Source: Thermococcus sp. JdF3
GTDB taxonomy: Archaea > Methanobacteriota_B > Thermococci > Thermococcales > Thermococcaceae
DNA: 64,000 bases
Direction of reading: 5' to 3'
Assembly (NCBI RefSeq): GCF_012027495.1
Contig: NZ_SNUK01000003.1
Span: 124,001-188,000 of the forward strand
In this document: positions 1 to 64,000 of the stretch, piece by piece
How positions within the stretch are numbered: position 1 is the first letter of the stretch
Layout of the letters: the number at the start of each line of letters is the position of its first letter
Notes under the pieces: model-generated
The model's input: the letters and a program-made list of their open reading frames with translations, nothing else
Told to the model about the DNA's origin: nothing
Databases searched by the model: none
Program-made: the position numbers and the translations under genes

Positions 1-711
1 CAGACCTTCACCGGGCGGGCGCTCTTCGAGAAGGTCTTCGATGACGTCTCCGCATACCCCGTCGGCCCGGCGATGTTTGTCATAGCCCTTCCACTCTTCC
101 TGGCTATCCCGGGGCTGGTGGAAAACCACTACCTCCCCGAGTGGCTCTTCTACGCCCACTTCCACGGCCTCCAGAGCCCGGGCTGGGCCTTCTTTGTGGG
201 CCTCGGCGCGATGTTCCTCTCGGGGTACTTTGTCTCCCTGGTGAGCGATGACCCGATAGGGGCGATAATGGGGCTGACCGCCGGCCTGGTCGTTGGAATG
301 GTAGTCCTCGTCGGCCTAGTTCTCCTCGGAATATACGTTGAGGGTCTGGGACACGAGGGTCTTTCAACCCTGCTGGCTCTCGGTGCCCTCGCGGCGAGTC
401 TCTTCGTCTGGCTCTTCTCCGCGGTCTCCCTGGCTCCCCTCCACTACGAGGGGAAAAGCTCGATCCCGCCCCACCTCTGGTTCTGGGGGCTGAACGCGGT
501 TGCCCTGCTCCTCTCCGTTCCCCTCCTCCCCAAACTCTGGCGCCCGGGGGAGGGGACCTTCATGACGGCCCTCATGGTTGCCCTGTTCTTCCTCGTGGCC
601 CTTGGGGAGGAGAGGAAGGAGCTCGGCCCCCTCTGGACGGGCTTGCTGGCCCTAATGGCCCTGCTCGCGGGCCTTTGGACCGGTTTGGGCATTCAGTTCG
701 CTCTGGGGTGA
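1..711 (+). CDS. Multi-pass membrane protein, 5' end outside window
   Basis: The reading frame is open from the first base, so the true start probably lies upstream; an internal ATG at 73 is the first one visible. About 236 residues are seen, with six to seven hydrophobic segments separated by short loops, including a glycine/valine/leucine-rich pair near the middle. I do not recognise the family. The stop lies only 4 bases before the CARF-PIN gene, so the two are probably co-transcribed and may be translationally coupled. That context raises the possibility of a membrane partner in a CRISPR-linked signalling system, but nothing in the protein itself shows this. Confidence 0.75.
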   Translation, partial: QTFTGRALFEKVFDDVSAYPVGPAMFVIALPLFLAIPGLVENHYLPEWLFYAHFHGLQSPGWAFFVGLGAMFLSGYFVSLVSDDPIGAIMGLTAGLVVGMVVLVGLVLLGIYVEGLGHEGLSTLLALGALAASLFVWLFSAVSLAPLHYEGKSSIPPHLWFWGLNAVALLLSVPLLPKLWRPGEGTFMTALMVALFFLVALGEERKELGPLWTGLLALMALLAGLWTGLGIQFALG

Positions 712-715
712 TGGC

Positions 716-2161
716 ATGAGGGCGTACGTGACGACCGTTGGAACCTCACCCGAGGCGGTCTTCAACCCCCTCTGGTACCTCGTCGAGGTTCACGGCTGGG
801 TTCCCGATGCCGTTTACCTGCTCTGGAACGACGGCGTGAGGGAACAGCTTGAGGGGGTGAAGGGACTGATAGAACGCCTCTCCAGCGCCTACTGCGTGGG
901 GATAAACGTCATAGCCAGCGAAGGCCTGAGGTTCAGCGAGGATAACCCGATGGAGTTCAGGGAGAGGGCCGCCTCGCTCATCGGCTCACTTGTCTCTGAG
1001 GGACATGAGGTCATTGTCGACATAACCCCCGGCAGGAAGTTCATGAGCGCCCTCCTCCTCGGCGCCGCGATGGCGAGGGGGGCGGGCGAGATAACCTACC
1101 TCCACCTGGAGGACTGGAGGCGCTACGCAGGGAAGCTGCTCTTCGAGGTTCCGATGGTGGAGCAGAGGCTCTTCAGGAAGGGGGAGCTGACGGGAAAACC
1201 CGGAAATGTCTCCCTGCCTGGAAGGAGGCGGGGGCCCGCGGAGAGCCTCACCGTGAACAGGGAGTCGCTGATGGCGCTCCTCGACTCCCTGTATCTCGAT
1301 GGGTTGAGGAGGTTCAGGCTGGCCGTCAGGAGCGAGGAGATAGCGTCCGTGAAGCTGGGCAGGCGGGCGAGGATAAGGGTGAGGGAGTATTTGACCCTCG
1401 ACCGGGAACTCCACGGCGGGCACACGATGGTGAAGGAGGCGGTGATAGCGGGAATGGGGAGCTTCAGGAACTGGGACGAGCTGAAGGAAGAGGTCAGGGC
1501 GTTACTCCGCTCCGGAAGGCCGCTCTACATCGGCTTTGACACTAACGCCCTCCTCTTCCGCGTTCCTTCAAGGGTCATCGCAGAGGGGGACTTCTACAGG
1601 AACGGCAATCTGATATTCGACTTCGCCTACTCCGACGAGGTTCAGGTCGAGATAGGGCGGCAGGTGAACGAGAAACTGCCCTTCGACAGGAGGCTCGGCA
1701 CCTACTCCAACCAGCCAACGCCGCGGGCAAGGCTGGCCTCCCTGGGCAGGGTCGAGCTGGTAAAGCTGAGGGAGATGGGAGCTGAAAGGGCCGACAGCAG
1801 GAGGGACGAGCGGGGAGACACGAAGATAGCCCTCGACTACAAGGCCTTCGCCGAGGAGAAGGACGCGAACGTGATGGTCATCACCCTCGACGACAGGGCC
1901 TACGCGGAGATGGACGCGCTCCGCGGGAGCGGGCTGGTTCCCTTCAGGCTGGAGTGGGAGTTCTCCTTCGGGGAGAACCTTGAGGGGAGCTGGGAGGCGC
2001 TGAGGGACACGCTCTACACGCTGGCGGTAACCCTCGGCGAGCTCAACGTCCACACCTACAAGCTCTACGGCCTCTGGCACGGCAAGAACTCGGAGGACTG
2101 GGAAAATGAGAGGGTGAGGCTGAACGGCTTCGAGTACGGCAGGGTTTTCAGGGTTCTCTGA
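716..2161 (+). CDS. CARF domain-PIN-like nuclease fusion protein
   Basis: A 481-residue two-domain protein. The N-terminal part (about 1-150) has a CARF-type Rossmann core: a GTSP turn at residues 9-12 and the diagnostic segment DITPGRKFM at 102-110, the usual ligand loop for cyclic oligoadenylates made by type III CRISPR complexes. After a charged linker of about 110 residues comes a PIN-like domain starting FDTN (Asp275), followed by Glu312, the motif GDTK (Asp368) and DD at 392-393, which fit the acidic metal site of PIN ribonucleases. By family knowledge this would be an RNase switched on or off by cOA. It follows the membrane protein by 4 bases and overlaps the convergent gene at 2148-2630 by 14 bases. 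No cas gene is adjacent. The fold calls are by motif only; PIN is less certain than CARF. Confidence 0.8.
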   Translation: MRAYVTTVGTSPEAVFNPLWYLVEVHGWVPDAVYLLWNDGVREQLEGVKGLIERLSSAYCVGINVIASEGLRFSEDNPMEFRERAASLIGSLVSEGHEVIVDITPGRKFMSALLLGAAMARGAGEITYLHLEDWRRYAGKLLFEVPMVEQRLFRKGELTGKPGNVSLPGRRRGPAESLTVNRESLMALLDSLYLDGLRRFRLAVRSEEIASVKLGRRARIRVREYLTLDRELHGGHTMVKEAVIAGMGSFRNWDELKEEVRALLRSGRPLYIGFDTNALLFRVPSRVIAEGDFYRNGNLIFDFAYSDEVQVEIGRQVNEKLPFDRRLGTYSNQPTPRARLASLGRVELVKLREMGAERADSRRDERGDTKIALDYKAFAEEKDANVMVITLDDRAYAEMDALRGSGLVPFRLEWEFSFGENLEGSWEALRDTLYTLAVTLGELNVHTYKLYGLWHGKNSEDWENERVRLNGFEYGRVFRVL

Positions 2162-2630
2162 GCCTCCTTATCCTTTCGTTCACCATCGCAATGTGAAAGC
2201 AACCATCTATGAGTTCGGGCCCTGTCTGGAGGGACTTGCACTGTTCAACTGGAAGAAGTGAACGAAAACCGATGAGTTTGAGGTGAAGTATCTTGAGCTC
2301 AACTGAGGGGTTTGGGTCATCGCATTCGAGCTTCTCGATTCCCTGCTCCATCAGCTCTTCCGCGGCCCTCTGAAGGTGGCCCTCAAGCTCGTCAAACCAC
2401 ACGACTGCCTTCGCAATGAGCCGTTCCGCCTCGTCTTTTGTCAGCGTGCAAAGGGTGCAGGCTCCCTCAAATGTCCTGAGGCCTTCCAGGTACGCCCTAG
2501 CCTCCATACCAAAGAACACTCTGACGGCGGGATAGTCGCTGAGGGAAAACACCACCACGGAGTTTCTCATTACCACGAATAGGTCTCCTCCAGGGAACCT
2601 ATCACCGCAGACACCGGCAAGGTACCTCAC
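2148..2630 (-). CDS. Hypothetical protein, 160 aa
   Basis: Start chosen at a GTG preceded by GGGTGGTG, a typical Thermococcales ribosome binding site; the longer open frame upstream lacks a good start and is proline/glycine-rich noise. The protein has a hydrophobic beta-rich N-terminus and a helical acidic C-terminal half with several cysteines (CTLCTL, LECDD, EQCKS, DGCF). I do not recognise the family. The Cys pairs could bind metal, but spacing is irregular. It is transcribed from a promoter near 2840 together with the 37-residue ORF and lies between two CARF-protein genes, which is the only functional clue. Confidence 0.65.
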   Translation of the reverse strand: MRYLAGVCGDRFPGGDLFVVMRNSVVVFSLSDYPAVRVFFGMEARAYLEGLRTFEGACTLCTLTKDEAERLIAKAVVWFDELEGHLQRAAEELMEQGIEKLECDDPNPSVELKILHLKLIGFRSLLPVEQCKSLQTGPELIDGCFHIAMVNERIRRLREP

Positions 2631-2659
2631 GACACCACCCCCGAAAAAAGGGAAAGGGA

Positions 2660-2773
2660 TCAGCGGCGGCGAAGCCAGCGGAGCAGGAGAAGATCCCTGG
2701 TGAAGTCGGCCCTGCCGAGGGGCGAAGCGCTGAAGAACCGGAACAGCCGAAGGAGTCTCTCTATCAGACCCAT
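2660..2773 (-). CDS. Possible small basic/hydrophobic protein, 37 aa
   Basis: An ATG preceded by GGAGGTG opens a 37-codon frame rich in Arg, Leu and Phe (ends LLLLRWLRRR). It sits about 40 bases downstream of a good minus-strand TATA box and 30 bases before the start of the 160-residue gene, so it would be the first cistron of that transcript. The ribosome binding site is very close to the ATG (2-3 bases), which weakens the call. It could be a leader peptide, an amphipathic membrane peptide, or not translated. No homologue is recognised. Confidence 0.35.
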   Translation of the reverse strand: MGLIERLLRLFRFFSASPLGRADFTRDLLLLRWLRRR

Positions 2774-2835
2774 CACCTCCGGGTGGTTGTCTCACCCATC
2801 CACCCGGAGGCGATTCTATCTTGGCAACTTGCAGA

Positions 2836-2850
2836 TTTATAAACTTTTCG
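2836..2850 (-). promoter_or_regulatory. BRE/TATA promoter for the 2148-2773 transcript
   Basis: On the minus strand the sequence CCGAAAAGTTTATAAATC fits an archaeal BRE plus TATA box. Transcription would begin about 25 bases downstream, near 2812, upstream of both the 37-residue ORF and the 160-residue gene. Confidence 0.6.
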
Positions 2851-2875
2851 GTTGCCGGGTTGGACAGCGGCCGCA

Positions 2876-4012
2876 CTAAAGTTTTCTGTTCAGGGATTTT
2901 GCAACCTCATTCAACAAATCACGGACGGAATAGACATCAAGGTCAACGCGGTAGAGGCTCTCCTCTGGCTCAACGTCTTGGATTCCCTGCTTCACGTACT
3001 CTGCCTGACATTCCTCCCTTATCGCTTCTATGGCCATTGCAACACTCACCAGACTTTTGCCACTGGTTATATCGAAGGTTATCTCCCCTCCTTCGCGTTC
3101 AAGAAGTTCACCGAGGGCCTTCTTTATGGCTCTCCTGCACTCTTCAATGTCATCAAAATCTCCAGCAGGGACCACTTCGAACTCCAGAACCTCAGTTCCG
3201 GTCCCGAGGCTTTCCCTCTGCCCATCATGCCACCTTATCAGAATTGGTCTTCCTGTGCACTCCGAGAGCTTGAGCAGAAAAGCCTTCATCTTGGCCTTGA
3301 AAGCAGATTCGGGAACCACTACCCCCTTCACCATTAGGTAGTTCTCAATGAACTCCCGCTCAACTGGTTTTAATCTCTCCCATTTCAGGTTGATTACTGA
3401 TTTAGAAACCAGCAGAAAGACCTTATCCAGCCGCGGCAGGTGATAACTGACGGCCTGGAAGAGCGGTACGATGTTCTGCATTTTGCTCTCGTTGTTGAGC
3501 TTTGCGCTGTTTTTCCTGAGGTCTTCGCAGTCCCCTCCTAAAACTTTATCTGGATCCCAGTTAGGAATGCTCAGCGCACTGACTAGGTATTTTGTTTTTT
3601 TCAGTTTCTTTCTTCTGGAAGCCTTTTGTTTTGGTTCCACCACCCAGTAAGTAAGGAGAACTATTGAGATTGTATAAAGGATTGTCCCCATCGTTGCCGC
3701 CAGCCGTCCTTCCACCACACTATCGGGCAACCATGCGGTTAAAACCGCCGCCAGGAGAACAAAGAGGATCAATCCCACAAGGCTCTCCACCTGGCCAAGG
3801 ACGAGCCCTATGAACTGTGTCGAGAGAAAAGCCTCTAGCCCAATATCTGCTTTCTTTCGTGCCTCAAAGTAGAGAAGAACTGAAACGATAAAAACTCCGG
3901 CCGAAGACATCAGGAATAAGTGGCCTACACTGGAGGTGTTGCTTAGGTAAAACGAGGTAAGGGGTAGTAGGAGGAACACTATCAGTGCAACGTCCTTTCT
4001 TCCGAGCCCCAT
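2876..4012 (-). CDS. Membrane-anchored CARF-like protein
   Basis: A 378-residue protein read from an ATG at 4012, divergent from the Rli1 gene 60 bases away. Residues 8-24, 31-50, 66-94 and 107-124 are hydrophobic and give about four membrane helices; a strongly basic stretch follows at 128-141, so the C-terminal domain should face the cytoplasm. That domain (about 142-378) carries DITSGKSLVSVAMA at 314-327, closely similar in form to the DITPGRKFM segment of the nearby CARF-PIN protein and typical of CARF sensor domains. By analogy with other TM-CARF proteins it may change membrane permeability or signal when cOA binds. No catalytic domain is visible. It lies in the same cluster as the CARF-PIN gene. 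Confidence 0.75.
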   Translation of the reverse strand: MGLGRKDVALIVFLLLPLTSFYLSNTSSVGHLFLMSSAGVFIVSVLLYFEARKKADIGLEAFLSTQFIGLVLGQVESLVGLILFVLLAAVLTAWLPDSVVEGRLAATMGTILYTISIVLLTYWVVEPKQKASRRKKLKKTKYLVSALSIPNWDPDKVLGGDCEDLRKNSAKLNNESKMQNIVPLFQAVSYHLPRLDKVFLLVSKSVINLKWERLKPVEREFIENYLMVKGVVVPESAFKAKMKAFLLKLSECTGRPILIRWHDGQRESLGTGTEVLEFEVVPAGDFDDIEECRRAIKKALGELLEREGGEITFDITSGKSLVSVAMAIEAIREECQAEYVKQGIQDVEPEESLYRVDLDVYSVRDLLNEVAKSLNRKL

Positions 4013-4072
4013 GGTATTAGCTCCCCCGCAACCCTTTAAAACCCTCTCCCTCAGCCTAACCCGGTGGTGGGA

Positions 4073-5848
4073 ATGAGGATAGCGGTCATCGATTACGACA
4101 GGTGTAACCCTGACAAGTGCGGTAACTTCCTGTGCGAGCGGGTCTGTCCGGTCAATCGAATGGGTGGAGAGGCGATAATAATAGACGAGGAGAACTACCG
4201 GCCGGTGATTCAGGAGGCGAGCTGTACCGGCTGTGGGATATGTGTGCATAAGTGCCCCTTCAACGCGATAACCATAGTGAACCTCCCGGAGGAGCTTGAG
4301 GAGGGCTGCGTGCACCGCTACGGCGTGAACGCCTTCGTCCTCTACCGCCTCCCCGTGGTCAAGGACGGCATGGTCGTTGGCATACTCGGACCGAACGGAA
4401 CCGGTAAGACAACGGCCGTTAAAATCCTCGCGGGCCAGCTCCTGCCGAACCTCTGCGGCGACAACGAGAGCTGGGACAACGTGATCAGGGCCTTCCGGGG
4501 CAACGAGCTCCAAACCTACTTCGAAAGGCTCAGGGACGGCGAGATCAGGCCGGTGGTGAAGCCCCAGTACGTTGATCTGATCCCCAAGGCCGTTAAGGGC
4601 AAGGTCAGGGATCTGCTCAGGAGGGCTGATGAGGTTGGCGCCTTCGACGATGTTGTCAGGGAGCTTGAGCTTGAGAACGTCCTCGACAGGGATATAAAAC
4701 ACCTCTCCGGCGGTGAGTTGCAGAGGGTTGCGATAGCCGCGGCGATACTGAGGAAGGCCCACTTCTACTTCTTCGACGAGCCCTCGAGCTACCTCGACAT
4801 AAGGCAGAGGCTCAAGGTGGCCAGGATAATCCGCCACCTGGCCGATTCGGGCAAGGCGGTTCTCACCGTTGAGCACGACCTGGCGGTCCTTGACTACCTC
4901 AGCGATGTCATCCACGTCGTCTACGGTAAGCCCGGCGCCTACGGTATATTCTCCCAGCCGAAGGGCACGCGCAACGGAATAAACGAGTTCCTGCGCGGCT
5001 ACCTGAAGGACGAGAACGTCCGCTTCAGGCCCCAGGAGATAAGGTTCACCAAATCCAGCGAGAGGAAGAGCCAGGAGGGCGAGATACTGGTTGAGTACCC
5101 GAGGCTGGTGAAGGACTACGGCGGCTTCAGGCTCGAGGCTGAGCCCGGAACGCTCTACATGGGCGAAGTCGTGAGCATCGTCGGCCCCAACGGAATCGGT
5201 AAGACCACCTTCGTGAAGATGCTCGCAGGCGTCGAGAAGCCCACCGAGGGAGATGTCGACTGGGAGCTGAAGGTCTCCTACAAGCCGCAGTACATCAAGG
5301 TCGACTACGAGGGGACCGTCTATGATCTCCTGAGCAAAATAAACGCGGGGAAGCTCCTCAACAGCTTCTACAAGACCGAACTGCTCAACCCCCTCGGAGT
5401 TCCGGACCTCTACGACAAGCAGGTGAACGAGCTGTCGGGCGGTGAGCTTCAGAGGGTTGCAATAACCGCGGCCCTCATCCGCGACGCGGACCTGTACCTG
5501 CTCGACGAGCCCTCCGCTTACCTCGACGTCGAGCAGAGACTGGCTGTTTCGAGGGCGATAAGGCACCTGATGGAGAAGGAAGGCAAGACCGCCCTGGTAG
5601 TCGAGCACGACGTGCTGATGATAGACTACATCAGCGACAGGCTGATGGTCTTCGAGGGCGAACCGGGGAAGCACGGCAGGGCGCTGCCGCCCACCGGGAT
5701 GCGCGAGGGAATGAACCGCTTCCTCGCGGGGGTTGGCATAACCTTCAGACGCGATCCCGACACGGGCAGGCCCAGGGCCAACAAGGAGAACAGCGTCAAG
5801 GACAGGGAGCAGAAGGAGATGGGCGAGTACTACTACGTCGCCCCGTGA
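4073..5848 (+). CDS. ABCE1/Rli1 ribosome recycling ATPase
   Basis: 591 residues, the normal length for archaeal ABCE1. The N-terminal region has two [4Fe-4S] motifs (Cys11, 16, 21, 25 and CTGCGICVHKCP at 51-61). Two ABC ATPase domains follow: Walker A GPNGTGKTT at 106-114 and GPNGIGKTT in the second, each with an LSGGELQRVAI signature and a DEPS Walker B. The protein splits 70S ribosomes after termination with aRF1/Pelota. I chose the ATG at 4073 behind GGTGGTGGGA; GTG codons just upstream overlap the ribosome binding site. A TTTAAAA TATA box sits about 35 bases before the start. Confidence 0.97.
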   Translation: MRIAVIDYDRCNPDKCGNFLCERVCPVNRMGGEAIIIDEENYRPVIQEASCTGCGICVHKCPFNAITIVNLPEELEEGCVHRYGVNAFVLYRLPVVKDGMVVGILGPNGTGKTTAVKILAGQLLPNLCGDNESWDNVIRAFRGNELQTYFERLRDGEIRPVVKPQYVDLIPKAVKGKVRDLLRRADEVGAFDDVVRELELENVLDRDIKHLSGGELQRVAIAAAILRKAHFYFFDEPSSYLDIRQRLKVARIIRHLADSGKAVLTVEHDLAVLDYLSDVIHVVYGKPGAYGIFSQPKGTRNGINEFLRGYLKDENVRFRPQEIRFTKSSERKSQEGEILVEYPRLVKDYGGFRLEAEPGTLYMGEVVSIVGPNGIGKTTFVKMLAGVEKPTEGDVDWELKVSYKPQYIKVDYEGTVYDLLSKINAGKLLNSFYKTELLNPLGVPDLYDKQVNELSGGELQRVAITAALIRDADLYLLDEPSAYLDVEQRLAVSRAIRHLMEKEGKTALVVEHDVLMIDYISDRLMVFEGEPGKHGRALPPTGMREGMNRFLAGVGITFRRDPDTGRPRANKENSVKDREQKEMGEYYYVAP

Positions 5849-6020
5849 TTCTTTTTTCTGTTTATTCTCCTCCACACCCCCCACCGCCAAAACCACCGGG
5901 TTTTGTACCCCCGTAAACTTAAATAAACGTTGACTAACGTTGTTTAACGATAAGCCATGAAAAAGTCCGTAAAGAGGGACTACGCTGAACAAATATGAAT
6001 TTAAGACTACGATTTCGTGA

Positions 6021-6064
6021 AAAAAGCTTAAATATGACAGTTTTCAAAAAGAAAAGCGAGGTGA
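6021..6064 (+). promoter_or_regulatory. Promoter and ribosome binding site of the secreted glycoprotein gene
   Basis: GAAAAAAGCTTAAATAT supplies BRE and TATA box at about 6019-6035 and GAGGTGA at 6059-6065 is the ribosome binding site just before the ATG at 6071. The upstream part of this 220-base gap (5920-5955) holds a second TATA-like string and a repeated AACGTTG/AACGTTG/AACG pattern that may be an operator; it does not head any convincing gene. Confidence 0.55.
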
Positions 6065-6070
6065 AGCACC

Positions 6071-7258
6071 ATGGTGTGGAAAAAAGCTATTGCATTGCTC
6101 TTTGGTTTGATGGTGGTGGCGACGACCCTGTCCTTCGGCCACGTGTCCGCGGCCGATACCAGCGTGACCGTCATACTCGTCAGCGACAACGAGGCCGACT
6201 GCACACTGGCCCAGTACCTCGCCAACATGACCGGCGCGGTGGTCGTGACGACCCCCTGGGGTGTCTATGACCCGAACGTCACGGCGAACGTGATGAGCTA
6301 CGGCCCGGATAATGTTATAATAATCGGCGGACCCGATGCCGTCGTCGATAGGTATCTGGATGACCTTGAGGAGCTCAACATCACCGTCGAGCGCTGGTGG
6401 GGCAGGAACAGGTACGAGACCAACCTGGCGGTCATAGGAAACGCAACCGCCAAGCTCAGGATAAAGTTTGAGAACAATGTGATAGTGGTTCCCGGCAACG
6501 ACACCGCCGCGCTCAAGGTTGCCCTCCGGAAAGCCGTGAAGGTTCACGGGGTGATAATCTTCGCCAACGACACCACCAACATAACCAGAGTCATGATGAA
6601 GATAGAGGCCCACCCGAAGAACATGACCCTCATCAGAAGCCAGGTCATGGTGGAAATGGCCGAGAGACTCAGGGAGAGGTTCGAGAACCGCGTCGGGGCC
6701 AACGTCACAGAGATCGATGTCAACATAACCCCTGAGATGGCGATGGAGGCCATCAACACGAGCGAAGAGCGCATTGCCTCCGCCGAGGAACTGCTCGCGA
6801 ACGTTACCCTGCCGCCCCAGATGGACCGGGTCGCGGAGAAGATGCTGAACCTCGCCAAGAAGGAGCTTGAGAGAGCCAGGAACGCCTATGACGACGGTGA
6901 GTACGGAAGGGCCTACGGGCAGGCGACGGCCGCAAAGGCCCACGCCGAGTTCGTCATAAGAGTGGCCTCAAAGGAGTGGCAGCACCGGGTAGGTATCGAC
7001 GCCGCTGTGATGGCGAGGGTGTTCCTGCACCGCGTGGAGATACAGCTCAGGATCATGGAGAAGTCGGGAATGAACGTCACCAGGATAGAGACCCTCGTTG
7101 ACCAGCTCAAGACCGCCATCGAGAACAAGGACTACGACATTATCGATGCCCTGATGGCGCAGATCAGGCAGGAGCTGCTCCAGATGTACTCCCACGGAAA
7201 AGGCAAGTTCAGGGAGCGTATCCTTCTCCCGGACCGTGCCGGACGCTGGCAGCCGTGA
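6071..7258 (+). CDS. Secreted/surface protein with cell-wall-binding-2-like repeat
   Basis: 395 residues with a clear signal peptide (basic MVWKK, hydrophobic core, cleavage near VSAADT). Residues about 28-190 resemble putative cell-wall-binding repeat 2 domains: VIIIGGPDAVVDRYLDDL followed by RWWGRNRYETNLAV. The C-terminal half is helical and probably coiled coil. About thirteen N-x-S/T sequons are spread through it, so heavy N-glycosylation outside the cell is likely. It appears monocistronic between its own promoter and the HypE-like gene. Role is probably attachment or surface-layer association; exact function unknown. Confidence 0.8.
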   Translation: MVWKKAIALLFGLMVVATTLSFGHVSAADTSVTVILVSDNEADCTLAQYLANMTGAVVVTTPWGVYDPNVTANVMSYGPDNVIIIGGPDAVVDRYLDDLEELNITVERWWGRNRYETNLAVIGNATAKLRIKFENNVIVVPGNDTAALKVALRKAVKVHGVIIFANDTTNITRVMMKIEAHPKNMTLIRSQVMVEMAERLRERFENRVGANVTEIDVNITPEMAMEAINTSEERIASAEELLANVTLPPQMDRVAEKMLNLAKKELERARNAYDDGEYGRAYGQATAAKAHAEFVIRVASKEWQHRVGIDAAVMARVFLHRVEIQLRIMEKSGMNVTRIETLVDQLKTAIENKDYDIIDALMAQIRQELLQMYSHGKGKFRERILLPDRAGRWQP

Positions 7259-7351
7259 GGGCTGCCTCCCCCGTTCTTTCATCCTCGGGCAAAGTCTTTA
7301 AGCCTTCACCCGTTATGTCGTACAGACACAAAGGAATTCAGGGGGATCAAG

Positions 7352-8344
7352 ATGCTGCCTGTGGGCAAAATTCCACCGGAAAAACTCAGAGAGCTCGTTT
7401 TCAACCGCCTCGGGGCCGGGGGGGAGAGGGTGATAATCGGGGCCGATCTCGGGGTGGATGCGGCCGCGATAGACTTCGGAGAGACGGTTCTCGTTGCATC
7501 GACCGACCCCATAACCGGTGCCGGGGAGGGAATAGGTTTCTACGCGGTTCACGTCAACGCCAACGACGTGGCCACCTTTGGGGCCAGACCAAAGTGGTTT
7601 CTTGTTTCAATACTCCTCCCCGGGAACTCCGACGAGGCCATCCTCTCGGGGATAATGGAGGAACTCCACAGGAGCGCCGCAAAACTCGGCGTCGCCATAG
7701 TGGGCGGCCACACGGAGGTGACGCCTGGCCTCGACAGGCCCATAGTCGTCGGGACGATGCTTGGAGAGGTGCCGAGGGGAAAGCTCGTGACGTCGAACGG
7801 CTCGAAGCCCGGGGACGCGATAATACTCACCAAGTGGGCCGGCCTTGAGGGAACGTCGATAATAGCGGGCGAGAGGGCTGAGGAGCTTGAGAGGGCCTTC
7901 GGAAGGGAGTTCGTCGAGAGGGCGAGGAAGTTCATCGAGATGATAAGCGTCGTGGAAGATGCCCTCACGGCCAACGAGGTCGGCGTTCACGCCATGCATG
8001 ATCCAACTGAAGGGGGAATAGCGAACGGCCTTCACGAGATGGCCGACGCCGCCGGCCTGGGCTTCAGGGTGCACCTCGAGAGAATACCCATACGGGAGGA
8101 GACGCTCGGAATATGCCGCTTCTACGGTCTAAACCCCCTCGCCCTGATAAGCTCCGGGGCCCTGATGATAGCCGCCCCGAGGGACGGCGTGGATGAAATC
8201 CTAAACGCCCTCGGAGAGAAGGGCATAAACGCCTCCGTCATAGGGGAGTTTGTGGAAGACCCCGGCGTCAGGGTCATCGTTGAGAACGGTGAAGAGAGGC
8301 CCCTTGAGAGACCTGAGAGCGACGAGCTCTGGAAGGTGGTCTGA
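7352..8344 (+). CDS. HypE-like AIR synthase-related protein
   Basis: 330 residues with the AIR synthase/HypE architecture: GAGGE at the N-terminus, DLGVDAAAI and STDPITGAG in the ATP-binding core, GGHTEVTPG and DPTEGGIANGLHEM in the C-terminal domain. Canonical HypE ends with a PRIC-type cysteine tail that accepts the carbamoyl group for the Fe-CN ligand; this protein instead ends DELWKVV and has no such Cys. It is therefore a HypE-like paralogue (COG1973 type) whose substrate is unknown, not the hydrogenase maturation enzyme itself. No hyp or hydrogenase genes are in the window. Confidence 0.85.
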   Translation: MLPVGKIPPEKLRELVFNRLGAGGERVIIGADLGVDAAAIDFGETVLVASTDPITGAGEGIGFYAVHVNANDVATFGARPKWFLVSILLPGNSDEAILSGIMEELHRSAAKLGVAIVGGHTEVTPGLDRPIVVGTMLGEVPRGKLVTSNGSKPGDAIILTKWAGLEGTSIIAGERAEELERAFGREFVERARKFIEMISVVEDALTANEVGVHAMHDPTEGGIANGLHEMADAAGLGFRVHLERIPIREETLGICRFYGLNPLALISSGALMIAAPRDGVDEILNALGEKGINASVIGEFVEDPGVRVIVENGEERPLERPESDELWKVV

Positions 8345-8350
8345 GCCCCA

Positions 8351-9229
8351 TCAAATCTCAACCGATATCCTCAGCTTTTCCTCTTCCTCCAGCTTTTTGA
8401 GTACACCCAGGGCGGTCTCGGGGCTGAGCGACATTCTCCTGATGTGCTCGTAGGCCCTCCGTATCTCCTCCCGCTCGTACCCCCGGGCGCGCTTCTCCAG
8501 GTACAGCAGGACGGAGAGAAGAACTCCCTTGATACTCCTTTCCTGGAGGGGAAGGAGCTTCCATCCACCGTCATAGACATAGGCTGCCTTGGGCGTCTCG
8601 TCCCCCTTCAGCTCCCCAACGGGAACCGTGTTCATGCCCTCCCGCGACGTCAGGTACTCGATCAGCATCCCCTCGGAGTAGCCCTCCTGCCTGAGCCCCA
8701 GAAAGCTCAGTTCAAGTGCCCTCAGAAGGGAGGCAACCCTCTCCATCTCGGTTATCCTGGACTTCGAGAGAATGGACAGCTTCAACACGGCCTTCTCAAG
8801 GGGCTCTTCCTCGATGTTGACGGTGACGAGAACCCTGTCCCTCAGACGGGAGCCCTCTTCAAAGGCCTTCACCGCTATCCACACGGCACCGTTCGTGAGG
8901 ATGCCGTATTTAACGCCGGAGTTGAAGCAGTAGCGCGCCAGCTGGCGGAGGGGCTCGTCCCGCTTGATTATGTTAACCCCGAGGTTCTTGGCCTCGACGT
9001 AGGCGAAGACCTCGCCGTTGAGGATGAGCGCGTAGTCCGCCCTCCCGTCCTCCGTCCGCTCCTCCGGTCTGACTTCCTCCGGGTTGTTCCAGTCCCATCC
9101 CAGGGCCTGAAAGACCTCACCGATGAGGTGCTGCTTCACCGCCTCCTCGTTCTTGGCGTAGAGTTCCCTGTGTGAACGGATTTTCCTCCTGACGCTGGCC
9201 ACGGCCTTGGTAAGTTCCTCCATGCCCAT
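8351..9229 (-). CDS. Type I restriction HsdR_N-like PD-(D/E)XK nuclease-domain protein
   Basis: 292 residues from the ATG at 9229. The middle resembles the N-terminal nuclease domain of type I restriction R subunits: GRADYALILNGEVFAYVEAK gives the D...E-x-K active site, preceded by a helix with the FQALGWDW pattern of this family. The C-terminal 120 residues are charged and helical and may be a small wHTH-like module. There is no helicase domain and no methylase or specificity gene nearby, so it is a solitary nuclease-like protein, a form seen often in archaeal genomes, with unknown target. It converges on the HypE-like gene with a 6-base gap. Confidence 0.8.
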   Translation of the reverse strand: MGMEELTKAVASVRRKIRSHRELYAKNEEAVKQHLIGEVFQALGWDWNNPEEVRPEERTEDGRADYALILNGEVFAYVEAKNLGVNIIKRDEPLRQLARYCFNSGVKYGILTNGAVWIAVKAFEEGSRLRDRVLVTVNIEEEPLEKAVLKLSILSKSRITEMERVASLLRALELSFLGLRQEGYSEGMLIEYLTSREGMNTVPVGELKGDETPKAAYVYDGGWKLLPLQERSIKGVLLSVLLYLEKRARGYEREEIRRAYEHIRRMSLSPETALGVLKKLEEEEKLRISVEI

Positions 9230-9305
9230 ACCCCCGACCGCTTTAGTGCTCTCCCCACGACCTAAAAGCTTTTGGGCGGTGGGTTCAAATTGCTCCGGTG
9301 GGACT

Positions 9306-10097
9306 ATGTGCCGCATAATGTTTGCAGCAGGTGACGGAAAGCGGATTTGTCCGCTGCTGGATGCCCTGGTAAGGTCCTCCGAAAATGACCCGTACAAGGA
9401 GCGGAGGGGAAGGGGGAGGCAGCACAGGGACGGATGGGGGTACGTCCTCCTGAAGGAGGGTTCGGTGAAGCACTACCGCTCGCTGAGGCCTATATTTGAG
9501 GACGCCGCCGCCCTCGGTTCCCTCAGAGAGGAGCTTGAGGGCTTCACCGTGCTGATGGCCCACACGAGGGCGGCCAGTCAGGGGGCCAGGAACCTCTTCA
9601 ACGTCCACCCGTTTGCATTTTCGTCCAGACACGGCTTCACGTTCTGGCTGCTTCACAACGGCGACCTTGACAAGGGGAGGATTATGGAGCTTGCCGAACT
9701 GGACGGGGAGGAGCTGGAGAACGTTTCCGACACCTACGCCTTCGCCACCTACCTGTGCAGGAGGCTCCCCAGCCCGTCGCTCGATGACGTTCTGGAGCAG
9801 TACCGGATCATCAACGGGACGATGAAGTCCCTCCTCAACACCGTCACCCTGTTCCAGGATTCCGGGGGAAGATTCTCCGCTTTCATAACCGCCAGCATGA
9901 GCGAGAAATATGCCGAGAACCCGCTGAACTACGACTACGGCAGGCTGCTCCTCATTGAAGGTGAGGACCTCTTCGCGGTGACGTCGTCAACCTTCGAGCT
10001 GTACCACCCCGCGGACTACCGGGTAATCCCAAACGGAACCGCGTTCTACGTCAGGCTTGGTGAGGATGGCTTCCACGTTGAGACCGTTCGCCTGTGA
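9306..10097 (+). CDS. Class II glutamine amidotransferase-like (Ntn-hydrolase) protein
   Basis: The start is fixed at MCRIMF (ATG 9306) because Cys2 is the N-terminal nucleophile of class II amidotransferases after Met removal. Further family marks are RDGWGYV, AHTRAAS with the Arg/Ala-Ser pocket, and LLHNGDLD for the oxyanion/glutamine site. 263 residues contain only the glutaminase domain, as in the YafJ/DUG3-like group; no synthetase domain is present. It is divergent from the nuclease-like gene and followed by the CBS protein. The acceptor of the ammonia is unknown. Confidence 0.85.
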   Translation: MCRIMFAAGDGKRICPLLDALVRSSENDPYKERRGRGRQHRDGWGYVLLKEGSVKHYRSLRPIFEDAAALGSLREELEGFTVLMAHTRAASQGARNLFNVHPFAFSSRHGFTFWLLHNGDLDKGRIMELAELDGEELENVSDTYAFATYLCRRLPSPSLDDVLEQYRIINGTMKSLLNTVTLFQDSGGRFSAFITASMSEKYAENPLNYDYGRLLLIEGEDLFAVTSSTFELYHPADYRVIPNGTAFYVRLGEDGFHVETVRL

Positions 10098-10141
10098 AAC
10101 GTTATATACGATGCCGTCCCACTTTTATTTTGGGTGGTAAC

Positions 10142-10549
10142 ATGGATGGGGATGCCCCGATTAAGGTTTACATGACGAGAAAACTGATAGGCGTTTCTCC
10201 GGACGACAGCGTAAAGCGCGCCTGCGAGGTCATGGTGGAGTTCGACATAGGCTCCCTGGTTGTCGTTGAAGAAAACAGGGTGGTGGGATTCTTCACAAAG
10301 AGTGACATAATCCGACGTGTCGTCATCCCGGGGCTGTCGAACGGCACCCCCGTCAGGGAGATAATGAGCGGGGAGCTGATAACAGTCGACGCGAACACTC
10401 CCGTGAGGGACGTCCTCAACCTGATGGCCAAGAAAGGGATCAAGCACATGCTCATCAAGGAAGATGGGGAGATAGTCGGCATATTCAGCCTGAGCGACCT
10501 GCTGACCGCCAGCCGGAGGCGGCTCGAGACAGCCATCGCGGCGGAGTGA
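10142..10549 (+). CDS. CBS-domain pair protein
   Basis: 135 residues forming two CBS motifs: IGVSPDDSVKRACEVM...VVGFFTKSDII and LITVDANTPVRDVLNLM...IVGIFSLSDLL. Such stand-alone Bateman modules bind adenosine nucleotides and regulate partners. A TATA box (TTATATAC, about 10102-10110) and GGTGGTAAC ribosome binding site precede the ATG. The stop overlaps the beginning of the phosphoesterase gene, so the two form an operon and the CBS protein may report energy state to it. Confidence 0.9.
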   Translation: MDGDAPIKVYMTRKLIGVSPDDSVKRACEVMVEFDIGSLVVVEENRVVGFFTKSDIIRRVVIPGLSNGTPVREIMSGELITVDANTPVRDVLNLMAKKGIKHMLIKEDGEIVGIFSLSDLLTASRRRLETAIAAE

Positions 10550-10554
10550 TGGTT

Positions 10555-12066
10555 ATGATACGGATAGCGCACATAAGCGACACCCACATAACCAGCGAGA
10601 GCGCCTACAAGGGCTACGCCTACGACCTCATAGTCAACGACGTGAACCGCGGGGACTTCGACTTCGTGATACACACCGGTGACGTGACCAACCAGGGCCT
10701 CCGCGAGGAGTATGAGCGGGCCTCGTACGAGCTTAGAAAAATAAAGAAGCCGCTCGTTGTCATTCCTGGCAACCACGATGTCAGGAACGTCGGCTACAAG
10801 CTGTTCGAGAAGTTCATAGGCCCGCTTAACGGCGTTTACGAGTTCCGCGACGGTGTCGTCATCTGGGTTGACTCGACCATACCCGACCTGAGCGACGGCA
10901 GGGTGGGCGGCCACAAGTTCCGGTGGCTCAAGTCGAGACTCGAGGAGTACTCCGAGAAAAAGTTCAAAATCGTCGCCGCACACCATCACCTCGTCCCGCT
11001 GCCCGACACCGGGCGGGAGAGAAACGTTCTGTACAACGCCGGCGACGTTCTCGACCTCCTCCTCAGGCACGAGGTCAGCCTCTACACCTGCGGCCACAAG
11101 CACGTGCCCAACGTCTACCGCATCGAGGACATGGTGATCGACAACGCGGGCTGCACATCCTGCAGGAAGACGAGGAAGGGGGACGTGAACAGCTACAACA
11201 TCATCACCATCCACGACGACGGCAGGATCGAGGTTACGATAAAACGCGTGACCGGGGACGAGGTGCAGAAGGAACACAGACCCATAAAGCCGAAGATCTT
11301 CGTGCCCCGTGGAGAGCGCCTGCTCCGGATAGTCCAGATGAGCGAGAGCAACGTCTCGGACAGGATGTACTTCAGGAGGAAGGTACTCGAAAACGCCGTG
11401 CGCACCATAAACGAAAAGCTGAGGCCCGACATAGTGATCCACAACGGTGACATCGTGGATATGGGGATAGAGCGCTACTACGAGAAGGCCTACGAGTTCT
11501 ACGAGAAGATCAAAGCGGAAAAGCTCGTCGTTCCCGGCCACAACGACATAACCTACCTGGGCTACGACCTGTTTCTGGAGTACTTCGGCGAACCGGAAAT
11601 CGTGGAGATGAAGGGCTTCACGTTCCTTCCAGTGATAAGCGCCCAGTACGAAACTCCAATAGGGGTCGTCGGACGGATAGGCCAGCGGAAAATAGCGAGG
11701 CACCTCGAGGAGTATCGCGGGAGCTTTACGGTGGTCGTTCTGCACCACAACATCATTCCGATTCCGCGGAGCAGGGAGGTGGGATTCCTCGAAGACGCCG
11801 GCGACGTGCTGAGGACATTGACGTGGGGGGAGGCCAGCCTCGTGCTGACCGGCCACGGGGGCAACTCCTTCGCAGTCAAGGTTGAGAAAACACCCATAGT
11901 CAACGCGGGCTCCATAAGCTGGGAGCTCCACAGGAACCCCTTCGGAAACAGCTTCAACCTCATAGACATATACCCCGAAATGATAGTGGCATTTGAGGTT
12001 CAGGCCACCTGGGGGAGCGGAAGGCTCCTTGGAATATGGAAGATAAAGGGCCCGTTCACCCCCTGA
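10555..12066 (+). CDS. Tandem calcineurin-like metallophosphoesterase, second copy degenerate
   Basis: 503 residues made of two tandem metallophosphoesterase domains. The first (1-240) is complete: HISDTH, HTGDVTN, PGNHDVR, AHHH and CGHKH. The second (about 258-500) keeps the fold signature but the metal motifs are altered: MSESN replaces SDTH, HNGDIVD is kept, PGHND replaces GNHD, LHHN is kept, and GHGGN replaces GHxH. The second domain is probably inactive or substrate-specific. Start at 10555 is chosen from the GGAGTGAT spacing; ATG 10549 is possible. It is translationally coupled to the CBS gene and overlaps the convergent kinase gene by 11 bases. Substrate unknown (phosphodiester or nucleotide). 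Confidence 0.88.
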
Positions 12067-12946
12067 CGTCCCTTCCCATCTTTCTCATCAGCCGCTCCAT
12101 TATGTCCTCCATTATAACGTCCACCGTGCTCTCGAGTTCGACGTTGTTTATCACCCGAACCCCGTGCTCCCTGGCCATCTCCACAATGAAATCCTGTATC
12201 TCCATGATGGCGTCTATGTGCTCGATGTAGTACTCGGCGGGCCTCTTGCTGTAGCGCGCCCTTTCGTAGAACCTGGCCTCCAGGTCCCGCTTGCTCCCCA
12301 CGGTTACCACGTACATGAAGTCCCTGTCGTCGAGCTCCACGTAGCCGGGAACCAGGTGTATGCCCTCGATGACCGTGTTGAAGCCCTCCTTGTGGGCCCT
12401 CTCAAGGACCGCCTTGAGGCCAACGGACACGTGACGGACCTGCTCCTCGAAGCCCCTGATCAGGGGGGAGTCCCTTCCCTTGACCCTGCCAGCGGCCGTC
12501 CAGGCGAGGAAGGACGACGTGTGGAGGTCGGGGAGAAGTTCGGGTGCTATTATCTTCCTCATGACCTCCCTTACCGTGTCCGTTCCTATAACGCTCCTTA
12601 TGCCGAGGCGAAACGCCAGCTCGGTCGCTATCGTTGACTTCCCGACGCCCGTTGCCCCGCCGAGGAGAATGGTTATCGGCACCTTCAGGCGGCGGAGCTG
12701 GCGCCAGAACAGGTAGCGCTTCGCCGCTTCCTTAAGGCCGTGGTCAATGAGCTTCCGGTACGTCAGTTCCCGTATCTCCTCCGTGGTGACGAACTTGGCA
12801 TTCCTGGAATTCAGCTCCTTCTGAACCTCCGTGGCTATGATGTAGGCGATACCCACGTCAACCCCCGCAAGGGTTATGGAGCGCGTGAGGATCCCCCTTG
12901 AGAACGGGAGCCTGGCCCCGCTCTCGGGGTCGGTTACGATTATCAT
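12056..12946 (-). CDS. 2-phosphoglycerate kinase
   Basis: 296 residues. An ATP-cone-like region is at the N-terminus (about 1-90), then a P-loop kinase domain with [10 protein letters not shown] near residue 98. Residues such as [11 protein letters not shown] and [10 protein letters not shown] are characteristic of archaeal 2-phosphoglycerate kinase, which makes 2,3-diphosphoglycerate for cyclic 2,3-diphosphoglycerate synthesis. Its start overlaps the stop of the upstream cpgS-like gene by 4 bases, so the two consecutive enzymes of this thermoprotectant pathway are made together. Confidence 0.92.
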
Positions 12947-14250
12947 CCTCTCCCCTCCAGTATCGAGCGGCCGAGCCTCAAAACGGCCCCCCCCAGGTCC
13001 TTCCCATCGATGTTGACCGGCTCGTTGTCCAGATACACCACCTCAATCCCCCTCTCAAGGGCCCACCTGGTAACAACGTCCACAGCGGCGGCCTTGAGCT
13101 CAACGGCCACCGCGTCGATGCCCTCAAATCCCTCCAGGTCTTTTCTCAGTGCGGGCCTCCTCGACAGGTTGCCGGAGGCATGGACTACATCCGCCCCCAG
13201 ACCCTCGATGTACCTCCTCGCCCCCTCGAGGGCCAGCCCCGACGTCATCACAAGGGCCAGCCTCTTCCCGGAAACGTCCCCGAGGGGCCTCGGTCTGAAT
13301 GCGGTCAAATGCACGTCCGCGTCGGGGTTAGTCTCCCGGATTATCCTCTCAAGCTCCCTCAGCCGCTCCGGGCGTACCGAGTCGGCCATCGTGACGACGA
13401 CTATGTCCGCCAGAGAGAGCCTGAAGGGGCCGAAGTAGCCGCCTATGAAGTCGGACTTCTGGGCGGCGCTGACCATGAGGACGTACCCATCCGCACGGTA
13501 GGCAGGAAACGTTGCCCCACTGCCCTCGAGGATTATGAGGTCGTTTGGCAGGCTCTCCGCCAGCTTAACGCCCTCGTCCACAACATCGAAGAAGGAAAAC
13601 CCCGCCATGCCTCCCCCGCAGCGGCGGCACCCTATGGTCGCAACGCGTGAGGTGAGCGCGTTCTCAAAGTGGTCCGAGGCGGCGTGCTTTCCCTTCCCCG
13701 CCAGCCTGACCAGGAACTCGGGGGTTATCTCAAACTTATCCCCCTCTATGAGCTCCGGCTCCTCGGGACCCCCGCGGCCCATCGTGACTATAACGGGGTT
13801 GGCTATCTCCTTGAGGGTTCTGGCTATGAAGCCGCTGACCGCAGTCTTGCCGACCCTCTTCCCCGTCCCTATGACGGCAAGGCTCGGCTTTCTGGTCCTC
13901 CTCAGCGGCCTGGGAGTGAACGTGAAGTCCGCCCCCCTGTAGGTCACACCGTGGAGCATGCACAGGGATGCAATCCTAAACCTGTCCTCGTAGTTCAGGA
14001 CGGGCTCGTCGCTCAGGTCAACGACCTCACAAACGTTGTTCTCCCTGAGGGCCCTCGCGAGGGCGGCAAGGTAGTCCCCCGCGTAATACACCGGAATCCC
14101 GAGCCTCTTCTCGATGTCCCGAATGTCTCCAATCTTCTCACTCCCGCCCAGAAAGACGGCGCAGCAGACACCACCGAGCTTTTCCACCGCCCACGCGGTA
14201 ACGTCTGGATAGTGCTCGCCGTCGATAAGGACGAGCCTCCGATTTTTCAT
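12943..14250 (-). CDS. cpgS: Cyclic 2,3-diphosphoglycerate synthetase
   Basis: 435 residues from the ATG at 14250 behind GGTGGTGGC. The protein has an N-terminal Rossmann-like part ([14 protein letters not shown]), a P-loop [16 protein letters not shown] near residue 126, and GCRRCGGG; these match archaeal cyclic 2,3-diphosphoglycerate synthetases. With the overlapping 2-phosphoglycerate kinase it would convert 2-phosphoglycerate to cyclic 2,3-DPG, a compatible solute known mainly from hyperthermophilic methanogens. Whether this organism accumulates cDPG, or uses these enzymes for something else, cannot be told from the sequence. Confidence 0.9.
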
Positions 14251-14349
14251 GCCACCACCGTAACCACTATATTCATGGAGCATTTAACATTTTGGAGTGT
14301 GTCCCGGCGGCACCTCTCCGGAGAGAATAGGTACACCACCCTGGGAACC

Positions 14350-14364
14350 GCAGGAAGGGTTATA
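14350..14364 (+). promoter_or_regulatory. Promoter of the histone-fold protein gene
   Basis: GAAGGGTTATAAACCCC gives BRE and TATA box, placed about 75 bases ahead of the ATG at 14430. GGAGGTG at 14417-14423 is the ribosome binding site. Confidence 0.55.
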
Positions 14365-14429
14365 AACCCCGAGGAGGTATGACTATTGGCGGCCACTGAA
14401 AGCGGCCCCGCTGAAAGGAGGTGTATGAA

Positions 14430-14609
14430 ATGGTTGAGATGATTGTTAAGAGCAAGGTTAAGGAGGCCGTTAAGGCCATCGACCCCGAGATGAGGGTCAA
14501 CCCGGAGTTCTACGAGGCCCTTGAGGCCGAGATCAAGACCCTCGTTGAGAAGGCCGTCAAGAGGGCCAAGGACGAGGGCAAGAAGACCCTCTACCCGAGG
14601 CACGTTTGA
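14430..14609 (+). CDS. DUF1931-type histone-fold protein
   Basis: 59 residues starting MVEMIVKSKVKEAV. The pattern of a short helix, a longer central helix (VNPEFYEALEAEIKTLVEKAVKRAKDEGKK) and the ending TLYPRHV is that of the small DUF1931 histone-fold proteins of Thermococcales. It has its own promoter and a strong GGAGGTG site, so is probably abundant. DNA binding or compaction is inferred from the fold; the surface is less basic than that of true archaeal histones. Confidence 0.85.
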   Translation: MVEMIVKSKVKEAVKAIDPEMRVNPEFYEALEAEIKTLVEKAVKRAKDEGKKTLYPRHV

Positions 14610-14686
14610 GGCTTCTCCCTTTTCCTGCTTTTTCCATTCCATCGATGGCCTTTTATTCTCCTTTTCCCAACTTTTGTGGTGATACC

Positions 14687-15568
14687 ATGGCGCTCAGAAA
14701 ACTCGGTGATTCGGTTTATCTTTATCCCGGCAGCCCCTCAACACTTGTGCGGGTCTCTGATGGAAAAGCCGTTCTCGTCGACCCCGGCCACGGGAGCGGA
14801 AGGCACAAAGACCTGAAGAGGGAGGTCAGAAAACTGGGGCTCGAGATGAAAGCCCAGCTCGCGACGCACGGCCACGCAGACCACGTATCGGTTGCGCCGA
14901 GGATCGACGCGCCGCTCTTCATGCACCGCTTTGAGTTCTCGATAGCCGAAAGCCCCCTGAACAGGGAACTTTTGACCTTCGGCTCGAAGGCTCCGGGGGG
15001 CTTTCTGGTCTTCCAGTTCCCGGAAGAGGTTAAAGTTCATGCAGTCTTCGAGTGGGGCGACGAACTCTTCGGCCTGAAGGCGATCAAACTGAACGGCCAT
15101 TCGCCCGGGATGACAGGCTTTCTGGACAAGGAGAACGGGCTTATCTACGCTGGAGATGCCTTCTTTGGGGCACGGGTCATAGAGGCCGTGGGATTGCCGT
15201 ATCTGGTCGACCCCGACTTATTCAAAGCTTCAATTGCAGAATTAAAGAATTATGCAGAGAATGGCTTCCTCCTGGTACCCTCCCACGGCAGACCGGTGGA
15301 GGGGGAGGAGGCGCTCGAGCTGCTCGACTTCAACCTCAGCCGCGTCGAGGAGACCGAAAGCCTCATCCTGGACATCCTGAGGGAGGGTCCGATGGGCATC
15401 GACGGTATCGCCTTCCGCATAATGAGGTACTACGGGGTCGAGGTCACGCCCCAGAAGCTCGCCCTCAACCTCGTCCCTGCCAGGGCCTTCATCGCGAAGC
15501 TCTACAACGAGGGAAAGGTGGACGCGGTCGTTGACAATGGACTCAAATGGAGGGTGGAGAAGGGTTAG
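14687..15568 (+). CDS. Metallo-beta-lactamase-fold hydrolase
   Basis: 293 residues. THGHADHV supplies the HxHxDH zinc site, followed by a downstream His (GHSPG), the bridging Asp (YAGDAFFG) and a final His (VPSHGRPV), so all ligand positions of the MBL fold are present. The last 70 residues form a helical C-terminal domain that resembles the wHTH-like tail of many archaeal MBL hydrolases. Preceded by GTGGTGATACC. The substrate is not evident; glyoxalase-II-like thioesterase activity is one possibility. Confidence 0.87.
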   Translation: MALRKLGDSVYLYPGSPSTLVRVSDGKAVLVDPGHGSGRHKDLKREVRKLGLEMKAQLATHGHADHVSVAPRIDAPLFMHRFEFSIAESPLNRELLTFGSKAPGGFLVFQFPEEVKVHAVFEWGDELFGLKAIKLNGHSPGMTGFLDKENGLIYAGDAFFGARVIEAVGLPYLVDPDLFKASIAELKNYAENGFLLVPSHGRPVEGEEALELLDFNLSRVEETESLILDILREGPMGIDGIAFRIMRYYGVEVTPQKLALNLVPARAFIAKLYNEGKVDAVVDNGLKWRVEKG

Positions 15569-15579
15569 AGAGCAGGCGC

Positions 15580-16221
15580 TCACTCCCCATCAGGGTAGCA
15601 CAGGTACCTGTACGGGCAGAACCTGCACGTGTAGGAGTACTCCCCCTTCGGGGGCTTTCCTCTTTCGTAGGCCTTCTTGACGGAGTAGAAGTGCTTAAGG
15701 GTCTCGCGGAAGAGCTTTCCGTCGTAGGGCACCTCAAAGGCCCTGAAGTTCGGTCCCTTGACTATCGGGAAGCGCGAGAAGTCTATTTTGCTTATAACCC
15801 TCATGGGCTCCTCGTGGAGCTTGATGTAGTACAGGTACCCGTACTCCGCCTCCGCCCAGCGCATGTAGATGTTGAGCTGGGCCATGTGATAGTCGTAGGG
15901 TTTGCTGGGGAGACTGGTCTTGCCCTTTATCTCGATTGGGAAGTCCCCTATGGCGTCTATCCTGCCGTGTATCTCGAAACCGAGTCTCTGGGATCTGAGG
16001 ATGAGGTGCTTCTCAAGCTCGAAGCCGAAGCGTTTCTGTAGAATCTCACCGAGGACGTTGTGGGTGTTTATGCCCTGGTTCAGCCGCACCTTCACGAACT
16101 CGGGCCACCTCTCAGGGTAGCCCTTCAGCCTGAAGTATATCCTCCTCGGGCACGTCAGGGCCTCGCTGGCGTAGAACTCGATAAATCCATCGTTTTCATT
16201 ATGATTCCCATCCGACGCCAT
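15580..16221 (-). CDS. Cas4-like PD-(D/E)XK exonuclease with Fe-S cysteines
   Basis: 213 residues from an ATG 6 bases after GGAGGG. ALTCPRRIYF near the N-terminus gives the first cluster Cys; GRIDAI and PIEIKGK supply the D...E-x-K active site, QLNIYMRWA is the QhXXY motif, and CRFCPYRYLC near the end gives the remaining three Cys. This is the Cas4/RecB-nuclease family, typical length. No cas1, cas2 or effector genes lie nearby, so it is a solitary Cas4-like protein; it could still serve spacer processing in trans or act in DNA repair. It converges with the MBL gene. Confidence 0.85.
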   Translation of the reverse strand: MASDGNHNENDGFIEFYASEALTCPRRIYFRLKGYPERWPEFVKVRLNQGINTHNVLGEILQKRFGFELEKHLILRSQRLGFEIHGRIDAIGDFPIEIKGKTSLPSKPYDYHMAQLNIYMRWAEAEYGYLYYIKLHEEPMRVISKIDFSRFPIVKGPNFRAFEVPYDGKLFRETLKHFYSVKKAYERGKPPKGEYSYTCRFCPYRYLCYPDGE

Positions 16222-16402
16222 TCCTTTCCCTCCAGTAACGGGGCGGGTCATCGGCCCGCGAACCTCGCCGCCCCCGCGTCAGCTAATACCGACGTCATCA
16301 CCCATCAGACTGGGCAAGGGTCGTCATCCGCTCGGAGGGTTAAGGCTAACCCACCATTTAAAGGTTTGGGGAAGAATCCGGGGAAAGTTGAAGGAGGAGA
16401 AA

Positions 16403-16747
16403 TCAGAGTACAGTCCCCTTTTTCCTCTTGAGCGAGTAGCTCAGCCCGTACGCCGGCCAGATGCTCGGCGGCTGCTCGTAGTGGTGGAGGTTCCTCAGTA
16501 TCTTCTCTGCGGTCTTTTTGTTTCTGGCCTTTACCCTCAGAACGCCGTCCTCGAGTTCAACCGTTCCGTTGGACAGCCTCAGGGTGAGCTTCGAGCCGTT
16601 CACTTCAGGCCTGGCCTTCATTAAAAGCTGCCTGTAGTCCTCGTATGCTTCCCTGCTGAGCTTCTGCTCAAGAAAGACGGGTTTCTCACGTGACTTAAAC
16701 AGGCGGGAGAACAAACTACTTGAAGGTTCGTCATCCATACTCCTCAT
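16403..16747 (-). CDS. Hypothetical protein, 114 aa
   Basis: A small charged protein with a basic N-terminal third and a predicted beta-hairpin in the middle (SKLTLRLSNGTVELEDGVLRV), then a basic helix. I do not recognise the family. GGAGGT lies 3 bases before the first ATG (16747); a second ATG at 16738 has better spacing. The gene is followed by the Cas4-like gene on the same strand about 180 bases away, with a separate promoter (CCTTTAAATGG, near 16360) between them. Confidence 0.65.
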   Translation of the reverse strand: MRSMDDEPSSSLFSRLFKSREKPVFLEQKLSREAYEDYRQLLMKARPEVNGSKLTLRLSNGTVELEDGVLRVKARNKKTAEKILRNLHHYEQPPSIWPAYGLSYSLKRKKGTVL

Positions 16748-16865
16748 CTACCTCCGGAGGATTTCTCGCTTTAAATTCGTCCCTCAGGTTTTTAAGGCTT
16801 TCTCATCGCTTTTTGCCGAAATGACGAGAGGAAGGCTTTTAAGGTTTTCGCGGTGAGTAAGGCCG

Positions 16866-17705
16866 ATGAGAAGAACCCAGCTGATAAAACCCCGTATAAG
16901 GGAGATCCTTTCCCGCGAACTTCCGGCGGAGCTAGTGAGGATGCTCCCCAAGCACTGGGTCCAGATAGGCGACGTTCTAATCCTCCCCCTACGGCCAGAG
17001 CTCGAACCCCATAAACGCCGGATAGCCGAGGTTTACGCGGAGGTTCTCGGCGTTAAAACAGTCCTCAGAAAGGGCAGAATAGGCGGCGAGTTCAGGGAGA
17101 CAAACTATGAGCTCCTCCACGGAAACGACACGATAACGGTTCATGTTGAGAACGGGATCAAATACAAGCTCGATGTGGCAAAGATAATGTTCTCGCCGGC
17201 AAACGTGAAGGAGCGCGTGAGGATGGCGAAGGTTGCAAAGCCCGGCGAGCTGGTCGTCGACATGTTCGCCGGAATCGGCCACCTCAGCCTCCCAATGGCT
17301 GTCCACGGAAAAGCCAGAGTTATAGCCATAGAGAAGAGCCCCTACACATTCCGCTTTCTGGTTGAGAACATCGAGCTCAACAAGGTTCAGGACAGGATGA
17401 CTGCCTACAACATCGACAACCGAGACTTTCCTGGGGAGGACATAGCCGACAGGATTCTCATGGGCTACGTGGTGAAAACCCACGAGTTCATCCCCAAGGC
17501 CCTGAGCATAGCCAGGGACGAGGCTATAATCCACTACCACAACACGGTGCCGGAAAGGCTGATGCCAGAGGAGCCCTTCGGGACGTTCAGAAAAACAGCA
17601 AGGGAGCACGGCTACGAGGCGGAGAAGCTCAACGAACTCATCATCAAGCGCTACGCCCCTGGAGTGTGGCACGTCGTCGTTGACGTGAGGGTCTTTAAGA
17701 GATAG
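16866..17705 (+). CDS. taw2: tRNA(Phe) 4-demethylwyosine aminocarboxypropyltransferase
   Basis: 279 residues, the same size as Pyrococcus Taw2. The Rossmann motif VVDMFAGIGHLSLPMA near residue 133 binds S-adenosylmethionine, followed by AIEKSPY and an ISANDNRDF-like acidic loop; the Trm5-type NPPY motif is absent and replaced by LMGYVVKTHEF, which fits TYW2/Taw2. The enzyme transfers the aminocarboxypropyl group of SAM to imG-14 at position 37 of tRNA-Phe in wyosine biosynthesis. A GCTTTTAAGG TATA box precedes it by about 25 bases. Other wyosine genes are not in the window. Confidence 0.9.
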   Translation: MRRTQLIKPRIREILSRELPAELVRMLPKHWVQIGDVLILPLRPELEPHKRRIAEVYAEVLGVKTVLRKGRIGGEFRETNYELLHGNDTITVHVENGIKYKLDVAKIMFSPANVKERVRMAKVAKPGELVVDMFAGIGHLSLPMAVHGKARVIAIEKSPYTFRFLVENIELNKVQDRMTAYNIDNRDFPGEDIADRILMGYVVKTHEFIPKALSIARDEAIIHYHNTVPERLMPEEPFGTFRKTAREHGYEAEKLNELIIKRYAPGVWHVVVDVRVFKR

Positions 17706-17943
17706 CGAAAGCCCGTACCACAGGTGTTCTGGTGCTCTCGAGATGGCCTGCGAGCGGGAGTACGATTTCCCATGACCATTTACCGGTTTTGCATGCGTTC
17801 AAAGTGTTCTCCAACCTGTTCACCGGGGAAAATTTTAGGTCATCCTGATAAACTTTTGGACCATCCTGCAGTTCAGTGCTCCCCGATGGTTAACAATTGA
17901 ACTTAACTTAACATATGCTGTGAAACGCTTCCTTTTGCGAAGA

Positions 17944-17953
17944 CCTTATATCC
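17944..17953 (+). promoter_or_regulatory. TATA box of the AOR-family gene
   Basis: GAAGACCTTATATCC lies 35-45 bases before the ATG at 17987, with GAGGTGATT as ribosome binding site. The rest of the 281-base gap after taw2 contains no gene I can support. Confidence 0.5.
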
Positions 17954-17986
17954 TTCAACCTGAAAATCTTTCGAGGTGATTCTGAA

Positions 17987-19888
17987 ATGGAGGCGAAAGG
18001 TGGCTACTGGGGCAAGATTCTGAGGGTCAATCTGACCACGGGTGAGGTCAGGGTCGAGTCCCTCCCCGAGGAGTTCCCGAGGAAGTACCTCGGCGGCGTT
18101 GGCTTCGGAACCAGGCTCCTCTACGACGAGGTTCCGGCAAAAGCTGACCCTCTCGGCCCGGAGAACAAGATGATAATAACCCCCGGTCTTTTCGTCGGAA
18201 CCGGTATCGGAACCGGTTCCAAGACGGCCTTCAACTTCAAGAGCCCGCTCACCGGTGCCTACGGCCGCTCAATGGCCGGAGCCAAGATGGGTGAGGAGCT
18301 CAAGAAGGCAGGCTACGATGTCCTCATCATCGAGGGGCAGAGCGAGGAGCCCGTTCTCCTCGTCATAGAGGACGACGAGGTGAAGCTCGTCCCGGCGAAG
18401 GAGTACTGGGGCCTCACGACCGGCGAGGCCAGGAAGAAGGCCAGAGAGGAGTACCCCGGATTTTCCACGGCCTTTATCGGCCCGGCCGGCGAGAACCTCA
18501 GCAGGATAGCCACGATAGAGACCGACGACAGGCAGGCCGGTAGAGGCGGCCCCGGTGCCGTTCTCGGAAGCAAGAAGCTCAAGGGAATCCTCGTCAAGGG
18601 TACCAAGAAGATACCGATAGCCCAGCCCGAGAAGCTCCGCGAGCTCATCAAGGAGTGGGCGATGGTCTTTAAGGACCACCCGGCCACGAAGGCCGACATG
18701 GACTACGGAAGCGGCGAGTTCCTCGACTGGATGAACCGCGAGCGCGGCACCTTCCCGGTCAGGAACTGGCAGATGGGCTTCTTCAAGAAGGCCTACGAGA
18801 AGGCCAAGGAGGAGGGCAGGGAGCACATTGGAATCGATCCGTACTTCTGGGCACCGAAGTACCGCGCCGGCAGGAGGCCGTGCCCGCTCTGTAACAAGCC
18901 ATGCAGCCAGTACATCAAGGTCGAGAGCGAGAAGTGGGGCACCTTCATGACCGACGGTCCCGAGTACGAGACCCTCTACTCCTTCGGCGGCGTCCTCGAG
19001 CTCGACGACTTCGAGACCGTTGCCTACCTCAACTATCTCGCGGACGAGCTCGGCCTCGACACCATCTCCGCCGGTGTCACCATCGCCTGGGCCATGGAGG
19101 CCTACGAGAGGGGCCTTCTCAGCAAGGAGGAAGCTGACGGCCTCGAGCTGACCTTCGGAAACGGCGAGGCCGCCGTCGAGGCCCTCAGGAAGATGGCCCA
19201 CCGCGAAGGCAACCTCGGAAAGCTCCTCGCCGACGGTGTCAAGAGGGCCAGCGAGAGGCTCGGAAAGGGCAGCGAGAAGTTCGCCATGCACGTCAAGGGC
19301 ATGGAGCCGCCTGCCTACGACGTCCGCGGTATAAAGGGAATGGCGCTCGCCTTTGCCGTGAACGTCCGCGGTGCCGACCACCTCACCAGCGGCGCCTACG
19401 GAACCGAGCTCGTTGGCAGGTGGTGGAAGTTCGACGGCGTGGACAGGACCAAGGGCGAGAACAAGGGCTTCGAGATTGCCTTCCACGAGAACCTCATGGC
19501 GGTCTACGACGCCACCGGCGTCTGTAAGTTCTCCAGGCACATGTACTTCCTCGAGGGCTTCCCGCCGCTCGTTGAGGCTCTCACCGGCATGAACATCGGC
19601 GAGGCCGAGCTGATGGTCATCGGCGAGAGGATAATGAACATCGCCAGGGCCTTCAACGTCCGCGAGGGCTTCAGCAGGAAGGACGACACGCTTCCGTACA
19701 GGATCATGTGGGAGCCGATTCCGGAGGGGGTCAGCAAGGGTATGCACGTACCGCCGTGGGAGCTCGACAGGATGCTCGACGAGTACTACCAGGCCCGCGG
19801 CTGGAGCAGGGACGGAATCCCGACCAAGGCCAAGCTCATGGCCCTCGACCTCCCGGACATCGCGGAGGACATCGGGGCGGGAGTTTGA
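17987..19888 (+). CDS. Tungsten aldehyde ferredoxin oxidoreductase family enzyme
   Basis: 633 residues. N-terminal GGYWGKILRVNLTTGEV and the KTAFNFKSPLTGAYGRS segment are the pterin-binding domain; RPCPLCNKPC (near 305) plus the Cys in GVCKFSRHMYF form the [4Fe-4S] site; RGADHLTSG is the metal-site His loop; DDRQAGRGGPGAVLGSK matches domain 1. It oxidises an aldehyde with ferredoxin as acceptor at a bis-tungstopterin centre. The sequence does not let me tell AOR from the FOR/WOR4/WOR5 paralogues; it is clearly not the divergent GAPOR. Codon use is strongly biased, suggesting high expression. It appears monocistronic. Confidence 0.92.
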   Translation: MEAKGGYWGKILRVNLTTGEVRVESLPEEFPRKYLGGVGFGTRLLYDEVPAKADPLGPENKMIITPGLFVGTGIGTGSKTAFNFKSPLTGAYGRSMAGAKMGEELKKAGYDVLIIEGQSEEPVLLVIEDDEVKLVPAKEYWGLTTGEARKKAREEYPGFSTAFIGPAGENLSRIATIETDDRQAGRGGPGAVLGSKKLKGILVKGTKKIPIAQPEKLRELIKEWAMVFKDHPATKADMDYGSGEFLDWMNRERGTFPVRNWQMGFFKKAYEKAKEEGREHIGIDPYFWAPKYRAGRRPCPLCNKPCSQYIKVESEKWGTFMTDGPEYETLYSFGGVLELDDFETVAYLNYLADELGLDTISAGVTIAWAMEAYERGLLSKEEADGLELTFGNGEAAVEALRKMAHREGNLGKLLADGVKRASERLGKGSEKFAMHVKGMEPPAYDVRGIKGMALAFAVNVRGADHLTSGAYGTELVGRWWKFDGVDRTKGENKGFEIAFHENLMAVYDATGVCKFSRHMYFLEGFPPLVEALTGMNIGEAELMVIGERIMNIARAFNVREGFSRKDDTLPYRIMWEPIPEGVSKGMHVPPWELDRMLDEYYQARGWSRDGIPTKAKLMALDLPDIAEDIGAGV

Positions 19889-19965
19889 GTTCTTGCCCTT
19901 TTCTTTTGCCTCTTCCCAGGAGTTAAATATAAGAACCGCCGGGGGTATTTTCTTCGGTGTGAGTC

Positions 19966-20091
19966 ATGGAGAGGAAGCTCACGGATTTTATCAACTCATC
20001 AGCTCAAGAAAACAAGGTTCTAATCTGTGAGGAGCGTGAGAGAGTAACGAGGGCTGATGAAAGACCTGCTGAGGGAAAGGAGGGGGGTTAG
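19966..20091 (+). CDS. Possible small protein, 41 aa
   Basis: A TATA-like GTTAAATATAAG at 19923-19934 is followed by GGTGTGAG and an ATG opening 41 charged codons (MERKLTDFINSS...). The stop TAG is 4 bases before the GTG start of the membrane-protein gene, and GGAGGGGGGTTAGC inside its end serves as that gene's ribosome binding site, so it is probably the first cistron of a two-gene unit. No similarity is recognised; it could also be the remnant of a longer gene. Confidence 0.4.
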   Translation: MERKLTDFINSSAQENKVLICEERERVTRADERPAEGKEGG

Positions 20092-20094
20092 CGT

Positions 20095-20955
20095 GTGATC
20101 CTCGATACATTTTCGTTTACTCCCCTTGAGGTCTCTATAGCAGTTGTAGCTTTTAGTGCAATTCTCTACTATTTTGGCAGGATAATAGCCGACACGCACG
20201 TTGAACAAGCTGATAAATCTGTTCTTTACGTTGCAGGATTTATCTTCGTTGTGTTCTTTATCTTAGTTCCCGGTGGGACTGTGTACTATATCAAAGATTA
20301 CCTTGTGTGGATACCTAAACTTGCACTAGTGCTTCTTCAGATTGTGATGTTCTCAATGCTTTCTTGGGCAGTAAAAACTTACGAATATTTTCTTAAGCAC
20401 GGTCTTTTGGATGTGTTCCAAAAGAAATACAGAGAGAAACTAGAGGAAATCAAAAAAGATAATACCCTTTTGGGAAACATTATTGCGGTTTACGATATAG
20501 TGAAAAATAACAAAGATCCTGTTTCAACATTCTCAAGTATATTGGAGGCTAATAGAAAAATCTCCAGCAATTACCTCTTTTTAATGTTAGTATCAACAAT
20601 TTCCATTTTTTCACTATATAGAGCAATCTCAGAGAACTCTCTGATCTTTATTACAGTTACATTAGTACTTGGGTTCTTTCTCTTCACAATGATGGCACTT
20701 GTTTATGGGTTTAGTACTGCATATTATCCTCCTGCAATCATTCACCTAAAAAATGGACAGATTCTCCAAGGCAAACTTCTAAAATTTGGGGATTTTGTAT
20801 ATCTGCTTGATCAAGAGCAGAAAGTTAAAATTTTCATAAATAAGCAGGAGATTATGTATTTAGAGGAAAGCTTATTCAAAAATCAATTCCCAATTTCTCA
20901 ATCCAAAGACCAAGTTCGAATGGGAACTCTAGAAGAACACAATGAAAAAGTATAA
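20095..20955 (+). CDS. AT-rich membrane protein of unknown function
   Basis: 286 residues from a GTG with GGAGGGGG upstream. Five to six hydrophobic segments lie in two groups (about 10-30, 42-65, 70-95 and 160-205), separated by a charged cytoplasmic helix (KKYREKLEEIKKDN). The last 80 residues hold a beta-rich patch (IHLKNGQILQGKLLKFGDFVYLL) like a small SH3/Sm barrel. Base and codon use (many AAA, ATT, TTT) differ sharply from the GC-rich AOR gene just before it, which suggests recent transfer. It lies between AOR and the tRNA-Ser gene, a usual integration zone. Family not recognised. Confidence 0.75.
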   Translation: MILDTFSFTPLEVSIAVVAFSAILYYFGRIIADTHVEQADKSVLYVAGFIFVVFFILVPGGTVYYIKDYLVWIPKLALVLLQIVMFSMLSWAVKTYEYFLKHGLLDVFQKKYREKLEEIKKDNTLLGNIIAVYDIVKNNKDPVSTFSSILEANRKISSNYLFLMLVSTISIFSLYRAISENSLIFITVTLVLGFFLFTMMALVYGFSTAYYPPAIIHLKNGQILQGKLLKFGDFVYLLDQEQKVKIFINKQEIMYLEESLFKNQFPISQSKDQVRMGTLEEHNEKV

Positions 20956-20979
20956 GTACCATTTGTTTGTAAAGACACA

Positions 20980-21156
20980 ATGTTATGTGTGGAGGTTGGG
21001 ACGCTCTTGGCCCTAGCAGCTTCAGTAAATCTAGCGACTACAGTACTGCTAATACAGCTTGTAAAGGAGGTGATTGAGGTGGCCGTATGGCTATCTACCT
21101 CACTACAGTGGAACAAGGGCGGAGCGGCGGTCCCCCTCTGGGCTCGGAGGTACTAG
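20980..21156 (+). CDS. Possible leaderless small membrane protein, 58 aa
   Basis: GAAAAAGTATAAGTA at about 20945-20957 would start transcription close to the ATG at 20980, giving a leaderless message. The 58 codons encode a hydrophobic helix of about 25 residues (VGTLLALAAS...VLLIQLV) followed by an amphipathic and basic tail ending ARRY. The last 40 bases overlap the 5' arm of the folded RNA-like segment at 21117-21238, so one of the two features may be wrong. Confidence 0.4.
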   Translation: MLCVEVGTLLALAASVNLATTVLLIQLVKEVIEVAVWLSTSLQWNKGGAAVPLWARRY

Positions 21157-21238
21157 GGGATCGTTATACAGGGCCAAGAGTGTCTTACCCTCGCTTCCCA
21201 GAGGGTGTGGGGGTTCGACTCCCCCACCTCCGCCCACA
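21117..21238 (+). ncRNA. tRNA-like folded segment of unknown identity
   Basis: Three perfect helices nest: GGGCGGAG (21117-21124) with CTCCGCCC (21228-21235); CCCTCTGGG (21134-21142) with CCCAGAGGG (21197-21205); and GTGGGGG (21207-21213) with CCCCCAC (21221-21227) closing a canonical T-loop TTCGACT. The outline resembles a tRNA or tRNA-like domain with an acceptor stem, a 9-base stub in place of a D-arm, an anticodon-type stem with a 54-base loop, and a T-arm. It is not a normal tRNA: the T-stem is 7 bp, there is no D-arm and no clear anticodon. It may be a degenerate tRNA, an integration remnant or a novel small RNA. Confidence 0.35.
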
Positions 21239-21441
21239 GGAGCCCAATACCAAGAAAACCAGATGAAGTTTTAAGTTCCATGAATATGTTAATAGGTTTC
21301 ATTCTCATTCTAGCATTCTTTGAACGTCTTGAGAACTGTAAAACACGTTAGAACCTCCAATTAATACCAAATCTCTACGAAAATCAGCGTTTTAGACGTG
21401 TAAACACAATTCCGTCAATGCTTTGCGCAGGCAAAGTTTGG

Positions 21442-21528
21442 TGGCGCCGGGGCAGGGATTTGAACCCTGGTGGGCAAACGCCCACGGACTCTCCAGGCCC
21501 GCGCCTTCCCAGGCTAGGCTACCCCGGC
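21442..21528 (-). tRNA. tRNA-Ser (GGA anticodon)
   Basis: On the minus strand GCCGGGG pairs with CCCCGGC as acceptor stem; TA at 8-9, a D-arm GCCT...AGGC, anticodon arm CGGGC-CTGGAGA-GTCCG with anticodon GGA, a long variable arm typical of class II tRNA (TGGGCGTTTGCCCA), T-arm with loop TTCAAAT, discriminator G73 and encoded CCA. It lies 16 bases downstream of rps10 and is probably transcribed with the EF-1A/S10 unit. Confidence 0.95.
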
Positions 21529-21544
21529 GCATAAAGGAGAGGAA

Positions 21545-21853
21545 TCAGGAGATGAGCTCGATCTCGATGGTGACGTCCTCGGGGACGCGGATGCGCATGA
21601 TCTGGCGCATGGCCCTTTCGTCGGCCTCAATGTCAACGAGCCTCTTGTGAACGCGGAGCTCGAACCTGTCAAATGTGGCGGTGCCCTCTCCGTCCGGGCT
21701 CTTCCTGGTGGTGATCCTTATTCTCTTGGTCGGAAGCGGGATGGGCCCGCTCATCCTGACACCGGTCCTCTCGGCGATCTGCTTGATCTGGTCGGTGACC
21801 TCGTTGAGGGCCTTAATGTCCGTGCTCGCAAGCTTAATCCTTGCCTTCTGCAT
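21545..21853 (-). CDS. rps10: 30S ribosomal protein S10
   Basis: 102 residues, [19 protein letters not shown]..., the archaeal uS10 with its usual length and conserved loop [20 protein letters not shown]. uS10 sits in the 30S head. It follows the EF-1A gene by 52 bases on the same strand, a conserved archaeal order, with GGAGGGAC as ribosome binding site. Confidence 0.97.
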
Positions 21854-21905
21854 TTCCGTCCCTCCTAAGGCTTAAGGAAGTAAAGGAAAGGCCAGAGAAG
21901 GCCCT

Positions 21906-23192
21906 TCACTCGGCCTTCTGAACGGAGATGACCATACCGGCAGCGACGGTCTGGCCCATGTCACGGATGGCGAACCTGCCCATCTGCGGGATCTCCTTGA
22001 CCGGCTCGATGACCATCGGCTTGGTCGGCCTGAGGACGACGATGGCGGAGTCACCGGTCTTGATGAACTGCGGGTTCTCCTCGACGATGTTACCGGTCCT
22101 CGGGTCGAGCTTGGCGAGGAGCTGCTCGAACCTGACGGCGACCTGGAGGGTGTGGGCGTGGAGGACCGGGGTGTAGCCGACGGTGATGGCGGTCGGGTGG
22201 TTGAGGACGATGATCTGGGCCTTGAAGGTGTCCTTCGGCCTGACGACGGTCGGCGGGTTGTTGCTGTGTCCGGCAACGTCACCGCGCTTTATGTCGTTCT
22301 TACCAACGCCACGGACGTTGAATCCGATGTTGTCACCCGGAAGGGCCTCCTGCATGGACTCGTGGTGCATCTCGATGCTCTTGACCTCACCCTGGATGGC
22401 CTTGTGGAAGATGGTGCTGGCCGGCTCGAAGATGACGACGTCACCGACCTTGAGGACACCGGTCTCGACACGGCCGACCGGGACGGTACCGACACCCTTA
22501 ATGGAGTAGACGTCCTGGATCGGGATGCGGAGCGGCTTGTCGGTCGGCTTCGGCGGCTCCGGTATCTGGTCGAGGGCCTCGAAGAGGGTCGGGCCGTTGT
22601 ACCAGGGCATCTTGTCGCTCTTCTTAACGATGTTGTCGCCCTCCCAGGCGCTGGTCGGGATGACCTGGACGTTCTTGTAGCCGAGCATCATGAGGAGCTT
22701 CTTAACCTGCTCGGCGACCTGCTTGAACTTCTTCTCGTCGTAGTTGACCATGTCCATCTTGTTGAGGGAGACGATGATGTGGTTGATACCGAGGGTCTTG
22801 GCGAGGAAGGCGTGCTCCTTGGTCTGCGGCATGACACCGTCGGTGACGGCGACGACGAGAACGGCGGCGTCAGCCTGGCTGGCACCGGTGATCATGTTCT
22901 TAACGAAGTCCCTGTGGCCCGGAGCGTCGATGATGGTGATGTACCTGTGCGGGGTCTCGAACTTGGTGTGGGCGACGTCGATGGTGATACCCCTCTCGCG
23001 CTCCTCCTTGAGCCTGTCCATGACCCAGGCGAACTTGAAGGACTTACCCTTCTCACCCATCTGCTCGAACTTCTGGATGATGTTCTCCGGAATGTTCTGG
23101 CTGTCGAACAGGAGCCTTCCAACGGTGGTGCTCTTACCGTGGTCGACGTGTCCGATAAAGACAATGTTAATGTGCGGCTTCTCCTTAGCCAT
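21906..23192 (-). CDS. tuf: Translation elongation factor EF-1 alpha
   Basis: 428 residues starting [22 protein letters not shown]; the ATG 6 bases further upstream lies too near GGAGGTG. G1 GHVDHGKS, G3 DAPGH and G4 NKMD GTPase motifs are intact, followed by the two beta-barrel domains. It delivers aminoacyl-tRNA to the ribosome. Codon use is very biased, as expected for a highly expressed gene. First gene of the tuf-rps10-tRNA-Ser unit. Confidence 0.98.
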
Positions 23193-23239
23193 TTCCATAC
23201 ACCTCCAAACTTTGGTCTAGTCCGATTGACTAGGATGGC

Positions 23240-23256
23240 TTTTTAAATCTTTCGAA
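23240..23256 (-). promoter_or_regulatory. Promoter of the EF-1 alpha unit
   Basis: On the minus strand TCGAAAGATTTAAAAAGCC forms a strong BRE/TATA about 50 bases ahead of the ATG. The remaining part of the gap back to 23640 holds no supported gene; a second TTTAAAAACTTAAC string near 23334-23347 is TATA-like but heads nothing I can name. Confidence 0.6.
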
Positions 23257-23640
23257 CCTCGGCCCCCTCGGGCGGGAAACCCGCCGTTTATCGGGGAGGC
23301 CTCACGAGTTCCGGAGTGAACTTGAGGGATGAGTTTAAAAACTTAACTAATCGCCGTTGGGCAGGAATCTGTCAATTTTCAGGACAGGCCCTCAAAATCC
23401 GCCGGATCCCGCACGGGACACCCTTCTTCCCCCAGACTTTCAATCCCTTCAACCCATTGAGACGACCCCTACACGAATAGAAAGATAGCCCCAAACGCTA
23501 CATCTACTCTGTCCACCCGTGAGTATGATACCTGTGTTTCAACTATTCGAGCGTCCAGAGGGGACTTCGTACCTCGGGATTTGGAAGACAGAAAAAGACC
23601 GCAGAAACGGGAAGAGAAAGGTTCAGAGGGCTGAAAGCCC
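23257..23640. other. Intergenic stretch without supported genes
   Basis: About 380 bases between the EF-1 alpha promoter and the EF-2 stop. The only open frames here extend antisense from the elongation-factor genes and have no ribosome binding sites. I see no repeat or stable RNA. Confidence 0.5.
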
Positions 23641-25839
23641 TCACTGCTGCGGGCAGACGTCCTGCTCCCTCGGCGGGTTCGGGTCGAGACCCTTCCTCTG
23701 CCTGATCTGCCTGATGATGTTGGTGGCCAGCTCTCCCGGAACCCTCTTGAAGCCGGCGTGCTCGGTGCTCCAGAGGGCCCTTCCGCTGGTGGCGCCACGG
23801 ATGGCTCCGGCGAATCCGAACATCTCGGCGACCGGGGCCTCCGAGATGATGATCATGACCTCGCCCTCCTGCCTCATGTCGATGAGCTGGCCGCGCCTCT
23901 GGTTGATCTCCCTGCTGACGGCACCCATGTACTCGTAGGGCACGTTGATGATGACCTTCTGGTACGGCTCGTAGAGGATCGGCTGGGCCTTCATCATGGC
24001 GCACTGGATGGCACTCCTGATGGCCGGGTAGATCTGGGCAGGACCGCGGTGGACGTTGTCCTCGTGGATCTTGGCGTCGTGGAGCCTGACCATGACCTTC
24101 ATGACCGGCTCCTTGGCGAGCGGACCCTCGTCCATGGCCTGGTGGAATCCGTCGACGAGGAGGTCCATGACCTCGTTGAGGTACTGGATACCCTTGGTGT
24201 TGTCGAGGAATATGTTGCCGTGGTATATGTCAACTATGCCCTTGGCGACCTCGTAGTCCATGCCGAGCTCGGCGAGCTTCTTGGCGACGGCCTTCGGGTC
24301 CTTCGGCCTGCCCTCGGGGATGAGTCCCTCGTGGATGGCCTCGTATATCTCGTCCGGAAGCGGCTCCACGGTGATGTAGAACCTGTTGTGCTTGTTCGGG
24401 GACTTTCCTTCGACTATCGGGCTGATCTTGCTGACGCTCTCGCGGTAAACGACGATCGGCGGGCTGACATCGACGTCGAGCTTCCAGTCCTCCTTGAGCT
24501 TGACGAGCTTGACCTCGAGGTGGAGCTCACCCATACCGCTGAGGAGGTGCTGGCCGGTCTCCTCGTCGATCTTGACGTGGAGGGTCGGGTCCTCCTTGGC
24601 GAGCTGGCGGAGGGCCTCGATGAGCTTCGGAAGGTCCTTAACGTTCTTGGCCTCGATGGCGACGGTAACGACCGGCTCGCTGGCGTAGTGGAGGGCCTCG
24701 AACGGCTCGATCTGCTCCTGGGAGACGGTCTCACCGGCCATGGCGTCGCGCAGTCCGGTGACGGCGACGATGTTACCGGCCGGAACAGCCTCCATGTTGA
24801 CCCTCTCGGGACCCATGTAGATACCGACCTGCTGGATCCTGGCCTTCCTCTTGGCGTTGATGAGGTAGACCTCCTGACCGGTCTTAACCGTACCGCTCCA
24901 GACACGGCCGGTTGAAACCTCACCGGCGTGCTTGTCGAGGATGATCTTGGTGACGACCATGACCATCTTGCCCTTCGGGTCGCAGTTCATCATGGCCTGG
25001 CCGACCTCGCTCTCGACGTCGCCCCTCCAGAGGTGCGGGATCCTGTACTTCTGGGCCTCGAGCGGGTTCGGCAGGTGCTTGACGACCATATCGAGGACGA
25101 CGACGTGGAGCGGAGCCTTCTGCCTGAGGGTCTTGAGGTCGCCGCTGTTGGTGAGCTCGACGATGTCCTTGAAGGAAACGCCGGTCTTCTTCATGTAGGG
25201 AACGCTGAGGGCCCAGTTGTAGTAGGCACTTCCGAAGGCAACGCTACCGTCCTCGACCTTGACGAACCACTGGTTCTTGAACTCGTCCGGGGCGTACTTC
25301 TTGATGAGCCTGTTGACGTCGGTGATGATCTTGGCGAACCTCTGGAGGATGTCGTTCGGGCCGAGCTTGAGCTCCTTGATGAGACGGTCAACCTTGTTGA
25401 TGAAGAGAACCGGCTTGACGTACTCCCTCAGGGCCTGCCTGAGAACGGTCTCGGTCTGCGGCATAACACCCTCGACGGCATCAACGACGATGATGGCACC
25501 GTCGATGGCACGCATGGCCCTGGTAACGTCACCACCGAAGTCAACGTGACCCGGGGTGTCGATGAGGTTGATGAGGTAGTCCTGACCCTCGTAGTTGTGA
25601 ACCATCGACACGTTGGCCGCGTTGATGGTGATTCCTCTCGCCTGCTCCTGCTCGTCGAAGTCAAGGACGAGCTGCTTTCCGGCGAGCTCCTCGCTTATCA
25701 TCCCAGCACCGGCAAGCAGGTTGTCGCTCAGCGTCGTCTTACCGTGGTCAATATGAGCGGCAATACCCATGTTCCTGATCCTCTCGGGCTGGGTCATGAG
25801 TTCTTTAATCTTCGCAACCATCTCTTCCCTTCTTCCCAT
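23641..25839 (-). CDS. fusA: Translation elongation factor EF-2
   Basis: 732 residues. GTPase motifs [14 protein letters not shown] and NKVD are intact; domain IV contains the diphthamide loop with [11 protein letters not shown]-type sequence ([16 protein letters not shown]), so His is available for diphthamide. It catalyses translocation. GGTGGTGTAA precedes the ATG, and a GCTTTATAACC TATA box lies near 25892-25903. It forms its own transcription unit upstream of the tuf unit. Confidence 0.98.
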
Positions 25840-25975
25840 TTACACCACCTTCTAACCTGATGAGCTTGTTCACCACTCACTTAAAAGGTGCGGTTATAAA
25901 GCTTTTCCCGGTTGAGAAGCGGCAGCGCGGGAACGCGTTCAAACTACTTAAGGGTTTTGGAGGAAAAAATCACCC

Positions 25976-27052
25976 TCAATCAAAGAAGGCCCCCAGAAAC
26001 CTTTCAACCCGCTCCCTCACGTCGGCCCTCGCGTAAACGCCCCATCGCCAGTGGGTGTCCTTCAGCTCCACTAGCGAGCGGACGAGGGGCGAGACCTCGC
26101 TGAGGCGCTTCAGTTCCCTTTCGGCCTCCACGAAGGCGTTCTTCTCCCCGAACTTGGGTTTGGGGGGATAGTCAACGATGGCGAGGTGTCCGAACTCGGC
26201 CTCAAGCTCTCCCCGAAGTTCGGCAACAGCGTCCCCTCCAGGGTCGCTGGCACTGTAGAGAACACGCTTGTAGAGCCTTCTATCGTCTATCGCCCGAACA
26301 AGCTCCCGAACCTCTGCCCTTTCACTCGCCCTGAGCCGTGCTATCAAATCAACCTCGTCCATGGTGCGTATTTCCTCGGAGGGAATTCCTTCGAGCTCAA
26401 CGGCCGTTACGAGCATGGCACTCGCTATCTTTGAGACGTGGTGCTGGTAAACGGTGGGATACATCATACTCCTCGCCAGGAGCAGGTTCTGGGCAGCTAT
26501 TGCCCCCTTTTCCCCAACGATGAGCATGCCATCCTTCCACACCAGGTTCCTCACGAGCCTGTCGAGGTCAACCAGGCCGTAGGCTGCGCCGGTGTAGTAG
26601 GCGTCACGCACCAGGTAATCCATCCTGTCGGCGTCTATATCTCCGCTCACGAGGGGGTGCTTGAGGAACTTGAGGAACTCGCCGAGGGAATAGCGCTCCC
26701 TCACCGCGTCCCCGATTTCACCGTGCCTTATGAACCATTTCGTGTTCTCCTCGTGCCTCGGGTAGAGGGTCTCAAGCGTGTGGCTGAAGGGGTAGTGGCC
26801 GAGGTCGTGGAGCAAAGCCGCGTAAACGGCCCCATCATCAATCTCTGGATTATATCCGGCGATTTTCCTGGCGAGGTGGAAGGCTCCGAGGGAGTGCTCG
26901 AAGCGGGTGTGCCTGGCAGAAGGGTAGGCGAGAAAAGCCAGGCCGAGCTGGGTTATCCGCCTGAGGCGCTGAAACTCGGGGGTATCAACAAGCCTGACCG
27001 CGAAGTCGTCGAGCTCGATGTGGCCGTGTATGGGGTCGTGGACGAGCTTCAT
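25976..27052 (-). CDS. HD-domain phosphohydrolase (COG1078-type)
   Basis: 358 residues. HTRFEHSLG and LLHDLGHYPFSHTLE hold the H...HD metal ligands, and GDIDADRMDYLVRD supplies the distal Asp: the dGTPase/SAMHD1-like HD arrangement. Members of this group are dNTP triphosphohydrolases or related. Start at ATG 27052 after TTGGTG. It lies 27 bases after the end of mptA on the same strand and may be co-transcribed with it, though no pathway link is known. Confidence 0.9.
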   Translation of the reverse strand: MKLVHDPIHGHIELDDFAVRLVDTPEFQRLRRITQLGLAFLAYPSARHTRFEHSLGAFHLARKIAGYNPEIDDGAVYAALLHDLGHYPFSHTLETLYPRHEENTKWFIRHGEIGDAVRERYSLGEFLKFLKHPLVSGDIDADRMDYLVRDAYYTGAAYGLVDLDRLVRNLVWKDGMLIVGEKGAIAAQNLLLARSMMYPTVYQHHVSKIASAMLVTAVELEGIPSEEIRTMDEVDLIARLRASERAEVRELVRAIDDRRLYKRVLYSASDPGGDAVAELRGELEAEFGHLAIVDYPPKPKFGEKNAFVEAERELKRLSEVSPLVRSLVELKDTHWRWGVYARADVRERVERFLGAFFD

Positions 27053-27079
27053 TGTGGGCACCAAAAAGGTTGTGGAGAG

Positions 27080-27886
27080 TCAGCTCCACGTCTCGGCTAT
27101 GACGTCGTGCTTGTGGATGCTCTCGTTGCTGATGACCTTCACGTGGATCCTGCCCTTGAACCTCTCCTTCGCCTTGGCGAATATCTCACGCGCGACGTCC
27201 TCGACGAACTTCGGGTTGGCGAACATACCCTGCACGACCGCGTTCTCGTCCACCGTCTTCAGCAGGGTGTACGTCGGGTGGCTGAACGAGCTCTCAACCA
27301 CGTCGATCATGTCCTCCAGCGCTATCTCCTCATCGAAGGGGGTTCTAACCTCAAGCTCGCCTATCGCCCTCTGTATGTGGGTCTTCCCGTTGTTGTTGGC
27401 CATGGCGTGGGGGCAGGCGGTGTTTCCGATGACCTTGACGCGGAGAACCTTCTCAAAGGCCCCGTCGTAGTGCTTTATGACCCCGACCTCGACGTCGTAG
27501 GGCTCGTAGGTGATCTTTCCGCTGGCTGGGGTCTGCCTCGGGATTATGAGGTGCGTCCTTATCCAGACCTCGGCCCTCCTGTGGGGGTGTTTCCCTTCCA
27601 GACGGCTGATTATTGCCCTCCCAAGCTCCTCAAGGGAGGGATGGGCCTCCATGACCTCCTCCTCGACGGCCTCGCTCATGGCCTCGGTTATGCTCTCGAC
27701 CAGCCTGCTCATGTGGATTCCCTTCTTCTCCTCGGGGACGTCGATGGTTATCTCGAAGAGCGGGAGGAACGTGTAAACCTTCCCCTTCCAGTTTATCTTC
27801 GCAACGCTCCGCAGGTTGGTGATTCCGACGCGGTGAAGGCGCTCCTTTATTTTCGGGGTCTCCTCCTGGGTCTCAAATATCGGCAT
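27080..27886 (-). CDS. mptA: GTP cyclohydrolase IV (MptA/FolE2 family)
   Basis: 268 residues starting MPIFETQEE, with GGGTG 6 bases before the [11 protein letters not shown], the Cys region GNTACPHA, and [17 protein letters not shown] match the metal-dependent type IB GTP cyclohydrolase fold of MptA. The enzyme opens GTP to a 7,8-dihydroneopterin derivative. In Thermococcales the likely use is the 7-deazaguanine branch leading to archaeosine, and a queD homologue is present at 48614-49072, so both early enzymes of that path occur in the window. Confidence 0.93.
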
Positions 27887-27947
27887 TAGCATCACCCTCA
27901 CTTTTTAGTTAGGTGGTTCTAACCGCGGCCCCTTTTAAAGCTACCCG

Positions 27948-28718
27948 CTACCTGAGGAACTCCATGAGTCTGTCGTAGCTCTCGCGGGCGGCAGCGACGT
28001 CCCCATCACTCAATCTCTCGGCGTACCTGGCTTTCTCGAAGAGCCGGGTAAGAACGTCCAGGTCCTTGAGGTCGGGAAATATCTCCTTCAGCTTCTCCTC
28101 GTGCTCCCAGTGGGTCCAGCTCTTCCGGTAGGGATATCCCTTCTCCACGAGGCCCGCGACAACGTTCTTGTACATTCGAATAACCTTCTCAACGGGCGTT
28201 CCCTCGATAGCGTCGTAGGTAAGTTCAGGTTCAAACTTGACCTCCGGAACGGGCCGGCCCTTTTTCACCCTCTTGGCGGTGAGCACGATGACGATGAAGA
28301 GGATGAACGGGATTAGATATGCCCAGCCCGGGAACTGCCTCCACACCACCACGAAATCGCCCGAGGTGACGTTGTACCAGACCCCCTCGAGGGTCCTGCC
28401 CACCTCCCCGCCCTCCACCAGCTTCTCGGGCCTCCTGTTGAAGAAGAGCAGATAAACCGCGACCATCATAGCAATGAGCGTTATTATCCCTGCCAGAGGG
28501 TTGCTCTTCCCGTTCCTCACACCGTGTGCGCCGAGACGGCCCTCGATGGCCAGCTTGACGACGTAACCGGCGGCACCGAAGAGAAAGAGCGAGGATAGGA
28601 AGAAGTACCACTCGAAGTTAAAGGCCGTCGTGCCGCCGTGGACTGTTGAGGACTGGATGAGGGCGAAGGTAACCACTATGGTCAGCATGACGAGTGTGGT
28701 AGTTTTTCGCGCCTCCAT
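27948..28718 (-). CDS. DUF4129-type membrane protein
   Basis: 256 residues with four hydrophobic segments (about 8-26, 38-56, 75-95, 130-150) and a soluble C-terminal helical domain with the DUF4129 pattern (VIRMYKNVVAGLVEKGYPYRKSWTHWEH...). In other prokaryotes DUF4129 proteins sit with MoxR ATPase, DUF58 and transglutaminase genes; none of those is here. Function is unknown. Transcribed toward mptA with a 60-base gap. Confidence 0.75.
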   Translation of the reverse strand: MEARKTTTLVMLTIVVTFALIQSSTVHGGTTAFNFEWYFFLSSLFLFGAAGYVVKLAIEGRLGAHGVRNGKSNPLAGIITLIAMMVAVYLLFFNRRPEKLVEGGEVGRTLEGVWYNVTSGDFVVVWRQFPGWAYLIPFILFIVIVLTAKRVKKGRPVPEVKFEPELTYDAIEGTPVEKVIRMYKNVVAGLVEKGYPYRKSWTHWEHEEKLKEIFPDLKDLDVLTRLFEKARYAERLSDGDVAAARESYDRLMEFLR

Positions 28719-28798
28719 CACTCATCGTACATGTAATCGACGTTGGCCTTAAAGGCTTTTACGGATTTCACAGGGGCCGAGAATCGAACATCGGCCCC

Positions 28799-29206
28799 TC
28801 ATGTGCGGTCGGCCTTGGAGGTGCGCTCTATCATATAGTAAACTGTCCTCAGGGGGATGCCCATGCGGGTGCTTATCTCCTTGGCGGGCACCCCCTTCAT
28901 CAGGAGGTTCTGGACCTCCCGGATGGTGCGTTCGTTGTACTTCCGGGGCCTCCCGCGGGGGTAACCCTCGGGGACGAGTTCTATGCCCATCTGGGCGAGT
29001 GCCGCTATGACCCTCTTGGAGACCTTGGGGTAGAGGCTGGGGGGACAGGAGATTTTGCGCACGTTGGGGGCCCGCTCGAGTATCCTTACGAGTATCTCCT
29101 TCGTCGGACGGAGGTTGATGTATACCTCGGTAACATCCTCGTTCAGGGACTCCCCGAGCTTTGCTATCAGCTCGGCGTTGTTGCGCGCCTTTATCTCCAC
29201 CCGCAT
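28799..29206 (-). CDS. DUF1699-type protein with C-terminal HTH
   Basis: 135 residues. The N-terminal 80 residues (MRVEIKARNNAELIAKL...NVRKISCPPSLYPKVSKRVI) form an alpha/beta domain of the DUF1699 kind. A basic hinge GYPRGRPRKY leads to a resolvase-type helix-turn-helix (VQNLLMKGVPAKEISTRMGIPLRTVYYMIE). It is probably a DNA-binding regulator. Start at 29206; the stop of the DUF530 gene is 4 bases upstream, so they are in one operon following top6A. Confidence 0.75.
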   Translation of the reverse strand: MRVEIKARNNAELIAKLGESLNEDVTEVYINLRPTKEILVRILERAPNVRKISCPPSLYPKVSKRVIAALAQMGIELVPEGYPRGRPRKYNERTIREVQNLLMKGVPAKEISTRMGIPLRTVYYMIERTSKADRT

Positions 29207-29210
29207 AGCC

Positions 29211-30458
29211 TCACCCCTGCAGGAGGGCCAGGAACTGTTTGGCCTTGTCACTCTTGGGGAGGAACTTCTCGAACTTCTTTGTGTCGGCAAAGAGCCTCCT
29301 GTGCAGGCCGGAGATGACGAACTTCTTCACGGCCTCAACCAGCTCGTCTGCCTGAATGCCGAGAATCTCCGCGACCCTGTCCTCGCTGTACTCACTCATC
29401 CCGTAGAGGAGCACTCCCCCGAGGAGGTGGTTGGGTACGTTGGCTATGTCCTTCCTCCTGCCCACCATGGCCTTTTCCATCTCGCACTTCCGGATGAGGA
29501 GCATGCTGCCGTGGCCCGTTCTGAAGCCCTTCTCCTCGGTGAATGGAAGGTCAAATATCGAATAGTGGCAGTCGATGCAGAGCCTTATGTCCGGGTAGAG
29601 GCCGAGGTTTTCCCTGTCATTCTCCGACGTGAGGAAGTAGTATCTGAAGAGGTCGAGGCCGAGCTTCCTGGCGCCGTTCTCCGGGTCGAGGATGGAGTAG
29701 GCCAGGGCCAGGTTGTCCACAGTGTAGTGGTTGTTTATGAGCACTCCACGCGTCTTGACGAAGCTCAGCACGCGCCAGCGGAAGCGTCTCCCATACCTCT
29801 GGCGGAGTTCAGCCTCGATATCGGCGTCCGCGGGCAGGTCGAGGCGGGTCTTCTTCAGCCGGTTGTTCTCCCAGTACTCGACCTCTATCCTAAGCCCGCG
29901 GGTCCGGACCGTTCCTTTCTCGCGGAGCTTGCCCTTTATGAACTTGAACGACTCCCTGACGTCCACGCTCTCCCTGGCGAGCAGACGGAGGACGTCACCG
30001 GAGTAAGCCAGATACGGAAGGACTTCAACACGCCCGATTTGAACGGGGTTGGGGACGGCCCTGATCCGCTCCACGTTCTCCCGGGTGAGTTCCTTTGGAT
30101 CAACAAGCTTCTTCCCCATGAAGAATGTGTAGTTGGCGGAGATGAGTGCGAGGGCCATCTTGTGGGCCGTTATGGCCGAGCGGAGCCTCTCAAGGGCCAG
30201 GACGCGGTTGCGCTTCTTCTTGTATATCCACTGGATGTGGGGGTCCTTGTTCTTTTTGTCCGAGAACCCGGTCGAGGGTGTGGCCTCGCCCACGCGCCTT
30301 GAAAGGTCGTCCTCAAGCTCCTGAAGGAGCGAGAGGTTCTCCTTAAGGCGGAGGGAGATGGACGGGATGTCGAAGGTTTCGAATAACCCGTCCATGTCTA
30401 TCCCAATATCGTCCAGGATCTTGTTGACCTGCGCGACGAGCTCTTCAGTCGTCGTCAT
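29211..30458 (-). CDS. DUF530 family archaeal protein
   Basis: 415 residues of the archaea-specific DUF530 family. A helical N-terminal domain with [19 protein letters not shown] is followed by a mixed domain containing [13 protein letters not shown] and a late Cys, which might bind zinc. Its start overlaps the end of top6A by 4 bases. The constant association with topoisomerase VI genes in Thermococcales suggests a role near DNA topology or replication, but no activity is known. Confidence 0.8.
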
Positions 30459-31615
30459 GGCAGCAGCTCACCGTTGTTTATCTTTTCGGGGAGGTACTTC
30501 TTCGCGACGAACTCGAGGCTCTTGTTGGCGAGGGCCTGCTGCTCTATCCTGACACCCATCTTGATCGCCATCTTGAGCTGTCTCTGCCACTCCCTGTTCT
30601 GGAACCACGGGTACTCCATCTCCTCCAGGATTCTCTTGTAATCGGCCGTCGGGCCGCCCTTCTTGTTCGGCGGGATTCCCTTGAGCTTTTCGGTGACGTT
30701 CTTGAGGCCGTAGCGCTCTATGTCGTCCATGGTCATTCCAACGAACTTCGCCTCGGGAGTTGCCAGCTTGTCGCTGAGGTAGGCGAGGTTGATGGAGCCC
30801 TGCTTTATGGTGGAGTAGATGTACCAACCGTAGGGGTCGCCGTCGGTGAAAACTATGATGGGCAGCCCCTCCTCGTAGTGAAGCCTGTGGATGAGCCTCC
30901 TGACACCGCGCGAGGCCTGTCCCTGGGTGGCTATGATGAGGGCCTTCTCCTTCTTCGGGAACTTTTCCTCGATGAGACGATCGGCCATAGCGGCGGTCTC
31001 GACGACCAGGGCGTAGTCGACGTTGACCTCAACGAACTGGAGGTGCTCGACGGTTCCCGGGACGGCCCAGCCACCCATACCGAGCTTGCTCGTGTTGAAC
31101 TCGTCCTCGCCGTCGCGAATGACTATGTCGCCGTAGATGTAGCCGCGCCTGTCCGCCGTGAGGTGCATCTCCTCACGCAGGACGCCCATCATTCTCTCCA
31201 GGTCCTCTATGATGGGGTCGCTCTCGCGCTGGTCCTCAAAGGTGTTCTCCTTTGTTCCGGGGATTGTGTGCTTGTTGGCGTAGTAGGCTTCACGAAGGCT
31301 CGCGTGCTTGTTTTCGCTCACAAGCCTCTTGACATAGGCCATTATAAGGAGGGTCTGCATAAACTTCCTGGCGTGGGCAACGTTGAGGAAGTAGCGTCTT
31401 GATAGCTTGTCGCCCATCCTGATAACGCGCCTCTTCTCGTCGAAGTAGACGTTGCCAATGCCGCGCATGGGGATGTCAAAGTAGGGGTTCTTTCCGCTCT
31501 TTATGTCCTCAAGGATCCTCTTCCCGTACTCCTCCAGCCTGGTGAGCACTTTAGTCGGGTCGTAGCTGAAGCGCTCCCTGGGCTTCTCGCGCCTGACTGC
31601 TTTGGATTTAGGCAT
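30455..31615 (-). CDS. top6A: DNA topoisomerase VI subunit A
   Basis: 386 residues, Spo11-like. The catalytic tyrosine lies in [11 protein letters not shown], the Toprim metal ligands in [11 protein letters not shown]. With subunit B it relaxes and decatenates DNA with ATP (type IIB). Its start overlaps the top6B stop by 8 bases and its stop overlaps the DUF530 start by 4 bases, so expression is coupled. Confidence 0.97.
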
Positions 31616-33305
31616 TCTCGCTCACCTCCTCCGCTCCACCTGACTCCTTGGACGCGAAATGGCCCTCTATATATGACAGGAAGTAGCTCTTAACCTCATC
31701 CTCGGGCTCCCCGGTGAGTACGCTCAGTGCCCTCGCTATCTCGGGCACGTATTTCTCAAAGGTCCTCCTCCTCTTGGCCTGGTGGAGCCTGCGGTGTTTT
31801 CCGCTGAGGTAGGTCTGGAGCCTCCTTGCCGCGTCCATTATCGCCAGCCTTATCTCGTTCTGAATCTCCTCTACGTTTGCTATGCTCTGCTTCCCGGTGC
31901 CGGTGTAGGGGACGTGGACGCTGATGACGTTTATCATGAGCACGAGTGGGGCGCGGTCGAGGTCATCAACCTTGTAGCGCCTCCAATCAACGGAGCGCGC
32001 CGCCAGCGTCGTCACACAGGAACCTGCATCGAAGAGCAGCGGCACGCGGTTGGCGTAGCGGAGCACATCGAACCCACCGGGAATCTCACCGCCGTAAGCG
32101 AGGCCGACCTCGACCTGGAACGGGATACCTCCGGAGTAGACCTTTGGCGACCTGGTGACCGCGGTGACGAACTCCGGCTTGAGGATGTTGGTGAGGCCCT
32201 TCTCTATGTTCTCCTCGCCTATGGGCCTGAGGCCGTGGGTCGGCGGGGCCAGGAACTTCATGTACCTGAAGGCTTCGACTATCTCCTCAGCCTCGTGCCA
32301 GCTCAGCTTCTCGGGCGGCTTCTCCATGAGCTTCGCAACCTGCTTTACGACCTTGGTGTAGCCCCTGAAGGAGCGGAGGACTGCCTTTACCTCGCCCTTC
32401 ATGAGCCTCTCGTAGAGCTGTTCCTGGACGTTCTTGTCGTCCTCCGTCTTTATGAGCCTCAGCGCCGCGATGTACTCAACGAGCTCGTCGATTTTCTTGT
32501 CGCTTATCCTTGAGAACTCCCCGACGAGGAAGCGCTTGACGGAACTTCTCCTCGTCTTCTTGGCCATCCTGTAAACGTCATCGGTGAGGACGCCGCGCGG
32601 ATGGGGCTTCATCTCCATCGGGGGCTCGGGAACGTCCTCACTGGAACGCGGGAATACTATGAGTTTCCCGTCCGGTTCAATGAGTTCTATGTGGGCGTGC
32701 GGGTTGGCTATCGCTGTGAGCTTGAGGTACCAGTAGACGCCCTGCTTGGAGCGGACGTAGCGGACGTTCTTCACTTCCAGCTCTATCCTCGTGCCGCGCC
32801 AGCCCTTGGGATTGGGGTGCTTCTCCTTCTTCACTATCTTGCCCTCGTTCCTGTCAACGTCTATCTTAACCCATGCCTCGATGATGCTGTCGTCGCCCGT
32901 GGAGGTGATGACCCTAGTGGCCTTTCCGCTCGTTATCTGGGCGAACATAACGGCGCCGCTTATACCGATACCCTGCTGACCGCGGCTCTGTATGTTCCTG
33001 TGGGCCTTCGTACCGGCCAGCATCTTACCAAAGACGTGGGTTATGTACTTCTCGGGGATTCCTGGTCCGTTGTCCTCGACTATGACCTTGTAGTGCTCCC
33101 TTCCGAGTTCCTCTATCTCAACACGGACGTAGGGAAGTATGCCCGCCTCCTCACAGGCATCGAGTGAGTTGGTCACGGCCTCATGGATCACCGTGGTGAG
33201 GGAGCGTATCTTGCCCGTGTAGCCGAGCATTGCCGCGTTCCGTCTGAAGAACTCGCTGACACTCTGGATTTTGAACTCCTTAAACAGCTGATTCGCCTCG
33301 GCCAT
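31608..33305 (-). CDS. top6B: DNA topoisomerase VI subunit B
   Basis: 565 residues. GHKL ATPase motifs: [17 protein letters not shown] and [10 protein letters not shown]; then a H2TH segment and the transducer domain. Start at ATG 33305 after GGGAGGACTGA. ATP-driven clamp of the type IIB topoisomerase. Two bases separate it from the KH-protein stop upstream, continuing the aIF1A-rio1-KH-top6 run. Confidence 0.97.
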
Positions 33306-33307
33306 AT

Positions 33308-34054
33308 TCAGTCCTCCCAAAAGTCTTCGTCATCGTAATCCTCATCGGGGCCCTCGTAGTTCTCCCCGAAATCGCCCGGCTCCCCTTCAAGGGCCTCGTA
33401 GTAGGTCGTGCTCTCAAGTTCAAGGTCCTTCTTTCTGCGCTCGAGGTACTTGTAAACGACACCGTGCGGGGAGCCCCTGGCGAGCTTCTCTATGGCGGTC
33501 TTGGCAACCTCGACCTGAATCGGGTTGCCGATTATCGCGACGGTTTTTCCGTAGACGCTAACATCAGCCCCGCTCATCTCCTCGATTATCTCGCGCGTCC
33601 TTCCTCTCCTTCCAATTATCCTTCCCCTGACGCGGGGAAGGGCGTTTTTATCGTTGCCGATTATTACATCGGTAAGGTTGACTACCTCAAGAACCTCCCC
33701 CTCGTTGAAGAGCCTGAATGCTCTTTCCGGGGAGAATCCCCTTCCTATGGCCATCACAACATCCCGTGCCTTCCATACGGCCAGGGGGTCTTCCGTTTCC
33801 TCCGTGGAGGTTATGAAGACCTCGCCGGTCTCGCTGTCCACCTCTATCTTGGTCTTGGTCCTCTCCTCTATCTCCCTCTTGGTCTGCCCCTTTCTGCCTA
33901 TGACGACGGCAACCCTGTCGCGGGGGATTCTTATGAACTCCTCCTGCTCGCCCTCCGCGGCGTAGGTGATCTCCTCATCGCGACCGCCCCGGGTGGGCCG
34001 GCCATCCTTGTCTATCCGCTCATACTTCCTCAGCAGTCTCTCAAACTCGTCCAT
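33308..34054 (-). CDS. KH-domain protein of the Dim2/Pno1 family
   Basis: 248 residues with two KH domains: RVAVVIGRKGQTKREIEERT and RGRIIGRRGRTREIIEEMSG, both with the GxxG loop. An acidic tail (EDYDDEDFWED) ends the protein. The archaeal Dim2p homologue binds the 3' end of 16S rRNA and helps aIF2-linked late small-subunit maturation. It is next to rio1 and aIF1A, in line with ribosome biogenesis. Confidence 0.9.
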   Translation of the reverse strand: MDEFERLLRKYERIDKDGRPTRGGRDEEITYAAEGEQEEFIRIPRDRVAVVIGRKGQTKREIEERTKTKIEVDSETGEVFITSTEETEDPLAVWKARDVVMAIGRGFSPERAFRLFNEGEVLEVVNLTDVIIGNDKNALPRVRGRIIGRRGRTREIIEEMSGADVSVYGKTVAIIGNPIQVEVAKTAIEKLARGSPHGVVYKYLERRKKDLELESTTYYEALEGEPGDFGENYEGPDEDYDDEDFWED

Positions 34055-34065
34055 GCTCTCACCCT

Positions 34066-34842
34066 CTAAATCCCAACCAGCTCACGGAACTTATCGTCGA
34101 AATCATCAACATCAACGCCTTTCCTTCCAAAGTAGTTTATGACGTTCCTCAGATCCCTTCTGAGCAGCTCCACGCTCATCCTGTTCCTCTTCACCGTCGC
34201 CTGCGACCAGTCTATCACAACGGGCCTGTCGTGGAGCAGTATGTTGTACTCGCTCAGGTCGCCGTGCACCATGTCCCCGCGCTTCCAGAGCCTCTCGATG
34301 ACGCCCATCGTGAAGTCGTAGAGTTCCTCAAAGTCCGAAGGCTCGAGCGAACGCTCGACGTCTTTGATGCGGGGTGCGGGGAGCTCGTCCCCTATGAACT
34401 CCATCACCAGGACGTTGTTGCGGAAGATAACCGGTTCAGGGACGCGAACGGCGTATTTTATCGCCCGCTGGAGGTTCTTAAACTCCCTCCGGGTCCACAC
34501 AAAGACCAGCTTGCGCATATCCTTGGGCAGGTAGCCGACACGCGGGTCTGCCGCGAGGTACTCCCATATGCGCCGGAACTCGGTCGTGTACGTGCGGTAT
34601 ATCTTGACGGCTATCCTGTTCCCCCCGGCGTCCACGCCGGCAAAGACGTTGGCCTCCTTTCCGGTGCTTATGACGCCGTGTAACTCCTCGATTTTACCGC
34701 GCCTGTGGAGGTAGGCCAACGTTTCCTTTGTTGTTCGGTCAAATACCTCGTTGGCTATCTTGTAGAGGTCGCTGTCCTTCTCCCTCCTCTCCCGGAGGCC
34801 CAGCATTCCCTCGATTTCGCGCTCTATTACATCCTCGCGCAT
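34066..34842 (-). CDS. rio1: RIO1-type serine/threonine protein kinase
   Basis: 258 residues. STGKEANVF is the flexible P-loop, VKIYRT the ATP-binding Lys, HGDLSEYN the catalytic loop and IDWSQAT the metal loop, all RIO1-type. It acts in the last steps of 40S/30S maturation. Start set at ATG 34842 from spacing to GAGTGAT; ATG 34848 is an alternative. Lies 11 bases upstream of the KH gene. Confidence 0.95.
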   Translation of the reverse strand: MREDVIEREIEGMLGLRERREKDSDLYKIANEVFDRTTKETLAYLHRRGKIEELHGVISTGKEANVFAGVDAGGNRIAVKIYRTYTTEFRRIWEYLAADPRVGYLPKDMRKLVFVWTRREFKNLQRAIKYAVRVPEPVIFRNNVLVMEFIGDELPAPRIKDVERSLEPSDFEELYDFTMGVIERLWKRGDMVHGDLSEYNILLHDRPVVIDWSQATVKRNRMSVELLRRDLRNVINYFGRKGVDVDDFDDKFRELVGI

Positions 34843-34884
34843 TCCCATCACTCGCCGGCGGCCGGAATTTTAGAAGAAGCGGGC

Positions 34885-35259
34885 TCAGAACAGGAGCTCG
34901 CCACCGCTGAGGAATTCCTGACTTATCTTGCCCCTCCTCAGGAGCCAGTCCACCTGAGTCCTGGTGTAGCGGTAGACTATGTCCCCGCGCTCCTCGGTCT
35001 GCACGTCCCAGGGCTGGACTATAACGACGTCGCCCACGCGCATCCACATGCGTCTCTTGAGCTTGCCGGGTATCCTGCACCTTCTAATCTTCCCGTCGGA
35101 GCACCTCACGTCCATCCATCCTGACCCCAGGGCCTGCTCGATTACACCGAACAGCTGTCCTTCCTTCGGGAGGGGAACACGGATGACCTCGTCACCCTGA
35201 ACCTGCCTGTTCTTTTTCTTCCCCCCACTTCTTCCGCCTCTTCCTCTGTGGTACGCCAT
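34885..35259 (-). CDS. eif1A: Translation initiation factor aIF1A
   Basis: 124 residues from the ATG after GGAGGTGATGATC. Basic N-terminal tail ([14 protein letters not shown]), then the OB-fold [22 protein letters not shown]. Promotes scanning-like initiation and Met-tRNAi binding. A TTTATAAGGG TATA box is near 35290-35299. First gene of the run aIF1A-rio1-KH-top6B-top6A-DUF530-DUF1699. Confidence 0.96.
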
Positions 35260-35307
35260 GATCATCACCTCCAGCGAATAGGCCCGAGCCCTTATAAACC
35301 TGAGCCT

Positions 35308-35359
35308 TGCAAAAATTTTTCTAACGAGAGTACAGGCATGTGCTTTTAAAATTTTTGCA
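35308..35359. promoter_or_regulatory. Inverted repeat between aIF1A and the metal transporter
   Basis: TGCAAAAATTTT at 35308-35319 and its exact reverse complement AAAATTTTTGCA at 35348-35359 are separated by 28 bases; a further TGCAAAAA occurs at 35374-35381. The sites lie between the divergent aIF1A and ABC-transporter promoters (TATA GTTTAAAAAC near 35427 for the latter). They look like operator half-sites, possibly for a metal-responsive regulator. Confidence 0.45.
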
Positions 35360-35467
35360 CAAACCCAGGAAGGTGCAAAAACCGGCCCTTCCATTACCCA
35401 CCTCTGTCCAGTAGGGGCACATCAAAGTTTAAAAACGCACCGCTTAAACTGGAGTCTGGAGATTACC

Positions 35468-36262
35468 ATGGAGGCAATAACCGCCGAAAGCCTCACGATA
35501 CTCTACGACGGAAAGCCCGCTGTGGAGGGGGTAGACTTCACCCTCGAGGAGGGCGAGACGCTCCTCCTGCTCGGCCCCAACGGGGCAGGCAAGACGACCC
35601 TGCTCAAGGCAATTGCCTGCTTCCACAGGGACTACACCGGACGGCTGGAGGTCTTCGGGAAACCACCCTGCGAGGCGAAAGAGCTCATAGGCTACGTCCC
35701 CCAGAGCCACAGCCTCAACGAAAGGGTTCCCCTCACCGCCCTCGAGGTCGTTGCGATGGGGGGCGTCTACCGCCGCGGCTTCGTCCACTTCAAGCTCCCT
35801 CCAGAGACCCTGGAAAAGGCAGAGGAAGTCCTGGGCTTCGTCGGACTCGCAGAAGTGGGTAACAGGCTTTTCAGCGAGCTGAGCGGCGGTCAGAAGCAGC
35901 GCGTCCTCCTCGCGAGGGCCCTGATGAGCGACCCCAAACTGCTCCTCCTCGACGAGCCGCTCTCCGCCCTGGACCCCAGCGCAAGGGTGGAGGTCGCCAG
36001 CGTTCTGGCCAAGATAAAGCGTGAGAAAAGCGTGACGATGGTCATCACGACCCACGACATCAACCCCCTAATCGAGGTCGGGGACAGAATCATGCTCCTC
36101 AACAGGCGCCTGATAGCCTTCGGAAGGCCGGAGGACGTCCTCCAGGATACGATAATCAAGTCCGTTTACGGCCCGCTGGCAAGGGTAATTCCCGTTGAGG
36201 GCAAGCTCTTCTGCATAACCGGCGACGTCCACCTGCACAGGCACGGGGGTGGCGGGCGGTGA
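35468..36262 (+). CDS. Metal (Zn/Mn-type) ABC transporter ATP-binding protein
   Basis: 264 residues. Walker A LGPNGAGKTT, Q-loop VPQSHS, signature LSGGQKQRV, Walker B LLLLDEP and switch TTHD. The ZnuC/MntB-like group is indicated by its partner permease. It ends with a His-rich tail (DVHLHRHGGGGR) that could bind metal. The stop overlaps the permease start by 4 bases. The solute-binding protein is not adjacent. Confidence 0.9.
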   Translation: MEAITAESLTILYDGKPAVEGVDFTLEEGETLLLLGPNGAGKTTLLKAIACFHRDYTGRLEVFGKPPCEAKELIGYVPQSHSLNERVPLTALEVVAMGGVYRRGFVHFKLPPETLEKAEEVLGFVGLAEVGNRLFSELSGGQKQRVLLARALMSDPKLLLLDEPLSALDPSARVEVASVLAKIKREKSVTMVITTHDINPLIEVGDRIMLLNRRLIAFGRPEDVLQDTIIKSVYGPLARVIPVEGKLFCITGDVHLHRHGGGGR

Positions 36263-37080
36263 TTCCGGAGTATCTGATCCGGGCCCTCCTTGCCAGCGTT
36301 ATGGTAAGCGTCCTGCTCGGCATGCTCAGCCCGCTCATCAACACGAAGGGACTGGCTTTCCTGACCCACGCCCTCTTCCACTCCCTGCTGTTCGGTGCGG
36401 TCCTTGGAATGATACTCGGCCTGCTGTTCGAGAACCTCTCCCTGGTCATGCTCGTCGCACTCATCGTCACTATCATCGTCGTGCTTAGTATAGCGGAGCT
36501 TGAGAAGCTCGGATTCTCGCCCGATTCCGCCGTTGGAATAGTGGCCAGCTTTGTCGCCGGACTTACAGTCCTTGGCTTTGGCGTGCTCTACAAGGTGATG
36601 GCAACCAGGCCGTACTTCCCGCTCGGCGAGAGCATAGTCTCCTACCTCACCGGCGATATATTCCTCATAACCCTCGGTGACCTTACCGTCCTCGTCCTGG
36701 GGGGTGCACTTCTCTTTTTCGCCATGCTATTCCTGTACCGCGACTTTCTATACCTGAGCTTCGACCCGGACGGCATGGAGAGCTACGGGGGCAACGCCAG
36801 GGCATACCTCATGATCCTCTACGTCCTCGTCGGTGCCATCGGGGCCCTCATCGTCCAGACCGTCGGGCTGATAACCCTCCAGGTGGTGGCCGTTCTTCCG
36901 GGCGCGATAGCGCTGATGGTCAGCAGCGACCTGCGCAAGGTCATCGGGGTCAGCCTGTTCCTGACCCTGGGCGTCCAGGTGTCCTCCGTAATCCTCGCCT
37001 ACTTCACCGACATACCCCCCAGCGGCCTGGCGACGATAATGCTTGGCCTCATCTACGGGGCCCTGCTCTTCAGGAGGTGA
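36259..37080 (+). CDS. Metal ABC transporter permease (ABC-3 family)
   Basis: 273 residues with about eight membrane helices. Motifs such as INTKGLAFLTHALFHSLLFGAVLG and VGLITLQVVAVLPGAIAL are those of ZnuB/MntC-like ABC-3 permeases. GTG start overlaps the ATPase stop. Metal specificity (zinc or manganese) cannot be told from sequence. The 3' end carries GGAGGTGA, which serves the following rnhB gene. Confidence 0.9.
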   Translation: MIPEYLIRALLASVMVSVLLGMLSPLINTKGLAFLTHALFHSLLFGAVLGMILGLLFENLSLVMLVALIVTIIVVLSIAELEKLGFSPDSAVGIVASFVAGLTVLGFGVLYKVMATRPYFPLGESIVSYLTGDIFLITLGDLTVLVLGGALLFFAMLFLYRDFLYLSFDPDGMESYGGNARAYLMILYVLVGAIGALIVQTVGLITLQVVAVLPGAIALMVSSDLRKVIGVSLFLTLGVQVSSVILAYFTDIPPSGLATIMLGLIYGALLFRR

Positions 37081-37084
37081 AACT

Positions 37085-37780
37085 TTGAAGCTCGCGGGAA
37101 TCGACGAAGCAGGCAGGGGGCCGGTGCTCGGCCCGATGGTCATAGCGGCGGTTGTTGTGGATGAACGGAACGTTCCAAAGCTCGAGGAGCTTGGGGTTAA
37201 GGATTCGAAGAAGCTCACCCCCAAGCGGCGTGAGAGGCTGTTCGATGAGATAATCTATCTACTAGACGATTACGTGGTTCTGGAGCTTTGGCCTGAGGAG
37301 ATAGACTCCCGCGAGGGAACTTTAAACGAGTTCGAGGTGGAGAACTTCGTTAAAGCCCTCAACTCGCTCAAGGTGAAGCCCGATGTCGTTTACATCGATG
37401 CAGCTGACGTCAAAGAGGCTCGCTTTGGCGAGGAGATAGGGAAACGGCTCAACTTCGAGGCGGAGATAGTGGCAGAGCACAAGGCCGACGACAAGTTCGT
37501 GCCTGTCTCGGCGGCCTCGATAATAGCGAAGGTAACGCGCGACAGGGCTATAGAGAAGCTGAAGGGGAGGTACGGCGAGATTGGAAGCGGCTACCCGAGC
37601 GACCCGAGGACGAGGGCGTTCTTGGAGAACTACTACCGCGAGCACGGCGAGTTCCCGCCGATAGTCAGGCGGAGCTGGAAAACGCTGAAGAAGATCGAGG
37701 AGAAGCTGAAAACAGAGATGGAAACGAAGAAACCCCCGAGGAAAGGACAGCTCAGCCTTGAAGATTTCATGAAAAAGTAA
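37085..37780 (+). CDS. rnhB: Ribonuclease HII with C-terminal PCNA-binding motif
   Basis: 231 residues from a TTG start, chosen because GGAGGTGAAAC lies directly before it and the protein then begins KLAGIDEAGRG, the conserved N-terminus. Acidic site: DEAGRG, YIDAAD, and a later Asp; GSGYPSD is typical. The final residues KGQLSLEDFMKK fit a PIP box (QxxLxxF) for PCNA. It removes RNA from RNA-DNA hybrids and single ribonucleotides. It overlaps nothing but sits 4 bases after the permease, so is read through from the transporter operon. Confidence 0.96.
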   Translation: MKLAGIDEAGRGPVLGPMVIAAVVVDERNVPKLEELGVKDSKKLTPKRRERLFDEIIYLLDDYVVLELWPEEIDSREGTLNEFEVENFVKALNSLKVKPDVVYIDAADVKEARFGEEIGKRLNFEAEIVAEHKADDKFVPVSAASIIAKVTRDRAIEKLKGRYGEIGSGYPSDPRTRAFLENYYREHGEFPPIVRRSWKTLKKIEEKLKTEMETKKPPRKGQLSLEDFMKK

Positions 37781-37789
37781 CCGCCGTTC

Positions 37790-38153
37790 CCCAGTTTTCC
37801 TTTCCAGCAGAAGAACCGCCTCAACGTGGGCGTGTGGGGGGACATATCGACCAAAGCGCGTCCTGGACCATATACACCCTCTTGAATGGTTCCCGTAGTC
37901 CAGCTTGAACGCCCCGGATTGCAGAGGACGTAAACGATTCCCTCAACGCCGCTTTTAATCAAAAGCTTCGGTGCCTCCTCCAACCCCTTCCCCGGCGGGT
38001 CAACTTCAGCTGGTCCCGGTACTTCATCCCCTGCCAGAGGCACCCCCGCATTTCCCAAAGTAGGGGCATCTCAGGGTTTGTCTGAGCGGGGAGGATTCGA
38101 GAAGCTCAAAATTGGTGACGATTCTCCTGCCGAAGCGTCTCTTTGCGGGGACC
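37790..38153 (-). pseudogene. Decayed RumA/TrmA-type (uracil-5-)-methyltransferase gene
   Basis: Pieces of one protein appear in order on the minus strand in different frames. First an N-terminal piece with RRFG, LLESSPLRQTLRCPYFGKCGG (the Fe-S Cys region of RumA-type enzymes, with the third Cys replaced by Ala), then after a frame change MKYRDQLKL, then, with several hundred bases missing, the C-terminal DPPGKGLEEAPKLLIKSG, IVYVLCNP (catalytic Cys region) and DMSPHTP. The SAM-binding middle is deleted and the 5' end has an in-frame TAG. It is therefore a dead gene for a 23S rRNA or tRNA m5U methyltransferase. Confidence 0.8.
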
Positions 38154-38214
38154 CCCTAACCACATCTTCAGGATAGGCAAATGGAACCTGGGCCCGAGAC
38201 CGGGCCCGGTGGAA

Positions 38215-39102
38215 TCACTTCAGAATCTCCTTCCTAACCCTCTCGGCTATCTCCCTCATCGCGTCAGCAGCCTTTGAGTCGGGGAATGCCTCAACGAAGG
38301 GCTTGAGCATGCTCATGCTCCTCGGAATGGCCCTGTCGTAGGGTATCTCGCCGAGTATCGGGATCCCCTCCGTTTCGGCCCACTCCCTCAGGGCGGTGAA
38401 GCCCGGGTTGAAGTCGGACTTGTTTATTATCAGGTACGCCGGCTGCCTGAAGTGCTGAACGACCCTGTAGGCCCTCTGGACGTCGCTGAGGGAAGCGGGG
38501 GTCGGCTCGGCAACGAGTATCGTTAGATCGGCCCCGCCTATGCTCGCTATGACCTGGCAACCTATTCCAGCGGCGCTGTCCACTATCATGTGCTCCAGGC
38601 CAAGCTCGCCCATGAGCTTTTTCGCCCACTCCTTCTCCTCTGTGACCAGCTTTCCGCTGTTGGGCCTGCCGACGTCGAGCTGGGCCGAGATCAGCGGGAA
38701 GCCGTAGCGGGTGGTTGTCTTCCTCACAACGCCGGAGCGGACCTCCTCCAGCGTTATCGTCCCTGGAACCGGGCAGACCAGGCCACAGACGTTGCAGCCC
38801 TCGCAGGTCAGCTCGCTGACAACGTAGTCGCCGTCTATGACCTTGATGCAGTCGTAGGGACAGCGCTCCTGGCAGATGCCGCACCTTATGCAGCTCTCGG
38901 TGTTTATCCTCGCCACCTTTGCGCCTATCAGCTCCTTCTCCTCCTCCCAGTGCTCGACGCCGAGGAGCAGGTCGAGGTTCGGCGCGTCCGCATCTGCATC
39001 AACGGCAACGAAACGGTACTCGTCCTTCAGCAGGTAGAGGAGCGAAGCCGTTACCGTGCTCTTTCCAACGCCGCCCTTGCCGCTCGCTATGACCAGCTGC
39101 AT
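38215..39102 (-). CDS. MinD/Mrp-type ATPase with inserted ferredoxin domain (copy 2)
   Basis: 295 residues. Deviant Walker A SGKGGVGKST at 8-17, DADADAPNLDL switch, then an inserted 2[4Fe-4S] segment (CIRCGICQERCPYDC and CEGCNVCGLVCPVPG, residues about 70-115), then the rest of the MinD fold. Such archaeal proteins are thought to assemble or carry Fe-S or metal cofactors. Start codon overlaps the stop of the paralogue upstream (TGATG). It ends 60 bases from the dead methyltransferase gene. Confidence 0.9.
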   Translation of the reverse strand: MQLVIASGKGGVGKSTVTASLLYLLKDEYRFVAVDADADAPNLDLLLGVEHWEEEKELIGAKVARINTESCIRCGICQERCPYDCIKVIDGDYVVSELTCEGCNVCGLVCPVPGTITLEEVRSGVVRKTTTRYGFPLISAQLDVGRPNSGKLVTEEKEWAKKLMGELGLEHMIVDSAAGIGCQVIASIGGADLTILVAEPTPASLSDVQRAYRVVQHFRQPAYLIINKSDFNPGFTALREWAETEGIPILGEIPYDRAIPRSMSMLKPFVEAFPDSKAADAMREIAERVRKEILK

Positions 39103-39971
39103 CACTCACCACCTCCGAGGAACTCGACGACCCTGGAAGCGATCTCCCTGAAAATCCCGGCCTCGGGATAGTCACCCAGGACTATCGGCTTCCCCTCAAC
39201 GTAGCTCCTTATGATGTTCTCGCTGTACGGAATCTCGGCTATCACTTCCGCCCCGTACCTCTCCGCTATCTCGCGCACCCTGCCCACGTCGCCGAGGTCG
39301 GAGCGGTTCACTACGACCATCGCGGGAATGTCCATCAGCTTCGCCAGCCTGAGTATCAGCTCGCCGTCGTGGATCCCGAGGGGCGTCGGCTCCGTGACGG
39401 CTATGATGAGTCTTGAGTCCTCAAGGGCCTTCGACACCGTGTTGCTCGTTCCGGCCGCGGTGTCCACCAGGAGAAGCTCCTTCCCGAGGGCCTGGGCGCG
39501 CTTCTTCGCCCTCGAAACTATCGGCATCGCCCTCTCCTCTCCTTCGAGGAGCCTTCCCGTAACGAGCGGGAAGCCGTAGGGCGTCTCGGTAAGGTAGGTG
39601 TGCCCCATTAGCTTCTTACCCGGCAGAATCGCTCCGGGAACCTGGCAGACTATCTCACAGGCGGCGCAGCCGGAGCAGAGGTTCGGCATCAGGAAGGGCG
39701 TCCCATCGCGCATGGTTATTATCGCGTGCTCCTCGCAGACCTCCGCGCACTTCCTGCACCGGGTGCACTTCGAATAGTCAAACCTGGGCATGAACAGTTC
39801 AACCGGCTCCTCGTTGGCCAGCTCCACGCCGAGGAGGAGGTGGTCGTTTGGGGCCTCAACATCGAGATCGGCCAGGACAAGGTCGTAGCGCTCCCTAAGC
39901 GCTATCGTCATGTTAATCGCGACCGTGGACTTTCCGGTGCCACCTTTTCCACCACTCACCGCTATCTGCAA
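39102..39971 (-). CDS. MinD/Mrp-type ATPase with inserted ferredoxin domain (copy 1)
   Basis: 289 residues, about 40 percent similar by eye to the next gene: Walker A GGKGGTGKST, DLDVEAPNDHL, an 8-Cys insert (CTRCRKCAEVCEEHA and CSGCAACEIVCQVPG), and VDTAAGTSN. The two arise from a tandem duplication and overlap by one base, so they may form a heterodimer. The promoter region is shared with the divergent NifX-type gene at 40045, whose operator-like palindrome half lies between them. Confidence 0.9.
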   Translation of the reverse strand: MQIAVSGGKGGTGKSTVAINMTIALRERYDLVLADLDVEAPNDHLLLGVELANEEPVELFMPRFDYSKCTRCRKCAEVCEEHAIITMRDGTPFLMPNLCSGCAACEIVCQVPGAILPGKKLMGHTYLTETPYGFPLVTGRLLEGEERAMPIVSRAKKRAQALGKELLLVDTAAGTSNTVSKALEDSRLIIAVTEPTPLGIHDGELILRLAKLMDIPAMVVVNRSDLGDVGRVREIAERYGAEVIAEIPYSENIIRSYVEGKPIVLGDYPEAGIFREIASRVVEFLGGGE

Positions 39972-40016
39972 GCTCTCACCTCCAGGAATTAGGCTAACCT
40001 AAAAGCTTTTAAGCTT

Positions 40017-40030
40017 TGTGCATACGCTCA
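40017..40030. promoter_or_regulatory. Operator-like motif, site A (TGTGCATACGCTCA)
   Basis: This 14-base motif, directly after the TATA-like GCTTTTAAGC, is nearly the same as the palindrome at 43576-43589 and, on the reverse strand, as the motif at 44521-44534. It lies at the expected transcription start of the NifX-type gene and may also act on the divergent MinD pair. Confidence 0.55.
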
Positions 40031-40044
40031 AAACGGTGATGCTC

Positions 40045-40455
40045 ATGAGATGCCTGAAGGTCGCGTTTGGAATGGAGAACGACGAGACGCTCATCGATGC
40101 CCACTACGGCGACTCCAAGTTCTTCGCTATCTACGAGGTCTGCGAGGACGGAAGCGTTAAGTTACTTGAGAAGAGGCACAATAGGGCCAGAGACCTTGAG
40201 GAGGAACACGACGAGGGGCACGGGGACCCGAGGAAGTTTAAAGCAGTTGTCAGCCAGCTCCTGGACGTTGACGTTCTGGCAGCGTTCAGGATGGGCCCGA
40301 ACTTCTTGCGCATCAGAGACAAGACCAACAAGGTGGCCTTCTTCACGAGGACGAGGGACCTTAAGATAGCCCTCCAGCGTGTCGTTGAGAACTTCGACGA
40401 CCTCTGGGAGCAGACCCAGGCGAAGAAGGCCGAGAAGCCGCCGATAGAGGAGTGA
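40045..40455 (+). CDS. NifX/NifB-type (dinitrogenase cofactor) domain protein
   Basis: 136 residues starting MRCLKVAFGM, chosen after GGTGATGCTC. The single domain (VAFGMENDETLIDAHYGDSKFFAIYEV...VLAAFRMGPNFLRI) is a divergent member of the NifX/NafY fold that binds Fe-Mo-cofactor-like clusters. No nitrogenase is present, so it more likely handles another Fe-S or metal cluster with the MinD ATPases encoded divergently. A His/Asp/Glu-rich segment (EEEHDEGHGD) could bind metal. Confidence 0.8.
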   Translation: MRCLKVAFGMENDETLIDAHYGDSKFFAIYEVCEDGSVKLLEKRHNRARDLEEEHDEGHGDPRKFKAVVSQLLDVDVLAAFRMGPNFLRIRDKTNKVAFFTRTRDLKIALQRVVENFDDLWEQTQAKKAEKPPIEE

Positions 40456-40458
40456 GCA

Positions 40459-40890
40459 ATGCGCTTTTGGGGGATCGAGCCGAGGGTCTTTCTGGTTACA
40501 GCCCCTTATGCTCTCTTCGCATTTTACCTCAACTCAAGGCTCCCCCAGTCTTTTCTGCAGCTCCCCGGTGTGGGAGTTGTCCTTTTGAGCGTTGGGATAG
40601 TCCTCTGGCTCCTCTGCTACCTCCAGGTCTCAAGGGCCTACTCCGAGGGGAGGCTCCTCACGGGAGGCTGCTACTCCAGGGTCAGGCACCCGATATACTC
40701 GATATGGGGCCTCCTCATAGTCCCGGGCTTTTCTCTCGTCTTCGGCGGTTTCCTCCTAGGTTTACCTCTCGTCTACTGGCTCGCGGTGGTGGGGTTTATA
40801 GGGGATGAGGAGAAAGTCCTGGAGGAGAGGTTCGGGGATGAGTGGAGACAGTACGCTGAGAGAACGCCCAGGTTCCTACCGAGGCTTTGA
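40459..40890 (+). CDS. Isoprenylcysteine carboxylmethyltransferase-like membrane protein
   Basis: 143 residues with four hydrophobic segments. LLTGGCYSRVRHPIYS and EEKVLEERFGDEWRQY are the SAM-binding signature of the ICMT/PEMT family. The family methylates lipids or thiols at the membrane; the substrate here is unknown. Begins 3 bases after the NifX-type gene, so co-transcribed. Confidence 0.85.
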   Translation: MRFWGIEPRVFLVTAPYALFAFYLNSRLPQSFLQLPGVGVVLLSVGIVLWLLCYLQVSRAYSEGRLLTGGCYSRVRHPIYSIWGLLIVPGFSLVFGGFLLGLPLVYWLAVVGFIGDEEKVLEERFGDEWRQYAERTPRFLPRL

Positions 40891-41371
40891 ACTTCTGCCA
40901 GTTCACCTCTACGTCCTAGCCCACCTGAAGAGGGCGGGCGTTGACTATGCGAAGATGATGGCCAAAGTTGGCGGCCTTTCCCTTGAGTTAATCAACGACG
41001 CCATCGGCGACCTCCTTGAAATCGGCCTGATAGAACGCGACCCGGGGAGCGCGGTAAAGCGAAGCAGGGCGCGCTTAAAGAAGGCCTTCGAGGTTCACAA
41101 GCACCACACCTACTACCGCCTCTCCCGCGAGGGAGAACTGCTGGTCCGCTCCGTTGATGGGAGGTGGCTGAAGGAGTACTTCAACTCCCTCCTCTCCGAC
41201 GGCTGGAGGGTCGTTAAAGCTCTCGCGGAGTCCGGGAACATACGGGAGGCCAGCCGGGGGATTGGGATAGACGACGAAACCGCCGAGGAGCTGAAGGTTC
41301 TCCACTTCATCACGGAAAAGGGGAGGAAAACGGAGTTCTTCAAGAGACTGTGGGAGTTCCTGAGGGTATAA
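40838..41371 (+). CDS. DUF2250-type winged-helix-like protein
   Basis: The conserved part begins FELLPVHLYVLAHLKRAG and runs about 150 residues, with helices and a possible wing, matching the DUF2250 group. An ATG at 40838 gives 177 residues but overlaps the ICMT-like gene by 53 bases in another frame; a later non-ATG start near 40887 is possible. The C-terminus has a second HTH-like stretch. Likely a DNA-binding regulator; target unknown. Confidence 0.6.
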   Translation: MSGDSTLRERPGSYRGFELLPVHLYVLAHLKRAGVDYAKMMAKVGGLSLELINDAIGDLLEIGLIERDPGSAVKRSRARLKKAFEVHKHHTYYRLSREGELLVRSVDGRWLKEYFNSLLSDGWRVVKALAESGNIREASRGIGIDDETAEELKVLHFITEKGRKTEFFKRLWEFLRV

Positions 41372-42127
41372 CCCCGCACCCCCCACTTGGTTGAACATTT
41401 TTGTCCATCGTTACACTGGGTCTTTTGAGTTTTTTCCTTCTTTTTTGAATTCGGGACTTTACTTTTTTGTTTCAAGCGAATGAACGCGGAGAAAACTTTC
41501 AAAACCCAAATAAAACCACTAAATAGCTTCTCTAACTTTGAAAGCATTGATAAAACAGGCAAGCTTCAGGCTTACTCAGGCGTTTTAAGAATTCTCCTCG
41601 GAGATGGGTGGAGCGATTTCTCCCCTGAACGCTTTTCTCGGCCAGAAAAACGCTAAAGCAGATTTTCCCATTTTTACATTACATAGAAGTAAAATCGTGC
41701 ACACGTTTGAAAACGGGGCGTTATGACTTCTATATAACCATAGAAAGGCCTTGAGAATTCCCCTTTAGCCGAGGGGAGCATTTTCTACTATTTTTCAGAC
41801 GGGCCTCAAACGGGGCTCTCTGCCGTCTCAGTTGAGCTTTCGGAGGCTTCGCGCGGGAGTCTGGTGGAGTGGTTTCCACTGGTTGGTCTTTGTTCTCCCT
41901 GTGAACCGTTTAATCCGCCCCGCTGGTCCTCTCCCTGGCGTTATCTTCTTCCCTGGTTTGTTGGAGCTTTTTCTTTCTTTTTCGGTTTTCTTACTATTTT
42001 AGATGGTTTGTGTTGGGGGCGTTTAGGGTTTTTGTTCTGGTGCTGTTTTCTGAACTTCTGGTAACCGCAAAATTTATATGGGGATTTGGCGTTACTCTAT
42101 TTGCTCAATAGGGCAAAAAAGTTAACC
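41372..42127 (+). promoter_or_regulatory. CRISPR leader
   Basis: About 750 bases without a gene. The half nearest the array is T-rich on the plus strand and ends with GTAACCGCAAAATTTATATGGGG, giving BRE and TATA box (42073-42080) about 50 bases ahead of the first repeat; transcription would begin near 42105 and run into the array. The opposite end of the array carries the degenerate repeat, which supports this orientation. Further upstream (41400-41600) the sequence is AT-rich with no feature I can name. Confidence 0.7.
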
Positions 42128-42664
42128 GTTTCAGAGCCACATAATGTTTGGAAACATGAGGGCCTCTCTAAGAATGGTTTTCGCAAGGTCATACTGTTCA
42201 TTGAGGTTTCAGAACCACATAATGTTTGGAAACTACGAGCTCCCCTACACCTTGCGACCACAAACCAAACATATCAGTTTCAGAACCACATAATGTTTGG
42301 AAACTCAAACACGCTCGCACTTCTGAGGATCATCAAGCAGACAACGAAGGTTTCAGAACCACATAATGTTTGGAAACCTGGAAGTTCTTGACTGCTGAGG
42401 AGACTTTTCCGAAGCTTTGGCGGGTTTCAGAACCACATAATGTTTGGAAACTCCCTCTGGGCCTCCATGATAAGGCTCCTGACATTAACCTGTCCGGTTT
42501 CAGAACCACATAATGTTTGGAAACGTTTCTTGAGCTCGCTAATAATGTAATTTAAAGCCCGGTTTCAGAACCATATAATGTTTGGAAACGAACCGTTGCC
42601 AAAGTGTTGGAGAACTAGCTCGTCGTTTTCATCTATGTTTCAGAACCACATAATGTTTGGAAGT
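42128..42664 (+). CRISPR. CRISPR array, 8 repeats of 28 bp, 7 spacers
   Basis: Repeats start at 42128, 42206, 42277, 42350, 42424, 42497, 42562 and 42637. The consensus begins GTTTCAGAACCACAT and ends AATGTTTGGAAAC, with a GTTTC...GAAAC inverted pair at its ends. The first has A to G at position 9, the seventh ACA to ATA, and the last ends GGAAGT, marking the leader-distal end. Spacers are 50, 43, 45, 46, 45, 37 and 47 bases, longer and more variable than usual for Thermococcales. No cas genes occur in the window; the array must use machinery encoded elsewhere. Confidence 0.96.
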
Positions 42665-42762
42665 TCCTATTTGCTTTTCTTGCCTAATCTCTGGGCTCTT
42701 CCTCTGCCTTGAAGAAGGGACTTTCAAAAAATGTGGTTCCCACTATTATAAAAACGGAGAGC

Positions 42763-43503
42763 TCACCCCACTTCCACGACGTACTTTCTGTTTCCCTCCT
42801 CAAAGCCCCTGAATGAGCCGAGTTTGAGTCCCAGGAGGGCCTTCTCGACCTCAACGACCTTCATCGAGGCCAGGTGTGTAACGCCGCTCCCCCTTAAGAA
42901 CTCCGGGAGGAGCTGGCCGGTGGGGCCCGTCAGGACGAAGAGCCTGGCCTTCTTCGCCCTGTCCAGGAGCATGTCTATTGTTCCGTTCACGAGACAGCTC
43001 GCGCTCGCTATCACCGCGTCCATCTCGGGGAGGAGGTGGTACTCAAGGGCGTCGCTGTAGGTGTCCCTGTCCCAGAGCTTGGCGTTCCTCTCGAAGACGT
43101 ACACCCTGTGCCCCTTTTCGCGGAGCTCCCTTACCAGGGGAGGCATGTTCCCAATCATCGCTATATTACCCGCGTTCTCGGGGAGGAGGTCGAGCACGTC
43201 GACCCACTCCGCCCCGCTCAGGTCTATATGGTACTGCGAAACCGCGTTTATCGCGGCTAAACCGAGGGTCCGCTCGACCACGTTAAGGCTGTCGGCCCTT
43301 TCTATGAAAGCCTCAAGCGACGGCTCGCTTATTGAGCTGGTGTAGCGCTGGATCTCCTCGGGCAGGGTCATCGCAACCCCCAATGCTTTTCCCTCCGGCC
43401 CTTGGGCGAGAACCCACGTGTAGGGCAGGGCGAAGTCAAAATCGACCAGCTCAAGGTCCCCGGCGAGCTTGAGCGCCTCCTTTTTTATCCTCCTCAGGAG
43501 CAT
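42763..43503 (-). CDS. DUF364-type Rossmann protein (putative heavy-metal chelation)
   Basis: 246 residues from an ATG behind GGTGGTGAT. Two domains: N-terminal helical/enolase-like part with YTWVLAQGPEGKALGVAMT, and a Rossmann-like part with IAMIGNMPPLV, VYVFERN and VLTGPTGQLLPE, characteristic of DUF364 proteins linked to metal chelation. It is divergent from the NifX-type gene at 43620, with site B between them, so joint control is plausible. Confidence 0.8.
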   Translation of the reverse strand: MLLRRIKKEALKLAGDLELVDFDFALPYTWVLAQGPEGKALGVAMTLPEEIQRYTSSISEPSLEAFIERADSLNVVERTLGLAAINAVSQYHIDLSGAEWVDVLDLLPENAGNIAMIGNMPPLVRELREKGHRVYVFERNAKLWDRDTYSDALEYHLLPEMDAVIASASCLVNGTIDMLLDRAKKARLFVLTGPTGQLLPEFLRGSGVTHLASMKVVEVEKALLGLKLGSFRGFEEGNRKYVVEVG

Positions 43504-43563
43504 ATCACCACCACCCTCCCCTGCACTCAACCCCTTATTAACGGCACCGTTAGGGTAACCGAA

Positions 43564-43589
43564 AACTTTAAATGCTGTGCATATGCACA
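43564..43589. promoter_or_regulatory. Promoter with perfect 14-bp palindrome, site B
   Basis: AACTTTAAATG (43564-43573) is a TATA box for the gene at 43620. Directly downstream TGTGCATATGCACA (43576-43589) is a perfect palindrome at the expected start of transcription, the best copy of the motif also found at 40017 and 44521. It looks like a repressor operator. Confidence 0.65.
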
Positions 43590-43619
43590 AAATAATAGAA
43601 TGAAATGGAGGTGGTTGAG

Positions 43620-44240
43620 ATGAGAATCGCGATACCCACCAACGGAGGGGGACTCGAGGACACCGTTGCTCAGGTCTTTGCCAGGGCGCCGGCTTTCCTC
43701 ATAGTGGACGTTGACGAAAACGGCAACCTCACCAACAGCAGGGTCATCCAGAACGGTGCCGCCATGGCGGGAGGCGGAGCCGGACCGATGGCGGTTCAGA
43801 CCCTCATCAACGAGGGTGTCGAAGCAGTGATAGCACCGCAGGTCGGCCCCAACGCCCTTGGAGCCATACAGGCCGCAGGAATAAGGCTCTACCAGGTCGC
43901 TCCGGGAACCCCGGTTGAGGAGGCGGTAAAGGCCGTCACCAGCGGAAGCGTTGGCCAGTTCACGGCACCGGTGCCGCCCGCTCCAGCAACTGCAACAGCT
44001 CCCGCACCGGCCTACGGGCCGTACCCAGCGGCGCCGGCTTACCCGGCCTACCCCGCCTACGGCTACGGTTTTGGCCCGGGCAGAGGCTGGGGCCGCGGTG
44101 GCGGCTGGGGAAGAGGCAGAGGCTTCGGCCGTGGATGGGGCAGAGGAGGAAGAGGCTGGGGAGCCAGACTCGGCTACTGCCCCTGGACCGGCCAGCCAAG
44201 CAGGAGAGCATGGCTTTCCAGATTCTTTGGCTGGTGGTGA
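43620..44240 (+). CDS. NifX-type domain protein with Gly/Arg/Trp-rich tail
   Basis: 206 residues. The N-terminal 110 residues (MRIAIPTNGGGLEDTVAQVF..., VIAPQVGPNALGAIQAAGIRLY) are the dinitrogenase iron-molybdenum cofactor-binding fold. A Pro/Ala/Tyr linker follows (PAPAYGPYPAAPAYPAYPA), then a tail of GRGWGRGGGWGRG-type repeats and a last helical segment. The tail resembles RGG-type RNA or metal-binding regions and the N-terminus of the DUF134 protein at 49168. Preceded by palindrome site B and GGAGGTGG. Confidence 0.85.
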   Translation: MRIAIPTNGGGLEDTVAQVFARAPAFLIVDVDENGNLTNSRVIQNGAAMAGGGAGPMAVQTLINEGVEAVIAPQVGPNALGAIQAAGIRLYQVAPGTPVEEAVKAVTSGSVGQFTAPVPPAPATATAPAPAYGPYPAAPAYPAYPAYGYGFGPGRGWGRGGGWGRGRGFGRGWGRGGRGWGARLGYCPWTGQPSRRAWLSRFFGWW

Positions 44241-44301
44241 CTTCGTTCTTTTTATATGACACCTCAGCATGAGCTGTTGATAATGCACGGAGGAACACAC
44301 G

Positions 44302-44523
44302 ATGCCAAGGGGGATGGGAAGGGGATACGGCAGGCCGGGGTACGGATTTTATCCATTCGGCGGCGCGTACGGTCTAATTGACCTGCTCTTCCTTGTGGGG
44401 ATCCTGTATTTCATGTTCAAGCTATTCGTTGTGGCGTTTCCATACGCTCTGGGTCTCGCGGCCCTTCTAGTCCTCAGGTCATTCCTGAGGCCCCGTTTCT
44501 GGGGATGGGGGAGGCCATTTTGA
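44302..44523 (+). CDS. Small Gly-rich membrane protein, 73 aa
   Basis: Begins MPRGMGRGYGRPGYGFYP, a short version of the Gly/Arg tail of its neighbours, followed by two hydrophobic helices (LIDLLFLVGILYFMFKLF and AFPYALGLAALLVL) and a basic Trp-containing end. GGAGGAACACACG precedes the ATG. Lies between two NifX-type genes and may anchor them to the membrane. Family not known to me. Confidence 0.75.
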   Translation: MPRGMGRGYGRPGYGFYPFGGAYGLIDLLFLVGILYFMFKLFVVAFPYALGLAALLVLRSFLRPRFWGWGRPF

Positions 44524-44545
44524 GCGTATGCAAACTTTTTTAAGT
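44521..44545 (+). promoter_or_regulatory. Operator-like motif site C and TATA region
   Basis: TGAGCGTATGCAAA (44521-44534) differs from the reverse complement of site A (TGAGCGTATGCACA) at one base. Its TGA is also the stop of the preceding gene. It is followed by ACTTTTTTAAGT, the TATA region for the gene at 44579. Confidence 0.5.
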
Positions 44546-44578
44546 TCGGTTTTCCTAATTCTCCCGGAGGTGATGTGA

Positions 44579-45052
44579 ATGAGGATCATAGTCTCAACCG
44601 TAAACGGAGGACTCGATGACAGGGTGAACCCGGCATTCGGAAGAACCCCCACTTTCACGATAGTTGACGTCGGGAACGGGGGAATAACCAACGCCCATGT
44701 CGTCCAGAACCCCGGCTACAGCCAGCCGAGGGGAGCCGGAGTTACCGCGGCGCAGTTCTGCATAGACCAGGGGGCCAACGTTGTCATTGCGGGTCAGTTC
44801 GGGCCCAACTCATCGGGAGTCCTCCAGGCCGCTGGCATAAGGATGGTCTCCGCCCCGGCCACGATGACCGTCAGAGAAGCCGTCGAAGCCTTCCTGAGGG
44901 GCGAGCTCACCCAGGCAGTCTTTGGCCCCGAGGGGGGAGCCGGACCGGGAGCAGGCTACGGGATGGGGAGAGGCAGAGGAACAGGCGGCGGTATGGGTCG
45001 TGGAATGGGAAGAGGTAGGGGCGGAGGATACGGCCGCGGTGGCGGCTGGTGA
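44579..45052 (+). CDS. NifX-type domain protein with Gly/Met/Arg-rich tail
   Basis: 157 residues. MRIIVSTVNGGLDDRVNPAFGRTPTF...VIAGQFGPNSSGVLQAAGIRM is the cofactor-binding fold, clearly paralogous to the gene at 43620. The tail is GMGRGRGTGGGMGRGMGRGRGGGYGRGGGW. GGAGGTGATGTGA is the ribosome binding site. With the MinD pair, the DUF364 gene and DUF134 this forms an Fe-S/metal-cofactor module known from other archaea. Confidence 0.87.
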   Translation: MRIIVSTVNGGLDDRVNPAFGRTPTFTIVDVGNGGITNAHVVQNPGYSQPRGAGVTAAQFCIDQGANVVIAGQFGPNSSGVLQAAGIRMVSAPATMTVREAVEAFLRGELTQAVFGPEGGAGPGAGYGMGRGRGTGGGMGRGMGRGRGGGYGRGGGW

Positions 45053-45169
45053 GCTTTTTCCTCCTTTCCCTCGTCTTCTACACGCTTTCAACATCCGAGT
45101 CTCCGGAGGGCAAATTCTGACTCACCACAGGCCAAAATCCTAAAAAACCCCATGTGAAGAAAAAACTAT

Positions 45170-45340
45170 GTGAAGTCCGCGCCAGCCCTCAAAACCGTGG
45201 TAGCAATCATTCTTAGAATACTCGCTTCGGGGTTCGCTGTATTCATACTTGAGGAACTACCTGTAGGAGTGACAGTTATGAACCATGCGCCCGGTAAGTG
45301 CCCTTATGGGATCCCCTGGGGACGGACGGATGAGGCATAG
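45170..45340 (+). CDS. Possible small membrane protein, 56 aa
   Basis: A GTG-started frame with a hydrophobic helix (VVAIILRILASGFAVFIL) and a C-terminal part with PGKCPYGIPWG. It ends 10 bases inside the start of the following membrane-protein gene (ATG 45330), a coupling pattern usual in this genome. There is no clear ribosome binding site, so the call is weak. Confidence 0.35.
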   Translation: MKSAPALKTVVAIILRILASGFAVFILEELPVGVTVMNHAPGKCPYGIPWGRTDEA

Positions 45341-46301
45341 GTACTTCTTCTGGTTCCTGCTGGCTTCGCTCTCCGTCTTCTTCGCCGAGGTCACCGTAGC
45401 CTCGTACCTCTACCCGTACTTCACGCTCTGGGGGATAATCTCCCTTCTCCCGCTCTACGGCCTCCACACGCTGGTTCTCGCCGGAATTGTTTACCGCTTT
45501 GGGAAGCCCCGGTTCGAGACCCTCTACCTCGCGGGAATCCTCTTCGGCCTCTACGAGGCGTACATAACCAAAGTTGTGTGGAACCCGGAGTGGGGCTCTT
45601 TCCTCAAGATCGGCGGCGTCGGAATCTTCGAGGTCCTCGTCGTGGTGCTCTTCTGGCACCCCTTCATGTCATTCATGATTCCCGTCGGCATCGCAGAGCT
45701 CCTGACTTCCGGAAGGAGGCTGCTCCCCGGTGCCGTGCTCAAACATCCCTATCTCACGGCAGCGATCCTCGGCATCGTCGAATCCTCAAACGCCCCCTCA
45801 CCGCCCCATTCACTCCTCTCCACCTTCTCCTCCTCGGCGTTCCTGATCCTCCTCGTACACATCTGGCTGGGGCGTTTTAAAGGCGGACGCTATGACATGA
45901 AGGAGCTCCTCCCCTCCTCACGGGAGCTTAAGCCTCTGTTTCTCGCCCTCCTGGCGTACTACATCATCTTCGGCTCCCTGCTGAGAAGGGAAGCCCTTCC
46001 TGGATTTGCCGCCCAGGCCCCAATCTGGCTGCTCTACGCGGCCACGCTTCTGCTGCTGTACCGCGCCCTAAAGAAGTCCCGAGAGCACGGAGAGGTTGGG
46101 CTCACGGAATGTAGGCTCGAACTTAGAAGGCTCAGCAGACTGGCAGGGGTTTTTGTAATCTCCGCGACCATATTCACCTCAATCAAAGCGCTCGCGCTGC
46201 CAGAGCTCGGAGTTGCCCTTATCATGGCCCTCTGGGCCTTTGCGAGCGTTGTTGCTGTCGCGAGTCTTGTAAAGAGCGCCAGGTGGGCGCTTACCCAGTA
46301 A
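45330..46301 (+). CDS. Multi-pass membrane protein, unknown family
   Basis: 323 residues from the ATG at 45330, with eight to nine hydrophobic segments. A conserved-looking region FHPFMSFMIPVGIAELL and polar NPEWGSFLKIGG lies between helices 3 and 5. I do not recognise the family. GACGGACGG upstream is a poor ribosome binding site; coupling to the 56-residue ORF may explain that. Confidence 0.7.
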   Translation: MRHRYFFWFLLASLSVFFAEVTVASYLYPYFTLWGIISLLPLYGLHTLVLAGIVYRFGKPRFETLYLAGILFGLYEAYITKVVWNPEWGSFLKIGGVGIFEVLVVVLFWHPFMSFMIPVGIAELLTSGRRLLPGAVLKHPYLTAAILGIVESSNAPSPPHSLLSTFSSSAFLILLVHIWLGRFKGGRYDMKELLPSSRELKPLFLALLAYYIIFGSLLRREALPGFAAQAPIWLLYAATLLLLYRALKKSREHGEVGLTECRLELRRLSRLAGVFVISATIFTSIKALALPELGVALIMALWAFASVVAVASLVKSARWALTQ

Positions 46302-46354
46302 CCCCGGGAGGTTTTTTATATGATGCGGCCCAGAATAATGCTGGGGTGATTTCA

Positions 46355-46663
46355 GTGGCCGTTATGAGGCTCTGGCACGGGAGGGTGCCGATCGAAAAGG
46401 CGGACGAATACGAAAAGTTCCTTATCGAAAGGGCGGTTCCGGACTACGGTTCCGTTGATGGCCTTTTAAAGCTCTACTTCATGAGGAAAGACGAAGAAGG
46501 CGTTGCCCACTTCCTTCTCGTCACGACATGGGACTCAATGGAGTCCCTCAAGAAGTTCGCCGGTGAGAACCCTGAGATAGCCAAGTACTATCCTGAGGAC
46601 GACGACTTCCTGCTGGAAAAGGAGAAGTACGTTCAGCACTACCGAATCTTCTACGAAGGGTGA
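46355..46663 (+). CDS. Antibiotic-biosynthesis-monooxygenase-fold (ABM) protein
   Basis: 102 residues from a GTG preceded by GGGGTGATTTCA, giving VAVMRLWHGRVP at the N-terminus. The ferredoxin-like ABM/EthD fold is suggested by the RLWHGRVPIEKADEYEKFL start and the LLVTTWDSMESLKKFAG helix. Members include monooxygenases and heme-handling or stress proteins; the role here is unknown. Followed by the DUF998 gene with a 6-base gap. Confidence 0.75.
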   Translation: MAVMRLWHGRVPIEKADEYEKFLIERAVPDYGSVDGLLKLYFMRKDEEGVAHFLLVTTWDSMESLKKFAGENPEIAKYYPEDDDFLLEKEKYVQHYRIFYEG

Positions 46664-46669
46664 CCGAGA

Positions 46670-47236
46670 ATGAAAAAGAGCCAGCTGTTGGCTGGCATTC
46701 TTTCTCCCCCAATCGCCCTCGGCGGGATAGGGGCGGCGATCCTCATAAACCGCTCCTGGTGGAGTCTCACGGACAACGCGATAAGCGACCTGGGAAAGGT
46801 CGGCCTGCCCCACAGCTGGGTAATGAACGTTCCGCTCTTAATATCTGCGATCCTAACGATTTACTACGCGCTCGACCTCCTTGGGGAAATGAAAAACCTG
46901 GTTTCAAGGCTGGGCGTTTTGGTGTTCATACTAGGTCTATTCTTCCTCGCGGGAATAGCGGTCTTTCCAGAAGGAACTGAACCGCACTACCACGTCAGCT
47001 GGGGCTTCTTCGCCGCGGGAAGTTTGGGATTTTTGATGGCAGGAGCAGGCATGTGGTTCGAAGGGAACCGGCGCTTTGGGATTTTCACGGTATTACTGTT
47101 CGCGGTCGAGGTGCTCCTTGCCCGGTGGGCGTTCGGTGCCTTCAGCGGCGTTGCCATTGCCGAGTTCATCGGGATTTTTGCGATACTGACCTGGCACTAC
47201 ATGCTGATGTGGATGAAGTTTTTCAAGGACAAATAA
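46670..47236 (+). CDS. DUF998 membrane protein
   Basis: 188 residues with six hydrophobic helices. The first loop NRSWWSLTDNAISDLG and the HYHVSWGFFAAGS stretch are characteristic of the DUF998 family. Function unknown. ATG lies after GACCGAGA; probably co-transcribed with the ABM-fold gene. Confidence 0.85.
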   Translation: MKKSQLLAGILSPPIALGGIGAAILINRSWWSLTDNAISDLGKVGLPHSWVMNVPLLISAILTIYYALDLLGEMKNLVSRLGVLVFILGLFFLAGIAVFPEGTEPHYHVSWGFFAAGSLGFLMAGAGMWFEGNRRFGIFTVLLFAVEVLLARWAFGAFSGVAIAEFIGIFAILTWHYMLMWMKFFKDK

Positions 47237-47245
47237 GGACAAAAA

Positions 47246-47668
47246 TCAAAGTTCCACCGTGTCCCACAGCGCCAATCCGTTCTCCTGCGGCTTTCTCTCA
47301 AGGAGCTCACCCAGGAGTTCCTGCATGAACACCTCGGCCACGAAGACCTCAGCCTCAATGAGATGCCCTCCGTACAGCATACCGTCGGAGTCTCCCAGGG
47401 CAACGTGGATATGGGCGAAAGGCTCGCCGTCCTTAACACTTATGTTGCCCGCAAGGGAGACCAGCTCATAGGTGCCGGTCAGCTCAATGACCTTGTACTC
47501 ACCCGCATCCTCATCGAAGTAACCTATTTTCGGATTCTTCAGACTCCCGATGGCGCTGACCGTCCCAATCAGGACGTTGTTCTCCTTTGCAAATTTGTTT
47601 ATGAACTTCAGGAGCTCCTCCCCCTCGGGGACCCTGAACAGAAAATTCCTGCCCCTCGAGAACCTCAC
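47246..47668 (-). CDS. PPC/DUF296-domain protein
   Basis: 140 residues from a GTG behind GAGGTGAGTACC. RVPEGEELLKFINKF, GTVSAIGSLKNPKIGYFD and PFAHIHVALGDSDGMLYGGHL are the PPC (DUF296) fold; the HIHV...GGHL His residues form the presumed metal site. In prokaryotes this stand-alone fold forms trimers of unknown function. Converges with the DUF998 gene with a 9-base gap. Confidence 0.9.
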   Translation of the reverse strand: MRFSRGRNFLFRVPEGEELLKFINKFAKENNVLIGTVSAIGSLKNPKIGYFDEDAGEYKVIELTGTYELVSLAGNISVKDGEPFAHIHVALGDSDGMLYGGHLIEAEVFVAEVFMQELLGELLERKPQENGLALWDTVEL

Positions 47669-47725
47669 GGTACTCACCTCAAAGCTAATAAGCCTCCCCC
47701 GATTTAACGGTTTTGGGTGGAAGGA

Positions 47726-48298
47726 ATGAGCACCAAAGGGGCGATAATGCGTATCTTTCCGGAGATTCCGGAATTCGGCGAGGTTGACTTCTCCCAGTAC
47801 TCAACACCCTACGCGGCCATGCTGATGGCCTTTCTCGAGAGCGGGAAAGCCGGCTTAAGGGAATTCGAGGAGTTCATTGAGGAAAACGGCGGAACGAAAG
47901 CCGACGTTGGAAAGTTTCTCATCTCAGTCTTCCAGTACCTCCTCATCAGATACCGCCGCTACGGGGACGAAAACGTCGAGGTGCCGGCATTCAAAGTCTT
48001 CCTTACCCTCAAGGGCTGGCTCAACGAGCATGGCTTTGAGAACGACTACAGAAGGCTCCTCCATTCGTTCGTCGGCTATCTCGTGGACATAGCGGGGAAG
48101 ATTGCAGAAAGGTCCGACTGCGAGATAGGTCCAGCATACATGAAAACCGCCTACCTGCTAACGATTGAAGCGGGGGAAACCTTTGGAGGGGAGTATTTCA
48201 GCGAGCTCAGAACGAAGGCCGGAGAGATGCTTGCGAAGGTTTACAAGAACTGTGGAATCGAAGAGGTACTCCACGAAAAAAGAGAGAATGGCTGCTAA
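47726..48298 (+). CDS. Hypothetical helical protein, 190 aa
   Basis: A soluble, mostly helical protein with start at the ATG after GGGTGGAAGGA. Includes an N-terminal MRIFPEIPEFGEVDFSQYSTPYAAML and several amphipathic helices with few glycines. The family is not recognised. It converges with the dead ChrB gene and has no operon partners. Confidence 0.7.
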   Translation: MSTKGAIMRIFPEIPEFGEVDFSQYSTPYAAMLMAFLESGKAGLREFEEFIEENGGTKADVGKFLISVFQYLLIRYRRYGDENVEVPAFKVFLTLKGWLNEHGFENDYRRLLHSFVGYLVDIAGKIAERSDCEIGPAYMKTAYLLTIEAGETFGGEYFSELRTKAGEMLAKVYKNCGIEEVLHEKRENGC

Positions 48299-48309
48299 GC
48301 CTCTCCCTC

Positions 48310-48552
48310 TTCAATCCAGGGCAACCGCCAGAGGCTGAGGGTTCTTTCAGAACGGCAGGGTCGGTTATGCTGTACTTCTCAACGAAAGCGTCAAAGAAGC
48401 ATTTCCCATCGTGATGACCGAGCTCATCCCCCTTAAAATCAAAGGGTATTCCCTCGTGATGGTCGCCGGGCCGGTATCGCGGGCACGAAGATAAACTCCG
48501 CCTCAGGGTCGACAAAACGCTTTATAAGCCAGGGCACGCCACGCGGTCAACA
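48310..48552 (-). pseudogene. Decayed ChrB-domain gene
   Basis: Read on the minus strand: VHVDRVACP, then, after the loss of one base, WLIKRFVDPEAEFIFVPA, then after a larger deletion and a frame change EGIPFDFKGDELGHHDGKC and FDAFVEKYSITDPAVL. These are in order the successive conserved blocks of the chromate-resistance ChrB C-terminal domain (DRVACPWLIRRFVDPEAEF... ELGHHG...FDALIRKYGLTDPAL). A TAG precedes the first block in frame. No chrA transporter is near. The gene is not functional. Confidence 0.78.
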
Positions 48553-48613
48553 TGGACGTCTTTCTATCCACAGGTTTCGAAAATAGAGACAAACACAAAA
48601 AGGGAGTTAAGAG

Positions 48614-49072
48614 TCATCTCTCCAGGGTTACCTCCGCGTAGCTCCTCGGGTCCTCCCATATCTTGACCCGGATTTTTCTCACGTTTTCCCCCGCCTTCTC
48701 CGTTATCCTCTCCGCGAACCACTCGGCTATGTACTCGGCGGTGACGTTGGGCTTATCCAAGATCACCGCCTCATCTGCAGGCAGCTCCAGACGTTTTCCG
48801 TTCTTTTCAATGACAATAAGACCTTCCTTCCTCTCCACAACCCAGCTCTCGCTCACGATGATCCTGTGGTCGAGGAGCTTGATAAGCCTGCTGAGGTGGT
48901 TGAAGTCAAATATCATGCCGTTTTCATTAACGTCACCCCATATCTCAACGTCCACGTTGTATGTGTGTCCGTGTATCCGGAGGCACTTGCTCTCGTAGGG
49001 CAGGGCAAGGAAATGCGAGCTGTCAAAGTCCTTGTGCCATCCTATCTTCCTCTCAGTCACGTGAAACCCCAT
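48614..49072 (-). CDS. queD: 6-pyruvoyl-tetrahydropterin synthase/QueD family protein
   Basis: 152 residues from an ATG with GTGGTGAGAG upstream. FDSSHFLAL, RIHGHTYNV and LDHRII provide the three zinc His and active-site positions of the T-fold enzyme. It uses dihydroneopterin triphosphate, the product of MptA (27080-27886), and in the archaeosine route yields 6-carboxytetrahydropterin. Substitution in the Cys region (no CxxxHG just before HGHTYNV except K-C-L-R-I-HGH) still gives the catalytic Cys. Divergent from the DUF134 gene. Confidence 0.88.
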   Translation of the reverse strand: MGFHVTERKIGWHKDFDSSHFLALPYESKCLRIHGHTYNVDVEIWGDVNENGMIFDFNHLSRLIKLLDHRIIVSESWVVERKEGLIVIEKNGKRLELPADEAVILDKPNVTAEYIAEWFAERITEKAGENVRKIRVKIWEDPRSYAEVTLER

Positions 49073-49167
49073 ATCTCTCACCACCCAGGAGTTAGTGGGA
49101 AGAGTTATAACCCTTACTGGGCGGGGGAAAGCCTATAAACCCCAAAGCTCAAAGGTCTTTGATAGCC

Positions 49168-49521
49168 ATGCCGATGGGAATGGGACCCGGCTGGGGCCGC
49201 GGAAGGGGGAGGAGAAGGAAACTGAGGAGGATAGGATTCGTTCCGGAGGTTAGACATTTCTATCCCGCGTTACCCCCGATGGGTCAGCCCAAACCACCGA
49301 TTTTCATGACCTACGAGGAATTCGAAGCCCTTAGGCTGGTGGATCACGAAGGGCTGACGCAGGAAGAAGCTGGAAAGAGAATGGGAGTTTCCCGCGGCAC
49401 CGTGTGGAGGGCGCTGAGCTCGGCCAGGAAAAAAGTTGCCCAGATGCTGGTCGAGGGGCGGGAACTCGTGATACTGCCCCAGGGGAATGAGGTTCCAAAG
49501 AACATCGTTGAAGAGGAATAA
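49168..49521 (+). CDS. DUF134 helix-turn-helix protein
   Basis: 117 residues from the ATG at 49168; CCTATAAACC near 49132 is its TATA box. After a Gly/Arg/Met-rich start (MPMGMGPGWGRGRGRRRKLRR) the DUF134 domain has FMTYEEFEALRLVDHEGLTQEEAGKRMGVSRGTVWRALSSARKK, a sigma-70-type HTH. DUF134 proteins commonly accompany NifX-type genes, and the Gly/Arg-rich piece matches the tails of the NifX-type proteins here. It is the best candidate for the regulator of sites A-C. Confidence 0.85.
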   Translation: MPMGMGPGWGRGRGRRRKLRRIGFVPEVRHFYPALPPMGQPKPPIFMTYEEFEALRLVDHEGLTQEEAGKRMGVSRGTVWRALSSARKKVAQMLVEGRELVILPQGNEVPKNIVEEE

Positions 49522-49629
49522 CTGTCCTCTTTTCTAACCTCCAAATGATATTATGGCCCGTTTTTGCCAGACGGGGTTTCCCGGCCGTTTATTCTTTTTT
49601 AGGGTTGCCTAATTTTTGTGCGGGGTTTA

Positions 49630-49657
49630 TCTCTCAAATTTTTGGGTGAATTCTTAC
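49630..49657 (+). repeat. Left inverted repeat
   Basis: Begins TCTCTCAAATTTTTGGG and ends GAATTCTTAC. It matches the reverse complement of 51233-51260 at 26 of 28 positions (T/C and C/G differences). Confidence 0.8.
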
Positions 49658-49859
49658 TTTTTAAGAAAGTCATTAAAAGTACTTGTTTTTATGCTTCAAT
49701 AAATACTTTATGATTTATTATTGAAATTAAGATAATATCAAATAAAAATATTAAAATTTTCAAAAATCGTAATATTACCATTTTGTAAAATTAGTAAACC
49801 CAAAAAATCTACCCTCTAAAAAAGTAAAACCTCAAAAGATGAACACATTCATACAGCCC

Positions 49860-49876
49860 AAACGGGTTCGACCCGT
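49860..49876. repeat. Short perfect hairpin
   Basis: AACGGGTTCGACCCGTT is a perfect inverted repeat (6-bp stem with a TTCGA loop) at the boundary between the AT-rich left end and the GC-rich core of the inverted-repeat element. It could be a terminator, a protein site or a structural hairpin. Confidence 0.4.
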
Positions 49877-49954
49877 TCATGCAGCGTTTGCTAAAAATAT
49901 GTTGGGAGCAAGCTCCCGCACGGTACAGTCAGACTATGTGAGCCCCACTGCAGA

Positions 49955-50305
49955 TCACATCCGCCGATATGCGGATAGTATTGCCTCCGCTAGCTCGGGA
50001 GACGTAGCCTCAACCGCCCGCACATCGATAACGAAGGCCTTGGCTAGTCCCGCATTCTCGTCTCCCCGTACAAGCCTCTCGGGATATCCCGCCTCCCTCA
50101 GGACATGCTTCTCCATACTGGTAAGGGCTTTAAACGGTATGACAAATTCAAGGTGCTTGGTTCTGTAGTTCTCCCGGAAGAACGGGCTGATTGAATTACG
50201 TGCGGTGGAGACCCTCTCAAGCTTCTTGAGGATTATCTCCTCGGCCAGCGGCCTCAGGTACCTGTACCCAGAGGCTCCATATTTAGGAGTATTGGTATTG
50301 TTCAT
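49955..50305 (-). CDS. Hypothetical protein, 116 aa, inside the inverted-repeat element
   Basis: Start at ATG 50305 with GGAGGTG ten bases upstream. Sequence is helical and charged, with an N-terminal part YGASGYRYLRPLAEEIILKKLERVSTARN and a C-terminal EYPERLVRGDENAGLAKAF-like region; no fold or family recognised. It has its own promoter with an inverted-repeat operator. As the only well-formed gene in the element it may give it its function, for example regulation or immunity. Confidence 0.55.
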   Translation of the reverse strand: MNNTNTPKYGASGYRYLRPLAEEIILKKLERVSTARNSISPFFRENYRTKHLEFVIPFKALTSMEKHVLREAGYPERLVRGDENAGLAKAFVIDVRAVEATSPELAEAILSAYRRM

Positions 50306-50357
50306 CCGCCGAACACCTCCAGTGTGAATTGGGATACCGGAAAGCAACGTCGTATTC

Positions 50358-50393
50358 AATACACGAAGGTGTGTATTCACGGCCCTTTATATG
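50358..50393 (-). promoter_or_regulatory. Promoter and operator of the 116-aa gene
   Basis: On the minus strand CCATATAAAGGG is the TATA box (50384-50393). Just downstream AATACAC-GAAGGT-GTGTATT (50358-50377) is a perfect 7-bp inverted repeat around the expected start of transcription, in the usual place for a repressor site. Confidence 0.5.
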
Positions 50394-50595
50394 GATATCT
50401 CCCCACTCAGAAAAGTTCACAGGGGCCTACAAAGGACTTGGCGCACCTGCACTGGCGCCGACAGTAGATGCCCGCGACCCTCACTGTCGCCCCTTGTTAG
50501 TATTTACCACTTTATTTAATTTTCCTATAATGTGCCTTATATCCAAAATCCATGGACATACCCGAACATTAAAAAGAGCAGAAACAGAGTGGCCG

Positions 50596-51079
50596 ATGAG
50601 TGAACTGCACGGGGGGCATCACTTACATGCTCAAAGCTCTATGTTCCAGCTAACTGCTACCCGTGCCATCCACGAATTCCACGGTGGATTGAAGTGACCC
50701 CCACGGAGGTAGTGCCGGAGACGTCAAGAACTCTTAATTTGCATCTGATTCGCGGAGACAGAGCTACAGCCGCAGGAACTGCAAATAAATTATCATGATG
50801 TACTGAGCAGGATTGAACAACACAAGCTGAGCACACATAGACAACCCGCAACCAGATTATCCCCCTCAAGTGGATATTGAGGGTACAACTATGGACACCC
50901 TTTCCAAATTGGGGGATTTTATCGACAGGGTCCGGCTTCTACAGACCAAAAATCGATTACAATTAAAGGTGGTGTTGATTCCAGCCGTGGATACTACTGT
51001 CAGTAGACTCAAAGACAGCGGCAGAGACAAAGTCACTCGTCGGCATATGGCATCCACACATCTTGCCTACCCAGGATGA
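50596..51079 (+). other. Run of short overlapping frames, possibly a decayed gene
   Basis: Successive open frames follow one another with frame changes: 33 codons from ATG 50596, 34 codons from GTG 50694 (overlapping the first stop), an open stretch with ELQPQELQINYHDVLSRIEQ about 50756-50880, and a 69-codon frame 50870-51079 that contains MDTLSKLGDFIDRVRLLQTK. Spacing and amino-acid composition look like pieces of one gene broken by frameshifts, but I cannot recognise a family. None is called as an intact gene. Confidence 0.35.
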
Positions 51080-51232
51080 TTGTGGAAATTACGCTAAAAA
51101 TAAGTCAAAAATCCAAATTTTTTAATATTTTAGTAAGTAATTTTTAAGTCGAACAAACAAGAATTAAACGTACAAATGAATTAAGTATAAATAGGAACCA
51201 AATAGAAAACATAAAAATCACTATAATTAAAT

Positions 51233-51260
51233 GTAACAATTCGCCCAAAAATTTGAGAGA
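51233..51260 (-). repeat. Right inverted repeat
   Basis: On the minus strand begins TCTCTCAAATTTTTGGG and ends GAATTGTTAC, the partner of 49630-49657. The adjoining inner sequence is strongly AT-rich at both ends, but not itself repeated. Confidence 0.8.
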
Positions 51261-51325
51261 CAACTTCAACAATGATGGCGGAGCAACAAAGATGATGCAT
51301 AAGATAAAGGCAAGAAATCAAAGCC

Positions 51326-52681
51326 TCACCGCCCTTCTTTTCGCTCTTTCTCCTCTATCCACGCGATTACGTTGTCGACTATCTGCGGGGCCATCCCTAT
51401 GTAGTTCCCCGGCTTCAGGCTCTCAAAATCATCCCTGCTTAAGAACTTTCTAACATCTTCGTTTTCCCTGGCAACCTCAATCAGGTCTCTATTCTCCCCA
51501 AACGCCTTCATCGCGAGCTGTCTGACGAGTTCATGGGCTTCCTGCCTCCCCATGCCCCTCTCAGTTAGCTTCAGCATCAACGGCTCGGCCATGATGAGGT
51601 TGTTAGTCATGTAGAGGTTCCTTCTGATGTTCTCAGGGAAGAACTCCAGGCCTGCAAGGACTTTCTTCATGCTCTTCAGCATCTCATCGAGCAGAACAAA
51701 GCTCTCTGGAAGGATAACACGCTCAACGGAGGAGTTCGTGAGGTCTCTCTCGTGCCAGAGGGGATTGTTGAGCAGGGCCGGGAAGACGTTTGAGTAGAGA
51801 ACCCTCGCCAGGCCGCTCACCTTCTCGCTCCTGATGGGGTTCCTCTTGTGGGGCATGGTCGAAGAGCCCACCTGCTTCTTCCCAAAGGGCTCGCTGATTT
51901 CGAGTATCTCGGTCCTCTGGAGGTTCCTTATCTCCAGGGCAATCTTGTCGAGTGTTGAGGCAATGAGAGCGAGAACCATCATGAGTTCCGCATAAACGTC
52001 GCGCTGGATTATCTGGTTGCTTATCCTGGCCGGCTTTAAGCCGAGGTCTTCCATAACGAGGCGCTGTATCTCAAGGCCCTTCTCCCCGAAGCTGGCCATA
52101 GTTCCAACGGCACCGCTCATCTGGCCAACCAAAACCCTCTCCTTCAGCTCCTCCATCCTGTCTATGTGCCTCTGTATCTCGTCGAGCCATATGGCAAACT
52201 TCATGCCGTAAGTGGTTGGAACCGCGTGCTGGCCGTGAGTCCTGCCTATGCAGACGGTGTACCTGTGTTCCCTAGCGAGGTTCTTGAGGATCGAGCGCAG
52301 CTCCTTGAGGTCGTTCTCCACTATGGCGAGGCTCTCCTTTATGAGGAGCGCGTTGGCAGTGTCGATTATATCGTTGGAAGTGGCACCCAGGTGGACGTAC
52401 TTACCGTGTTCTCCGCAGACCTCGCTCAGGGCCTTGACGACGGCCATTATGTCGTGGTGTATTTCGGCCTCTATCTCCTTGACACGCCCCACTTTGACCC
52501 ACTTCGTGTTGGCCCTCTCGGAGATGACGCGGGCACTATCCTCGGGTATGTTTCCAACCTTTGCATGGGCCCTTGCCAGAGCCGCCTCCACATCGAGGAG
52601 TTTTTGAAGCTTGTTCTCCTCGTCCCAGATGCGCCTCATTTCCTCGCTTCCGTAGCGGTAATCTATCGGATGAACGGCCAT
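51326..52681 (-). CDS. purB: Adenylosuccinate lyase
   Basis: 451 residues from an ATG behind GGTGATAAG. The signature loop SSTMPHKRNP and THGQHAVPTTYG belong to the fumarase/aspartase superfamily, and the catalytic His of the HLGATSNDI region is present. It acts twice in purine synthesis: SAICAR to AICAR and adenylosuccinate to AMP. Monocistronic; begins just beyond the right inverted repeat. Confidence 0.96.
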   Translation of the reverse strand: MAVHPIDYRYGSEEMRRIWDEENKLQKLLDVEAALARAHAKVGNIPEDSARVISERANTKWVKVGRVKEIEAEIHHDIMAVVKALSEVCGEHGKYVHLGATSNDIIDTANALLIKESLAIVENDLKELRSILKNLAREHRYTVCIGRTHGQHAVPTTYGMKFAIWLDEIQRHIDRMEELKERVLVGQMSGAVGTMASFGEKGLEIQRLVMEDLGLKPARISNQIIQRDVYAELMMVLALIASTLDKIALEIRNLQRTEILEISEPFGKKQVGSSTMPHKRNPIRSEKVSGLARVLYSNVFPALLNNPLWHERDLTNSSVERVILPESFVLLDEMLKSMKKVLAGLEFFPENIRRNLYMTNNLIMAEPLMLKLTERGMGRQEAHELVRQLAMKAFGENRDLIEVARENEDVRKFLSRDDFESLKPGNYIGMAPQIVDNVIAWIEEKERKEGR

Positions 52682-52816
52682 CTTATCACCAACCATATGG
52701 CAATTTCTGGGCCTTAAAACCTTTCGCTTAACATAAATTTGCAGGAACATGGTTGGTCATTTGATTCGCGCATCGGAGCCACAGGAGTGTTCAATAACGC
52801 TATTAAACGACCGAAA

Positions 52817-52826
52817 AGTATTTAAC
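52817..52826 (+). promoter_or_regulatory. Promoter of alba
   Basis: ACCGAAAAGTATTTAACC gives a strong BRE and TATA box about 50 bases before the alba ATG. Confidence 0.6.
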
Positions 52827-52873
52827 CGGAACCCAACGATAGCCTAACGACAAAACTTCCGGAGGTGCCAGAA

Positions 52874-53149
52874 ATGGCTGAGGAGCACGTCGTCTACATC
52901 GGAAAGAAGCCGGTTATGAACTACGTCCTCGCTGTGATAACCCAGTTCAACGAGGGCGCCAAGGAGGTCAGCGTTAAGGCTCGCGGTAGGGCCATCAGCA
53001 GGGCCGTTGACGTCGCCGAGATCGTCAGGAACAGGTTCCTCCCAGAGGTCAGGGTCAAGGAGATCAGGATCGGCACCGAGGAGCTCCCGACCGCCGACGG
53101 CAGGACCGCCAACACCTCGACCATCGAGATTGTTATGGAGAAGCCGTGA
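52874..53149 (+). CDS. albA: Chromatin protein Alba
   Basis: 91 residues starting [18 protein letters not shown] after GGAGGTGCCAGAA. It has the Alba fold with the acetylatable Lys11/12 (IGKKPVMNY), [19 protein letters not shown] and the flexible beta-hairpin. Binds DNA and RNA and compacts chromatin. High codon bias, as expected for an abundant protein. Confidence 0.97.
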
Positions 53150-53258
53150 ATTCGACTCCCTTTCCTTTTCCTTCGGGGCTCTTTTGACGCTTCAAACTGG
53201 CTTGAAGCTGTGAAAAGCTTTAATACGTCCGTGCCCTATTCTTCCCAGGTGGCGCCGG

Positions 53259-53915
53259 TTGGACTATGAGACCATTGATATACACGACGAAAGGGCCAAG
53301 GAGCTCGCGCAGATTCTGATGAACGACAAAGCGATAGCCATCCTGCATCTCGTGGAAGACCAGGCGCTGTCAATAAGCGAGATATCCCGCGAGCTGAGCC
53401 TCCCCATCTCCACCGTCTCATACCACATAGACAAGATGCTCAAGGTCGGCCTCATCGAGGTGGCAGGGAAGAAGTACGGGAAGAGGCTCCAGGAGGTTAA
53501 GCTCTATCGCGCCTCCAACAGGCCCATTCTCCTCGTCCCAAGGAAGAGCGTTGCCAAGGTGAAGAAGAAGACCGTGCTGGGCTTTGAGAGGCTCCACGTC
53601 ATAAGCCTTGGCATAGCCGGATTGATCTCGGCGGGAGTTTACGCGGTCTCGAACCGCATGCTGACACCAATGGTGGAATCCGGAACCAACGTATCCCATG
53701 AGATGAATAACGTAACGGTGATGTCGACGCCGGAAAAGGCCCTTGTGCCGATGGCCACCAACACGAGTACGGGCGCGGTGTTTCAGACAACGACTTCGGC
53801 AACCCCCTCCGCTGCCCCAACCGCGTGGAATCCGGCTACCCCTGCAATTCTTGCCGTTGCGGCGTTCGTCTTAACGTTTCTCCTGATTTCATACATTATG
53901 AAGCGCAGGAGTTGA
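53259..53915 (+). CDS. Membrane-anchored winged-helix regulator
   Basis: 218 residues from a TTG with GGTGG upstream. N-terminal ArsR-like wHTH (LSISEISRELSLPISTVSYHIDKMLKVGLIEVAG), a basic linker, then two hydrophobic helices (about 111-127 and 196-214) separated by a Thr/Ser/Pro-rich extracellular loop with three or four N-glycosylation sites. Topology implies a DNA-binding domain inside and a short exposed loop outside, a one-component membrane regulator of unknown target. Followed by the CBS/zinc-ribbon gene. Confidence 0.8.
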   Translation: MDYETIDIHDERAKELAQILMNDKAIAILHLVEDQALSISEISRELSLPISTVSYHIDKMLKVGLIEVAGKKYGKRLQEVKLYRASNRPILLVPRKSVAKVKKKTVLGFERLHVISLGIAGLISAGVYAVSNRMLTPMVESGTNVSHEMNNVTVMSTPEKALVPMATNTSTGAVFQTTTSATPSAAPTAWNPATPAILAVAAFVLTFLLISYIMKRRS

Positions 53916-53965
53916 AGAAAAGGTTTTTAAGTTTCTCTCCCAACCCCCGTTGGCGAGGTGATAAA

Positions 53966-54499
53966 ATGGCACCTAGGATGGCCGTGGGACAAGTGGTTAA
54001 GAGGAAGGCAGTCATCGTCAAGCCGGACGACACCGTCCACAGGGTCGCCAGGATTCTCTCAAAGAACAAGGTGGGAAGCGCGGTTGTTGTTAAAGGCGAC
54101 GAGATCGTTGGGATAATAACCGACCGCGACATACTCGACAAGGTCGTTGCGAAGGGAAGGGACCCCAAGACAGTTAAGGTCGAGGAGGTCATGACGAAGA
54201 ACCCGATAACCATCGAGGACGACTACGAGGTTCAGGACGCGATTGACAAGATGATGGACAAGGGTATAAGAAGACTCCTCGTTACCAGGCTCGGAAGGCC
54301 GATAGGCTTCGTCACCGCCGCGGACCTTCTCGCTGCGCTCAACGCGTACAATAGTGAGAGTGAGGAGGAAGCCAGCGAGGAGACGGAGGTCTACGGCATC
54401 TGCGAGCTCTGCGGCCAGTACGGTCCCCTCTACAAGGTCTACATCGAGGGCGGCGAGAAGTGGATCTGTGAGAGCTGCAAGGACAGCCTCAACCTCTGA
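53966..54499 (+). CDS. CBS-domain pair with C-terminal zinc ribbon
   Basis: 177 residues. Two CBS motifs (IVKPDDTVHRVARIL..IVGIITDRDIL and ITIEDDYEVQDAIDKM..IGFVTAADLL) are followed by an acidic linker and a zinc finger YGICELCGQYGPLYK...WICESCKD. CBS-zinc-ribbon proteins are frequent in archaea and bind adenine nucleotides; the zinc part may contact RNA or protein. ATG preceded by GAGGTGATAAA. The wHTH gene lies 50 bases upstream. Confidence 0.88.
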   Translation: MAPRMAVGQVVKRKAVIVKPDDTVHRVARILSKNKVGSAVVVKGDEIVGIITDRDILDKVVAKGRDPKTVKVEEVMTKNPITIEDDYEVQDAIDKMMDKGIRRLLVTRLGRPIGFVTAADLLAALNAYNSESEEEASEETEVYGICELCGQYGPLYKVYIEGGEKWICESCKDSLNL

Positions 54500-55031
54500 C
54501 TCCCTTCAGTTCTTTCATAACTTCATCGAGCACCTCAGCGAAGGCCCTGTTCCTGTTCTCAACGCTCAGCGTGTAGAGCTTTCCAAGGGGACGGAATTTA
54601 TCGGCCATCTTCCTGTGGACGACCGCCAACAGCGGTTTCTCGGACTTCAGAACCTCGCCGATGACCCTAACAAACTCGTCGCTCTTGTACTCCATCGGGC
54701 CGATCTCGTCTATGACTATCAGGTCCGCCTCAACAAGGGCGCGCCTTATCGCCGAAACGCCGACGCGGTTTATTTCGTCAACGTGGACGACGTACTTCCC
54801 GAAGGGAACGCCCGGGAGGTGCGAGGTCCCTCTAACGCTGGCCAGGGTTCCCTCCTCTCCGGTGTCGAGGGCAGTAATCCTGAAGCCCACACGCCTTCCA
54901 CCCCTCCGTACCTCTCTTGTGATCATTCCACCGACGAGGTAGCCCCAGCGGTCGGCTTCCCTCGCGACCCTCTCCACCAGCGTCGTCTTCCCGACTCCCG
55001 CCGGGCCGGTAACGAATATCCTCAGCACCAT
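54489..55031 (-). CDS. THEP1-type nucleoside triphosphatase
   Basis: 180 residues. Walker A TGPAGVGKTT at 8-17 and Walker B LIVIDEIGPMEY, with the REVRRGGRRVGF loop of the THEP1 family, known from Aquifex and archaea to hydrolyse all NTPs and annotated as NTPase. Start ATG 55031. Overlaps the 3' end of the CBS gene by 11 bases (convergent) and is divergent from mtnA. Physiological partner unknown. Confidence 0.9.
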   Translation of the reverse strand: MVLRIFVTGPAGVGKTTLVERVAREADRWGYLVGGMITREVRRGGRRVGFRITALDTGEEGTLASVRGTSHLPGVPFGKYVVHVDEINRVGVSAIRRALVEADLIVIDEIGPMEYKSDEFVRVIGEVLKSEKPLLAVVHRKMADKFRPLGKLYTLSVENRNRAFAEVLDEVMKELKGVRG

Positions 55032-55086
55032 TTCAACCACCGAAGGAGATTTAAGCTCCTGCCTTAAACCCTTTGGGGTGGTGGCT

Positions 55087-56160
55087 GTGGAGATAAGGTA
55101 TAAACCCGAGGAACTCACGAGGCTCCCAAGGAGCGTACGCTATGAGCGCGGGAAGGTCATCATGATAGACCAGACCATTCTGCCTAAAGAGTTCAAAACG
55201 ATTGAGCTGACGACCGTTGATGAGGTGGCGGATGCCATAATCACGATGAAGGTTCGCGGTGCGCCGGCAATAGGTGCGGCGGCAGCCTTCGGTCTGGCCC
55301 TCTACGCCGACACTTCAAAAGCCAAAACCAAGGATGAGTTCATGGATGGATTTTACCGGGCGTACGACAGGCTTAAGAACACGAGGCCAACCGCTGTGAA
55401 CCTCTTCTGGGCGCTCAACAGGGTGAAGAAGCTCGTCGAGGAGCACCTTGAGAGCCCGCTCGACGAGATTAAGAGGCTTATCGTCGCCGAGGCGCAGAGG
55501 ATAGCGGACGAGGACGTCGAGGCCAACCTCAGGATGGGCCACTACGGTGCCGAGGCCCTTCCGGAAGGGAACGTTCTAACGCACTGCAACGCGGGAAGTT
55601 TGGCAACGGTCCAGCTCGGAACGGTTGGAGCGGTTCTAAGGGTGGTGCACCGCGATGGGACGCTCAAGCTCCTCTGGGTGGACGAGACGAGGCCCGTCCT
55701 CCAGGGCGCGAGGCTTTCAGCCTGGGAGTACCACTACGATGGAATACCGCTTAAGCTCATAGCCGACAACATGGCCGGCTTCGTCATGCAGCAGGGGAAG
55801 GTCGATGCCATCATCGTCGGCGCCGACAGGATAGTGGCCAACGGCGACTTCGCCAACAAGATAGGAACCTACACCCTCGCGGTTCTCGCCAAGGAGCACG
55901 GGATACCGTTCTTCACGGTCGCACCGCTCTCGACAATAGACATGAGCCTCAAGAGCGGGAAGGAGATACCCATCGAGGAAAGGAAGCCCGAGGAAGTCCT
56001 GACCTGCGGCGGCTGCAGAATTGCGCCCGACGTTGACGTCTACAACCCTGCCTTTGATGTCACGCCGCACAGGTACCTGACGGCGATAATAACCGACAGA
56101 GGCATCGTTTACCCTCCCTTTGAGAGGAACTTGAAGAGGCTGTTCAGGGGAGAACCCTGA
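55087..56160 (+). CDS. mtnA: S-methyl-5-thioribose-1-phosphate isomerase
   Basis: 357 residues from a GTG behind GGTGGTGGCT. RGAPAIG, TAVNLFWALNR, THCNAGSLATVQLGT (catalytic Cys) and VVGADRIVANGD (catalytic Asp) are present. It opens the ribose ring of methylthioribose-1-phosphate in methionine salvage; in Thermococcales related isomerases serve ribose-1,5-bisphosphate, but the PKEFKTIEL N-terminus fits the MTR-1-P enzyme. Its last bases overlap the broken VapC gene. Confidence 0.92.
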   Translation: MEIRYKPEELTRLPRSVRYERGKVIMIDQTILPKEFKTIELTTVDEVADAIITMKVRGAPAIGAAAAFGLALYADTSKAKTKDEFMDGFYRAYDRLKNTRPTAVNLFWALNRVKKLVEEHLESPLDEIKRLIVAEAQRIADEDVEANLRMGHYGAEALPEGNVLTHCNAGSLATVQLGTVGAVLRVVHRDGTLKLLWVDETRPVLQGARLSAWEYHYDGIPLKLIADNMAGFVMQQGKVDAIIVGADRIVANGDFANKIGTYTLAVLAKEHGIPFFTVAPLSTIDMSLKSGKEIPIEERKPEEVLTCGGCRIAPDVDVYNPAFDVTPHRYLTAIITDRGIVYPPFERNLKRLFRGEP

Positions 56161-56264
56161 AGCCCTCCCCTTCGGCGGCTTTTTTCAGTTTCTCATCGAA
56201 CGTCACTTTTCGAAGTTCCCCACTGAGGAACGAGAGCGCTCGTGTCGAAGAAGGCTACCTCCAC
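56144..56264 (-). pseudogene. VapC toxin remnant with internal deletion
   Basis: A GTG overlapping the antitoxin stop opens MEVAFFDTSALVPQW, the N-terminus of a PIN-domain VapC toxin (first catalytic Asp in FDTSAL). It then runs out of frame at an internal junction; the C-terminal piece VTFDEKLKKAAEGEGFRVLP, the end of a VapC, appears in the next frame. The middle of the PIN domain with the other acidic residues is missing, so no active toxin can be made. Confidence 0.78.
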
Positions 56265-56419
56265 TCCTCCTCCCTCTCCCGGATTATATCTTCGCTCAAC
56301 TCCCCAGAAACGTCCTTCAGAAGCTCCCTGACTTTCTCTACGGGTTGAGCCTCCTTGAGAAACCTCTTGAGGTGGGGGTAGGTTATCATCAACTGGACTT
56401 TCCTGGCCGAGAGGGGCAT
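56255..56419 (-). CDS. VapB-type antitoxin, 54 aa, of a broken TA pair
   Basis: ATG 56419 after GGTGGTGTT. The protein MPLSARKVQLMITYPHLKRF...ELSEDIIREREEEWR has the size and acidic C-terminal helix of small VapB antitoxins. Its stop overlaps the VapC start by 10 bases, as in normal vapBC operons. With VapC deleted it is an orphan; it may still bind the operator. Confidence 0.65.
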   Translation of the reverse strand: MPLSARKVQLMITYPHLKRFLKEAQPVEKVRELLKDVSGELSEDIIREREEEWR

Positions 56420-56464
56420 AACACCACCGGTTTAACCTACGATTCCCCCAATAAAACGTTTTCT

Positions 56465-56746
56465 CTAACCTCTGGAGAACATCCTTTTCAGTTTCCCCAA
56501 GAGGGATTGAGTGCCTTCTTCAACGACCTCCTCAACAAAAACGCCTTCAATTTTCCCGAGGCGTTCCTCGAAGGCAGGCAGTAGGAGGCCGACAAGCTCA
56601 AGTGGTTCCAAGCACGGACATTCAACGGAGTATTCGAGGGGCTCCCCCTCTGGGAACTCGGCCCTGACCGCTACTCCCTTCCCGTCCTTCACGGCCTCGA
56701 ACCTCGCGACACCCCTCTCACCAACCACCTTCCCCCGTACGAGCAT
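56465..56746 (-). CDS. Hypothetical protein, 93 aa
   Basis: An open frame with even, natural composition and beta-rich core (MLVRGKVVGERGVARFEAVKDGKG...LEYSVECPCLEPLELVGLLLPAFEERL). The family is not recognised. Start is uncertain: ATG 56746 lacks a ribosome binding site; a TTG or GTG slightly upstream (56764-56785), close to a GTTTTAAAC TATA box near 56798, could give a leaderless start. Confidence 0.55.
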   Translation of the reverse strand: MLVRGKVVGERGVARFEAVKDGKGVAVRAEFPEGEPLEYSVECPCLEPLELVGLLLPAFEERLGKIEGVFVEEVVEEGTQSLLGKLKRMFSRG

Positions 56747-56807
56747 CGGAGGGAGTAGGAACACTGGATTAAAGGCATTTCTCAAACCTAAAGTTTAAAA
56801 CAGAACG

Positions 56808-57308
56808 TTACAGAGGCTTTTCGAGGATGAGGGCCCTCTCCGAGTAACCCCTTTTCCTGTACCATTCCACCGCAGGGTTGTTAAGCTCAACGCGAAGGGA
56901 GGCCTTTCTGGCGCCTTCGGCTCTGGCCCATTCCTCGGCCCGTTTGAGGAGAGCAGAACCAATTCCGAGACCGTGAACCTTGGTCTCGACGTCGAGGATA
57001 TAAGATGTGGGCACGAAATCCACTGTGTCATCAAGGATGCAGACCCAGATGTGCCCGAGATAACGGTTGTAAGGGTCAACGGCGGCGAAGAACCTGTGGG
57101 TCCCATGGGCCCGAAGGCGGTTGATTACCCTGGTATAGGCCGAGACGTACTCGTCCTCCGTCAGTTCGGCCCGCAAAAAGTCTCTGCTGACCTCCATGTC
57201 GTACTCGAAGATTTCGCCCATGTAGGGCTCGCCGTCAACGATCCGGAAGTCCTTCGCGGTCTCCTCAATGGGCGGTAGCTCCGCCTTTCTCCCCTTCCTG
57301 AAGAGCAC
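56808..57308 (-). CDS. GNAT-family N-acetyltransferase
   Basis: 166 residues from a GTG with GGAGG nine bases upstream. VETKVHGLGIGSALLKRAEEWARAEGARKASLRVELNNPAVEWYRKRGYSE is the complete acetyl-CoA-binding core (Q/RxxGxG/A and N...Y). Overlaps the 3' end of the PP-loop gene by 44 bases and is the last gene of its operon. It may acetylate an amine produced by the upstream enzymes; substrate unknown. Confidence 0.9.
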   Translation of the reverse strand: MLFRKGRKAELPPIEETAKDFRIVDGEPYMGEIFEYDMEVSRDFLRAELTEDEYVSAYTRVINRLRAHGTHRFFAAVDPYNRYLGHIWVCILDDTVDFVPTSYILDVETKVHGLGIGSALLKRAEEWARAEGARKASLRVELNNPAVEWYRKRGYSERALILEKPL

Positions 57309-58740
57309 CTTCTACAGCCTCCCTCCGGGTTATCCTGATCCACCCGTTGCCAGTCAAGTAAGCGTAACCCCTCGTGTATTCCTCGAAAATTGAATACAGC
57401 CCCTCCCTGAACTCTGGTGGTATGTTATCAAGGCGGGAGCTCTTATCGTCGAAGTGCACCATCTCGACATGCCAGTGGGGCTTTCCCTCCAGCGGGAAGT
57501 TGGGGAGGTTGCGCTTTATGAGGTAGAGCGAGTGCTCAAGCTCGTCCCTGTCCAGGCGAACGAGTCCCTTCCTTATCCTCTTGGGAAGTGTAACGATGTG
57601 CCAGTCTTTATAGCCTATGAACCTCGGGTTTATCCCGTTGGCGAGGAGGAAGGTGAGGATTCCGTTGCACTTGAAGCAGGTGCCGCAGGGGAGGTAATCG
57701 TCACCCTCCTTATGGACGGAGTGACAGCTCCTCTGGAGGCGGAACAGATGGGGATAGCGGTTGTGGAGGATTCTCTCGACTATTAAGCCGGTCAAAGGTC
57801 TGACCGCCGACCACTGGCGGATTCTGAGGTTTCTCTTCCCAAACCACTCCGTCATGTACCTCTCAAAGTCCTGACTCTGGTCGTAGGTGGCGTTGTAGTG
57901 CTCTATCCCGTGGAAGGGCTCATAGCCGCGGGGGTCGTCGTATTCGTTGCCGAAAAGCAGGTTCCCGATGCCGTACTTGTAAATCAGCGGTAGAAAGGCG
58001 AAGGCATAGCCCTCAAAGAAGAAGAGCCTTATCGGGTAAACCTCCGACTTCCTCTTCCCCACGCCCCGCAGGATTCTCATGTTGCGCTCTATGAAGGTGT
58101 ACAGCCTGTCAGCGTTGCCCCAGACGCGCCTCGTGTTCGGCTCGTTTTCCCGGAACCATCTGTACGCCGGAATCGCCACGTGCCAGTGGGCCCCGGACTC
58201 GTTGTAGAAGAAGGGGTAAACCTCACAACCGAGCTCCTTCATCAGGCCGTAGGTGAGGAGGCTCTCCTTCCCACCGCTGAGCATGACTGCGCAGCGCGAG
58301 TAGTCGGGCTTGAAGTGGATCTCTTCCTCCTCCACACCTTCGGGAACGAGGTTTGCCATCGGCCTGGCCATGGCCGGATGAACCTCCCTGGGAACGAACT
58401 CGGGCCTTATGAACTCCGTCGGGTTGGCTATCCTGTTGACGAAGATGTCGCGGGCCGTGGTTTCCATCATGTCCGAGAAGAACTCGAGGTCACGGGGATC
58501 GAGAGAGAACTCAAACCTTATCTCGGGTGTGAAGAGGCCGTAGTTTATGGCCGGAACTATGCTCATGAGCTTTGCAAAAGCCTCGACCTTTGGAATCCTT
58601 TCCGGATAGGTGTGGATCAGCCTGTACGAGAGCTCCTCGCCGTCAACGCCGAGGACGTAGTGCGCCGAGACGCGCCTCGCCGAGATCCTCGGGCGCTCTA
58701 TGAGGATGTAGTCAAAGCACTTCAGCTCTTGAAGGCTCAA
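57265..58740 (-). CDS. PP-loop ATP pyrophosphatase-type protein
   Basis: 491 residues from a TTG behind GGTGGGGGGCG. An N-terminal domain of about 145 residues precedes a PP-loop VMLSGGKESLLTYGLMKELG near residue 155; a Cys cluster RSCHS... LPCGTCFKCNG follows at about 345-370. The layout resembles the C-terminal epimerase-like PP-loop proteins (MurL-type) and QueC relatives, which activate a carboxylate with ATP. The start lies 29 bases inside the DUF1611 gene, so expression is coupled. Activity unknown. Confidence 0.8.
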   Translation of the reverse strand: MSLQELKCFDYILIERPRISARRVSAHYVLGVDGEELSYRLIHTYPERIPKVEAFAKLMSIVPAINYGLFTPEIRFEFSLDPRDLEFFSDMMETTARDIFVNRIANPTEFIRPEFVPREVHPAMARPMANLVPEGVEEEEIHFKPDYSRCAVMLSGGKESLLTYGLMKELGCEVYPFFYNESGAHWHVAIPAYRWFRENEPNTRRVWGNADRLYTFIERNMRILRGVGKRKSEVYPIRLFFFEGYAFAFLPLIYKYGIGNLLFGNEYDDPRGYEPFHGIEHYNATYDQSQDFERYMTEWFGKRNLRIRQWSAVRPLTGLIVERILHNRYPHLFRLQRSCHSVHKEGDDYLPCGTCFKCNGILTFLLANGINPRFIGYKDWHIVTLPKRIRKGLVRLDRDELEHSLYLIKRNLPNFPLEGKPHWHVEMVHFDDKSSRLDNIPPEFREGLYSIFEEYTRGYAYLTGNGWIRITRREAVEGALQEGEKGGATAH

Positions 58741-59794
58741 CGCCCCCCACCCCTGAGGATTGTCTCGCGATGAGCCTCGCTATGTCCCCAACTCCCTGAA
58801 GGAAGGGAACGCGCGTCATTATCCCCGTCTCCCCTTCTATACGCCTTGCCCAGCTCAGGGCCTCTTCATCACTCAGCCCCTCGGAGTTTATCGTTATTGC
58901 GATCGGCTTTTTCCCGCTGAGAAGCTCTATGAGCTGGACGTAGGTTTCGAGAGGGGGGATCCTGAATTCGGGGAAGTCGTCGAAGGTCTTCCTCGCGGGA
59001 GCGTGCTGGAGGACGATGAAGTCGGGCCTTGCCGCGGCTATCAGGTCGAAACCGCCAGGGAAGGCGGGATGGAGGAGCGAACCCTCGCCGTGGGTTACAA
59101 TGACGTCGGGCCTCTCTTCGACCCATGCGCGGTAGAAGACGTCCTCTATCGCTCCCGGAACGAAGTCGTCTATTATTGAGTCCGTGACTATCGCGTACTT
59201 AAAGCCCTGCATCCAGCCCGTCTGACCCATCGCTATGAAGACGCTCTTCAGGCCGAGCTCCCTGAAGGCCTCGTGGAGCATTATCGCGACGGTTCTCTTG
59301 CCCACGGCCGCGTCCGTGCCGAGGACGGCGACCTTGATGGCCTTGACCTCCGCTATCCTGCCCGTGAAGGGAACCCGCATGTTGTAGAAAATCTTGCGGA
59401 CGTCGATTATCTCGACGCCGTAGCGCCTCGCGAGGTGCCTGAGGTAGGGGTCGTCGCTCAGGAACTCGTGGAGGCCGTTGATTATCCCGAGGCCGTTTTT
59501 TATCGCCTCCTCAACGATCCTCCTGTACTCGGGCGGGAGCCTTCCCCCGGGGGTGGCCACGCCTATGATGAGCCACTTCGCGTTGGGGTTCTCCGCGAGG
59601 GCCTCCTCGAGGGTGGCGTAGATCGGTATGCCCCTCCTCCTTCCGTCGAGGACCTCCCCGGCGTCAAGGCTGGCCAGAGTTGAGTCTATGAGACCCACTA
59701 TCCTAAACATCCTGGAATAGCGCACGAGCCCGTGGGCCGTTTTCCCATCGGAGGTCAGATAACGCCCCTCGGTAAGGACGAGTGCCTCTTCCAC
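58712..59794 (-). CDS. DUF1611 family P-loop protein (DgcN-like)
   Basis: 360 residues from a GTG with GGAGG eight bases upstream. N-terminal Rossmann region, then a P-loop VLGTDAAVGKRTVAIML near residue 170 and HGEGSLLHPAFP. DUF1611 includes DgcN, shown in bacteria to N-acetylate D-glutamate; in this protein the acyl acceptor is not known. Lies between the PLP enzyme and PP-loop genes with overlaps on both sides. Confidence 0.85.
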   Translation of the reverse strand: MEEALVLTEGRYLTSDGKTAHGLVRYSRMFRIVGLIDSTLASLDAGEVLDGRRRGIPIYATLEEALAENPNAKWLIIGVATPGGRLPPEYRRIVEEAIKNGLGIINGLHEFLSDDPYLRHLARRYGVEIIDVRKIFYNMRVPFTGRIAEVKAIKVAVLGTDAAVGKRTVAIMLHEAFRELGLKSVFIAMGQTGWMQGFKYAIVTDSIIDDFVPGAIEDVFYRAWVEERPDVIVTHGEGSLLHPAFPGGFDLIAAARPDFIVLQHAPARKTFDDFPEFRIPPLETYVQLIELLSGKKPIAITINSEGLSDEEALSWARRIEGETGIMTRVPFLQGVGDIARLIARQSSGVGGVEPSRAEVL

Positions 59795-60758
59795 TATCAA
59801 CACCTCCGGTAAGCAGGAGCACAAACTTTCCTTTCCTGATCCCAAACTTCACGACAAACTTGACGAGGCCGGCGAGGGTGAGGGCCGAGGCGGGCATGAT
59901 TTTCAATCCCGTCGTTAGGTGGAGAACCTCGGAGCACCTCAGGGCGGTGTCATCCGCAAAGCCAAAGACGTAGCCGTTCGAGTTCATCACCGCCAGTAGG
60001 GCCGCATCGCGGTCGAAGGAACGCCCCGAAACAAGGGGTTCATTCAGCGCGGTCTCCGCGAAGTCTTCGTTTGAATCGCCGTGGAACCTTCTGAGAACCT
60101 CGTTGCCAAAGGCAGTTGTAACACCGATCATCCTCGGTCTGGCTCCACGCTCTTTGAAGCCTTCCCCGAGGCCGGCGAGGGTGGTGCCGTTGCCGAGGGG
60201 AACGAAGACCGCATCCGGCTGTACTCTTTCTAATATCTGCTCCGCCAGCAGGGAATAGGCCGTGAAGTCCACATCGCGTTTGCTTCCGGGATTGGCGTCG
60301 TAGACGTTCATCTCAACGGCAAAGCGCCTGCTGGCCTCGACGGCATCCTCGTAAGTACCTGAGACCATGATGACCTCGGCGCCGAGGGCCCTCATCTCGG
60401 GGAGCCTCTCGAGGGTATAACCTTCGGGGACGAAAATGTACGCCCTTAGGCCAAAGAGGCGGGCGTAGCTGGCTATCGCGACTCCGTAGTTCCCGCAGGT
60501 GCCGACGGTTATTCCGGAGAAGCCTTCCTCGCGAGCCCTCTTCGCGTGAGCCATTGCTATCCTATCCTTGTGTGTTCCCGTCGGGTTTATTCCCTCGTAC
60601 TCAATGTGGATTTCATTGATTCCGAGGAACTCCTCAAGAAGGGGTGCTCTAAAGAGCCTTCCGAGGCCGCCGGGGGCATCACCTGCCTCCGATTCTCCTG
60701 CCAAAGATCCTGTTTTTTTCTTATACTCCCCTGGTGGGGCCGCTTTAAAGGCTTCCAT
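59703..60758 (-). CDS. PLP-dependent threonine synthase-like enzyme (fold type II)
   Basis: 351 residues. NPTGTHKDR carries the Schiff-base Lys, GNYG the phosphate-binding loop, VPLGNGTTLAGLGEGF the second glycine loop. Threonine synthase and related lyases share this fold; the N-terminal domain that recognises O-phosphohomoserine is short here, so the reaction may differ. The last 30 residues after LLLTGGV extend over the start of the DUF1611 gene by 92 bases; most relatives end near that point, so the stop has probably drifted downstream. First gene of the operon. Confidence 0.85.
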   Translation of the reverse strand: MEAFKAAPPGEYKKKTGSLAGESEAGDAPGGLGRLFRAPLLEEFLGINEIHIEYEGINPTGTHKDRIAMAHAKRAREEGFSGITVGTCGNYGVAIASYARLFGLRAYIFVPEGYTLERLPEMRALGAEVIMVSGTYEDAVEASRRFAVEMNVYDANPGSKRDVDFTAYSLLAEQILERVQPDAVFVPLGNGTTLAGLGEGFKERGARPRMIGVTTAFGNEVLRRFHGDSNEDFAETALNEPLVSGRSFDRDAALLAVMNSNGYVFGFADDTALRCSEVLHLTTGLKIMPASALTLAGLVKFVVKFGIRKGKFVLLLTGGVDSGRGTRPYRGALSDLRWENGPRARALFQDV

Positions 60759-60917
60759 GGCCATGCTCCTCCGAAATCTATGGGAAAGCACCATTGGGTT
60801 GGCTAAGGGTATATAAACCTTTCTCCCAGGTAAGGCCGTTTTTCTCGCCTAACTATTTTCTTATCCGATAAAATTTTTAGACAGCCGAATAATTGCCGTG
60901 AAAATTGAAAAGAAAAG

Positions 60918-60927
60918 TTTTTAAGTC
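60918..60927 (+). promoter_or_regulatory. Promoter of the acidic small protein gene
   Basis: GAAAAGTTTTTAAGTCCC supplies BRE and TATA about 40 bases before the ATG at 60968; GGGGGTGGC lies just upstream of the ATG. Confidence 0.5.
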
Positions 60928-60967
60928 CCTTTTCCGGCTATACTCTGCCCTGAAGGGGGTGGCTCAG

Positions 60968-61129
60968 ATGTATCCGCCCAAGAAGAAGGTCCCGCCAAAG
61001 GTTGAGGTCGAGGAAGAGGAAGAAGATTTCGACCCTCTCAATGAGGTGGAGGAGGCCTACGAGGACTTTGACGAATATGATGAAGAGTGGGAAGACGAGG
61101 AGGAGTGGGACTGGGACGACGAAGATTGA
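60968..61129 (+). CDS. Highly acidic small protein, 53 aa
   Basis: Begins MYPPKKKVPPKVEVEE and then is almost entirely Glu, Asp, Trp and Tyr (EEEEEDFDPL...DEEWEDEEEWDWDDED). The basic start and very acidic tail suggest a disordered protein that binds cations, basic proteins or nucleic-acid-binding partners. Good promoter and ribosome binding site. No family known to me. Confidence 0.7.
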   Translation: MYPPKKKVPPKVEVEEEEEDFDPLNEVEEAYEDFDEYDEEWEDEEEWDWDDED

Positions 61130-61259
61130 TGTCCCTCCCCATTTATTTTAACCCATTTTTTACCACTTCCTCCAGCAGATGGCCACAGAATTGCATTCTT
61201 CAGCAGTCCACTCAGCTAACGTTAAAAGCCCTCCCTCCCAACCTTCATCGGTGGTGCTC

Positions 61260-62396
61260 ATGTTCTGGCTGAAGACAAAACTCATTGAGGGTGAGGGAAG
61301 CCTGGGAAGGCTCTCAAAGGAGGCCAGAGGGTACGAGCGCGTTCTCATACTCTCTTCACGCTCGATGAAGAGGCACGGCTTCCTGAAGGAGGCCGAGGAC
61401 TACGTGAAGGAGGCCGGGGCGGAGGTCTTTTCGATAGCTGGACTTCCAGCAGAGCCGAGCGTTGAGGTAATAGAAGAGTTTCTGCCGAAAGTGAAGGATT
61501 TCGAGCCGGATCTGCTGATAGCCCTAGGCGGCGGGAGCGTGATAGACACGACCAAAGCGTTGAAGGTCTTCTACGATGCTCCCGAGCTGAACTTTGAGGA
61601 GATAGCCTTCATAGACCGCTTTTCAAAGCCCAAGCCCGTTCCCAAGCTCAGAACACCGCTGATAGCGATTCCCTCGACGAGTGGAGCTGGGAGCGAGGTC
61701 TCCGGGGCGAGCGTCCTGAAGAAGGGCGACGCTAAGTACAACATCGTGACCCCGGAGATAGCGCCCGACGTTGCCATACTTGACCCGCGACTGCCGAGGA
61801 CTATGCCGGCAGAGGTGGCACGCAATTCCGGCCTTGACGTCCTCGTTCATGGAATAGAAGCCTACACGACAAAGGTGGCGAATCCATTCAGTGACGCCAT
61901 GGCGATTAAGGCAATAAAGACCGTCTATAGGTGGCTGCCGCTCTCGGTGAAGGGCGATGAGGAGGCGAGGGCGAGGGTTCACTACGCAGCAACGATGGCA
62001 GGTATAGCGTTTCTCAACGCGCGCCTCGGCCTCTGCCATGCTATGAGCCACAAGGCGGCGTGGATTGGTCCGCACGGCCTCCTCAACGCGATACTCCTGC
62101 CCCACGTCATGGAGTTCAACGCCACGAAAAGCGACTACGCGAGGAGGCGCTACGACGAGATAGCGAGGGAGCTTGGCTTCTCGACGGCCAAAGACCTCGT
62201 GGAGGTAGTACGGGAGCTCAACGAGATGCTCGGTGTCCCGGAGCTGGGTGAACTGGTGGACGATGAAACTTTCGTGAGCAGGGTCGAGGAGATGGCCGAG
62301 AATGCCTACCGCGACGGGCTCGTTGTCTTCAACCCCGTCGAGCCAAAGCCGGAGGAGATACGGGAGCTCTACCTGAGGGCCTACAGGGGAGAATAA
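61260..62396 (+). CDS. Iron-containing alcohol dehydrogenase
   Basis: 378 residues starting MFWLKTKLIEGEGSLGRL after GGTGGTGCTC. NAD(P)-binding GGGSVIDTTKAL, metal ligands in ARNSGLDVLVHGIEAYTT and LCHAMSHKAAWIGPHG (Asp, His, His, His). Thermococcal homologues reduce aldehydes to alcohols with NADPH. It could share substrates with the AOR-type enzyme at 17987, though they are far apart. Confidence 0.95.
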   Translation: MFWLKTKLIEGEGSLGRLSKEARGYERVLILSSRSMKRHGFLKEAEDYVKEAGAEVFSIAGLPAEPSVEVIEEFLPKVKDFEPDLLIALGGGSVIDTTKALKVFYDAPELNFEEIAFIDRFSKPKPVPKLRTPLIAIPSTSGAGSEVSGASVLKKGDAKYNIVTPEIAPDVAILDPRLPRTMPAEVARNSGLDVLVHGIEAYTTKVANPFSDAMAIKAIKTVYRWLPLSVKGDEEARARVHYAATMAGIAFLNARLGLCHAMSHKAAWIGPHGLLNAILLPHVMEFNATKSDYARRRYDEIARELGFSTAKDLVEVVRELNEMLGVPELGELVDDETFVSRVEEMAENAYRDGLVVFNPVEPKPEEIRELYLRAYRGE

Positions 62397-62410
62397 AAGG
62401 GAAAAAGAAA

Positions 62411-63889
62411 TCAGCCAACGGTTATCTCCTTTTCTCCACCGTTTTCAACCTCGTGTATCTTCCCGCCCTTCATGACCTCTACGATGGCAAGGCTCAGCAG
62501 GGCGAGGAAGAGGTAGACGAGCGCTGAAGTGCCGAAGAGCACCTCGTAGGCCTTCTCCGTCGGTATCTTGATGGGCACCGGCACTTGAGGAATGTGCACG
62601 AGTATGTAGTAGGTGCTCATGACGGTTCCCGCTATGGCCGGCCCCCAGGTGGAACCGAAGTTTCTGAACAGACTGTTCGCTCCGGTCGCCACTCCCATGA
62701 CCCTCGGCGGGACAGAGAACACCAGCACGTTGATGAAGGAGACGTTCATCAGGGTTATTCCGGCCCCAACGACAGTTATGAGGGCCACGAACTGGGTGAG
62801 GGATAGCTGCGTGGCGTACTGGGAGAGCAACGCCAGACCGGCGCTTGCTGTCAGGGCACCAGTTATGGCGAGGGGCTTTGCGCCTGTCCTGGGCATCAGC
62901 TTGCCGGCGAGGGGAGCTACGACCAGCATCGCGAGGGCCATAGGGGTCATGAGCAGGCCGCTTTCGAGTATCGTCTTGCCGAAGCCGTAGGGCGGCTTCA
63001 TCTGGAAGATGTAGGTGTTCGCCTGGCTCATCATCGAGATGCCGAAGGCCGCGAACATTATGCCGAGGTTCACTATCGCGGGATTCCGGGAGGATATTAT
63101 GTCGAGCGGAATCAACGGATTGTCCGCCCGCTTCTCCCAGAGGTAGAGGAGGAGGGCCCCAACAATGGACACCCCGAAGAGCGCAAGCGTCTGCCCCGCC
63201 TGCCAGCCAACGTTCGGGGCGCGCGTAACGGCAACCAGGGCGGGAACAACAGCCCAGACCAGGAAGAGTGCACCGGGCCAGTCGAGCTTTCCGGGGTTCA
63301 CGTAGCGGCTCTCGCGGAGGATTCTCCACGCAAGGATGAACATGATGACAGCAAACGGTGCCGCCGAGTGGTACGTCCAGCGCCAGCCGAAGTTCTGGGT
63401 TACGTACGCGCCAAGGGGAAGAGCGATGACCATACCGACGCCGAACATCGCGCTTATCATCCCCTGAACCTGGGGCACCATCTCGGGCGGGAACTCCTCG
63501 CGGACGAGGCTGAAGGCGAGCGGGAATATTGCCATGCCGAGGCCCTGGATTGCCCTGCTGAAGAGGAGCCACTCGAAGCCCGGCGCAAAGCCGTTGAGTA
63601 TAACCCCCAGCGTGTAGAAGCCCAACGCAACCAGGAACATCTTCTTCTTGCCGTACATGTCCCCGAGCTTGCCGAATATGGCGGCACTTACCGTTCCGAC
63701 GAGGAGGTATATCGTCAGTACCCAGCTGACGTCGTTGGGGTTGATGGCGAACTCCTTCTGTATCGTCGGCAGTGCGGGGGTCAGCATCGCCTCCGTGTAC
63801 ATGACGAGGAGGGGCAGGATAACGACCACCAGCATCGCCCGCTTTGCATAGGCCATGTCGTAGGTCTCGATATTCCTCGTGACCTCCAC
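62411..63889 (-). CDS. 14-TM major facilitator (DHA2-type) multidrug exporter
   Basis: 492 residues from a GTG behind GGTGATAAAAA. About 14 hydrophobic helices, motif A GKLGDMYGKKKMFLVAL after helix 2, and motif C-like GMVIALPLGAYVTQNFGWRWTY in helix 5, as in EmrB/QacA-type drug:H+ antiporters. A palindromic operator overlaps the promoter, so it is likely under a repressor, perhaps encoded by the partly visible gene at the end of the window. Confidence 0.92.
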   Translation of the reverse strand: MEVTRNIETYDMAYAKRAMLVVVILPLLVMYTEAMLTPALPTIQKEFAINPNDVSWVLTIYLLVGTVSAAIFGKLGDMYGKKKMFLVALGFYTLGVILNGFAPGFEWLLFSRAIQGLGMAIFPLAFSLVREEFPPEMVPQVQGMISAMFGVGMVIALPLGAYVTQNFGWRWTYHSAAPFAVIMFILAWRILRESRYVNPGKLDWPGALFLVWAVVPALVAVTRAPNVGWQAGQTLALFGVSIVGALLLYLWEKRADNPLIPLDIISSRNPAIVNLGIMFAAFGISMMSQANTYIFQMKPPYGFGKTILESGLLMTPMALAMLVVAPLAGKLMPRTGAKPLAITGALTASAGLALLSQYATQLSLTQFVALITVVGAGITLMNVSFINVLVFSVPPRVMGVATGANSLFRNFGSTWGPAIAGTVMSTYYILVHIPQVPVPIKIPTEKAYEVLFGTSALVYLFLALLSLAIVEVMKGGKIHEVENGGEKEITVG

Positions 63890-63909
63890 TTTTTATCACC
63901 GATGTATCG

Positions 63910-63930
63910 AACGATATATCGTTTATAAAT
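63910..63930 (-). promoter_or_regulatory. Promoter and palindromic operator of the MFS gene
   Basis: On the minus strand GATTTATAAACG contains the TATA box (63923-63930). Directly downstream AACGATATATCGTT (63910-63923) is a perfect 14-base palindrome, and TATCG-AA-CGATA overlaps it (63905-63916). It is placed to block transcription when bound. Confidence 0.65.
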
Positions 63931-63974
63931 CTAACGGTGGTTGGGCTTATAAACCACGTACCCCATTTTTCACC

Positions 63975-64000
63975 ATGCACCCCCTCCTCAGAAAGGCCAT
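63975..64000 (+). CDS. Start of a further gene, cut by the window end
   Basis: ATG at 63975 opens MHPLLRKA and continues to the edge. GGCTTATAAACC lies about 30 bases upstream on the plus strand as a TATA box, giving a nearly leaderless transcript. Divergent from the MFS exporter with the palindrome between, so a regulator of that gene is possible; the visible part is too short to tell. Confidence 0.4.

Follow-up and report, generated by a model that had tools for sequence, protein, structure and literature searches.

The locus at the start of the analysed DNA raises the question of whether two CARF-type proteins, one joined to a PIN-like nuclease and the other anchored in the membrane, serve a type III CRISPR system, and which one. 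The window, a 64,000-nucleotide stretch of Thermococcus sp. JdF3, has its first letter at position 124001 of contig NZ_SNUK01000003.1 (378 kb) and carries the features below, in which MEM denotes the membrane gene that precedes CARF-PIN.

1-711, + strand: 3' part of MEM (236 of 404 codons), a polytopic membrane protein (open reading frame, hydropathy)
716-2161, + strand: CARF-PIN, 481 aa (open reading frame; PADLOC CARF_m1--CARF_PIN)
716-1210, + strand: CARF domain of CARF-PIN, ~residues 1-165 (VIA structure matches; PDB profile matches)
1019-1045, + strand: CARF motif DITPGRKFM, residues 102-110, with D102 invariant
1517-1975, + strand: PIN-like nuclease region, ~residues 268-420 (acidic quartet)
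1538-1540, 1649-1651, 1817-1819 and 1889-1891, + strand: codons of the PIN quartet, D275, E312, D368 and D392 (realigned PIN rows)
2148-2630, - strand: 160-aa gene (open reading frame), its 3' end overlapping that of CARF-PIN by 14 bases
2876-4012, - strand: CARF-TM, 378 aa, N-terminal membrane segments and C-terminal CARF (PADLOC CARF8--CARF_TM)
3638-3991, - strand: membrane region of CARF-TM, residues 8-125, with four segments predicted by a Kyte-Doolittle scan
3053-3073, - strand: CARF motif DITSGKS of CARF-TM, residues 314-320 (sequence)

An earlier note on this DNA had described the CARF genes as lying without cas genes and working with a type III system encoded elsewhere. The former impression was an artefact of the window edge, just left of which lie cas6, cmr1-6, cas10 and csx1, and the type III system is in fact directly adjacent, so that an orphan, cas-less cluster is ruled out. 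The end of cas6 lies ~0.5 kb left of window base 1; beyond it, outside the window, the gene order is cmr6-5-4-csx1-cmr3-cas10-cmr1 (csx1 presumably sits among the cmr genes in P. furiosus as well), with two CRISPR arrays of four repeats each flanking the cmr operon. Moreover, cas6, MEM and CARF-PIN share one strand, and the cmr operon with its csx1 and cas10 runs in the opposite direction, away from them; the first base of MEM is contig position 123497, 9 bases past cas6, and the gene stops at 711, four bases ahead of the CARF-PIN ATG at 716. PADLOC names cmr1, cas10, cmr3, csx1 (CARF9--CARF_HEPN), cmr4, cmr6 and cas6, with cmr5 assigned by position and sequence rather than by a profile. The genome search for Cas10 suggested in the note was positive, the palm family matching above cut-off at contig 118470-118928 and nowhere else in the genome. 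This Cas10 carries the cyclase motif GGDD at residue 667, a scan of its first 147 residues for an HD dipeptide found none, and Csx1 contains RNFIAH at residue 417. The cassette therefore adjoins cmr genes that come with both Cas10 and CRISPR arrays, as is characteristic of a type III-B ancillary cassette.

The best-supported reading, which we hold at a probability of roughly 0.78, is that the locus is an ancillary-effector cassette of this adjacent type III-B (Cmr) system, in which cyclic oligoadenylate (cOA) drives two arms, an RNase arm and a membrane arm, much as the note had envisaged for an ancillary type III cluster. Upon binding of the Cmr complex to a target transcript, Cas10 would make cyclic oligoadenylate, most likely cA4; cA4 on the CARF of CARF-PIN would switch on the metal-dependent PIN nuclease, which would cut RNA alongside Csx1; and cA4 on the CARF of CARF-TM would cause the helices to form a pore or to perturb the membrane in some other way, with MEM, between cas6 and CARF-PIN, as the putative third member of the cassette. 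The P. furiosus type III-B system, as portrayed in PMC7192623, comprises a Cmr complex making mainly cA4 and a Csx1 activated by cA4; JdF3 likewise has a Cmr complex and Csx1, with GGDD in its Cas10. JdF3 differs in that its Cas10 is without the HD dipeptide in the stretch scanned and in that the cassette of MEM, CARF-PIN and CARF-TM lies beside the Cmr system. Because of that missing dipeptide, cOA effectors may matter more in JdF3.

By its sequence, CARF-PIN is a clear member of the PADLOC CARF_PIN family, with full-length matches to CARF_m1--CARF_PIN (PDLC01973, E 6.7e-213) and to CARF_PIN (PDLC01068, E 1.8e-137); Pfam CARF-type families reached it below cut-off only, and PDB profile matches over the CARF part fell on 9jxw, 7z55, 3qyf and Sso2081. 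The joint occurrence of DITPGRKFM and of FDTN, E, GDTK and DD in one protein, pointed out in the note, was confirmed in the 481-aa open reading frame. D102 is invariant in 14/14 rows and again in 31/31 CARF rows, and the quartet D275 (FDTN), E312, D368 (GDTK) and D392 (DD) is invariant in 31/31 PIN rows, CARF rows and PIN rows having been realigned separately for these counts. No Pfam family scored above cut-off over the window's own PIN part; among 10 proteins scanned, Pfam PIN_4 lay above cut-off in one, the relative L117, and below it in two more. Matches to TAL effectors were repeat artefacts, no single stretch passing alone.

The AlphaFold2 model of CARF-PIN (mean pLDDT 83.9) agrees with the PADLOC profile in placing the protein in the CARF superfamily, as had been proposed. 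Residues 1-165 show the Rossmann-like CARF fold by AlphaFold2 and VIA, matching ring nucleases, Can2, Cad1, Cam1 and Csm6 at VIA Z 12-17. For the PIN part, where a block around residues 291-370 has pLDDT 60-84, the model drew on an alignment that was wrong in places: the first part of 29 PIN-only rows lay over CARF columns. The nearest solved structure is SiRe_0806 of Sulfolobus islandicus (Foldseek E 3.3e-14; VIA Z 18.0, 369 residues), deposited as a 'PIN domain-containing protein' in apo form (PDB 9jxw) and with cA4 (9jxx). The match spans both parts of the CARF-PIN model; for the putative PIN fold it amounts to full-length similarity to a protein named as PIN-domain, subject to the partial misalignment of PIN rows behind the model. 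Most VIA matches reflect the CARF part, so that a PIN family absent from them could have been missed. The two proteins share ~16% identity and differ in length (429 aa in SiRe_0806 vs 481 aa), and their parts are placed differently, given an rmsd >13 Å. Among the papers searched, none contained the name SiRe_0806 or 'CARF-PIN', nor was any experimental study of a CARF-PIN protein recognised, though the SiRe_0806 structures are deposited.

CARF-TM, judged by its profile, is a clear CARF8--CARF_TM member (PDLC01944, E 2.2e-92, residues 11-376), and its identification as a membrane-anchored CARF-superfamily protein stands. The 378-aa reading frame does place DITSGKS behind four membrane segments (Kyte-Doolittle; residues 8-26, 29-47, 77-95 and 107-125), and this order of membrane segments ahead of the CARF accords with CARF8. 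Furthermore, T316, G318, S323, A325 and M326 are invariant across 12 aligned rows, and hhalign matches the C-terminal half to the CARF domain of CARF-PIN (E 9.1e-6). The plan resembles that of the type III-linked Cam1 as outlined in PMC10808066, an N-terminal membrane helix followed by a C-terminal CARF, which depolarises membranes in response to cA4; however, by that paper and a PDB construct title Cam1 has ~206 residues and one membrane helix per subunit, against the four predicted segments and 378 residues of CARF-TM. A search of CARF-TM against PDB sequences gave no Cam1 match, and CARF-TM departs from the single helix and ~200 aa that define Cam1. Several membrane helices with a CARF-type sensor are likewise described for Cap1, a CARF-like pore protein presented in a preprint (PMC12642688), but Cap1 is characterised there by two helices and DUF4579, to which the JdF3 protein has no match.

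MEM is less readily classified. It has ~12 hydropathy segments, but no family was found for it in PADLOC or Pfam, no NCBIfam or Pfam family was common to more than one of its 14 relatives, and PDB sequences gave no match. Its AlphaFold2 model, built from a two-row alignment, has a mean pLDDT of 38.0, and profile comparison with CARF-TM revealed no similarity (hhalign probability 0.3). Residues E141, D147, H316 and Y317 are invariant in 14 rows and lie in or near membrane segments; acidic residues and a histidine in MEM may be reminiscent of intramembrane proteases.

The linkage of these genes was assessed across 94 Thermococcales genomes with statistics that ignore shared ancestry. Full-length CARF-PIN occurs in 17 genomes, JdF3 included, and Cas10 is present in all 17 and in 20/21 with a full or broken copy, vs 36/94 overall. 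CARF-TM matches, some of them broken copies, occur in 19 genomes, 17 with Cas10 and two (G010, G014) without. MEM is found in 16, every one with Cas10 and a full or broken CARF-PIN, which upholds the suggestion that the membrane gene before CARF-PIN is part of the cluster; on this distribution MEM is probably a third cassette member that either acts as an effector at the membrane or modulates the membrane arm. In a near relative the cassette lies beside a type III-A system. Adjacency to type III is not universal, since in G007 the cluster lies ~946 kb from the Cas10 found and in G005 CARF-PIN immediately follows a type I cas3.

Two variants of this scheme redistribute the roles. CARF-TM and MEM might form one two-part membrane effector, with CARF-TM as the cOA sensor and MEM as the gated channel or enzyme: CARF-TM accompanies MEM in 15 of its 16 genomes, the two matches lie 92-217 bp apart in seven (G005, G007, G011, G023, G058, G067, G072), their identity matrices correlate over 13 shared genomes (0.69, Mantel p 0.0005), and the invariant MEM residues in or near the membrane would suit such a role. 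Yet this correlation is no higher than that of CARF-PIN with MEM (0.74; CARF-PIN with CARF-TM, 0.60), four genomes have CARF-TM without MEM (G010, G014, G016, G068), and in G006 a distant MEM occurs and CARF-TM is absent. Partners are also mixed between species: G000 and G017 are 97% identical in CARF-PIN and 95% in MEM but 31% in CARF-TM, and G000 and G023 share 59% in CARF-TM but 25% in MEM. Despite the correlated matrices, this mixing weakens the case for an obligate pair, and we consider a two-part effector unlikely. Equally improbable, in our estimate, is that CARF-PIN acts mainly as a regulator or off-switch, whether as a ring nuclease or as a specific cutter of, for example, tRNA or crRNA, rather than as a bulk RNase. 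Its CARF is structurally near ring nucleases (VIA Z 16.8 for 7pq3, 16.1 for 7z55, 14.2-15.6 for Sso2081 entries) and csx1 already supplies an RNase arm, but the same domain matches the effectors Can2, Cad1 and Cam1, and a pure ring nuclease would have no need of the PIN quartet that all 31 rows retain.

A more distant alternative, that the CARF genes are defence-island orphans answering a signal other than that of Cas10, draws on separate two-gene CARF/PIN pairs. In 80/94 Thermococcales genomes, JdF3 included, the PIN gene of a pair is present, 52 of the 80 showing no Cas10 match, and pairs also occur in 29 genomes of haloarchaea, with no match to PF22335 in any of the 29. The PIN quartet is kept in 20/20 PIN sequences of the pairs (17 genomes), and the CARF and PIN halves are separate open frames in 40/42 non-Thermococcus loci examined. 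Applied to the fused form, the alternative is very improbable, as this form tracks Cas10 in 17/17 full-length carriers and stands here in line with cas6. The 52 pair-carrying genomes without Cas10 nevertheless suggest that part of the CARF/PIN family probably answers a non-Cas10 signal. An origin of the fused protein by local fusion of the host's own pair is not favoured by the sequence scores, as an Archaeoglobaceae two-gene form (L101; E 4.5e-55 and 1.6e-43) outscores the JdF3 pair (L006; E 1.7e-14 and 5.2e-16) on PDLC01973.

Returning to the type III-B cassette, CARF-PIN and CARF-TM belong to known families and the undescribed part is the membrane partner MEM. A broader combined reading, at somewhat less than even odds, is that MEM represents an undescribed class of type III membrane component and CARF/PIN an old, Cas10-independent archaeal signalling module. 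Within it, MEM may have no recognisable sensor domain, CARF or other, the module may usually consist of two neighbouring or overlapping genes that respond to a non-CRISPR nucleotide signal, and the window's CARF-PIN would be its fused, type III-linked branch. The presence of CARF-PIN, a CARF8 membrane protein and a MEM of no recognised family beside the Cmr system of a thermophile means that the effector arms could be removed singly. The two-gene pair in hosts without Cas10, if it answers a non-Cas10 ligand, would in turn make CARF sensing outside CRISPR testable in genetically tractable archaea.

The 160-aa gene between CARF-PIN and CARF-TM had no match above cut-off among curated families. 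It is ruled out as a core component by its presence in only 3/94 genomes (JdF3, G023 and G044) and is, judging from these matches, a local feature, found next to CARF-PIN in every case.

The two CARF proteins that the earlier note described as an ancillary cluster without cas genes, serving a type III system encoded elsewhere, are real, and every motif it named, together with the four-base gap between the upstream membrane gene (MEM) and CARF-PIN, was found in the sequence; the absence of cas genes, however, is an artefact of the window's edge, as cas genes lie in the 20 kb to its left. This neighbourhood was read from locus L002 (bases 106001-126000 of contig C3, on which the window occupies bases 124001-188000, so that its start is included), in a genome of 2.14 Mb with a single match to the Cas10 palm, at contig 118470-118928. 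PADLOC confirmed seven genes of the cas region, and cmr5 was named from its position and sequence.

Features of the CARF cassette and the adjacent type III-B system
Window, off the left edge with stop at 711, +, MEM, membrane ORF (ORF reading)
Window, 716-2161, +, CARF-PIN, ORF of 481 aa (ORF reading)
Window, 2148-2630, -, ORF of 160 aa, sharing 14 bases with the 3' end of CARF-PIN
Window, 2876-4012, -, CARF-TM, ORF of 378 aa (ORF reading)
L002, 5670-5932, CRISPR array of four repeats
L002, after the first array, -, in this order: cmr6, cmr5, cmr4, csx1, cmr3, cas10, cmr1 (PADLOC, except cmr5)
L002, 16169-16424, second CRISPR array of four repeats, between cmr1 and cas6
L002, after the second array, +, in this order: cas6, MEM, CARF-PIN

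The end of cas6 lies about 0.5 kb to the left of window base 1 and 9 bases before the start of MEM. GGDD is present in Cas10 at residue 667, and an RxxxxH motif in Csx1. In other systems Cmr2 has an HD near its N-terminus; because motif inspection found no HD dipeptide in this Cas10 before residue 148, its HD nuclease activity may have been lost. The 160-aa gene has its only other matches in two genomes of the order (G023 and G044), adjoining CARF-PIN in both.

CARF-PIN is a new member of a known family. Its best PADLOC family is CARF_m1--CARF_PIN (E 6.7e-213), with CARF_PIN second, and the placement in the CARF superfamily proposed in the earlier note is borne out by this assignment and by the predicted fold of residues 1-165, which match ring nucleases, Cad1, Can2, Cam1 and Csm6. 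Against Pfam, CARF-type families were matched below threshold throughout, and of ten PIN proteins compared with Pfam PIN_4 one scored above the cut-off. In the PDB, 9jxw, 7z55, 3qyf and Sso2081 were matched by a profile built from 14 relatives (E 0.0002 to 0.005). The AlphaFold2 model (mean pLDDT 83.9, with lower values over some of the PIN stretch; pTM 0.66) was built on a 60-row alignment in which the first part of the 29 PIN-only rows was wrongly aligned to CARF columns, a weakness of the model. Among solved structures, the apo and cA4-containing entries of SiRe_0806 from S. islandicus come nearest (Foldseek E 3.3e-14), and the VIA comparison with SiRe_0806 gave Z 18.0 over 369 residues at an rmsd of 14.6, a value so large that the parts must be arranged differently. 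With CARF and PIN rows aligned separately, D102, P105, G106, R107, K108 and F109 are invariant in 31/31 CARF rows. The four PIN acids of the active site are intact: D275, E312, D368 and D392 are invariant in 31/31 PIN rows, and R339, W454, K457 and W462 are too. None of the papers searched by name mentions SiRe_0806 or a CARF-PIN protein; Makarova 2014 (PMC4012209) mentions a membrane-associated CARF as well as two CARF families linked to PIN.

CARF-TM is likewise a new member of a known family, CARF8--CARF_TM (PADLOC, E 2.2e-92), with four hydropathy segments ahead of the CARF. A profile comparison (hhalign probability 83, E 9.1e-6) matched the C-terminal half of CARF-TM to the CARF domain of CARF-PIN, DITSGK standing over DITPGR. 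The family assignment and this alignment agree with the earlier note's placement in the superfamily; PDB sequences gave weak matches, the best (E 0.26) a CARF nuclease.

MEM, in turn, is an undescribed membrane family tied to CARF-PIN and CARF-TM, which is a new point. The protein has 404 aa and about 12 hydropathy segments (6 to 12 in relatives); it matched no PADLOC or Pfam family and no PDB sequence, and no NCBIfam or Pfam family was matched by more than one of 14 relatives. Among 94 Thermococcales genomes, Cas10 occurs in 36, CARF-PIN in 21 (full or broken; full-length in 17), CARF-TM in 19 and MEM in 16; all 16 MEM genomes also hold CARF-PIN, full or broken, and Cas10, and 15 hold CARF-TM; the hypergeometric linkage values for the cassette genes ignore kinship. 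In 13/16 genomes no more than 217 bases separate the MEM match from that of CARF-PIN or CARF-TM; of the exceptions, MEM adjoins cas6 in G018, stands 1.4 kb away in G032, and in G006, which has no CARF-TM, a distant MEM (28% identical) lies about 805 kb away. Linkage persists while gene order varies between genomes. Broken CARF-PIN copies in G032, G018 and G058 (loci L093, L095, L096), together with a broken MEM in G058 and an incomplete additional MEM copy in G032 among the same loci, suggest that the cassette is decaying in some lineages.

The surroundings of the cassette also change. In the genome G017, CARF-PIN, MEM and cas6 are 97%, 95% and 96% identical to those of the window genome, and the cassette (L078 5764-19242) stands beside type III-A csm1-5, a CARF3 Csx1 and Csx3, which replace the cmr genes; in G005 (L088 5562-9578), with cas4 upstream, a cas3 of type I-B profile is followed 9 bases on by the start of CARF-PIN. 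From these arrangements, the CRISPR module and CARF-TM have been exchanged around a stable core, which fits effectors reading one common second messenger. An obligate pairing of CARF-TM with MEM would accord with their correlated identity matrices (0.69 over 13 genomes, beside 0.74 for PIN-MEM and 0.60 for PIN-TM), but the swapping argues against it, as the MEM of G017 is 95% identical to the window's and its CARF-TM just 31%. Cas10 here would make mainly cA4, as suggested by the P. furiosus Cmr complex (PMC7192623) and by the deposition of SiRe_0806 with cA4; the PIN domain of CARF-PIN would cut RNA, and, if it acts as Cam1 (PMC10808066) and Cap1 (PMC12642688) do, CARF-TM may disturb the membrane.

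The window genome also holds a two-gene CARF/PIN pair outside the window (contig C2:360332-361793; L006 1483-2962; PIN frame also at L141 8768-9793), whose CARF accounts for the genome's weak second hit at C2:360332. The CARF has 162 aa (PADLOC CARF_m1--CARF, E 5.1e-77), and its gene overlaps that of the 337-aa PIN protein (CARF_m1--CARF_PIN, E 5.2e-16); across 17 genomes, 20/20 pair sequences retain the four PIN acids. Strong matches to the PIN partner occur in 80/94 genomes and matches of any strength in 83, the three weak ones being hits on fused CARF-PIN. That CARF/PIN pairs occur in genomes without a Cas10 match is a second new point: Cas10 was matched in 28/80 PIN-partner genomes and not in 52/80, and the CARF half lies within 250 bases of the partner in 62/80, of which 40 have no Cas10 match. 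The halves are on different contigs in G056, and in most remaining genomes the fused CARF query did not find the CARF half. Of 42 genomes taken as near-closed (no more than 5 contigs and a completeness of 98% or above), the partner is present in 34, 22 of these without Cas10. RAMP-family type III subunits, searched as a control, occur in 35/94 genomes and, among the 52, only in G027 and G045. A protein rich in Cys and about 150 aa long, putatively DUF2284-like, shares the stretch with the pair in 10/10 loci examined (L141 7393-7857, directly upstream of the pair in the window genome; equivalents in L142-L150).

A wider scan of genome contigs gave 43 CARF/PIN loci from 40 genomes. Both halves share one open frame only at the Thermococcus locus L098; at 40 of the other 42 each half has an open frame of its own, the two reading frames differing at 37 and being the same, with an intervening stop, at three (L099, L100, L111), and L103 and L140 have one half only. 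At L099 9968-11479, a single stop codon separates CARF and PIN, which share a frame. Cas10 was matched in 8/40 genomes, Thermococcus and seven others, among them Archaeoglobaceae and Methanoperedens, and at L101 (Archaeoglobaceae) and L120 (Freyarchaeota) about 5 kb separate it from the pair; it was matched in 0/29 haloarchaeal genomes, of unstated completeness and with a query lacking a haloarchaeal positive control. In Halorubrum yunnanense (L105 3659-11091), genes for a VWA protein, a HEAT-repeat protein, an ADP-ribosylglycohydrolase, CARF and PIN form a run, and the three families upstream of CARF/PIN have members in 9, 10 and 11 loci.
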